Part shown: piece after piece, positions 1-34,597 of the stretch | Layout of the letters: the number at the start of each line of letters is the position of its first letter | Position numbering within the stretch: position 1 is the stretch's first letter | Assembly (NCBI GenBank): GCA_021772075.1 | Contig: JAETNQ010000036.1 | Location: 1 to 34,597, forward strand | Direction of reading: 5' to 3' | Origin: Lachnospiraceae bacterium | Lineage (GTDB): Bacteria; Bacillota; Clostridia; Lachnospirales; Lachnospiraceae | Length of the DNA: 34,597 nt | The notes under the pieces: generated by a model | What the model was told of the DNA's origin: nothing | The model's database searches: none | What the model saw: only the letters and a program-made list of their open reading frames with translations | Position numbers and translations under genes: made by a program

Positions 1-33
1 CACTGTACTTACATAGTCTAAAAGTGCTTTCAT
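1..33 (-). CDS. Start of a minus-strand gene cut by the window edge
   Basis: An open frame starts at the ATG at 33 (reading MKALLDYVSTV) and runs off the window; an in-frame ATG at 45 is also possible. The support is indirect: a good sigma-A-type promoter lies at 59-87 on the same strand and AGGATGG precedes the ATG at 33. Only 11 residues are visible, so no function can be given. The start at 33 leaves a leader of about 19 nt from the predicted transcription start, whereas the start at 45 would leave no room for a ribosome binding site. Confidence 0.35.
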   Translation of the reverse strand, partial: MKALLDYVSTV

Positions 34-58
34 AAACAAATCCATCCTGTTTTCTTTG

Positions 59-87
59 ATTATACCAAAAAATGGATGAAGTGTTCA
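59..87 (-). promoter_or_regulatory. Sigma-A-like promoter for the gene leaving the left edge
   Basis: On the minus strand a perfect TATAAT (59-64), preceded by TGG (extended -10), lies 17 nt from TGAACA (82-87). It sits about 40 bp from the edge of palindrome A1, the same arrangement as at rfbA, rfbB and pgm. Confidence 0.55.
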
Positions 88-127
88 TAATTTATTCATT
101 CATGCGTTTGTCGTGCCTTTTAAGCAC

Positions 128-539
128 GGAAAACAATTTTGCCAGGCCGGAGGCTGGGCAGAAGGAAGAGGGGCGGCGGAAGGAGGGCAGAGGGGAAACG
201 GCTGGGGAAGAACAGTAGGGGAACAGGCTGGGAATGGTTTCACTGCTACCTCGCGTAGGAAAATGAGATTTTCTTAATATTCTGTTCAGAAAACAGCAAT
301 TTGGTGACACGGATGTCACCAAAAGCCCGCCATGAGCCTGGATGGCGAATCGCGGGCGGTTGCGTCCGGTTGATACTGCTTTACTCGGAATATTTAGAAA
401 ATCCATTTCCCGAAGCCGGCACGGTGAAACCATTCCCAGCCTGTTCCCCTACTGTTCTTCCCCAGCCGTTTCCCCTCTGCCCTCCTTCCGCCGCCCCTCT
501 TCCTTCCGCCCAGCCTCCGGCCTGGCAAAATTGTTTTCC
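128..539 (+). repeat. Giant palindrome A1 (family A, conserved core 267-403)
   Basis: The arms 128-243 and 424-539 are complementary over 116 bp with a single mismatch. They enclose a core (267-403) shared with A2 and A3. The core is closed by GATTTTCTTAATATTC pairing with GAATATTTAGAAAATC. It contains a 10-bp hairpin at 300-323 with loop CGGA, then AGCCCGC pairing with GCGGGC, then CGGGCG-GTTG-CGTCCG. The strand given is the sense in which the GGA loop and the core G-U pairs read. The element fills most of the gene-free stretch 34-667, between the 3' end of the phosphoglucomutase gene and the promoter of the edge gene. Reading frames across it are palindrome artefacts. I see nothing else in 540-667. 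Confidence 0.85.
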
Positions 540-667
540 TTTCCTTTTTTAATATCTGCCCCTTGGATCCTTTTGTCCATATCTATATTGGAAAATGCCC
601 CAAAAATACGGATCCCGCCATCCATATTTCGAGGCATTTTCTTTTCCTTTGCTGATTTAAAAAACCA

Positions 668-2389
668 TTAAATATGAGCCTTCAAAGCTTCCGTCAGTTT
701 TTCCACCTTCTTCTGGGCATCCTCCAGGCTGTTTCCTTTTACTCCCATATAAAATTTCAGCTTCGGCTCCGTTCCCGAAGGACGGGCGCAGCACCAGGAG
801 TCATCCGTCAAGTCAAAGTAAAGCACGTTAGACTGCGGCAGCCCGGTCTCTCTTTCTTCGCCGCTTTCCATATTTAAGATCCGGTTCCTGTCATAATCCC
901 TGAATTCCAGAACCTTCCAGTCGCCAAATTCCTTCGGCGGGTCATTGCGCAATTTATCCATAATAGCCGCGATCTGCCTGGAACCTTCGATCCCCTTTAA
1001 CGTAATCGCATATTGGGTCTCTTTGAAGTAACCGTATTTTTCATACAGATCCAGCATCTGATCCCATACAGTCTTTCCATTCTTCTTGCACCATGCCGCC
1101 ATCTCGCAAAGGCACATAACCGCCACCACGGCATCCTTATCCCTCGCATGGGTTCCTGCAAGGCAGCCGTAACTTTCTTCCAAGCCGAATACATAATGAT
1201 TGGAGCCGCTCTGCTCGAACCACTTGATCTGTTCCCCGATATACTTAAATCCTGTCAATACTTCGATGCATTTTACATGGTAATCATCGGAGATCGCCTT
1301 CGCCATATTGGTTGTTACGATCGTCGTCACCAGCGCCGGATTCTCCGGCATAGCGCCCACTGCCGTCCGCTCCCTTAAAATATATTCCGCGATCAGCATA
1401 CCAGACATATTGCCGGTAAAGGGAACATACTCGCCGCTCTTCGTATCCAGGGCATAAATGCCGAGCCTGTCTGCATCCGGATCGGTAGCAAGAACGATAT
1501 CCGCATTTTTCTCCTTCGCCAGTTTCAATGCCAGGGTAAATGCCTTCGGGTCTTCCGGGTTAGGATAATCCAAGGTCGTAAAGTCAGGATCCGGCAGCTC
1601 CTGTTCCGGCACCACATATACATGCTTGAATCCTAATTCGGACAAGATACGCCTAACCGGCACATTGCCTGTTCCGTGGAACGGGGAATAAACGATCTTG
1701 ATATCATCGGCCATTTCCTTGATAATCTCCGGATGAATGATCTGTTTTTTCAGTTCCTCCATATAAGCATCGTCTATTTCTGACCCGATCACCTGATAAA
1801 GCCCTGCCTTTATGGCTTCTTCTTTATCCATCGTTTTTACTCCATGATAGTCGGTGACATTTTTTACTTCCGTAATAATTTCTTTATCCTTCGGCGCCGT
1901 CACCTGCGCGCCGTCTTCCCAATATGCCTTATAACCGTTATATTCCGGCGGATTATGGCTGGCCGTAATAACGATACCGGAAATACATCCGAGCTTTCTC
2001 AACGCGAAGGACAGTTCGGGCGTCGGACGCAGCGCATCAAATACATACGCCTTAATGCCATTCGCCGCCAGGCAAAGAGCCGCTTCATCCGCGAATTCCG
2101 GCGATTTCCTTCTGGAGTCGTAAGCGATCGCAACACCTTTTTCCTTGCCGCCCTGTTTTAAAATATAATTGGCAAGCCCCTGGGTCGCCTTACGCACGGT
2201 GTAGATATTCATGCGGTTCGTTCCCGCCCCGATCACGCCGCGCAGGCCGCCTGTACCGAATTCCAATTCTTTATAGAAACGGTCTTCGATTTCTTTCTCG
2301 TCATTTCTAATGGCCAAAAGCTCGTTCTTCGTATCCTCGTCAAAATACGCATCATTCAGCCAAAAATTGAACTCTTCCTGATAGCTCAT
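668..2389 (-). CDS. pgcA: Phospho-sugar mutase (alpha-phosphoglucomutase type)
   Basis: The 573-aa cytoplasmic enzyme probably interconverts glucose 6-phosphate and glucose 1-phosphate, the latter being the substrate of RfbA in this window. The serine loop TASHNPP (Ser144) carries the phosphate, DPDADR (about 303-308) is the metal-binding loop, GLEESYG is the sugar-binding loop near 405, and RPSGTEPKLKFY near the C terminus is the phosphate-binding loop. Length fits the long phospho-sugar mutase group that includes B. subtilis PgcA; a phosphomannomutase activity cannot be excluded. The start at 2389 has AGGAGG nine bases upstream. The gene is separated from the GT2 genes upstream by two giant palindromes (B1 and B2) and appears to have its own promoter. 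All key residues are present, with no sign of damage. Confidence 0.93.
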   Translation of the reverse strand: MSYQEEFNFWLNDAYFDEDTKNELLAIRNDEKEIEDRFYKELEFGTGGLRGVIGAGTNRMNIYTVRKATQGLANYILKQGGKEKGVAIAYDSRRKSPEFADEAALCLAANGIKAYVFDALRPTPELSFALRKLGCISGIVITASHNPPEYNGYKAYWEDGAQVTAPKDKEIITEVKNVTDYHGVKTMDKEEAIKAGLYQVIGSEIDDAYMEELKKQIIHPEIIKEMADDIKIVYSPFHGTGNVPVRRILSELGFKHVYVVPEQELPDPDFTTLDYPNPEDPKAFTLALKLAKEKNADIVLATDPDADRLGIYALDTKSGEYVPFTGNMSGMLIAEYILRERTAVGAMPENPALVTTIVTTNMAKAISDDYHVKCIEVLTGFKYIGEQIKWFEQSGSNHYVFGLEESYGCLAGTHARDKDAVVAVMCLCEMAAWCKKNGKTVWDQMLDLYEKYGYFKETQYAITLKGIEGSRQIAAIMDKLRNDPPKEFGDWKVLEFRDYDRNRILNMESGEERETGLPQSNVLYFDLTDDSWCCARPSGTEPKLKFYMGVKGNSLEDAQKKVEKLTEALKAHI

Positions 2390-2443
2390 GATTTCATTCC
2401 TCCTATATTATTTTTTCGGTTTTATTCCGACTATATTTTTTCC

Positions 2444-2452
2444 AGTATATCA
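2444..2452 (-). promoter_or_regulatory. Extended -10 promoter for the phosphoglucomutase gene
   Basis: The minus strand reads TGA-TATACT, an extended -10 about 55 bp upstream of the ATG at 2389. No good -35 was found. Palindrome B1 begins about 30 bp upstream. Confidence 0.45.
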
Positions 2453-2480
2453 CATTTTGGGGGACAGGGCTATAGAGGAA

Positions 2481-2789
2481 ATTAGATTTGGGAAGTTTGG
2501 CGGAGAGAAGTATGCGGCAGCATGGGGGTGGCGGAGGCGGGAATTTTCGGCTGAAGCTTCCAATCAGATTTCACTAATGAAATGGGCAAATGTTACGGAA
2601 CCGGTCGGGTCGGAAACGACGGACATCCTGTCCTGCGTTTCCTAAAATTGCCATCCATGGCAATTTTTCCCTGGTGTGTTGTCCATTTCATAAGTAAAAT
2701 TGCTGATTGTACGCAACAGCCGAAAATTCCCGCCTCCGCCACCCCCATGCCGCCGCATACTGCTCCCCGCCAAACTCGCTAAAGCTAAT
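2481..2789 (-). repeat. Giant palindrome B1 (family B)
   Basis: The arms 2481-2553 and 2717-2789 pair with only a few mismatches. The core between them aligns with the core of B2 when reverse-complemented. It contains a hairpin of GGACA and TGTCC (2621-2633, GGA loop on the minus strand), flanked by GGAAACG and CGTTTCC. A second hairpin at 2644-2667 pairs AAAATTGCCA with TGGCAATTTT around TGGA. The core is closed by ATGAAATGG and CCATTTCAT. Strand is given as the GGA sense, opposite to B2. With B2 it fills the 896-bp gene-free stretch 2390-3285; I see nothing in 2790-2904. Confidence 0.8.
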
Positions 2790-2904
2790 GTATCTAAAAA
2801 AACAAGGAAAGAAAATCAGTTATGTATGAAAGCTGTTTACCACCTCAAAAAATTCATTTATGTTGGAGCCTTTTCTGCCAGCACATTTCATCTATATAAC
2901 CAAG

Positions 2905-3249
2905 AAATCCATGGGCGGAGCCGCCCGTCTGCGGCCGGGTGAAAAGGAAGATGCCGGGAGATGGAGCCTCCGAGGGAAGAGCAGTTTTGGGAATGTTGTT
3001 TTCTGTCAGCCATTTTACTTACGAAATGGTTGGATAGCTAGGGAAAAATCGCCATGGATGGCGATTTTAGGAAACATAGGGCAAGGATGCCCTTTGTTTC
3101 CGTCCCGTCCGTTTTTTCAACCCTGCCCATTTCGTTAGTAAAATCTGACAAAAAACTCCATTCCCAAAACTGCTCTTCCCTCGGAGGCCCCTTCTTCCGA
3201 CACTTTCCTTTCCGCCCGGTCGCAGACGGGCGGCTCCGTCCATGGATTT
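2905..3249 (+). repeat. Giant palindrome B2 (family B)
   Basis: The arms 2905-3009 and 3145-3249 pair over about 105 nt with scattered mismatches, many of them G-U type. The core carries a hairpin GGGCA-AGGA-TGCCC (3079-3092) inside GGAAACA and TGTTTCC. A 24-nt hairpin (3045-3068) pairs AAAATCGCCA with TGGCGATTTT around a TGGA loop. The closing helix is ACGAAATGG with CCATTTCGT. At each of these helices B1 has a different base pair, so pairing is kept while sequence changes. The element begins 37 bp beyond the stop of the GT2 gene at 3286 and is inverted relative to B1. Confidence 0.82.
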
Positions 3250-3285
3250 CCTCCATTTACAGAAAGCTCTCCCTTTTCCCCGCTT

Positions 3286-5280
3286 TTACTCCACCTTCAA
3301 AGAAAAATCACTCCTGTCCAAAGAAAAATTAGGATTATAATACGGATCCCCCTTTTCCAGCACCTCTTTCCATTTCTCGCGGAAACGGGCGGATTCTTCA
3401 TTATAACGGGCCGCCTTTTCGCCCTGGTCATCCAAGCCGCGGGACACGGATTCGTAATGGTACAGCTCGGCAAAAGGGGTGAATACATTCAAATATCCCA
3501 TTTCCCGCAGTTTGATGCAAAAGTCCACATCATTCAGGGAGATGGCAAAGGATTCATCCAAACCCCCCGCCTTTTCAAACAGTTCTTTTGACACCATCAG
3601 GCATGCGCCGGTAACGGCCGATACGTTTTGGGCGTAGCAGAGTCTGCCCATATAACCAAGATTTTCCCTGTGCTGCATATAGTGGCTGTGGCCGGCCGTA
3701 CGGTGGGCGCCAAGCCCCAATACGACACCGGCATGCTGGATTGTTTTATCCGCATAATAAAGCTTTGCCCCTGCCGCGCCCACATCTTCCCGCTGAGCAT
3801 ACATGAGCAGTTCTTCCATCCAGTTTACGGTGATCACCTGGGTGTCGTTGTTCAGAAGAAGGATATATTCGCCTTCCGCCGCCCTTACTCCCAAATTATT
3901 CACGGCAGAATAGTTAAAACTGCCCTCGTAGGTGATAATCCTTATGCGCTCATTTTCTTTCAATTCTTCATAATATTTCTGGATTTCCGGCGTTTCACTA
4001 TTATTCTCCACTATGATGATCTCATAATTATCGTAAGTGGATTTTTCCATAATGGAAGAGATGCAGCGGCGCAGATCCGGCTCGTGGTCCTTATTGGCGA
4101 TCACGATGGATATTTTGGGGTTTCCGATGATCTGGTAGCTGATTTTAAAAATCGTTTCAAACGCCCTCGTGCTGGTAATCTTAAAATGGGTATAGCCATG
4201 CTTGCGCAGATGGTCGGCCACCGCCCCTTTGGCCGCGTCCACCGCATAGGTCTTGGCCTGGATGCCGCTGGCCACGCTGCCTGCATGGGAACGCCAGTAA
4301 TACATGAGCTTCGGCACATGCACCACCTTTTTTGCCTTATCCGTAAGGCGAAGTATCATATCATGATCCTGACTGCCGTCATACTTCGTGCGGAACAACT
4401 CGCTGCCATCTAAAAGATGCCTGTGGAAAACGCTGAAATGGCAGATATAGTTGTTTGCCCGCAGATTATCGATGGCATAATCCGGCTTAAAATGCATCGT
4501 CAGCATTTTGTTGATATCGTTATTTTTAAAAGTAGTTTCGTCGCAGTAAATATAATCCGCGTCCTGCTCATTAATCGCTTTCGCATACTCATAAAGCACG
4601 GAAGGATGCAGGATGTCGTCATGGTCGAAAAGGCCGATATATTCTCCCGTCGCCATGGCCAGGCAGCGGTTCGTATTCCCGGAAATGCCTTCGTTCTTTT
4701 CCAGCTTTTGATAAACGATCCTTTCCCGTCCGCCGTTTTTTTCCTTGTCCTTCTTCTGATATTCCAAACATACTTCGCCCACATAAGCATAGCCGATGTC
4801 AGAGCCATCCGCATAGCCGATGTCAGAGCCATCGGCTAGGCAGAGTTCCCAATTTCCGTAAGTCTGGGCGACCACCGAATCCAGCATGGCCGTTAAAAAC
4901 TCCCTGGGGGTATTATATAAGGGAACCAAAATGCTGAACTTCACCATATGGGGGAACACCGTTTCTTCTTCCCTGCGCCTTTGTTCCTCATCCGGGAAAC
5001 TCGCCGTGCCGTAGCGTTCCATCGCCTCGCGCTCCCGCTCTTTATATTTTATTTTCGCCCAGATCCCGCGCAGATTCCCGCAGTTTTTCAGCCGGTCTTT
5101 CTGCCGGATAACATAATGCATGGCTTTGCGGAAAGGGGCGCTCATCTTCCAGATCGGATTGCTCTTGATTCTGTTGATTTTAAAATTCAGCTCTTCATTT
5201 TTTTCCTCCAGCTCCGCTACGCGTTCCGCCAGATCCGCACACTTGATATGCTCTTTTTCATATGCTTCCTTGTAATCCAT
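3286..5280 (-). CDS. Tandem-domain GT2 glycosyltransferase, probable polysaccharide polymerising enzyme
   Basis: About 664 aa with an N-terminal coiled coil (roughly 1-45, heptad-rich AERVAELEEKNEELN) and two GT2 domains. The first begins FSILVPLYNTP with YCDETTF as the acidic motif; the second begins ISIVIANKDHEPD with LLLNNDTQV and the later SLNDVDFCIKLREMGY region typical of rhamnosyltransferase-like GT2 proteins. It is soluble or peripheral and probably adds sugars from nucleotide donors to the growing glycan in the cytoplasm. A 24-nt tandem duplication (4787-4834) inserts an extra ADGSDIGY just after the first-domain ADGSD motif. The ATG at 5280 has GAGG and AAGAGAAG upstream; an ATG at 5298 gives an ATGA overlap with the upstream gene and is a real alternative. 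Donor and linkage cannot be read from the sequence. Confidence 0.85.
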   Translation of the reverse strand: MDYKEAYEKEHIKCADLAERVAELEEKNEELNFKINRIKSNPIWKMSAPFRKAMHYVIRQKDRLKNCGNLRGIWAKIKYKEREREAMERYGTASFPDEEQRRREEETVFPHMVKFSILVPLYNTPREFLTAMLDSVVAQTYGNWELCLADGSDIGYADGSDIGYAYVGEVCLEYQKKDKEKNGGRERIVYQKLEKNEGISGNTNRCLAMATGEYIGLFDHDDILHPSVLYEYAKAINEQDADYIYCDETTFKNNDINKMLTMHFKPDYAIDNLRANNYICHFSVFHRHLLDGSELFRTKYDGSQDHDMILRLTDKAKKVVHVPKLMYYWRSHAGSVASGIQAKTYAVDAAKGAVADHLRKHGYTHFKITSTRAFETIFKISYQIIGNPKISIVIANKDHEPDLRRCISSIMEKSTYDNYEIIIVENNSETPEIQKYYEELKENERIRIITYEGSFNYSAVNNLGVRAAEGEYILLLNNDTQVITVNWMEELLMYAQREDVGAAGAKLYYADKTIQHAGVVLGLGAHRTAGHSHYMQHRENLGYMGRLCYAQNVSAVTGACLMVSKELFEKAGGLDESFAISLNDVDFCIKLREMGYLNVFTPFAELYHYESVSRGLDDQGEKAARYNEESARFREKWKEVLEKGDPYYNPNFSLDRSDFSLKVE
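4787..4834 (-). repeat. In-frame 24-nt tandem duplication inside the GT2 gene
   Basis: Two adjacent 24-nt units (4787-4810 and 4811-4834) differ at one position, the last base of the unit. They encode ADGSDIGY twice, next to the first GT2 domain's donor-site region. The reading frame is preserved. Confidence 0.9.
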
Positions 5281-5294
5281 CGCTTCTCTTATCC

Positions 5295-7385
5295 TCATAT
5301 TTCCAAATATCGGTTCGTCCAGGCATAAAGCTTCTGCCTGGAGCATCTGTCCTTTGCCAGTATTCCGATCCGGTAACTGCCTTTTGCCAGCGTCCGGCCG
5401 TCGATCATCGCACAGAACCCGGTCAGCCCTACGTGAACCTGATCCGGCAGATTATCTTCCACATCCTTGCGCCTTAACGGCTCCGGCCGGATTCCGGCCA
5501 GTTTTCCCCCGTTTTTCTCCGCATCCCCTTCCGGCTTCAGGAGAATCCATTTATCAAACAAGGCATTATCCGAACCGGAGATAAAACAATAACCTTGGAT
5601 CAAATATGCCGATTCGTCCCTTTTCTCTCCAAAAGCAGCCGCCGGTCCCGCGTACTCCAGGCTGATCATCACACAGGCATCCTCTCTGGCATTTCTTTCC
5701 AGCTCCTCTGCATCCATCGCCTGAACCGGAAGTATTTCCTTCTTTGGTTCATATTCTGCCCTCAGTTCAAAACCAGTACTCAGTATATCGCCCGCCAGAT
5801 ATTTATGGTAAAAAGGATCCTCCCCGTACAGCCCGGGATGCCGCTCATACAACTTGTCCTTTTCCCTAAGAAGCCGGAGCAGCTTTTCTCTGTCGTCGTC
5901 GTTGCCGCGGCTCAACGACTCGTGATGGTATAATGGCGCATCCTGCCAAACCACGTTATAGTATCCCTTCTCGAAAAGAGAAAAACAAAGATCCACATCG
6001 TTAAAAGCCACCGGAAGCTCTTCCGGGAATCCTCCGGCCTCCAGGAACTTCTTTTTTTCCACGGCAAGGCAGGCTCCCGTTACCGCTATCACATTGCGTT
6101 TTCCCCGGTTCCATCCGTAATAATAACCGATATGGTCCTCTTTAAACTGTAGCTTGTGTACCGGCCCAAGCCGCAGATTCACGATTCCGGCATGTTGTAT
6201 CCTGAAGGAGCCGGGATAATACAGCTTCACTCCTGCCGCGCCCGTGTAAGGCCGTCGCGCCATACGGCACAGCTCGTCCAAAAGGCTCCCCGCCTCCCTG
6301 TCCGTTCCATCCGGGAACTCCACATCGTCATTCAGAAAAAGCAGCACATCTCCTTCCGCCGCCTCCGCGCCCATATTGCACATTTTCGAAAAATGGAAGG
6401 GCATCCTCCGATACAGATACCGGACAGAAATCCCGCTCTCTTCCAGCCATTGTTCCAGCTCCTTGCGCACGGCTTCCCCGCTGCCGTTATCTACAAGAAT
6501 GATTTCATAGGGATCTTGGTTCCCTCTTGCCGCCTCTGCCGTCAGGGAACGGACGCAGCGCTTCAGCACCTCAGGATTATCTTTGGAAGGAATCACTACC
6601 GACAGCTTCCTTCCCGCCCCATCGGCGTTTTCTCCTGCGGATACGGGCTGATCCAGACTTTCAACGCCCGAAAGATCAAGAATCCCTTCCTTTCCGATCC
6701 TCATCTCCCGATTAGACTTTCCATGAAACAGCACCTCATCCAAATGCCCGATAGGAAATCCCCATCTTTCCTCCGCCCCGGCATCCCCTTGCCGCTTCTC
6801 AAAACCTCCGCACTTCCGGGCAAGGATATAGCACATATGATAGATTCCGTTTCTGCTGTCTTCCTGCATATTGTCCCTGTCCAGAATCCATTTTTTTTCT
6901 TCCATTGTCAGCTGCCGGAGCAGCTCCGTCCTTACCGCAAATATACTTCCAAAATAAAAAAAAGACAGAAAGGTATCCGGGGACCAGTCCGGCTTAAACC
7001 AAGGCGTATAACGGATGCCTTCCGGACTCAGCACGTCCTCATCCCCATAAAGCATCTGAATTCCGCCGGCGGAAGCGCCGAAATATTCCGCCACGGCCTG
7101 CCTGGCCCGGTCGCTGACCTTTCCGTCAGAAGAGGCAAACAGAATGATATCCGCCGTCTCTTTCTCAAGAACCTTTCCAAGGCAGAAACTGGTACATGCC
7201 TCATACGGAACTTGTTTTACCGTCAGCAGACTGCCGCCGTTTCTCTCTCCGCTCTCCGTTTTCTCCGTCTCTATCTCCTTTATCCATGTATCATAACTTA
7301 CTGTCTTTTTTTCCAGAAGCCTGTCATACCTTTTCCGCCATCTGTCGGCCAGCATTTTTTTCATCCATTGTTTCATCGAAACCAT
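5295..7385 (-). CDS. Large GT2 glycosyltransferase with a C-terminal extension
   Basis: About 696 aa. The N-terminal part holds an incomplete-looking GT2-type segment (MLYGDEDVLSPEG, PWFKPDWSPD). The central domain is complete: LSVVIPSKDNPEVLKRCVRSL, then LLFLNDDVEF as the acidic motif and VAFNDVDLCFSLFEKGYYNV. The last 130 residues look like a separate, probably beta-rich module of unknown function. It likely works with the neighbouring GT2 enzyme in building the repeat unit. Starts at 7385 (GGAGG four bases upstream) and 7376 (ATGA overlap with the methyltransferase stop) are both plausible; longer versions would lie inside the upstream gene. It overlaps genes on both sides, consistent with translational coupling. 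Confidence 0.82.
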   Translation of the reverse strand: MVSMKQWMKKMLADRWRKRYDRLLEKKTVSYDTWIKEIETEKTESGERNGGSLLTVKQVPYEACTSFCLGKVLEKETADIILFASSDGKVSDRARQAVAEYFGASAGGIQMLYGDEDVLSPEGIRYTPWFKPDWSPDTFLSFFYFGSIFAVRTELLRQLTMEEKKWILDRDNMQEDSRNGIYHMCYILARKCGGFEKRQGDAGAEERWGFPIGHLDEVLFHGKSNREMRIGKEGILDLSGVESLDQPVSAGENADGAGRKLSVVIPSKDNPEVLKRCVRSLTAEAARGNQDPYEIILVDNGSGEAVRKELEQWLEESGISVRYLYRRMPFHFSKMCNMGAEAAEGDVLLFLNDDVEFPDGTDREAGSLLDELCRMARRPYTGAAGVKLYYPGSFRIQHAGIVNLRLGPVHKLQFKEDHIGYYYGWNRGKRNVIAVTGACLAVEKKKFLEAGGFPEELPVAFNDVDLCFSLFEKGYYNVVWQDAPLYHHESLSRGNDDDREKLLRLLREKDKLYERHPGLYGEDPFYHKYLAGDILSTGFELRAEYEPKKEILPVQAMDAEELERNAREDACVMISLEYAGPAAAFGEKRDESAYLIQGYCFISGSDNALFDKWILLKPEGDAEKNGGKLAGIRPEPLRRKDVEDNLPDQVHVGLTGFCAMIDGRTLAKGSYRIGILAKDRCSRQKLYAWTNRYLEI

Positions 7386-9475
7386 CCCGCCTCCGCTAGA
7401 TCCGCCGCCATATCCTGAGGCAGCCTGACGATCTCCAGTTCCAATTCCATCTCGTTCTCTCCCGCTTCCGCCATACTGCCCGCTTTGATGCAAAGATTCG
7501 GATCCTGGGTGGCAAAGACATAGCTCCCCTTTCCGACTCTTTTTCCGTTTGTGCTGACGAGCTTTCTGCTATTTCCCATTTCTTTCCCATTCCATAAAAG
7601 CTTCCTGATCTTTACCGCGCAGTAATCCATGGCAGGATCCACCCGCAGCGCCCGCACATCCTGGTCCACTTTCACACAGATGCGGATCATATGCTCTCCG
7701 GCATAAGCATCCTTCAGGAAACAGGAATCTTCCTCGCTATAGCCCTTTCCCCGGTCCATATAAAGCTGAACCCGTTCCTCTTTCGAAGAACCGTCAAACT
7801 TATGCAGCCATTTTTCGGGTTCCATCGCCCGGAACCCGATCAGCTCCCGCATCTCTCCCATGGACTTATACCGCCCTGTCACAAACTTCTGGAAATCCAT
7901 CTCCCTGGCCATGCAGTTCTCTTCTTCTTCCGGCGTCATCCCCAGCTTATCCGCCATACGAGCCAGATCCAGTTTCTTCCGTTTTTCATTTTCCAGGACA
8001 TAACAATAAAGCGCCCGGTATGCCGTTTCCTTAGCGCTCATGGCTTTGCCGAACGTCCATTCGTAATCGATCACCGTCCAAGGAGAAGCCTTCACGGTTT
8101 CCAAATCCGCGGCTTTCGCCCCTTCCGGCAGACCGACAAGTATATTGGCAAATATCAGGTCATAATCCGCCACCGGCAGTTCCTCTCCATAAGAGATCCG
8201 TTCCACATATTCATCGAACAGAGCATGAAAACTGTTCCAATCCGCTTTTTCCAGAAATCCGTCCAGAATCTCCTCCAGCGTCGTCCCCTCTATATATTCA
8301 AATTCCGCTCCGGTTCCATTTTCCAGCACCCGGCACCGATTGATTTCCAGTCCGCTTCCCGCATATCTTTCCGTCAGATCCCGGCAAGCCGCTCCCATTC
8401 CCTGAATATGCTCGGCCGCTTCTGCCGACATGGCATATTTCCGAATCAAAGGGCATCCGTTTTCCATCTGCAATTCGGTACGGATCGCATATTCTGCCGC
8501 CCTGTCGTTGGAATATTTCGCATATTTTATATCCGGCTCAGGACCGACCACCACCATGTAAGAGTTGGAAAATACAGGAAAAAGCCCGTCCCTGAGCAAT
8601 CCGTCAAAAGCCCGTTTTTCATCGAAAAGAAGCATTCTGTCCCTGTCAAAATTCCTCAGGTTATCATACAATTCCCCCGGCCTCGGCAGCCTTTGGTCCG
8701 AATACACCGCTGTCATAAACTTATAATCCGGATAGGGATAATAAAAAGAATATTCTCCCAATCCGCTTTCAGCCAGCATCCGCTCCAGCCTGCTCCTGAC
8801 AAAAGTGCGCACTCCGCCTCCATCGGCATAGTCTTCAATACCGGAAAAATAAGTTCCCAGATGGTCTTCCATGCAGCCGGCAAAATACTTTAATCCCAGC
8901 CTGTTCTCTATCGCGATAACAATCCTGCCGTCTTCCTTCAAATGCCTCCGCATCATCTTCAGCCAGTCCACGTAAGGATCTTCCGTACCGATATAACTTT
9001 GCCCATATTCAAAGACACCGATAAAACAAATATAGTCAAAATCATTGGGCAGATCCGGTTCAATATCTTTAAAATTCCCCAAATGTATCGTCACATTCCC
9101 GCAATCCTGATGGCGGTATGCATTAATCAGGCTCCTTTTTTTTGACAGTTCCACGCAAGTGACGCTCCCCGCCTTCTGCGCCAGTTTTCCCGTGATGGCT
9201 CCGCATCCGCTGCCGATCTCCAGCACTTTCGCATTTTTATCCATCGGAAGCCAATCCACGATATTTTCCCTCAAAGGCGACAGATGATACAGTACCGGCC
9301 ACTCCGCCCGTTCCTCGATAATCCTGCGGAACTCGCTGCTGTCATGCTTTTTCACGATATCCAGCAGTTCATCCTCCACAACGCCGTCACAGTAGAAATC
9401 CTCCCCGGGGTAATGCTTGTCATCCAATATGATTTTTCCGATTTTCTCTTGCAAATGCCTTCCTTTGCTATTCAT
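7373..9475 (-). CDS. Methyltransferase with kinase-like domain, WbdD-like chain terminator candidate
   Basis: The 700-aa protein has a class I SAM methyltransferase domain at about 60-240, with motif I VLEIGSGCGAITG at 84-96 and VTCVELS as the acidic strand. A second region (about 323-500) resembles the aminoglycoside-phosphotransferase/kinase fold: PLIRKYAMSAEAAEHI (possible Lys346 and helix C), DYDLIFANIL (possible catalytic Asp and Asn444), and WTVIDYEWTF (possible DFG-like Asp470). In E. coli O9a, WbdD has this order of domains and caps the glycan with methyl phosphate, which Wzt then recognises. Here the gene directly follows a wzt with a C-terminal glycan-binding domain, the same logic. 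The remaining C-terminal 200 residues are unrecognised. The start at 9475 has AAGGAG seven bases upstream. The methyltransferase call is strong; kinase and cap roles are inference. Confidence 0.82.
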   Translation of the reverse strand: MNSKGRHLQEKIGKIILDDKHYPGEDFYCDGVVEDELLDIVKKHDSSEFRRIIEERAEWPVLYHLSPLRENIVDWLPMDKNAKVLEIGSGCGAITGKLAQKAGSVTCVELSKKRSLINAYRHQDCGNVTIHLGNFKDIEPDLPNDFDYICFIGVFEYGQSYIGTEDPYVDWLKMMRRHLKEDGRIVIAIENRLGLKYFAGCMEDHLGTYFSGIEDYADGGGVRTFVRSRLERMLAESGLGEYSFYYPYPDYKFMTAVYSDQRLPRPGELYDNLRNFDRDRMLLFDEKRAFDGLLRDGLFPVFSNSYMVVVGPEPDIKYAKYSNDRAAEYAIRTELQMENGCPLIRKYAMSAEAAEHIQGMGAACRDLTERYAGSGLEINRCRVLENGTGAEFEYIEGTTLEEILDGFLEKADWNSFHALFDEYVERISYGEELPVADYDLIFANILVGLPEGAKAADLETVKASPWTVIDYEWTFGKAMSAKETAYRALYCYVLENEKRKKLDLARMADKLGMTPEEEENCMAREMDFQKFVTGRYKSMGEMRELIGFRAMEPEKWLHKFDGSSKEERVQLYMDRGKGYSEEDSCFLKDAYAGEHMIRICVKVDQDVRALRVDPAMDYCAVKIRKLLWNGKEMGNSRKLVSTNGKRVGKGSYVFATQDPNLCIKAGSMAEAGENEMELELEIVRLPQDMAADLAEAGWFR

Positions 9476-9518
9476 ACCGCTTCTCCTTGCCGCAAACGGG
9501 CTTTCCGGCTATACCGCT

Positions 9519-10790
9519 CTATTCCGTCCTGTCATGCACCTCGGCCCTGGTTCCCATATCGTAAAACCCGACCGTATCCTTATCCGATATGACCGTAAGG
9601 TTCAACACATCGTACAATCTATGATATACTTCAAACTTATCCCTCTCATATCCCGTCACCCCGAGGGAAAGCAGATATTCCCCTCCCTGCAGACTCATCT
9701 TCTGCGTAAAAATAATTTCCTTTTTTGCTCCCGCCTGTACGGACTCCAGAAATACTTTTTCTACCATCGTATTCGTTCCGGTAATTTCCGTACCCTTAAT
9801 ATTTTTTATTGTAAAAGCAAAAATAGGCGCCGGCACATCCTCCATAAAATCCACTTTCATATGGATGCTGAAATCCTGCCCCTTGATCACCGCAGTCGTA
9901 TGTATTCCCTTGTCGTCCGTAATATAATATTCCGTAATTTGGGCCGCATTCGTCCCATACTCCAGCAGTTCCGGGTTCACGCCCATCTTTGCCGCAGCCG
10001 CCACGTCCTGGTCTTCCAAAAGGTTCGTTCCTTCGTCCTCATGTATTTCATACTGCCCTACCAGCACACGTTTATACACGTCGATCATTTCTTTGGGAGA
10101 ACCTTCCCCCAGCTTCACTCCCTGGTTCAGCAACACCACCCGGTCACAGTACTTGCTGATGCTGCTCAGGTCATGGCTGACAAACAAAATGGTTTTTCCC
10201 ATCTCCTTAAACTCTTCGAATTTGTGGTAACATTTCGCCTGGAAAAATACATCCCCCACCGACAGCGCCTCATCCACAATCAGGATCTCCGGCTCGATAT
10301 TGATCGCCACCGCGAACGCAAGGCGAACAAACATACCGCTGGAATAAGTCTTTACCGGCTGGTATACATAATCGCCGATATCCGCAAAAGCCAGAATGGC
10401 CTCCATCTTTTCATCGATCTCCTTTTCGGAAAATCCGATCATCGTGCCGTTCAAATATATATTTTCGATTCCGTTATATTCCATGTTAAACCCTGCGCCG
10501 AGTTCCAGAAGCGCGGAAATACGCCCGTTTACCGTCACTTTCCCCCCGGAAGGATTTAAAACCCCGGTAATAATCTTCAAAATCGTTGATTTCCCGGAAC
10601 CATTCGTGCCGATAATCCCCACCGTTTCTCCTTGGTAAATTGTCAAATCCACCTTATCCAGGGCATGATGCTCCTTATATTTCTTCTTTTTGGAAAGCCC
10701 CAGCGCCTCCTTCATCCTGTCCGAAGGCTTCTCATATAATTTATATACTTTATCCAGATTCTTTACCTGGATCGCTATCTTCCTTTTCAT
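9519..10790 (-). CDS. wzt: Polysaccharide ABC exporter ATPase with C-terminal glycan-binding domain
   Basis: The 423-aa cytoplasmic ATPase pairs with the permease just upstream to move finished glycan across the membrane. Walker A is GTNGSGKST (61-69), the signature is YSSGM (149-153), Walker B is EILIVDEALSVGD (168-180), and the H-loop is LFVSHD (202-207). The short form of this family ends near 250 residues. This one continues with a beta-rich region (about 285-410) matching the Wzt C-terminal domain that, in O8/O9a-type systems, binds the capped end of the polysaccharide. The start at 10790 is preceded by GGGGG-TTGT. Its neighbours, permease upstream and methyltransferase/kinase-like protein downstream, fit a cap-dependent exporter. 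Confidence 0.92.
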   Translation of the reverse strand: MKRKIAIQVKNLDKVYKLYEKPSDRMKEALGLSKKKKYKEHHALDKVDLTIYQGETVGIIGTNGSGKSTILKIITGVLNPSGGKVTVNGRISALLELGAGFNMEYNGIENIYLNGTMIGFSEKEIDEKMEAILAFADIGDYVYQPVKTYSSGMFVRLAFAVAINIEPEILIVDEALSVGDVFFQAKCYHKFEEFKEMGKTILFVSHDLSSISKYCDRVVLLNQGVKLGEGSPKEMIDVYKRVLVGQYEIHEDEGTNLLEDQDVAAAAKMGVNPELLEYGTNAAQITEYYITDDKGIHTTAVIKGQDFSIHMKVDFMEDVPAPIFAFTIKNIKGTEITGTNTMVEKVFLESVQAGAKKEIIFTQKMSLQGGEYLLSLGVTGYERDKFEVYHRLYDVLNLTVISDKDTVGFYDMGTRAEVHDRTE

Positions 10791-10811
10791 ACAACCCCCA
10801 TGATGCCGCGA

Positions 10812-11858
10812 TTATAACACATCGGCAAAATGCACCTTCAGCCTTTTAAAGATCAAAGAACCAACGCAAAAAAGCGTAACCGTAAATATCCAAAAATATG
10901 TGGAGGAATAAAAATGTTCAAAAAACCATTCCTGCTCATAGATCGCGCTGCGGTATCCATTGACAATATAAACCATAGGATTCAATTTAAAGAAAGGCTT
11001 CATTTGATCGGTCAGAACCGAAATATCCCACAGGATCGGCGTCGCCCACATCCCGATCTGGAGGGCGATGCTGATGATCTGCTGCAGATCCCTGAAAAAG
11101 ACCACCACTGCGCAGGTAACGTAACTAATCGCCAGTACAAGCATGAACTCGCAAAAACTATAGTAAAAGATCTGTAACGTATAAATGCTCGGATAATACC
11201 CATAAGCGACCGAAATCACAAGCAGCACGCACACAAAAAAAACATGGATAAACGTAGCCGCTATTATTTTTATAATTGGCAGGATACTGATTTTAAATAC
11301 TACCTTTTTCACAAGATAATTATATTCCAGCAGCGCCGTCGTGCCATTGCTTAAAGATTCGGAAAAATAAAACCACGGCACCAATCCCGCCGTCAGGTAC
11401 AGCACGTAAGGCACCTCGATCCCCCCTGCCACAAGCTGGCTTCTCGTATTAAATACCCGGTCAAACACGATCCAGTACATCACGACCGTAACCACCGGCT
11501 GTACGAACGCCCAGACCATTCCAAGATAGGAACCGGCATACCTCTTTTTAAAATCATTTTTCGCCAGCTTCCAAATCAGCCGTCTGCTCTGGTAAAGCTC
11601 CTTCGGAAGAACCGTCAGACGGTCATAAAAAATCCCAAAAATAACGCAGGTAAAAGAGATCAGCAGACAGGCCATTACCTTTTTCATCATTTCCGTCGTC
11701 TGATCTGCCAGCGGGTTATGGTGGAGCAGCACTGCTGCCGCCAATATAACGGCCAGAATGTAAAAGACACCTATCACCGTCCTTTTTGACGAATATCCTT
11801 TCCGGCGTTTCGTCCCTCTATTCCCATTTTTCTTATGCTTTGCCGTTTTTTCTACCAT
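10812..11858 (-). CDS. wzm: Polysaccharide ABC exporter permease
   Basis: About 348 aa, an ABC-2 type membrane protein forming the export channel with Wzt. The family core starts near KLAKNDFKKRYAGSYLGMVWAFVQPVVT and has about six membrane segments. Ahead of it this protein has a basic N terminus and two extra predicted membrane segments (TVIGVFYILAVILAAAVLL and VMACLLISFTCVIFGIFY), making it longer than the usual 260-270 aa. The ATG at 11858 has AAGGA 12 bases upstream; a TTG at 11867 with AAGGA only 3 bases away is the alternative. The gene starts within 20 bases of the rfbC stop and ends 22 bases before wzt. Confidence 0.9.
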   Translation of the reverse strand: MVEKTAKHKKNGNRGTKRRKGYSSKRTVIGVFYILAVILAAAVLLHHNPLADQTTEMMKKVMACLLISFTCVIFGIFYDRLTVLPKELYQSRRLIWKLAKNDFKKRYAGSYLGMVWAFVQPVVTVVMYWIVFDRVFNTRSQLVAGGIEVPYVLYLTAGLVPWFYFSESLSNGTTALLEYNYLVKKVVFKISILPIIKIIAATFIHVFFVCVLLVISVAYGYYPSIYTLQIFYYSFCEFMLVLAISYVTCAVVVFFRDLQQIISIALQIGMWATPILWDISVLTDQMKPFFKLNPMVYIVNGYRSAIYEQEWFFEHFYSSTYFWIFTVTLFCVGSLIFKRLKVHFADVL

Positions 11859-11873
11859 CTTTATCAAGCATCC

Positions 11874-12431
11874 TTATTTATCCGCCATATATTCCCTGAT
11901 ACCGCCCCACTTTTGGTCTTTTTCGGACATAATCAATTCCATTCCTTCCGGAACCGGCCATTCTACGCCTATCTCGGGATCATTATAGGCTATCCCGCCC
12001 TCGTCGTTGGGATGATAAAAATCCGTACACTTATAAGCAAACTCCGCGTAATCCGACAGGACGAGGAAGCCATGGGCGAAATTTTTAGGAATAAAAAACT
12101 GTTTTTTATTCTCTGCGGAAAGCACTACCCCGAACCACTTCCCAAAAGTAGGGCTTCCCTTCCTCAGATCCACCGCTACATCGAACACCTCTCCGCTGAG
12201 AACCCGAACCAGCTTATCCTGCGGAAACTCCTTCTGGAAATGAAGCCCTCTGAGAACTCCTTTCCTGGAGGACGACTGGTTATCCTGCACAAATACCTGT
12301 CCGATCCCCGCCGCTTTATAATCCTCATAATGGTACGTCTCCATAAAATATCCTCTTTCGTCCCCGAAAACCTTCGGAACGATCACTTTCAGCCCTTCGA
12401 TCCCACAAGTTTCTACCGTTATCTTACCCAC
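11874..12431 (-). CDS. rfbC: dTDP-4-dehydrorhamnose 3,5-epimerase
   Basis: The 185-aa enzyme makes dTDP-4-dehydro-L-rhamnose from the RfbB product. The family pattern is complete: GLKVIVPKVFGDERGYFMETY, QDNQSSSRKGVLRGLHFQ with the catalytic His, EVFDVAVDLRKGSPTFGKW, and IPKNFAHGFLVLSDYAEFAYKCTDFY. I place the start at a GTG (12431) with AAGGAG nine bases upstream, which gives the normal family length. Starting further upstream would add 43 basic residues read out of frame from the GH25 gene. It slightly overlaps no gene after this correction and lies in the rfbA-GH25-rfbC-wzm-wzt unit. Confidence 0.93.
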   Translation of the reverse strand: MGKITVETCGIEGLKVIVPKVFGDERGYFMETYHYEDYKAAGIGQVFVQDNQSSSRKGVLRGLHFQKEFPQDKLVRVLSGEVFDVAVDLRKGSPTFGKWFGVVLSAENKKQFFIPKNFAHGFLVLSDYAEFAYKCTDFYHPNDEGGIAYNDPEIGVEWPVPEGMELIMSEKDQKWGGIREYMADK

Positions 12432-12456
12432 TTTTTCCAACTCCTTTTCTATCTTT

Positions 12457-13842
12457 TTAAAAATCGGCGTTCTCCGTTCCGCCGATCGGCCTTGGCTCCT
12501 CGATCTCTTCCTCCGGAATATCTTCCGGATCAATCTTAGTTTCCTCTTCTTCCAAAACAATATCAGGAACAGGATTATCGATTTTCAAATAACTCAGATT
12601 GAAATCCACCCTTCCTTCGATACCGTCCACGCTTCCGTTAGACGTATACTGCCACATATGGTAATAACCTTGGTAAATAGGCACATCCCTGTATTCTGCC
12701 AGCCATACTACGTAATCCTGCAATTGGTCCATGTCCAGCATCTGGTTCAGCCAGTTTCTGGAAGAATATACGCCCGCACGGTAGCCTTCGCTTTCTATCG
12801 TCGCGCAAAAAGCCCGGCTGACTGCCGTTCTCGTCTCCACGTCCAAACCGTCCGCCCGTCCGCTTCCCCCGAGTCCTTCCACATCGATAAATACCGGATA
12901 AGTGATCTTATAATCCCGGCAAAGCGCCATTACCATACTGGCCTCTTCCACCGCTTCCACTACGTCCAACGCCTGCGTAAAGAAATAAACCCCTACCGGG
13001 ATTCCCGCACGTATTGCTCCCTTGATGTTCGCCTCAAAATAAGGATCCTCTACCAAAGCCCCTGTCGTGGCGCCCCGGTAGCCCACACGGATAATGGCAA
13101 ATTCCACGCCCGCATTTTTCACCTTATCCCAATCGATCTCTTTGTTCCACTTCGAAACATCGATCCCCATCTTTGCATTCGGGTTTCCCTCCTGCATTCC
13201 GGTAATTTCTGACTTGTCCGCGTCATCCAGCGCATCGTTGGCTTCCAGGTCTTCCAGTTCCGCATTGACCTCGTCCTCCGTCAGGATTAACAGATCGATA
13301 TCATCAATAACCACATATTCCACGCTTTGTTTTACCGTTATCTTGGCACTGGTATCAGGAATCCGGTAGCCTTCCACTTCTTTCAACGCCACTTCATAAT
13401 CCCCGGCCCGGAGATATTCAATATAAATAACGCCGTCCTTATCGTCGTCCTTATATTCCTTGCTCCCGTTTAGCACCACGCAGAAATCCTCTCCCTCTAC
13501 CAGCTTGCCGGCATTATCCACGATCTGGATGCGCAGATCCTTCTGCACCGAAGTCATAAGCAAGGACAGGCTTTTCCCGTCTATCTTCTTGATGGATGAA
13601 TAAGGCTGCTTGTCCGGGTCAAAAAAAGTATCGTCCGATAAAAAAGCCCTGGTGTCGTCCCCGATCTGCATCGGGTCGGCCTGCGCCGTTCCTTCTTCTC
13701 CTGCACCGCTTTCTTCTTCCAAAACCGCAGACGCCTCCCGTTCCCCGTCGGAGCGGATATTGGCATACAGGAATATGCCGGCTACTGCCACGAACATAAG
13801 CACGATCATCCATATTACAGTACGTTTTACACTAGAGCCCAT
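12457..13842 (-). CDS. Membrane-anchored GH25-domain protein (lysozyme-like)
   Basis: About 461 aa. A short cytoplasmic tail and one membrane segment ([18 protein letters not shown]) are followed by an extracellular linker and a small beta domain (about 80-180). A GH25 domain follows (about 225-430). It starts [10 protein letters not shown] and carries the DxE pair in PVFIDVEG, with [17 protein letters not shown] and MWQYTSNG as further GH25 landmarks. The tail is acidic and proline-rich (EEEIEEPRP). GH25 enzymes cut the MurNAc-GlcNAc bond of peptidoglycan. Set among rfb and export genes, it may open or remodel the wall for the glycan, or act on the glycan anchor, but that is inference. The ATG at 13842 has GAGG six bases upstream and overlaps the rfbA stop. 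Confidence 0.87.
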
Positions 13843-14701
13843 TCGCAACCTCTACCATATATTTTCCATAATCCGTCTTCATCAGCGGTTCCGCCAGCTT
13901 CAGAAGCTGCTCCTTTGTAATAAATCCCCTCTTATAAGCGATCTCCTCTATACAGGAGATATACAAACCTTGCCTTTTCTGGACAGCCGCCACAAAATCC
14001 GCCGCGTCCAAAAGGGAATTGTGGTTCCCCGTATCCAGCCACGCGAACCCCCTTCCCAGCGTTTCCACCATCAGAGTCCCGCGCCGCAGATATTCATTGT
14101 TAATGCTTGTAATTTCTATTTCTCCTCTGGCGGAGGGCTTTACATTCTTTGCGATCTCCACCACCTCGTTATCATAAAAATATAATCCCGGCACTGCGTA
14201 ATTGCTTTTCGGGTTTTCCGGTTTTTCCTCTATGGAAAGAGCCCTGCCGCTCTCATCAAACTCCACAACCCCATATTCCCTCGGGTCTCTGACATAATAA
14301 CCGAAAATCGTCGCCCCTTTTTCCCGGGATGCCGCCTCCCGCAGCACTTTGGAGAAGCTCTGCCCGTAAAAAATATTATCTCCCAGCACCAGCGCCACGC
14401 TGTCCTTCCCGATAAAATCCGCCCCTATAATAAAAGCGTCTGCCAATCCCCTCGGATACTCCTGCACGGCATATTCAATCCTCAGGCCAAGCTGTTCCCC
14501 TGTCCCGAACAAATCCTCAAACACAGGCAGATCCCTCGGCGTGGAAATAATCAATATCTCCCGTATGCCCGCCAGCATCAACGTAGACAATGGATAGTAT
14601 ATCATCGGTTTATCATACACCGGCATAATCTGCTTTGAAATCGCTTTTGTCAGCGGATAAAGCCTCGTCCCGCTTCCCCCCGCCAATATAATCCCTTTCA
14701 T
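13832..14701 (-). CDS. rfbA: Glucose-1-phosphate thymidylyltransferase
   Basis: The 289-aa enzyme makes dTDP-glucose from dTTP and glucose 1-phosphate, the first step to dTDP-rhamnose. The signature [24 protein letters not shown] is at the N terminus, followed by [29 protein letters not shown] and the [19 protein letters not shown] region. Length matches the short RfbA/RmlA type. The start at 14701 is fixed by the nucleotide-binding motif, with AGGAGG 12 bases upstream. A strong promoter lies at 14767-14795, so rfbA can lead its own transcript with the GH25 gene, rfbC, wzm and wzt, independently of rfbB. Confidence 0.95.
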
Positions 14702-14766
14702 AATAAAGATGATCCTCCTTCGCCACTTTCTCATCCGCGCCAAAGCGCAACGCATCAGCGCAATTC

Positions 14767-14795
14767 ATTATACCACAAATATAAAAAAATGAAAA
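14767..14795 (-). promoter_or_regulatory. Promoter for rfbA and following genes
   Basis: The minus strand reads TTTTCA (14790-14795), a 17-nt spacer ending in TGG, and a perfect TATAAT (14767-14772), which is an extended -10. A TTGACA lies further upstream at 23-nt spacing, too far to be a normal -35. The edge of palindrome A2 is about 20 bp away. Confidence 0.7.
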
Positions 14796-14816
14796 TGTCA
14801 ATATCTGCGATTTCTC

Positions 14817-15168
14817 GGGAATCCATTTTTGCGGGTTGCAGACATGGCAGGACAGGAAAAAAGAAGGGCGGCGGCATGGAAAACAGATGGGGAATGGTTT
14901 CGCCGTTGCCCTACGCAGGAAATGAGATTTTCTTAATATTCCGTTCAACAAGCAGCAATTTGGTGACATGGATGTCACCAAAAGTCCGCAATGAGCCTGG
15001 ATGGCGAATCGCGGACGGTTGCGTCCGGCTGGTACAACGACACCGGAATATTTGGAAAATCCATTTTCCGAAGTCGGCACGGCGAAACCATTCCCCATCT
15101 GTTTTCCCTGCCGCCGCCCTTCTTCTTTCCTGTCCTGCCATGTCTGCAACCCGCAAAAATGGATTTCC
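14817..15168 (+). repeat. Giant palindrome A2 (family A, core 14926-15061)
   Basis: The arms 14817-14905 and 15080-15168 pair over 89 nt with three mismatches. The core has the family A closing helix (GATTTTCTTAATATTCCG with CGGAATATTTGGAAAATC), the hairpin GACA-TGGA-TGTC (14959-14982), GTCCGC with GCGGAC, and CGGACG-GTTG-CGTCCG. The 8-mer CTGCGATT occurs just outside both ends (14805-14812 and 15172-15179), which looks like a target duplication. The element lies between the stop of the DUF5722-like gene and the rfbA promoter and fills the gene-free stretch 14702-15196. Confidence 0.85.
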
Positions 15169-15196
15169 GTGCTGCGATTCCCGCCGCCCATAAAAA

Positions 15197-17035
15197 TTAC
15201 TGCTCTTTTATTACCGTCTTCCAATCACTGATCCCAATGATTTTCTTCGCAAAATCCGTATATTTTTCCTCTTGTTCCGTGTCCATATATTTATATACAT
15301 TGTATACATATTTCCGGGATCCATCCATGCGATTGATTCCAAGAGCCAGCCCTTGGGCCATTTCCTCCTCCGCATCCGTCTGTCTGGAAAACAGCACGGA
15401 TGTGATATACGGATTGGCCTCCGCCGCCTTATATGCATATACAATCGCCGCCGCCTGCACATCCTCTCCGTCAGAAGAAGTATATCCGAGCTCGCTGATC
15501 GTCACCGGACGCACCTTTCCTTCTTCCGTAAGGAATTCCTCCTGCTGCAGATAATCCGTCACCACGTCAATATTCGCCATCGTAACCATCGGGGTATCCT
15601 CAGAATCCTTTACATATATGGAATCCTTCCAGATATAGGGCGAAGTCAGCGGAACATTATACGGATGGATCGCCAGCCCCCAGTCGATATTCCCTTCCTC
15701 CCTGATCTGCCTGTTGAACTCATCCAATATATCTTTCGCATCATAATGGACCGGATTGCCGGAATTGCTGTCCCACCTCTGGTCCAGGGAAATAAATACC
15801 CTGCTGGCGCCGTTGATGCTTTTGATCGCATTATAGAATACACGGAAAGCCCTGACATATTCCTTGACATAAGAGCTGACGCTGGTATATTCCATATAAT
15901 TCCAGTCTTTTCTCGCATTGATCTCATTTCCGATGATCCAGTTTGCAACGACTCCCCTGCCGTTCGCCCTTCCCGAATACCGCTCCGCCAGAAAAGAACC
16001 GATCGCCGCCAGATATTCCACGCCCTCTTCATCCGCTCCGTTAAACGCATAATAAGGCGCTGTCCCTATGCCCGAACGGGCCTTGGGATGGATCAGCTGC
16101 GGACAGGAAGGAACCACGTCATTCAGCAAAATGACGGTAATTTCGATTTCCTTTTCCGTAAGAGTCTTAAATATCAGATCATATTCCGAAACCACTTCCC
16201 CGTTAAAAGCATACCCTTTCCCATTATAGGTATATTCCACAGGAGGATATTCCCCGTTCTCAGACTGCCCTAATATCCTCGACACCGGAATGTTGTATGC
16301 CGCATGCTGGATCCCCAGATCATCCAATTCTTTCGACAAGAGCTTATCCGGGTCGATCAGAAGCCCCTTCTTCGAATCCGCAGTCTTTCCATTCGACTTA
16401 TATACCGATATTTCCTCCGGATTTGTCACATAATAAGGCTTGCTCACCGCCACAAACTTATCATCTTTCTTTACTGCCACCACATACTTGTACAATAATC
16501 CGCTGATATTGCCAATATGCCTGGAAAACTGGAATTCCGCTTCGCTTCCCTTATATCTTTGGTCGATCGGCGACATATCCTCCGTAATCCTGTCGTTATG
16601 TATCCTCAACGCAAACAAATAGTAATAGGAATCATCGCTGGCCGGAATTTCTTCCGCCGCAGCCTTCAGCACAATATTGCTCGTTCTGTTATCGACCAGG
16701 CAGGACTCCACCGTAACAATATTTTCCGTATCCGCCGGCCCAAGTTCCACAAAATCCGGCCGCTTCCCAACCATTTCAAACACGTTCATCCCAGCGTCCG
16801 CAGCGGCTTCCAGCACCTCTTCGCTCCGGGCCATGGCCGTTTCCGCTTCCTCTTCCTCTTCCGCCGCCCGTTCCCTTTCCCGTTCCGCCCGGTCTGCCCA
16901 GGCTTCCCTCGTCTGCCTGTCCGCAGCCGTTTTATATGCAATCCCTCCAATAACCGCCAAAATACAAACCCCCGCTGCTATGGCTGCCGCATAAATCTTT
17001 TTCCTTCCGCCTTCATCCTTTTTCCCAAACTTCAT
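15197..17035 (-). CDS. Membrane-anchored DUF5722-like glycoside hydrolase
   Basis: About 612 aa. A basic start and one membrane segment (IYAAAIAAGVCILAVIGGIAY) are followed by a charged coiled coil (RERAAEEEEEAETAMARSEE), a beta-rich region (about 110-240), and a TIM-barrel-like domain to the C terminus. NWIIGNEINA could carry the acid/base Glu and VTISELGYTSSDG the nucleophile Glu, as in clan A glycosidases; the overall pattern resembles DUF5722 proteins. It is probably outside the cell and acts on, or binds, a surface glycan. The start at 17035 has GAGG eight bases upstream; upstream ATGs lack a proper site. It follows rfbB by about 90 bp and ends next to palindrome A2. Substrate unknown. 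Confidence 0.75.
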   Translation of the reverse strand: MKFGKKDEGGRKKIYAAAIAAGVCILAVIGGIAYKTAADRQTREAWADRAERERERAAEEEEEAETAMARSEEVLEAAADAGMNVFEMVGKRPDFVELGPADTENIVTVESCLVDNRTSNIVLKAAAEEIPASDDSYYYLFALRIHNDRITEDMSPIDQRYKGSEAEFQFSRHIGNISGLLYKYVVAVKKDDKFVAVSKPYYVTNPEEISVYKSNGKTADSKKGLLIDPDKLLSKELDDLGIQHAAYNIPVSRILGQSENGEYPPVEYTYNGKGYAFNGEVVSEYDLIFKTLTEKEIEITVILLNDVVPSCPQLIHPKARSGIGTAPYYAFNGADEEGVEYLAAIGSFLAERYSGRANGRGVVANWIIGNEINARKDWNYMEYTSVSSYVKEYVRAFRVFYNAIKSINGASRVFISLDQRWDSNSGNPVHYDAKDILDEFNRQIREEGNIDWGLAIHPYNVPLTSPYIWKDSIYVKDSEDTPMVTMANIDVVTDYLQQEEFLTEEGKVRPVTISELGYTSSDGEDVQAAAIVYAYKAAEANPYITSVLFSRQTDAEEEMAQGLALGINRMDGSRKYVYNVYKYMDTEQEEKYTDFAKKIIGISDWKTVIKEQ

Positions 17036-17075
17036 TTGCCTTACCTCTTTTGTCCTCATCCCCTCTGAAACCGCA

Positions 17076-17109
17076 CTGCCGGGCAATCCTATGCCGCCCG
17101 GCAGTTTTT
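17076..17109 (+). terminator. Hairpin with T-run between rfbB and the DUF5722-like gene
   Basis: CTGCCGGGC (17076-17084) pairs with GCCCGGCAG (17096-17104), followed on the plus strand by TTTTT. The T-run follows the stem only on the plus strand, so it would stop antisense transcription. For the minus-strand operon it is a stem without a U-tract. Confidence 0.5.
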
Positions 17110-17126
17110 ACGGTCATTTTTTCATT

Positions 17127-18203
17127 TTACTTATACATCTCCTCATAGTACTTCTGGTAATCGCCGCTCGTCACATTCTTCATCCATTCCTCATGTTCAA
17201 AAAACCACTGGATCGTCAGCCGTATCCCTTCTTTAAACATCGTTTCCGGCTCCCATCCGATCTCCTCTTTGATCTTGTCCGGCGCGATGGCATACCTTCT
17301 GTCATGGCCTTTGCGGTCCTCTACATAAGTAATCAGGTCTTTGCTGACAAGCGCTTTCCTCGGATCGCCATCCGGCAGCATCTCCTGCAATGTCTCGATA
17401 ATAATATTGACGATTTCGATATTCTGCTTCTCGTTATGCCCGCCTACATTATAAGTTTCGAACAACCGTCCTTTTTCCTGCACCATATCGATCGCCTTGG
17501 CATGGTCTTCCACATACAGCCAGTCCCTGACATTCTTGCCATCTCCATATACCGGCAGCTTTTTGCCCTGAAGCGCATTGTTGATAATCAGCGGAATCAG
17601 TTTTTCCGGAAACTGGTACGGCCCGTAGTTATTGGAGCAGTTCGTAATATTCGCCGGAAAATGATACGTATCCATGTATGCCTTTACCAGCATGTCCGAT
17701 CCTGCTTTGCTCGCCGAATAAGGGCTGTGCGGCGCATAAGGAGTCGTTTCGTAAAAATATCCCCCGTCCTCTTCCAGGGAACCGTATACCTCGTCCGTAG
17801 ATACATGGAGGAATTTCTTCCCTTCCCGGAACGTTCCGTCCGGCAGCTCCCAGGCCGCTTTCGCGCAATTCAGCATTACCGCCGTCCCCAGGACATTCGT
17901 CTGAATAAAAACCTCAGGATTGCGTATGCTTCTGTCCACATGGCTCTCCGCCGCAAAATGAACGACTCTGTCGATATCATTCTCCGCAAAAATCTTCGCC
18001 ACAGCCTCCTTATCACAGATATCCGCTTTTACAAAAGTATAATTTTCCCTGTCTTCCACGCCCTTCAAATTTTCCAGATTCCCTGCATAAGTAAGGGCAT
18101 CCACATTAATGATGCGAATCCCGTCGCCATACTTTTTAAACATATAATGAATATAATTGGAACCGATAAAACCCGCCCCGCCTGTCACCAGATAAGTCCT
18201 CAT
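17127..18203 (-). CDS. rfbB: dTDP-glucose 4,6-dehydratase
   Basis: The 358-aa NAD-dependent enzyme converts dTDP-glucose to dTDP-4-keto-6-deoxyglucose. The Rossmann motif TGGAGFIGSN is at the N terminus, HVSTDEVYG is the catalytic Asp-Glu region, PYSASKAGSD gives the Tyr-x3-Lys pair, and RDWLYVEDH and YNVGGHNE are standard sugar-site segments. The ATG at 18203 has GGAGG eight bases upstream and makes the dinucleotide motif start close to the N terminus as usual; the ATG at 18227 lacks a site. The gene is first in its transcript, with a good promoter upstream. Confidence 0.96.
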   Translation of the reverse strand: MRTYLVTGGAGFIGSNYIHYMFKKYGDGIRIINVDALTYAGNLENLKGVEDRENYTFVKADICDKEAVAKIFAENDIDRVVHFAAESHVDRSIRNPEVFIQTNVLGTAVMLNCAKAAWELPDGTFREGKKFLHVSTDEVYGSLEEDGGYFYETTPYAPHSPYSASKAGSDMLVKAYMDTYHFPANITNCSNNYGPYQFPEKLIPLIINNALQGKKLPVYGDGKNVRDWLYVEDHAKAIDMVQEKGRLFETYNVGGHNEKQNIEIVNIIIETLQEMLPDGDPRKALVSKDLITYVEDRKGHDRRYAIAPDKIKEEIGWEPETMFKEGIRLTIQWFFEHEEWMKNVTSGDYQKYYEEMYK

Positions 18204-18238
18204 TTCTTCTTCCTCCATACTTTCCACCTGTTCTTCCC

Positions 18239-18267
18239 ATCATACCTTTTAATCTTTCCGCCGTCAA
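18239..18267 (-). promoter_or_regulatory. Promoter for rfbB
   Basis: The minus strand reads TTGACG (18262-18267), a 17-nt spacer and TATGAT (18239-18244), about 36 bp upstream of the rfbB ATG. Palindrome A3 starts about 20 bp upstream of the -35. Confidence 0.75.
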
Positions 18268-18287
18268 TATCCTAAATCAAATACCCA

Positions 18288-18653
18288 GGGAAATCAATTT
18301 CTGCGGGCGGCGGGCAGGGCAGAGCGGGAAAGAAAAAGGGCGGCGGCAGGAAGGAAGGGGAAGCAGATGGGGGATGGCTTCGCCGTTGCCTCACGCAGGG
18401 AAATGAGATTTTCTTAATATTCCGTTCAGAAAACAGCAATTTGATGACAAGGATGTCATCAAAAGTCCGCCATGAGCCTGGATGGCGAATCGCGGACGGT
18501 TGCGTCCGGCTGGTACAGCGATGCCGGAATATTTAGAAAATCCATTTCCCGGAGCCGGCACGGCGAAGCCATCCCCCATCTGCTTCCCCTTCCTTCCTGC
18601 CGCCGCCCTTTTTCTTTCCCGCTCTGCCCGCCGCCCGCAAAAATTGATTTCCC
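18288..18653 (+). repeat. Giant palindrome A3 (family A, core 18407-18542)
   Basis: The arms 18288-18385 and 18561-18653 pair with one mismatch and one extra AGGGC in the left arm. The core hairpin (18440-18463) reads GATGACA-AGGA-TGTCATC; A1 and A2 have GGTGACA with TGTCACC, so both sides changed together. The 8-mer AATACCCA flanks the element (18280-18287 and 18659-18666). It lies between the divergent rfbB and zinc-ribbon genes and is the main content of the gene-free stretch 18204-18834. Confidence 0.86.
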
Positions 18654-18734
18654 TGTCCAATACCCACAAGAATAAATCTTGCCGGGAAAAATCGCGCTTA
18701 TCCATTTTGTCGATGAATTACTACCATTAAGTTA

Positions 18735-18763
18735 TTGACTTTTTTCGTCATAACTGACACAAT
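18735..18763 (+). promoter_or_regulatory. Candidate promoter for the zinc-ribbon/SGNH pair
   Basis: TTGACT (18735-18740) is followed after 17 nt by CACAAT (18758-18763). The -35 is good and the -10 is weak (4 of 6). The predicted leader is about 65 nt and AT-rich. Confidence 0.45.
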
Positions 18764-18834
18764 CTAATAGTACCAATAAATATAAACTGTATTTAATTAC
18801 AATAATTACAAATTTGAAAAGGGGAATAAAATTC

Positions 18835-19083
18835 ATGATGTATATGCACTACTGCAAACCCTGCAACCGTGTTCACATGTTGAACGGGCACAAAATGACA
18901 TGCCCTAAATGCGGCGGTTCCATTACCGAACTTCGTATTCCGTACATGGAATATGTCAGTATGGATATGGACGAACGCAATGCTTTCAAGATGAGGTGCG
19001 CCGATGAAGCACAGCTCAAAGAACTCAGCACCACCTACCGAATGTATAAATACAGCAAGTGGTACAAAGAACTACATGGTTGA
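18835..19083 (+). CDS. Small zinc-ribbon protein of unknown function
   Basis: An 82-aa protein with two Cys pairs, YCKPCNRVH and CPKCGG, spaced as in a zinc ribbon (about residues 6-29), and a polar, Tyr-rich C-terminal half. No signal peptide or membrane segment is visible, so it is probably cytoplasmic. The ATG at 18835 (or the next codon) has AGGGG ten bases upstream; the longer frame would begin at a TTG inside that site. It precedes the SGNH-like gene by 134 bp on the same strand and may be cotranscribed with it. I do not recognise a named family. Confidence 0.7.
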   Translation: MMYMHYCKPCNRVHMLNGHKMTCPKCGGSITELRIPYMEYVSMDMDERNAFKMRCADEAQLKELSTTYRMYKYSKWYKELHG

Positions 19084-19217
19084 TATCACCGGATGAACAT
19101 CGAAGGAATATCCCAAAGTGGATTTTTTCAGTAAATCATAGTACAATAACAAATACAGCGAAATATTTCATTGTATCTGCAGATTTTCTATCTGCCAAAA
19201 AGTGTGGAGGATTTACT

Positions 19218-20204
19218 ATGAAAAAATCAAACAAGCGTAAACATAGAAAAAAACAGTTCCGTCTTAACTGGCATCTTTTATTATTTGCCTTAATTCTTAT
19301 CATCGCCGCCACCGCTGTAATCAAACTGGTCAAATGGAACGCAGGCACAAAATCAGATTTTGATCCCGAACATATCGCGGAAGGGGGAGATGTGGAACCC
19401 TTGGATACGATCATTCCTTTCAGCGACTCCAAACTGGAAGGCCATGAGGATGACGGTGTTATGACGGTTCTGTGCCTGGGAAACGACCCCCTTACCGATG
19501 AAACCGGGGATAAGGGGTTTGTTTCGCTACTCTCTTCCAAAACCAATGCCGCCGTTTATAACGGAGGTTTTCCCGGTTCCACCATCGGAACGAAATATTC
19601 CGTCTATAACGAATCTTATCCTAAAGACAACTTCAATCTTCCCCATGTCGTCCAAAGCATCTGCGGCGGGGATTTTTCCCGCATGGAAGCGGCTGCCTTG
19701 GCAGAATCGGAACCAATCTACATGGAAACAGTAAATACCTTAAAATCCATCGATTACAGCAAGGTCGATATGATCGCCATCATCTACGACGGTACGGATT
19801 ATCTGGCGGGCATTCCCTCCGATAATCCCAACGACCCTTATGAGATCAGCGCTTATACGGGAGGATTGCGTACCGCCATCGAGGCAATACAAAACACTTA
19901 TCCCTATATCAGGATCGTGGTAATGTCCCACACCTTCGCCCAGTCCATCGATGCAAACGGCAATTTCCAAAACGGAGGCAGCACGGATCTGGGAAACGGC
20001 GCGCTTCCCCATTATCTGCTCAAAGAGATCGACGTGTCCATTTCCTGCGGCGTGTCTATTATCGACAACTTCTATGGAACTATTAACGAAGATAATTATC
20101 GCGATTACATGACAGACAACATCCATTTAAACGATGCCGGAAGACAGATTATGGCAGACCGTCTCGCCGAATTCATAAATACCGGCCGAACCTCCGCCCG
20201 CTAA
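19218..20204 (+). CDS. Membrane-anchored SGNH/GDSL-like protein with altered active-site motif
   Basis: The 328-aa protein has a very basic tail, one membrane segment (WHLLLFALILIIAATAVIKLV) and an extracellular SGNH-like domain. The block V motif is clear (DNIHLNDAGRQIMADRLAEF, with Asp and His), and VVMSHTF and NGGFPGSTIGTKY fit the fold. The first block, however, reads CLGNDPLTDE, where the family usually has GDS, and block III reads YDGTDYLAG rather than GxND. The nucleophile Ser is therefore not where expected. It may be an inactive or binding-only homolog, or a branch with another nucleophile. The start has GGAGG seven bases upstream. Next to the O-acylation operon, a role in acyl handling is a guess. 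Confidence 0.75.
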   Translation: MKKSNKRKHRKKQFRLNWHLLLFALILIIAATAVIKLVKWNAGTKSDFDPEHIAEGGDVEPLDTIIPFSDSKLEGHEDDGVMTVLCLGNDPLTDETGDKGFVSLLSSKTNAAVYNGGFPGSTIGTKYSVYNESYPKDNFNLPHVVQSICGGDFSRMEAAALAESEPIYMETVNTLKSIDYSKVDMIAIIYDGTDYLAGIPSDNPNDPYEISAYTGGLRTAIEAIQNTYPYIRIVVMSHTFAQSIDANGNFQNGGSTDLGNGALPHYLLKEIDVSISCGVSIIDNFYGTINEDNYRDYMTDNIHLNDAGRQIMADRLAEFINTGRTSAR

Positions 20205-20210
20205 CCCCAT

Positions 20211-20307
20211 GCCGCCTCCCGGCGGCACAAACCATCAACGGAAAAATTGCCATATTTCAGCTGCACAAACCATCAATAGGAAGAATGCCGCTTTTCAGGC
20301 ATTCTTC
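20211..20307. repeat. Short hairpins and a 14-bp direct repeat between convergent genes
   Basis: GCCGCC-TCCC-GGCGGC (20211-20226) and GAAGAATGCC with GGCATTCTTC (20280-20307) are stem-loops. GCACAAACCATCAA occurs at 20225-20238 and again at 20263-20276. None has a clear T-run. Confidence 0.6.
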
Positions 20308-20308
20308 G

Positions 20309-20373
20309 GTGTGGAATTTAGAAGTTCTTGGCGAAACAGCCTTTGCTGTGAGCCTTAGAACTTCTTTCCACAC
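20309..20373. terminator. Large stem-loop between convergent genes, possible bidirectional terminator
   Basis: GTGTGGAA pairs with TTCCACAC and AGAAGTTCT with AGAACTTCT; the loop holds an ACAGC and GCTGT stem. It lies between the stops of the plus-strand SGNH-like gene and the minus-strand DltD/AlgX-like gene. No U-tract follows, so termination is inferred from position. Confidence 0.5.
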
Positions 20374-21425
20374 TAATACTCGATAGAAAACAATTCCTCA
20401 AAATCATATTCTTCTACGATTTTCCTCATTTTCCCCAGCTCTTCTTCCAAGTTTTCCTCCGTTACCACGCATTCCCCGTCGGCAAAGCACTCCGCCATAT
20501 AACGGTTGATATCCGGGTGGTAATGGCTATAATCCGCATAGCGGTCCAGGTTGCATATGATCCATTCCTGATTGGGAAAAAAGAACACCTTTACATTATC
20601 ATATGAAAACAGCCTCTCCGAAATATATTCATACTCCCGAAGCACCGCATCCAACTGCTTCTCCCGAAGCACGTCATTCCAGTACAGGATGCTGTAAGGA
20701 GGATAAAACACATAGAATTCCGTATCCGGGTTTGCCTCGATATAAGGGCATATATTGGCATCCATATTCGCTTTGATATTTTCCGTAAATTTTTCCGGGT
20801 CAGCCTCCTCTGCCGCCGGTTCGGCCGGCACATAATTGTGCATGACCCATTGCTTGTTATAATACTCCTCCGTCCACCAGCTCGCATAAACCGTCGCAAG
20901 ATCTGTTTTGTCCGGGTCGGCCAGCGGCCTCATGATATATTGCAGCACTACATCTTTGTTCAGCAAATAGGGCACATCATTCCACACATAGTCGTCATAC
21001 AGATATTCAGGTATCGGGTATTTCGTCTCTTCCACCCCGCCGCTGTAGGTGATCACATCGATCCCCAGAAAAACCGCATCCACTTTGCGGCCGTCCCGGA
21101 ATATGATATCCATAATATTCGCCTGATCCTTCGGAAACGCCCCGCTGTAGCTCAGCTTCAAAGTTTTTAGCCCCATCAGTTCCCCAAACCAATCCGTATT
21201 GAAATTCACGGTCATGGAAGAGCCTAAAATCACGCTGTCATACTCCATATGTTTTGCCATTCCGGGGTTCTGGTTTATCTGGTTATCCACCACATAAGGA
21301 AAACCTTCCAGAGGGGCATGATATTGAAAAAAAGGATCTATATACGCGGTCAGCAGCATGACCGCCGCTGCCGCCGCCAGAAAACAGCCTCCAAAGGCGG
21401 CCAGCCATCGCTTATATTGTTTCAT
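20373..21425 (-). CDS. DltD/AlgX-like SGNH protein, partner of the MBOAT acyltransferase
   Basis: The 350-aa protein has one N-terminal membrane segment (LAAFGGCFLAAAAAVMLLTAYI) and an extracellular domain. VILGSSMTVNF holds the likely nucleophile Ser and the later HYHPDINRYMAE region has candidate Asp/His residues, as in DltD, AlgX and AlgJ types. Such proteins work with an MBOAT protein to transfer an acyl group to a surface polymer. It is the last gene of the four-gene operon and begins 14 bases after the MBOAT stop, with AAGGA upstream of the ATG. The acceptor is likely the glycan made in this locus, but this is inference. Confidence 0.78.
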   Translation of the reverse strand: MKQYKRWLAAFGGCFLAAAAAVMLLTAYIDPFFQYHAPLEGFPYVVDNQINQNPGMAKHMEYDSVILGSSMTVNFNTDWFGELMGLKTLKLSYSGAFPKDQANIMDIIFRDGRKVDAVFLGIDVITYSGGVEETKYPIPEYLYDDYVWNDVPYLLNKDVVLQYIMRPLADPDKTDLATVYASWWTEEYYNKQWVMHNYVPAEPAAEEADPEKFTENIKANMDANICPYIEANPDTEFYVFYPPYSILYWNDVLREKQLDAVLREYEYISERLFSYDNVKVFFFPNQEWIICNLDRYADYSHYHPDINRYMAECFADGECVVTEENLEEELGKMRKIVEEYDFEELFSIEY

Positions 21426-21439
21426 TATTTATCCTTCCT

Positions 21440-22918
21440 TTAAAAATTGAAGTACAGAAAAGTGCTGACCCGGGAAAACGCAAGCACGCACCAGAGCATC
21501 GCCCCCGCAAACAATACCGCCGTCCAAGGCTTCGGCTTTATCCTGTCCGCCGCCTGCGCCGCATTTTTTCCAAAGAACACAAGCAGCAAAGCAAATGCCG
21601 TTATCGCCCCCATCAGGATATAATGCCCGTACTCCCATCCGTCCAGCCGCAAAACTTTCAAAATATACCAGAATTCATCCAGATTAAAATATCCCGCCAG
21701 ATTCCTGTTCACTCTGGCGAAATCCCCGGAAAACAATATGGAAAGCAGCCGGTTCCCCTGCGCCACGCTGTCCGCCCTGAAATATACCCAGGCAAACGCC
21801 GTATAACAGAAGGTAAGAGGAACGGAAACAACTCTTGGAATCTTAATTCTGCCAAGAACCGCGCCCTTCCGGTTCATCCACATCCTTGTCAGGACATACA
21901 ATACGCCATGGAGCATTCCCCAAAGAATAAAATTCCATCCGGCCCCATGCCATATCCCGCTGACCAGGAAAACAGCCAAAAGGTTGCCGTACATCCTTCC
22001 CTTGCCCTTCCGGTTGCCCCCGAGAGGAATATAAATATATTTGGTAAAGAAACGGTTCAACGTAATATGCCACCGTTTCCAGAATTCAATAATATTCCCC
22101 GCCTGATAAGGGGAATTGAAATTCACGGGAAGCTCTATGCCGAACATCCGGCTCACCCCAAGAGCCATATCGCAATAACCGCTGAAATCAAAATAAAGCT
22201 GCAAGGCATAAAAAACCACAAGCAAAAGAGCGTCCCAGCCATGCATGATTTCCAAGTTGGAATAGCCGTAATCCACCGCTCCCCCGAAAGTATCCGCCAA
22301 TACAACCTTTTTCATCATCCCCATCACGAACAGGCAGATTCCCCTCATCAACCTTTCCGCATCCAATTTCTTTTTTCCTGCCCCTGCAAGCTGGGGCGCC
22401 CATTCGGCATACATCACCAGAGGCCCCTCCACCAGTTTGGGAAAGTATACGATGGAAAGCATGTAATCGAGAAAGCCGCCCCCTTCTATCTCCCCCTTAT
22501 AGCAATCCGCCAGATAGGATATTTGCTGAAAAGTAAAGAAGCTGACGCCCACGGGCAGCGCCACACGGAGCAGCGGCAGATCCATGCCGCTGGCATGGTT
22601 CCAATTCTCTATAAAAAAATCCATATATTTAAAATAACCAAGAACGGCCAGATCTGCCGCAATCCCGGCCGCCAGCAGGCCCCCGGCCCGCATTCCCGCT
22701 TTTTCCTTCCTTCTGATCCCCAGCGCGATTCCATAATTCAGCAGCATGCCAGCCGCCAAAAGAAGCAAATATTCCAGCCGGAAACTGCCATAGAACCAGA
22801 AAGACACAGCAACCAGCCAAAGCTTTGCCGCCTTGTCCCCGATCCTGCCCGCTAAGTAATATCCGCCAAGGCTCACCGGCAAAAATACAAATACAAAAAT
22901 ATACGATTGAAATAACAT
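21440..22918 (-). CDS. MBOAT family O-acyltransferase
   Basis: The 492-aa polytopic protein (about 11 membrane segments) resembles AlgI, PatA and DltB. Family landmarks are YFPKLVEGPLV, FDFSGYCDMALGVSRMFGIELPVNFNSPY, FWKRWHITLNRFFTKYIYIPLGGNR and the catalytic His in SGIWHGAGWNFILWG. It would take an acyl group from a cytoplasmic donor and pass it across the membrane, where the SGNH partner encoded directly downstream completes transfer to the glycan. The ATG at 22918 is eight bases from the upstream stop. Acetyl is the usual group for this type; the sequence does not prove it. Confidence 0.93.
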   Translation of the reverse strand: MLFQSYIFVFVFLPVSLGGYYLAGRIGDKAAKLWLVAVSFWFYGSFRLEYLLLLAAGMLLNYGIALGIRRKEKAGMRAGGLLAAGIAADLAVLGYFKYMDFFIENWNHASGMDLPLLRVALPVGVSFFTFQQISYLADCYKGEIEGGGFLDYMLSIVYFPKLVEGPLVMYAEWAPQLAGAGKKKLDAERLMRGICLFVMGMMKKVVLADTFGGAVDYGYSNLEIMHGWDALLLVVFYALQLYFDFSGYCDMALGVSRMFGIELPVNFNSPYQAGNIIEFWKRWHITLNRFFTKYIYIPLGGNRKGKGRMYGNLLAVFLVSGIWHGAGWNFILWGMLHGVLYVLTRMWMNRKGAVLGRIKIPRVVSVPLTFCYTAFAWVYFRADSVAQGNRLLSILFSGDFARVNRNLAGYFNLDEFWYILKVLRLDGWEYGHYILMGAITAFALLLVFFGKNAAQAADRIKPKPWTAVLFAGAMLWCVLAFSRVSTFLYFNF

Positions 22919-22926
22919 AGCAGCAC

Positions 22927-23745
22927 CTATTGAAACGTTTCTTTTATGATTTCCGCAGCCACCGGATCATAATAGACAGGATATCCGTCCACCGTATCGA
23001 TCAGCTCCAGGCCGAAATTCTCCGGCGCTTCCGTCACCCCTTTGTCCTTGACATTGGGCAGCACAATATAGGTGCAGTACCGTTCCCTTGTCAATTTCAC
23101 AAGCTCCTCGATATCGATCATCGTCGGGTGGTTCATCACTGTATGAACCGGCTCCGCATACTGCCACTTCGGTTCCACCATTTCCCTTCCATAAAGAAGC
23201 TGGATATCCGTATCATACTGCCTGACAAAATAAACCAGATCCGTCGGAAATACCGCCCAGATGCGCTCCTCTCCATCTTCGGGAGCTATCAGGTCACAGA
23301 GATCGACCACCGTCTGGGGCAGATGGTACGGGTTCTGCGCCTTTGACATATACTGGCTGGCATATACATATTTCCCTCCCAATATAATAGCGGCCCCTGC
23401 CGCCGCGCAGGCGATCCCCCCTGCCCACGCCCCCCATTTTTCATTGAGGCATCCCGCCAGCTTCACGCCGCCGTAAGCAACGACGATCCCCATGGGAACC
23501 AGCCATAGCACCCTGTAATAGGTATCCCCTTCCCCGCCCATCAGACGGACAAATACCTTTCGGAAAACAGGGAAAAAGAAAAGCAGCAACAGGCTCAAAG
23601 GCATATAGACGAACAAGGCCCGCCTTCTTTTGTTTTTTTCCGTTATTAAAAGCCAGACAAGGGAAAGCAAAAACAATACCACCAGGTACTTTCCTCCGGC
23701 ATAATTTTTAAATATTACCACACTTTCCATAAAAATTCCGTACAT
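22927..23745 (-). CDS. Membrane protein with C-terminal soluble domain, possibly the C half of a split GT-C
   Basis: The 272-aa protein has about four membrane segments (YLVVLFLLSLVWLLI, LFVYMPLSLLLLFFFPVF, VLWLVPMGIVVAYGGVKLA, AGGIACAAAGAAIILGG). They are followed by a soluble domain of about 130 residues (from QTVVDLCDLIAP to the end) ending DTVDGYPVYYDP. This layout, membrane bundle then a small alpha/beta domain, is that of the C-terminal half of large GT-C-like proteins. The gene directly upstream looks like an N-terminal half. The ATG at 23745 has GGAGG nine bases upstream; the ATG at 23766 has no site. Function not recognised. Confidence 0.7.
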   Translation of the reverse strand: MYGIFMESVVIFKNYAGGKYLVVLFLLSLVWLLITEKNKRRRALFVYMPLSLLLLFFFPVFRKVFVRLMGGEGDTYYRVLWLVPMGIVVAYGGVKLAGCLNEKWGAWAGGIACAAAGAAIILGGKYVYASQYMSKAQNPYHLPQTVVDLCDLIAPEDGEERIWAVFPTDLVYFVRQYDTDIQLLYGREMVEPKWQYAEPVHTVMNHPTMIDIEELVKLTRERYCTYIVLPNVKDKGVTEAPENFGLELIDTVDGYPVYYDPVAAEIIKETFQ

Positions 23746-23782
23746 ATCTTCTTTCCTCCGCTCCATGGATGCATCCGCTCAT

Positions 23783-24898
23783 TTACGCATGCAGGAATAA
23801 ATACAACAGCATATAAACCCCGTTTGGAATACATATACATCCTGCCTTTATGAGAATGCTGAATTTTCTTTCCACAACCATCAGCCAAAATGCCGCCGCT
23901 CCTATCAGCACCACATTGAGGAAAACTACCATGGAAGTGCAGACGCCCGCCGTCATATTCGCCAACGCAAGAAGCGCCCACACAGCCGCCGGCTCCTTTT
24001 TCTTTCTTCGCTTTTTTTCTCCCGGGTTCCTCTCGTCCCCCTCGTCAAAAATCCACAGCAACAGCCATATCGTAACGGGAATGACAAAACTTGCCGCTAC
24101 CGCTTTTCCCTGCCATGTCCGCGTGAGGAAAAAGGTCTCATTCGTATAAATCGATACGTTTCCAAACATTTGAAAAAGCGCGATAAACACCATAAACAAG
24201 GCCAATCCTCCCTTGGTTTTCTCCTCCTTCCTCCGAAACAAATGTTTTCCGATCTCATAAAACACGATATAAGTCAGAGGAATCCATACAAAGGGCAGCA
24301 CGCTATGGGCTAGGATCGTCGTATGCAGCCCCGTCATTCTTCCGATATAAGCAATCCATATGGGCAGCACCGCCAGGGAATGCCTGATATCCAAAGAAGT
24401 CGTGCCGCCTGTATACGGAAGGATGCGGTACATCGTATTGCTCTGGACCGTCACCAGCGACTGCGCCACATACTCCGCATCGTCCCCGTCAAAAGATGTC
24501 AGCGTAAAAGCCTTGTACAGCTGCCAGGCAAGCAGGGCAAAAAATACCAGCCATCCCAGCCGCTCCCCCCACGTCATATCCATCATATCCAGACGCTGCC
24601 GGAGCACCCGCTCCCCCTTTCTGGCAGCCCACATACAGATTCCGATTCCGGCAGCCGCTGCCGCTGCCAGCAGCACAGTAAACCACCTTACCATTACCAG
24701 AAAACTATTGTATTCCACAAATAATATGCAGGGAACCGTTACCAGCCAGCAAAGCGGAAGCATAATCAAATATCCGGCAACCAGAGCCACCCCCGCATTC
24801 CTGTCCTTCTCAGGAATCCAGGGCATCGGGATCAATCCAATACAGAACGGAATGATAAACAGCCATAAAATCAAGCCGGGAATCGTAAATATTGTCAT
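23783..24898 (-). CDS. DUF6077-like membrane protein (GT-C type)
   Basis: The 371-aa polytopic protein has about nine membrane segments. TSFDGDDAEYVAQS, in the first large outer loop after the third or fourth segment, looks like the acidic catalytic motif of GT-C enzymes, and the pattern resembles DUF6077 proteins. It ends abruptly in a hydrophobic stretch (GVYMLLYLFLHA) just before a gene that could be its continuation in another frame. It leads the operon with the MBOAT and SGNH genes and could transfer a sugar or modify the glycan on the outer face. The ATG at 24898 has AAGGAG seven bases upstream and a promoter about 35 bp upstream. Confidence 0.72.
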   Translation of the reverse strand: MTIFTIPGLILWLFIIPFCIGLIPMPWIPEKDRNAGVALVAGYLIMLPLCWLVTVPCILFVEYNSFLVMVRWFTVLLAAAAAAGIGICMWAARKGERVLRQRLDMMDMTWGERLGWLVFFALLAWQLYKAFTLTSFDGDDAEYVAQSLVTVQSNTMYRILPYTGGTTSLDIRHSLAVLPIWIAYIGRMTGLHTTILAHSVLPFVWIPLTYIVFYEIGKHLFRRKEEKTKGGLALFMVFIALFQMFGNVSIYTNETFFLTRTWQGKAVAASFVIPVTIWLLLWIFDEGDERNPGEKKRRKKKEPAAVWALLALANMTAGVCTSMVVFLNVVLIGAAAFWLMVVERKFSILIKAGCICIPNGVYMLLYLFLHA

Positions 24899-24925
24899 TT
24901 CTTTTCTCCTTACTTAGTTTTCTAT

Positions 24926-24954
24926 AGTTTACCCCAATTCCCTTTATCTGTCCA
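24926..24954 (-). promoter_or_regulatory. Promoter for the membrane protein/MBOAT/SGNH operon
   Basis: On the minus strand TGGACA (24949-24954), a 17-nt spacer and TAAACT (24926-24931). The -35 is one half of the palindrome TGTCCATGGACA, which also holds the plus-strand -35. Confidence 0.6.
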
Positions 24955-24960
24955 TGGACA
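24949..24960. promoter_or_regulatory. Palindrome shared by divergent -35 elements
   Basis: TGTCCATGGACA is a perfect 12-bp palindrome whose two halves act as TGGACA -35 boxes in opposite directions, each 17 nt from its -10. A protein bound here could control both directions at once. Confidence 0.65.
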
Positions 24961-24983
24961 ATCCAATAATTCCATGTTAAAAT
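24955..24983 (+). promoter_or_regulatory. Promoter for the FAD oxidoreductase gene
   Basis: TGGACA (24955-24960), 17-nt spacer, TAAAAT (24978-24983). The leader to the ATG at 25041 is about 50 nt. Confidence 0.65.
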
Positions 24984-25040
24984 AATAGTAGTTATGCGCA
25001 AAAGCTAAGTCAAATACAACAGTTGAGAGGAATTTATTCG

Positions 25041-26636
25041 ATGAGAAAAGTACTTGTCATAGGCGCAGGCCCCGCCGGGCTTACCGCCGCTTATGAATTA
25101 TTAACCAACAGACAGCCCGGCAGTCCGGACGTGGACAATAATTATGAAGTAATCGTATTTGAAGAAAGCGAAGCCATGGGCGGCATATCCAAAACGGTAA
25201 ACCATAACGGCAACCGCATGGATATGGGCGGACACCGCTTTTTCTCCAGAGTTCCCGAAGTCAACGAATGGTGGGAAAAAATGCTCCCGGAACAGGGTTC
25301 CCCCACTTACGACGACATCCTTCTTCACCGGAAAATGCCTTTGGCCGCCGGAGGACCTAATCCCCAGAAGGAAGACAGGGTAATGTTGAACAGGAACCGG
25401 GTATCGCGTATTTATTTCAAAAAGAAATTTTTCGATTATCCGATCTCCATGAAATTCGAAACGCTCAAGGACATGGGACTGCTGACCACATTCCATGTTG
25501 TTTTCAGCTACCTGAAAACTTTAGTCCATAAAAGAAAAGAAAAGTCCTTGGAAGATTTTTATATCAACCGGTTCGGACAGAAGCTCTACTCTATGTTTTT
25601 TGAAAACTATACCGAAAACCTCTGGGGACGCCATCCAAGCGAAATCGCACCGGACTGGGGAGCGCAGAGAGTAAAGGGATTATCCATTTTCGCGATTGTC
25701 AAAGATATGCTTGCCAAGCTTCTGCCAAATAAGAAAAACCGGAAAGTAGAAACTTCCCTGATCGAGCAATTCAAATATCCGAAGTTCGGCCCCGGCCAGC
25801 TCTGGGATGTTACTGCGGAAGAGATCACCAAACTGGGCGGCAAAATACTAACCAACAGTAAAGTGGTTGGCTTTACCAAGGATGAGAACAATCACATTGT
25901 CTCCCTTACTTACGAGCATGACGGCGTTACCTCCACGATGGAAGGGGATATTTTCATCTCCTCCATGCCGGTCAAGGATCTGGTAGGAGGCATGAACGAC
26001 GTGCCGAAAAGGGCGGCCAAAATCGCCGCAGGACTTCCTTACCGGGATTACCGTACCCTCGGGGTGCTGGTGCCGAAGCTGAACCTGAAAAATAAAACAA
26101 AAATAAAAACAGTAGGCAATATCGTCCCTGACTGCTGGATCTATGTCCACGACAAGACCGTCAAGCTGGGCAGGATGCAGATCTATAACAACTGGTCGCC
26201 CTACATGATCAAAGACCTGAAGCACACTGTATGGGTAGGCTTGGAATATTTCTGCAACGAAGGGGACAAATACTGGAATATGTCCGACGAAAAATTCACC
26301 AAATTCGCCCTGCACGAAATGGTAAAAATGGGACTGATCAACAGCGCCTCCGAAGTGCTTGACACCCATTCGGAACGGGTGAAAAAAGCCTATCCGGCTT
26401 ACTTCGATACCTATAAATATATGGATCAGCTCATTGAATATCTGGATACCATCGACAACCTTTACTGCGTCGGCCGCAACGGGCAGCATAGGTATAACAA
26501 TATCGACCATTCCATGTGTACTTCTTTTGAAGCCGTAAAGAACATCAAAAACGGAATCCGCGACAGGAGCAATATCTGGAGCGTCAATACGGAAAAAGAA
26601 TACCATGAAGAAGCATCCACGAACGAAATGGAATAA
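25041..26636 (+). CDS. NAD(P)/FAD-dependent oxidoreductase, UDP-galactopyranose mutase-like
   Basis: The 531-aa soluble protein starts with the dinucleotide-binding motif [18 protein letters not shown] and has GGHRFFSR near residue 65, as in UGM-like and amine-oxidase-type flavoproteins of sugar pathways. [27 protein letters not shown] near the C terminus is the second FAD-contact region. It may rearrange or oxidise a nucleotide sugar or lipid-linked sugar for the glycan; a true Glf is shorter (about 370-400 aa), so that name is not given. The ATG at 25041 has AGAGG ten bases upstream and its own promoter. It is the only long plus-strand gene in the right half and ends in a clear terminator. 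Confidence 0.82.
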
Positions 26637-26651
26637 AAGAACCAAACAAAC

Positions 26652-26687
26652 AATATGCCGTTTCCCTACAAGGAACGGCATATTTTC
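26652..26687. terminator. Terminator after the FAD oxidoreductase gene
   Basis: AATATGCCGTT (26652-26662) pairs with AACGGCATATT (26674-26684), followed by TTC. It lies between two convergent genes, 15 bp beyond the plus-strand stop and 15 bp before the minus-strand stop at 26700, and may serve both. Confidence 0.75.
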
Positions 26688-26699
26688 ACTTCCCGAGAT

Positions 26700-27680
26700 T
26701 TATTTTTTAAACATGGACTGCCTCGCCCCATGGGCGGCTCCCCGGTTTTTCAGCACATCGTCCACCGCATCCATGCGCAGCCCGGCATCGATAAAGTCAC
26801 AATGTTTGCAGAACGGATAATTCTGCCTTCCGGTCTGAATCGCCTCCCGCAGGATCCTGTACTTTTTACTGTTCCAGCCTTCTTTCAAAGGCGTTTCATG
26901 CAGATCCGCCAGATCCGTCACTTCAAAATTATCACAGCAGCAAATGCCCAGCTTCCCGTTCGGCATAATCCACATATCCGTATACGGCATCAGACAGGTT
27001 TCTTTTATGATCTTCCCCGTCGTCTGCTTATTCGGCGCGCTGCCCGCCCGGTTCGTCAGCACTTCCTTCAAATAGCGCATCTGGATCAGAATGTCCACAT
27101 CCTTGAATTCATCAGGATGATCCAAAATATATTTATAAATCACCTGAATATTTTTATGCAGTTTCATATCCAGGCAGTAATTGTTGATAATCAGCTGATT
27201 CACATAGGGTACTACTGCTTTCACTTTATCCACATCCAGCAGAAGCCCGTTGGTTGACATAAAAATAAACGCCTCAGGAAGCTTCTCCCTTGCATACTTA
27301 TGGAATTCCACGATACGGGTATCCAGCCACGGCTCGTTATTGCCGTACATCGTCAGATGCCCCTTGTAATTCCAGTCCGCCAGCTGGTCGATAATGCTGT
27401 AAAAAAGCTCGTCCTCCATTCTCTTATAAGGCCGTTTTTCCGCATTTTTATTCGCTGTGCAGAACTCGCAGGTGCTGTTGCAGCGGTTGATCGTTTCCAA
27501 GTTCACCACTAAAGGCTGGGGTGCTTCTTTCGCTTTCATAAAATAATCTATATAATTCTTCTGCAATTTCCTTCTCGCCACGAACTGCAGCTTCAAATAA
27601 CTTTCGCTGGACAACATAGGAAAATATTTTCTTGCGTTCCACCCCAGGCGCCCCAAAAAATTGTGTATTCTAACCGGCAT
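26700..27680 (-). CDS. Radical SAM/SPASM protein
   Basis: The 326-aa protein has the 4Fe-4S motif CNSTCEFC (Cys pattern CX3CX2C, near residue 67). GNNEPWLD and FMSTNGLLL follow as typical radical SAM strands. A C-terminal SPASM-like region (KLGICCCDNFE and later FCKHCDF) may bind a further cluster. No membrane segment is seen. Members act on peptides, sugars or cofactors; the substrate cannot be read here. The ATG at 27680 has AAGGAGG nine bases upstream and its own promoter. Its place beside the flavoprotein suggests both modify a precursor of the surface glycan, as inference. Confidence 0.85.
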   Translation of the reverse strand: MPVRIHNFLGRLGWNARKYFPMLSSESYLKLQFVARRKLQKNYIDYFMKAKEAPQPLVVNLETINRCNSTCEFCTANKNAEKRPYKRMEDELFYSIIDQLADWNYKGHLTMYGNNEPWLDTRIVEFHKYAREKLPEAFIFMSTNGLLLDVDKVKAVVPYVNQLIINNYCLDMKLHKNIQVIYKYILDHPDEFKDVDILIQMRYLKEVLTNRAGSAPNKQTTGKIIKETCLMPYTDMWIMPNGKLGICCCDNFEVTDLADLHETPLKEGWNSKKYRILREAIQTGRQNYPFCKHCDFIDAGLRMDAVDDVLKNRGAAHGARQSMFKK

Positions 27681-27723
27681 TGGCTACTGCCTCCTTTTTT
27701 CATTGTTTCTGTTACCGCTATTT

Positions 27724-27752
27724 ATATTATCATTGAATAGGGATGCGGTCAA
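27724..27752 (-). promoter_or_regulatory. Promoter for the radical SAM gene
   Basis: On the minus strand TTGACC (27747-27752), 17-nt spacer, TAATAT (27724-27729), about 45 bp upstream of the ATG. Confidence 0.65.
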
Positions 27753-27797
27753 GGCCGGGTTTTCACATGGATTCCCATATGCTAAAATGATTTCTAC

Positions 27798-27826
27798 TTG
27801 TCATCCCAACAGCAATATGCTATACT
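27798..27826 (+). promoter_or_regulatory. Antitoxin RNA promoter, copy 1
   Basis: TTGTCA (27798-27803), 17-nt spacer, TATACT (27821-27826): a strong sigma-A promoter with no reading frame and ribosome site after it. Confidence 0.8.
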
Positions 27827-27832
27827 ATCCAT

Positions 27833-27930
27833 ACAAAAGGAAAAGCAACCGCCCGCAAAACGGTTGACCTCCCAGCGTGGTTATAAGCCTACTTGTACCG
27901 GGTCAAGTAACAAGGTAGGCTTATTTATTT
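27833..27930 (+). ncRNA. Antisense antitoxin RNA, copy 1
   Basis: The predicted RNA runs from the promoter at 27798-27826 to a hairpin (ATAAGCCTAC with GTAGGCTTAT, 27883-27924) followed by TTTATTT. It is complementary to the 3' end of the toxin mRNA, including its stop codon and terminator, as in TxpA/RatA-type systems. Its own first hairpin, CAACCG with CGGTTG (27846-27866), is the mirror of the toxin mRNA terminator. Confidence 0.72.
27835..27866 (-). terminator. Toxin mRNA terminator, copy 1
   Basis: On the minus strand CAACCG and CGGTTG form a stem followed by CTTTTCCTTTT. It puts the end of the toxin mRNA inside the antitoxin gene. Confidence 0.65.
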
Positions 27931-28020
27931 GCGCTTTTCCCTACTGTCTAAGTAGGCAAGCAGCGCCATCAGGAAGTTACCAGCTAAAAATAACAAACTT
28001 AAAACATGGTATGTATCCAT
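27925..28020 (-). CDS. 31-aa hydrophobic peptide, holin-like type I toxin, copy 1
   Basis: The ATG at 28020 has GGGAGG eight bases upstream and gives 31 residues: a short polar start (MDTYHV), one membrane segment (LSLLFLAGNFLMALLAYL) and a charged tail (DSREKRK). This is the form of small holin-like/TxpA-type toxins of Firmicutes, which insert into the cell membrane. The leader of about 125 nt contains CCTCCC, which can pair with the GGGAGG of the ribosome site, as in known type I toxins with a hidden start. The 3' end overlaps the antisense RNA. The peptide is identical to copy 2, the only codon change being synonymous. Confidence 0.78.
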   Translation of the reverse strand: MDTYHVLSLLFLAGNFLMALLAYLDSREKRK

Positions 28021-28144
28021 CTGCGCCACCTCCCTCTTTCTGTATTTCCTCTGAAGGGATTAATGCCGACTGGCACAGCGGCGATTGCCGCTTCCGAAAG
28101 CCGGGAGGCTGCCACCTTGCAACACGATTGTTTCCTTGCTGACT

Positions 28145-28173
28145 ATTCTACTATATTCCGCTTTTCTAAAAAA
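28145..28173 (-). promoter_or_regulatory. Toxin promoter, copy 1
   Basis: On the minus strand TAGAAT (28145-28150) lies 17 nt from TTTTTT; a TTGTTT lies 3 nt further away (20-nt spacing). Copy 2 has TTGTTT at exactly 17, so copy 1 may be weaker. Confidence 0.45.
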
Positions 28174-28247
28174 CAACGATTCTTCATGTGACATTTAGTC
28201 CAATCCTATTGAAGCAATGGAATTCCATTTTACAAAGTTTTTCTCAC

Positions 28248-28276
28248 TTGTCATCCCAACAACAATATGTTATACT
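28248..28276 (+). promoter_or_regulatory. Antitoxin RNA promoter, copy 2
   Basis: TTGTCA (28248-28253), 17-nt spacer, TATACT (28271-28276), the same boxes as copy 1. Confidence 0.8.
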
Positions 28277-28282
28277 ATCCAT

Positions 28283-28385
28283 ACAAAAGGGAAAACAACC
28301 GTCCGCAAAGCGGTTGACCTCCCGGTTTAGGTATATAAGCCTACCTGAGTACGGTCAAGTAAACAAGGTAGGCTTATTTATTTGC
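28283..28385 (+). ncRNA. Antisense antitoxin RNA, copy 2
   Basis: Runs from the promoter at 28248-28276 to a hairpin (ATAAGCCTACC with GGTAGGCTTAT, ending 28377) and TTTATTT. The terminator loop differs from copy 1 by several bases and a few insertions while the stem is kept, so each RNA may act best on its own toxin mRNA. Confidence 0.72.
28285..28316 (-). terminator. Toxin mRNA terminator, copy 2
   Basis: On the minus strand CAACCG pairs with CGGTTG (28296-28316), followed by TTTTCCCTTTT. Confidence 0.65.
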
Positions 28386-28473
28386 GCTTTTCCCTACTGT
28401 CTAAGTAGGCAAGCAGCGCCATCAGGAAGTTACCAGCTAAAAATAACAAACTCAAAACATGGTATGTATCCAT
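28378..28473 (-). CDS. 31-aa hydrophobic peptide, holin-like type I toxin, copy 2
   Basis: Same 31-residue product as copy 1: polar start, one membrane segment and basic tail, from the ATG at 28473 with GGGAGG eight bases upstream. One codon differs silently (TTG for TTA, Leu7). Amino-acid identity with a drifting antitoxin loop suggests the peptide is under selection or that the duplication is recent. It is too short for standard gene callers and is easily missed. Confidence 0.78.
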   Translation of the reverse strand: MDTYHVLSLLFLAGNFLMALLAYLDSREKRK

Positions 28474-28597
28474 CTGCGCCACCTCCCTCTTTCTGTATTT
28501 CCTCTGAAAGGATTAATGCCGACTGGCACAGCGGCGATTGCCGCTTCCGAAAGCCGGGAGGCTGCCACCTTGCAACACGATTGTTTCCTTGCTGACT

Positions 28598-28626
28598 ATT
28601 CTACTATATTCCGGTTTTCTAAACAA
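28598..28626 (-). promoter_or_regulatory. Toxin promoter, copy 2
   Basis: On the minus strand TTGTTT (28621-28626), 17-nt spacer, TAGAAT (28598-28603). Confidence 0.55.
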
Positions 28627-28692
28627 TAATTATCCATGTGACATTTAGTCCAATCCCGTTTCATAACCATCCTTCCCAACGCTTCCGGCCTC

Positions 28693-30120
28693 TTACAAAT
28701 AATACCCCAAAAACCGGTTAAACAGGCTGTATGCAAATGCCGTCAGGACATACAGCATCACGCAGCAGCAGATGATTTTTCCGATCACAGGCCGTATCAT
28801 ATCGAACAGCCGGCATAGTTTTCCTATCCCCAGCGTGACCAAGTACATAAATGGAATCAGGATCGGCAGGATATACCTTCCCTGGGGCTGGAATTCCCAC
28901 GTATAGGAGTAAAAAATGCATAAGCCGATCGTAATCGCACAAGCCAGCGCCATGCATATATAAAAGGCCGCCCTGTACCTCTCGTCCCATTCCGTTTTTT
29001 TCCATTCCGCCTCTTCCCGCTGCCCCTTTCCGCATGCCGCCCTGATCCTTTCCACCGGAAGGAAGGCCGCTATGCATCCGACAATCCAAAGCCTTTTATA
29101 ATAAATATAAATCAGGCCATGGGTAGGAATAATCATCGGCCCGAACATGGCGATAAAGCTGTCTCTCATCAATGTGATATATCCCGTATCAAACAGCATC
29201 TCCCTCAGGCTCTTTCCTGCATTCTGGTAAGTAAATCTCGTTAAAGGATTGTACTCCTCGGTGGCCGTTAAAATCGCGCAGTCCCTTCTGGCATTCATGG
29301 CGATAATATCCCCATGGTAAAGAACAGCATTCCGCGCAAACCACCATCCGATCCCCAAAAGAACGAACAGGGAAATATAAAAACCTTTCCGAAGCAACGG
29401 TTTCCATTCCACCCGGATTCCCCTTTCAAAATGAATATAACGGACCAGGAAGATCAGCATCGCCGCCAGTATCATTCCATAGGCATTATAATATGACATG
29501 GCGCACAGCACGATCCCTGCGGAGAGCAAAATACATCCCTTCCTGTCAAAGTCCGTCCTTCTTGCCCTGAGCAGCGCATAGAAAATAATCGCCACCGACA
29601 GCATCGCCATGGAATCCGTATTCACATAGGAATGGATAAAAATATTCTGCGGCAGGAATACCACCAACAACGTAAACGTCCACTGGATATAAGGATTTCT
29701 CCATGCTTCTTTCGCCGTCCGGCGGACAAAATAAGCCATCAGGACGCCGAAACAGACATTGACCATGCGCGCCGCCAGCAGAAGCGTACCGCTATCTTCC
29801 GTAAACAGTTTCAAAAAACGGAGCAAAAATCCTTGGATAATATAAGTCAGCATCGGCTGAAAAGCATAAGACGCGCCATATCCCGCCAAGATCACTTCCG
29901 GGTCAGCCCCATGGGGCAGTACGCCATGGCGGCATATGTAATCCACTACCTTAAAACGGTTGATTTCATCCGGCGGGTCGCCAAAAGGCTGCACCACCGC
30001 AAAACATGTAATGGAAGCGAACACAAGCAGATAAAAGATAATCTCCGCCGCCAGCTCCAGCTTTCCGCTTTTATTCTTCTGCCGCTCATCTTTTCCCATC
30101 CGGTTATTTTTTCTCTCCAT
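28693..30120 (-). CDS. Polytopic GT-C-like membrane protein (DUF2142/GT39-like)
   Basis: The 475-aa protein has about ten to twelve membrane segments. GDPPDEINRFKVVDYICRHGVLP, right after the first segment, looks like the outer-face acidic motif of GT-C enzymes that use a lipid-phosphate sugar, and a second loop holds TATEEYNPLTRFTYQ. It most resembles DUF2142 and GT39-type proteins. It is the last of four genes in the operon led by a GtrB-like GT2, so it may add a side-chain sugar outside the membrane. The ATG follows directly on the stop of the gene upstream, with GGGAG four bases before it. Donor and acceptor unknown. Confidence 0.75.
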   Translation of the reverse strand: MERKNNRMGKDERQKNKSGKLELAAEIIFYLLVFASITCFAVVQPFGDPPDEINRFKVVDYICRHGVLPHGADPEVILAGYGASYAFQPMLTYIIQGFLLRFLKLFTEDSGTLLLAARMVNVCFGVLMAYFVRRTAKEAWRNPYIQWTFTLLVVFLPQNIFIHSYVNTDSMAMLSVAIIFYALLRARRTDFDRKGCILLSAGIVLCAMSYYNAYGMILAAMLIFLVRYIHFERGIRVEWKPLLRKGFYISLFVLLGIGWWFARNAVLYHGDIIAMNARRDCAILTATEEYNPLTRFTYQNAGKSLREMLFDTGYITLMRDSFIAMFGPMIIPTHGLIYIYYKRLWIVGCIAAFLPVERIRAACGKGQREEAEWKKTEWDERYRAAFYICMALACAITIGLCIFYSYTWEFQPQGRYILPILIPFMYLVTLGIGKLCRLFDMIRPVIGKIICCCVMLYVLTAFAYSLFNRFLGYYL

Positions 30121-31914
30121 CTATCTCCCTGCCCTTCCTCCATCTGCCATACCGCCCTCGGGGCAATATACATAAACTGCATAAGGAGCCCCTTCCGGCT
30201 CATAGGCTTTCACCAGGCATAGCCCCGCCTCTCCTGCGTTACTCAGTTCAAACCGGGAGAAAATATAGCTCCCCCCCAGATCCGCAAATGCCCCCGTATC
30301 GATATAAATGTCTTTATCCTCCACTGTAAAAGACTTAAACTGGCTCACTACGGACAGATCCGTTCCCGAATATAGATAAGCCCTGGCTCCCCAATCGTCA
30401 TAATAAACCCGGCTGGCCTCCACCCGCTCCAAAGCAGGAGCAATAATCCTGCGGAAATCTTCCTTATAACTTTGCGGATAAAAGCCGAGGTACCCGTCCA
30501 ATGTAGCGATTCCGTTATACTCCAGCACCGCCGGATGAAAACCATAAGCAGCCGACCATTCCCCCGCATAACCGATATCCTGCTTGATCTGTTCAAACAG
30601 TCCGCAGGAGTAAAACTCCTGGAAATTCATTTCATCGGCTTCTTTTCCCTTTAACAGTTCCAGTGCCTTATTCTTGCAGGTAAAAAACAAATCATTATAC
30701 CTGGAAGGAGCCAAAAGGATCACGGCCGCCGCCGCCAAAGCCAGTACATTCGCGGCCCACCGACTCCCGCGCCGGAGCCATTCTTTTCCTTCCATGCCGA
30801 AAGAATACGCATACATCCTCTGCAAAATCATAAAAAACGCCCCATACCAGAGAAAAGGACTGAAAAATACAGTGCGGTTGAACTGGAAGCCCTTCAATGG
30901 AGGCAGAAGCGTTTCCACCGCCCGGCGGAACGCCCCCCAATTATAAATGCCGTATACCGCGCTGTTAAATACCAGAAGCAGCATCAGCAGATTATAGACA
31001 TCATGGAAAATCTCCTTATATTTCCGCTCCGCTGCATACTTTCCGTTCAAGTAAAAAAAATAGCCCGCGCAAACCCATAGAACCAGCTTATCGTGGACGC
31101 TCTCGGCATGGAACATGCCATGCAGCCATACGTCCGCGCTCTGGGCAGCGATCTCCCGCCATCCCAGATCCGCCTCCACTATAGTAGAGCGGATCGTTTC
31201 CACACCGCCAAAAAGCATGACATAAAATAAGCGATATTCGAAAACCACATATCCAAACCCCAGAACAACCAAAGCAGCCATCAAAGATACCGGCGCTTTC
31301 CTGTCCCTGATACCCAGCCAGATGATCCCGGCCAGAAGATAAGCCAGAATAAAAAAACCATGATAGGAAAAATAGGATAAAAAGGGATAGCAGAATAATA
31401 AGACATATAGCTTTGCAGACGGCTTCCTGTAGATCCGCAGCAGAAGATATAAAGCCAATGGGATGGATGCAAAGGGAATGCCAAAAGCGGGAAATAAATT
31501 TAAAACCCCGTAGCAGAACCCAAACATGGCCGCCATCGGCTTATACTTCGCAAAATCCTCCCCATACCATTCCCTGGCCAGCATCCAGACAGACGCCAAA
31601 GATATCGCCACTTTCAGCAAATAACCGATAATATAGGCCGCAAAAGAGGGAAAGAAAAAATAAAGAAGCGTATAAAGGGACAGTTCCGAGGGCAGATTAT
31701 CCCTCGTAACCCCGCCTAAAAAAGGCACATCCACGCCATGGGAGAAAAAACTGCCCGTATTTTTCAACATCCCGAACTGCGCCATAAACAGATCCAGATT
31801 ATCATGCACCGCAACATAACTGCTTTCTCCGAAAACAGCATAGACTGCGGAAACGGACACAAAAAATGCCCCTATAAAAATAACGTACCATTTACCGACT
31901 ATCTTTTTCTTCAT
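30121..31914 (-). CDS. Polytopic membrane protein, DUF6044-like
   Basis: The 597-aa protein has about ten membrane segments followed by a soluble domain of about 180 residues (from EADEMNFQEFYSCGLFEQI on). YVAVHDNLDLFMAQFGML, just after the first segment, is a likely acidic active-site loop in the GT-C manner; the sequence resembles DUF6044 proteins. The start overlaps the stop of the gene upstream as ATGA, and its stop touches the start of the next gene, so the three are translated together. It probably works on the outer face in glycan assembly. No frameshift is seen. Confidence 0.72.
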   Translation of the reverse strand: MKKKIVGKWYVIFIGAFFVSVSAVYAVFGESSYVAVHDNLDLFMAQFGMLKNTGSFFSHGVDVPFLGGVTRDNLPSELSLYTLLYFFFPSFAAYIIGYLLKVAISLASVWMLAREWYGEDFAKYKPMAAMFGFCYGVLNLFPAFGIPFASIPLALYLLLRIYRKPSAKLYVLLFCYPFLSYFSYHGFFILAYLLAGIIWLGIRDRKAPVSLMAALVVLGFGYVVFEYRLFYVMLFGGVETIRSTIVEADLGWREIAAQSADVWLHGMFHAESVHDKLVLWVCAGYFFYLNGKYAAERKYKEIFHDVYNLLMLLLVFNSAVYGIYNWGAFRRAVETLLPPLKGFQFNRTVFFSPFLWYGAFFMILQRMYAYSFGMEGKEWLRRGSRWAANVLALAAAAVILLAPSRYNDLFFTCKNKALELLKGKEADEMNFQEFYSCGLFEQIKQDIGYAGEWSAAYGFHPAVLEYNGIATLDGYLGFYPQSYKEDFRRIIAPALERVEASRVYYDDWGARAYLYSGTDLSVVSQFKSFTVEDKDIYIDTGAFADLGGSYIFSRFELSNAGEAGLCLVKAYEPEGAPYAVYVYCPEGGMADGGRAGR

Positions 31915-33332
31915 ATTCTATCCGTTTTCCATCCGTTTTTTACCTCGTCGTAAATCATCATCGACAAGGCCGTATAAAATAATCCCATACTATAAATCAT
32001 ATAACGGGGCTGGCAGAAAATCATAGCTCCCACTACAAGGGAATTCACCGCGATCCCCCCCAGCACGATTTCCGCCATAGCCGCGCTACTGTCCGGTTTC
32101 GCCCAACTTTTATTTTTCCATATGCACCGTATCTTCGATACGCGATCCGTATCAAAGATACGATCCGTATCAAAGATACGGTGCGCATAAAGCCCCAGAT
32201 ACAAGAGATAGGCCGCTATCGCATAAAGATTCAGGTAACGGTTTACCCTGGCGATGGAATTGACAAATCCCTTCCATGTATTCGACACATATACTTTTAC
32301 CAGATCCCCTTTCTCCTGGCCGAGCAGCGTCTTTACCATGGCATTGCAATACTCGTCATATTTTAAAGCAGCTTCCACGCCCGTATATCCGTCATATTCT
32401 TTGATATATCCCTGCACGACCGGATTAATAATGCCATATCCGATCGCGTCATAACTGTCCGCATAATGGGAAGACAAATCCACCCACCCCTCGGGCGCAT
32501 AGGTAATCTTCAGCCCCTGCCTGTCCGCCTCCGCAGAAATCTCCTCATAGAATCCCCGGAGCGTCTCATCTTCAAACAAATCTGCATCTTCTTCTCCTGC
32601 AGTATAAATCAACGTGCAAAGCATCCCCATGGAATTACCGGAATGCTCTACCCAAACCCCTCTGAAACAATAATTATAAAGCTTATCCGTAAACCGGCTG
32701 GCCAAAAAGATTCCCGCCATCAAAGCAAGCAGAAGCGCCAGCCTCTTTATTTTTCTTTCTTTTATGAGATAATAAAGAATAAAAACAGCAGCCATCAGAC
32801 AAATCGTAACCAGCATCTGTTTCCGCAGATTCACAAGCAAAAAAGCAAAAATTACCGTTCCGGCCAGGTTCCTCGCCCTTTCTTCCGTTATATACTGATA
32901 AAGCTGTACGATAAACAGGACATATAAGGACAGTCCAATTCCTTCCGTCATAATACAGTTGATATAAGAAGACCGCCGTATCGCCACAAAACGGCATAAA
33001 ATAGTCACACCAAACTGAAAAGCCACCGAAAGCAGCGCCAGCACATTACTGTTTCCTTTATGCCTCTTTACTGTCACAGCCAGTTTCCAAGCCGCATAAG
33101 CCGCAAGGATGCTCTGGACGACCACCACAGGCATCAAATAGCCTTCCTCGCCGAAGATCCGCCGGAATATCCAAAGAAACGTTGGATACAAAGGCTCCCT
33201 CGTCAAATCCATCGTCATATAGCTGAGGGAATCCTTCGTCAAAGCAGGCCCGTCATAAAACGCAAAAAAGAGATAAAAGCCCAATGCCGCCGCCAATAAG
33301 CAAATATCCCATTTATCCAGCTTCTTTTTCAT
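31911..33332 (-). CDS. Polytopic GT-C-like membrane protein
   Basis: The 473-aa protein has about ten membrane segments. FYDGPALTKDSLSYMTMDLTREPLYPTFLWIF after the first one resembles the donor-side motif of GT39-like enzymes. A loop before the last segments contains RIFDTDR repeated (two IFDTDR units), encoded by a palindromic repeat at 32124-32184; the frame remains open. The ATG at 33332 has GAGG six bases upstream and lies 83 bp after the GT2 stop; that gap holds only a small CAGC-TTT-GCTG stem. Sugar specificity is unknown. Confidence 0.75.
   Translation of the reverse strand: MKKKLDKWDICLLAAALGFYLFFAFYDGPALTKDSLSYMTMDLTREPLYPTFLWIFRRIFGEEGYLMPVVVVQSILAAYAAWKLAVTVKRHKGNSNVLALLSVAFQFGVTILCRFVAIRRSSYINCIMTEGIGLSLYVLFIVQLYQYITEERARNLAGTVIFAFLLVNLRKQMLVTICLMAAVFILYYLIKERKIKRLALLLALMAGIFLASRFTDKLYNYCFRGVWVEHSGNSMGMLCTLIYTAGEEDADLFEDETLRGFYEEISAEADRQGLKITYAPEGWVDLSSHYADSYDAIGYGIINPVVQGYIKEYDGYTGVEAALKYDEYCNAMVKTLLGQEKGDLVKVYVSNTWKGFVNSIARVNRYLNLYAIAAYLLYLGLYAHRIFDTDRIFDTDRVSKIRCIWKNKSWAKPDSSAAMAEIVLGGIAVNSLVVGAMIFCQPRYMIYSMGLFYTALSMMIYDEVKNGWKTDRI
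32124..32184 (-). repeat. Palindromic in-frame insertion inside the GT-C-like gene
   Basis: The ends pair over about 18 bp with one mismatch (GCACCGTATCTT with AAGATACGGTGC as the outer part). Between them an 18-nt unit beginning CGTATCTTTGATACGG is present twice. It encodes a loop between membrane segments. Confidence 0.85.
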
Positions 33333-33415
33333 TTTTCACCTCATTTCTGCACAGCTTTGCTGCGCATTTCAAGTTTGCGGATGCCGCGCAGGCACAAACC
33401 TGGGTTCCCCCCATG

Positions 33416-34357
33416 TCAGTCCACGTCCCCATGCTCTTTCCTCCCTTGGATCATATTCAGGCGGAATTCAAAATCCCTTCTATTTTTCAGCGCCATATTA
33501 GACAGGATCAACCCTGAAAAAAAAGATTGTATTGCTGCCAGCATCACAAAACCGCACACAAACAGCGTGGGAAATTTATCCACCACTCCGGTTCTGATAA
33601 AATCGACCAGGATCGGGATGAAAAAGACAATCGATACCGCTGCCAGAAGCACGGCCAGCAGAGTAAAGAATCCAAGGGGCTTATAATCCTTATACAGTTT
33701 CCCTATCGTTCCAAGCACCTTCAGCCCATCGGCATAAGTATTTAATTTGGACTCGCTGCCCTCCGGCCTGTCCCTATAATCCACGATCACATTTTCTATC
33801 TGCATATTATTGGATACCGCATGAATCGTCATCTCCGTCTCGATCTCGAATCCTTTGGACAACACCGGAAAAGTCTTTACAAAGCCATAGCTGAAAGCCC
33901 TGTAGCCCGTCATAATATCTTTGATATCGCAGCTGAACAGGCGGTTAATGCTCCCCCTGACCAGACTGTTCCCCATATTATGGAAAGGCCTTTTATTTTC
34001 CGTAAAATACGTGGACGACAGCCTGTCCCCCACCACCATATCCGCATTATGGTTCAGCACCTTATCCACCATTTCAGCGGCATATTCCATCGGGTAAGTA
34101 TCATCCCCGTCCACCATCACATAACATTCCGCCTGCACCTCCCGGAACATGCGCCGGATCACATTGCCTTTCCCCTGCATATATTCATTCCGCACCAGCG
34201 CCCCGGCCTCTTCGGCCAGTTCGACCGTCCTGTCGCTGGAATTATTATTATATACATAAACCACCGCCTCCGGTAAAGCCGCCTTTGCATCCTTCACTAC
34301 TTTCGCGATCGTTTTTTCCTCGTTATAGCATGGTATTAAAACTGCAATTTTATCCAT
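33416..34357 (-). CDS. GtrB/DPM1-like GT2 glycosyltransferase
   Basis: The 313-aa enzyme has a GT2 domain at the N terminus (IAVLIPCYNEEKTIAKVVKDA, DGDDTYP as the metal site, DIMTGYRAFSYGF). Two membrane segments follow near 230-250 and 265-290 (FFTLLAVLLAAVSIVFFIPIL and LFVCGFVMLAAIQSFFSGLIL). This is the layout of enzymes that load a single sugar on undecaprenyl or dolichyl phosphate on the inner face. The three GT-C-like proteins encoded downstream would use such a donor. The ATG at 34357 has only a weak ribosome site (AGAGAATAAGAG). A -10-like TACTAT with a weak TTAAAA -35 lies about 65 bp upstream. Confidence 0.88.
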   Translation of the reverse strand: MDKIAVLIPCYNEEKTIAKVVKDAKAALPEAVVYVYNNNSSDRTVELAEEAGALVRNEYMQGKGNVIRRMFREVQAECYVMVDGDDTYPMEYAAEMVDKVLNHNADMVVGDRLSSTYFTENKRPFHNMGNSLVRGSINRLFSCDIKDIMTGYRAFSYGFVKTFPVLSKGFEIETEMTIHAVSNNMQIENVIVDYRDRPEGSESKLNTYADGLKVLGTIGKLYKDYKPLGFFTLLAVLLAAVSIVFFIPILVDFIRTGVVDKFPTLFVCGFVMLAAIQSFFSGLILSNMALKNRRDFEFRLNMIQGRKEHGDVD

Positions 34358-34597
34358 CTCTTATTCTCTATTCTTTCTTAAATTTATTCTGCATATTTTA
34401 AGTTTTCCTCTATAGTATGCCCGCCATAAGGTATATTTTAACAGAATCCTGACGTTTCGTCTATATATGGGGGACAGAAAATAGGGCTGTTTCACGAAAG
34501 GCTTTGGAAAAAGTAACGAGACGGCCATCTAAATTATTCTGGGCGTTTCGACTGAACACATACTCCTCCCATGACAAAAAGGGCATACTGCCCCCTT

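What the first reader, a model, noticed from the sequence alone, without database searches (positions are those of the whole stretch)
14817..15168. Family A: three giant palindromes with a conserved, covarying core
A1 (128-539), A2 (14817-15168) and A3 (18288-18653) each have 89-116-nt arms that are near-perfectly self-complementary, around a core of 136-137 nt shared by all. Paired positions in the core change together. GGTGACA with TGTCACC (A1, A2) becomes GATGACA with TGTCATC (A3). GCCCGC with GCGGGC (A1) is GTCCGC with GCGGAC (A2, A3). G-U type pairs in the core (TTCTG with CGGAA in A1, TTTGG with CTTAA in A2, CGGGCG with CGTCCG in A1) work only in plus-strand RNA. Kept pairing with changed sequence suggests selection for an RNA structure. 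I do not recognise it as a named RNA.
Basis: partly seen in the sequence, partly recalled or inferred. Interest (0 to 1): 0.9.

Follow-up and report, generated by a model that had tools for sequence, protein, structure and literature searches.

The report
Mobile palindromes carrying CsrA-type RNA hairpins
The giant palindromes are copies of a scattered, movable DNA repeat whose centre is a known but unexplained RNA (TwoAYGGAY), and the pattern of its changes and of the genomes that carry it suggests that the RNA part binds the regulator CsrA while the long arms are copied from one another as DNA.

Summary
In detail: three huge palindromes share a covarying core. The core has a name: all three, plus two more in the window, are Rfam RF01731 TwoAYGGAY (82-117 bits). 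The genome has 53 hits. They look like a mobile repeat: shared ends (CANGGAAATC type), about 9-bp target duplications (>=8/9 in 10 of 51 copies, 0.27% in controls), and sites without the element in a relative, including A3's. Arm mismatches show no strand preference (G.U 145, A.C 158), and at one shared site both arms changed together in 19 columns: copying at DNA level. The core prefers G.U over A.C (63:26, mostly subfamily B) and keeps GGA in 162 of 164 loops: selection on the folded plus strand. Between tandem genes elements lie sense and antisense alike (20:22), against Rfam's 'cis-reg' label. In a family-wide sample 44 of 46 carriers encode CsrA, against 107 of 252 non-carriers (p=1e-12, phylogeny not controlled); within the genus this is not seen (9 of 12, 3 of 4). 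This supports a published, untested CsrA-binding proposal (PMC4333381). An IS4-family element sits in the GGA hairpin at 15 of 19 ends. The mobilising transposase was not found.

The parts
125..539 (+). Element A1: arms 128-243 and 424-539, RF01731 core 251-418; terminus CACGG at 125. No good target duplication found (3 of 9)
1..115 (-). End of an ISAs1-family insertion sequence (contig edge), separated from A1 by CCTTTTAAG (116-124)
2481..2789 (-). Subfamily-B element: arms 2481-2567 and 2703-2789, RF01731 core 2554-2716
2891..3263 (+). Subfamily-B element, head to head with the previous one: arms 2891-3009 and 3145-3263, core 2997-3157
14814..15171 (+). Element A2 (the finding): arms 14816-14906 and 15079-15169, RF01731 core 14911-15076. 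The same site in Lachnospiraceae bacterium 28-4 holds a subfamily-B element
14805..14813 (.). Left target-site duplication of A2 (CTGCGATTT)
15172..15180 (.). Right target-site duplication of A2 (CTGCGATTC, 8 of 9 identical)
14959..14982 (+). Hairpin H1 of A2 with a GGA loop (TTTGGTGACA TGGA TGTCACCAAA)
   Evidence: alignment; GGA in this loop in 82 of 82 aligned copies
14984..15016 (+). Hairpin H2 of A2 with a GGA loop (GTCCGC ... CCTGGATGG ... GCGGAC)
   Evidence: alignment; GGA in this loop in 80 of 82 aligned copies
18286..18655 (+). Element A3: RF01731 core 18391-18557, arms on either side; the site has no element in Lachnospiraceae bacterium 28-4
18280..18287. Left direct repeat AATACCCA of A3; overlaps the terminus, so off the expected spacing and not counted
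18659..18666 (.). Right direct repeat AATACCCA of A3

Best explanation
Each palindrome is a copy of a short (about 280-480 bp in the two species studied) non-autonomous mobile element: inverted-repeat ends, GC-rich self-complementary arms, and a TwoAYGGAY core. Insertion by an unidentified DDE-type transposase that recognises CANGGAAATC ends and duplicates about 9 bp is inferred; the ends, duplications and empty sites are shown. The arms are kept identical at DNA level, most likely by arm-to-arm copying during replication or repair, so they stay near-perfect while drifting between copies (concerted change shown at one shared site; enzyme unknown). Elements at old sites also appear to be replaced by other copies of the same genome. 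The core is selected as a folded plus strand with two GGA hairpins; most likely it is transcribed and binds a CsrA dimer, so the copies act as dispersed CsrA decoys in trans rather than as leaders of neighbouring genes (transcription and binding not shown).
For: Copies and ends. Empty or replaced sites. Within each subfamily the nearest core is in the same genome for 44 of 44 G000 copies and 25 of 31 G015 copies. Arms: no strand bias; at one shared site 19 columns changed in both arms together, 17 show a one-arm mismatch or other pattern; no correlation of arm identity with duplication quality (rho -0.09, p=0.53). Core: covariation, G.U over A.C, GGA in 162 of 164 loops, private changes 2.9-5.8 per 1000 in P1, P1b and H1 against 17.7 in the internal loop. 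No sense bias. CsrA co-occurrence 44/46 against 107/252; the same 298 genomes give no association with ISAs1 transposase (6/46 against 32/252, p=1, test). CsrA-binding proposal in print: PMC4333381.
Against: No transposase with these ends was found, in an incomplete search. 41 of the 51 copies tested lack a good duplication, A1 and A3 among them. In the genus of the window CsrA does not track the element: 9 of 12 carriers and 3 of 4 non-carriers have CsrA; of the three carriers without a hit two are incomplete (65% and 83%), one is 97% complete. The 298-genome association is not corrected for phylogeny, and CsrA goes with flagella in this group (recalled). The G.U preference is weak in subfamily A alone (24:18). 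In subfamily B the GGA loops have 2 private changes in 222 bases, no fewer than its other helices. Concerted evolution could also lower private mutations in the core. Arms of subfamily B do not cluster by genome as the cores do (15 of 25 G000 copies). No transcript data.
Confidence: 0.58

Rival explanations
1. Plain MITE: the core structure is needed only for movement, for example as a hairpin seen by the transposase, and has no role for the host.
For: Repeat copies with inverted ends and duplications, short derivatives with both ends kept, sites without the element.
Against: Private mutations are rarer in the helices than in the internal loop of the same copies, which a relic would not show; CsrA co-occurrence; a plain MITE needs no changing but near-perfect arms.
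Confidence: 0.25
2. Folded single-stranded DNA element: the plus strand works as a Y-shaped DNA hairpin during replication or transfer, not as RNA.
For: G.T is also better than A.C in DNA, so the strand preference fits; arms are handled at DNA level; an IS4-family element targets the H1 hairpin.
Against: Does not explain the CsrA association or two nearly invariant GGA loops.
Confidence: 0.2
3. Cis-regulatory leader of the neighbouring gene, as Rfam's type says.
For: Rfam type Cis-reg; subfamily A is often in divergent gaps (19 of 38).
Against: Between tandem genes 20 sense and 22 antisense (A 6:13, B 14:9); in the window A2 is antisense to both neighbours; shared sites are empty or hold other copies.
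Confidence: 0.04
4. Two-way transcription terminator or mRNA-end stabiliser.
For: Long hairpins in intergenic gaps; 27 of 31 subfamily-B gaps have at least one gene end (3') facing the element.
Against: Subfamily A is in no convergent gap (0 of 38) and in 19 divergent ones; A1-A3 end inside the stem without a following U-run (sequence); loops and core helices would not need conservation.
Confidence: 0.06

Closest known systems
TwoAYGGAY RNA (Rfam RF01731; Weinberg et al. 2010, PMC2864571, passages)
   Same: Core sequence and structure far above the gathering score (82-117 bits against 43).
   Different: Listed in 2010 as probably an RNA and probably not cis-regulatory. The inverted-repeat ends, long changing arms, target duplications and copy numbers reported here are not in the passages I read.
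CsrA-sequestering sRNAs (CsrB/CsrC, RsmX/Y/Z)
   Same: Paired hairpins with GGA loops; this proposal for TwoAYGGAY is in PMC4333381 (passages).
   Different: Those are ordinary sRNA genes with numerous sites; here two sites per copy, tens of copies, inside a mobile element.
Bacterial MITEs
   Same: Short, no gene of their own, inverted ends, target duplication, many intergenic copies.
   Different: Near whole-length palindrome with arms private to each copy, a structured RNA core, no parent transposon found.
REP/BIME and REPIN elements (PMC1525189 abstract; PMC3116915 and PMC2817692 search listing only)
   Same: Dispersed intergenic palindromes, often as inverted pairs, and hot targets of particular insertion sequences.
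   Different: Several times longer; duplications suggest a DDE-type and not a RAYT-type enzyme (inference; RAYTs not searched); conserved RNA core.

Membership tests
TwoAYGGAY RNA (RF01731) | Covariance-model score above the curated gathering score | tested here: met
   5 of 5 window copies, 82-117 bits against 43
TwoAYGGAY RNA (RF01731) | Two hairpins with GGA in the loop | tested here: met
   H1 82 of 82, H2 80 of 82 aligned copies
MITE | Shared terminal inverted repeats | tested here: met
   CANGGAAATC-type ends recognised on both sides in 51 of the 79 G000 and G015 copies with measured arms
MITE | Target-site duplication | tested here: met
   >=8 of 9 identical in 10 of 51 against 0.27% of mismatched flanks; the other 41 decayed, displaced or absent
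MITE | Insertion polymorphism between relatives | tested here: met
   5 sites without any palindrome and 1 with a lone end among 17 sites with both flanks
MITE | A full-length transposon with the same ends | tested here: inconclusive
   None seen by end pattern, but listings were capped and weak pairs not examined; ISAs1 shares only CACG and about 9 bp of duplication
CsrA-binding sRNA | GGA-loop hairpins in pairs | tested here: met
CsrA-binding sRNA | Host has CsrA | tested here: met
   44 of 46 carriers in the family sample; in the genus only 9 of 12
CsrA-binding sRNA | Is transcribed and binds CsrA | not testable with these tools
   no RNA or binding data
Cis-regulatory leader | Sense orientation upstream of the regulated gene | tested here: not met
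   tandem gaps 20 sense, 22 antisense, p=0.88
REP/BIME | Palindrome of about 20-60 nt tied to a RAYT (recalled) | tested here: not met
   Elements of about 280-480 bp in the two species; RAYT not searched

The most novel reading that the evidence does not exclude
A transposable CsrA decoy: a gene-less mobile element that spreads while carrying a CsrA-binding RNA, so that tens of scattered copies together set the free CsrA of the cell, while arm-to-arm DNA copying gives every copy its own renewed hairpin, and other insertion sequences parasitise its loop and ends.
Probability: 0.35. Interest if true: 0.88.

Novelty: new variant of a known kind. Interest (0 to 1): 0.7.

Why it matters
It turns an orphan Rfam family into a mobile repeat with a testable partner protein. 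It would be a case of a transposable element that carries a regulatory-protein binding RNA through bacterial genomes, and of long palindromes kept near-perfect by DNA copying rather than by selection on RNA pairing. It also warns that covariation in inverted repeats need not mean RNA: arms and core covary here for different reasons, and the G.U against A.C count separates them.

Tried and rejected
Transposase search: end patterns in the own genome (151 places, about 100 listed) and in three relatives (one mismatch), lone ends and small hairpins, inward-facing end pairs in 1.2 Mb of G015 (many pairs with three mismatches were listed and the frames inside them were not examined). No coding element with good ends stood out. 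ISAs1 (PF13808) was tested as mobiliser: 4 of 16 genomes of the genus have it, the copy-rich G015 does not, and it is not associated with carriers in 298 genomes (test). It remains possible only as a local visitor that likes the element's end.

'Arms identical at birth, so arm identity dates the insertion' was considered and rejected: arm identity and duplication quality are unrelated, and arms changed in concert in place at one shared site.

A first gene-context count called some antisense frames, for example beside A3; it was replaced by a codon-usage count (10 of 79 copies dropped for lack of a call on one side). A first loop count by free hairpin search missed most H2 loops and was replaced by alignment columns. 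The raw core counts included columns that are not pairs (A.C 74 against G.U 24 in A); one search keeps only columns with at least half Watson-Crick pairs. The B-core pattern matches both strands of one helix, so its 'close pairs' about 100 bp apart are artefacts; its pairs 1.7 kb apart led to the IS4 copies. The palindrome list was swamped by masked stretches and cut; only rows outside them that were printed were used. No other Rfam family reached its threshold in the window. Paper searches on MITEs in Lachnospiraceae, on MITE plus structured RNA and on CsrA plus transposon gave listings with nothing on this element beyond the 2010 survey.

Full report
What is there. The three palindromes exist as described. 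Rfam 15 names all three, and two further ones in the window, as RF01731 TwoAYGGAY, 82-117 bits against a gathering score of 43. The own genome (3.48 Mb, 103 contigs) has 53 hits. Of 46 hits with enough flank on both sides, 45 have arms of 57 to 154 alignment columns at 84-100% identity. A2 folds as RNA to -252.5 kcal/mol, z = -25, but any near-perfect palindrome would do so.

It is a mobile repeat. Many arms begin with a shared end of the type CANGGAAATCMATTTT, in both subfamilies. For 51 of the 79 G000 and G015 copies with measured arms the end could be recognised on both sides; the other 28 were left out. Of the 51, 10 carry flanking 9-mers with 8 or 9 identities, against 0.27% when left and right flanks of different copies are combined; mean 5.5 against 4.2. 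A looser count over 89 copies gave 16 at score 8 or more against 19 of 1056 controls. A2 has CTGCGATTT and CTGCGATTC. A3 has AATACCCA on both sides, but off the expected spacing, and fails (4 of 9); A1 fails too (3 of 9).

Site comparison. I took 1.2 Mb of it and mapped the flanks of the 53 G000 copies, where present: 17 sites had both flanks there. My reading: five have no palindrome (copies 6, 7, 8, 16 which is A3, and 17); one keeps only a lone end (26); one is rearranged (3); ten hold a palindrome (0, 2, 11, 12, 21, 33, 38, 39, 40, 47; 33 and 47 are a pair in one gap), the one at site 2 without the core. At A2's site (12) and at 40 the other species has the other subfamily at the same position; the same is probable at 0. 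Copies 22 and 67 appear to sit at one site in opposite orientation. Within each subfamily the closest core lies in the same genome for 44 of 44 G000 copies and 25 of 31 G015 copies, which means concerted evolution; arms follow this in A (18 of 19 and 14 of 19) but less in B (15 of 25 and 10 of 12).

Arms against core. If arms were kept as plus-strand RNA, one-sided changes should leave G.U more often than A.C. They do not: 145 against 158 over 89 copies, p=0.49. Median identity between the two arms of one copy is 0.95 (A) and 0.96 (B), while the median best arm match to any other copy is 0.72 and 0.63. At five shared sites arms of the two species are 43-56% identical, near the mean between any two copies of different genomes (0.53-0.56). 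At copy 33 and its counterpart in 28-4 arms are still alignable: of 89 ungapped columns 53 are unchanged, 19 changed in both arms together, 17 show a mismatch in one species or another pattern; a 5-nt length difference is shared by both arms. Compensating point mutations would hardly give the same length change twice, so copying from arm to arm as DNA is the simplest reading. Arm identity does not track duplication quality (rho -0.09, p=0.53).

The core behaves otherwise. An alignment of 33 of the 97 held cores, from three genera, predicts 16 pairs, 14 with changes on both sides. In columns that are mostly Watson-Crick, G.U exceeds A.C 63 to 26 by cells and 29 to 11 by distinct column types (p=0.006); this differs from the arms (Fisher p=0.0002 by cells, 0.004 by types). 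Most of it comes from B (39:8); A alone is 24:18. Related copies are not independent. GGA is present in H1 of 82 of 82 and in H2 of 80 of 82 copies. 53 of 93 full-length cores hold ACANGGATGT and 10 hold ACARGGATGT, the heart of the CsrA consensus RUACARGGAUGU (recalled; the string is in 17 papers, listing only). Changes private to one copy run at 17.7 per 1000 bases in the internal loop, 8.1 at the core edge, 3.8 in P1, 2.9 in P1b and the junction, 5.8 in H1, 9.2 in H2, 4.1 in the GGA loops (0 of 270 in A, 2 of 222 in B); the arm rate is 21.5 by a different measure. Selection on the folded plus strand of standing copies fits; exchange among copies may contribute.

What it works like. PMC4333381 (passages read) proposed from motif matches that TwoAYGGAY binds CsrA, unverified. 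I tested the partner: in 298 genomes of the family (90% complete or more) 46 carry the element (44 above the curated cut-off; only nine candidates a genome were scored, so weak carriers may be missed) and 151 have CsrA; 44 of 46 carriers have it against 107 of 252 others, odds ratio 30, p=1.2e-12. The two exceptions have a single hit each. As a control, ISAs1 transposase is at 6 of 46 and 32 of 252, p=1 (test). Against it: in the genus 9 of 12 carriers and 3 of 4 non-carriers have CsrA, the test ignores phylogeny, and CsrA in this group goes with flagella (recalled). Position speaks against a leader role: between tandem genes 20 sense, 22 antisense, p=0.88 (A 6:13, B 14:9); A lies in 19 divergent, 19 tandem and 0 convergent gaps, B in 4, 23 and 4 (69 of 79 copies had gene calls on both sides). 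So I favour trans-acting CsrA decoys carried by a mobile element. Shown: repeat, ends, duplications, sites without it, covariation, strand preference, co-occurrence. Inferred: transposase, transcription, binding, benefit to host.

Other elements that use it. In 28-4 an IS4-family insertion sequence (NCBIfam NF033592, 175 bits) has 19 ends; 15 lie in the H1 hairpin of a subfamily-B element (P1 helix found within 200 nt by script, hairpin read by eye), with a 10-11 bp duplication of the CCNTCCATGG type where both sides were read. Its ends were not found in the five other genomes searched, the own one included. In the own genome an ISAs1-family element (NF033564, 332 bits) has 13 ends with flank; 4 abut an element end at 0-10 bp (one of them a core-less small hairpin), all among the 6 ends on the transposase-start side, none among 7 on the other; in G001 such an end lies 9 bp from an end-like sequence with no core identified. 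This resembles insertion sequences that target REP palindromes (PMC1525189, abstract). Pairs of elements within 1.5 kb in the listings (the last two capped) are head to head in 10 of 12 (p=4e-5 if the four arrangements were equal; count made by eye, probability).

In print. The library holds 7 papers with the word TwoAYGGAY (5 listed), 4 with RF01731, and 2 with both TwoAYGGAY and CsrA. I read passages of PMC2864571, PMC11701678, PMC7657543, PMC4333381 and PMC11661157; none of these passages speaks of a mobile element. Most subscription papers are not held, and the 2017 survey of new RNAs (recalled) could not be opened.

Noticed in passing
L188:3853-5442 and L242-L260 (Lachnospiraceae bacterium 28-4): IS4-family insertion sequence inserted in the H1 GGA hairpin of TwoAYGGAY elements at 15 of 19 ends.
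   Followed up: yes
window 1-124; L148, L149, L150; L140:170-230: ISAs1-family insertion sequence ends lie 0-10 bp from element ends at 4 of 13 ends in the own genome, each time with the transposase-start side towards the element.
   Followed up: partly
L086 (C48:91404-91571), L089 (C17:22421-22577), L088, L087: Short derivatives with both element ends but most of the inside missing; the C17 one has its own direct repeat CATAAAAAT.
   Followed up: partly
L161:2500-3000 (G013), L164 reverse strand (G002): At A2's site two other species carry large palindromes of a different family (CCTCAAGGAGCC ... GGCGACGGAGGA), so the gap may be a hot spot for palindromic elements.
   Followed up: no
G015 C2 221892-222157, 279916-280267, 447293-447484, 501007-501237, 691503-691676 (L186, L188, L189, L197, L200, L209): Palindromes with 50-112 bp arms but no TwoAYGGAY core by my pattern; the last lies at the site of G000 copy 2 and has a 26-nt loop.
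   Followed up: no
window 27767-28656: Tandem duplication of about 450 bp (268 nt at 98%, 119 nt at 81%), no link to the palindromes seen.
   Followed up: no
G000 C95:26733 and C79:28831: The window's genome has two CsrA hits, one divergent (63 bits); the 11 other genomes of the genus with a hit have one each.
   Followed up: no
listings: Neighbouring elements within 1.5 kb are head to head in 10 of 12 cases; no explanation found.
   Followed up: partly
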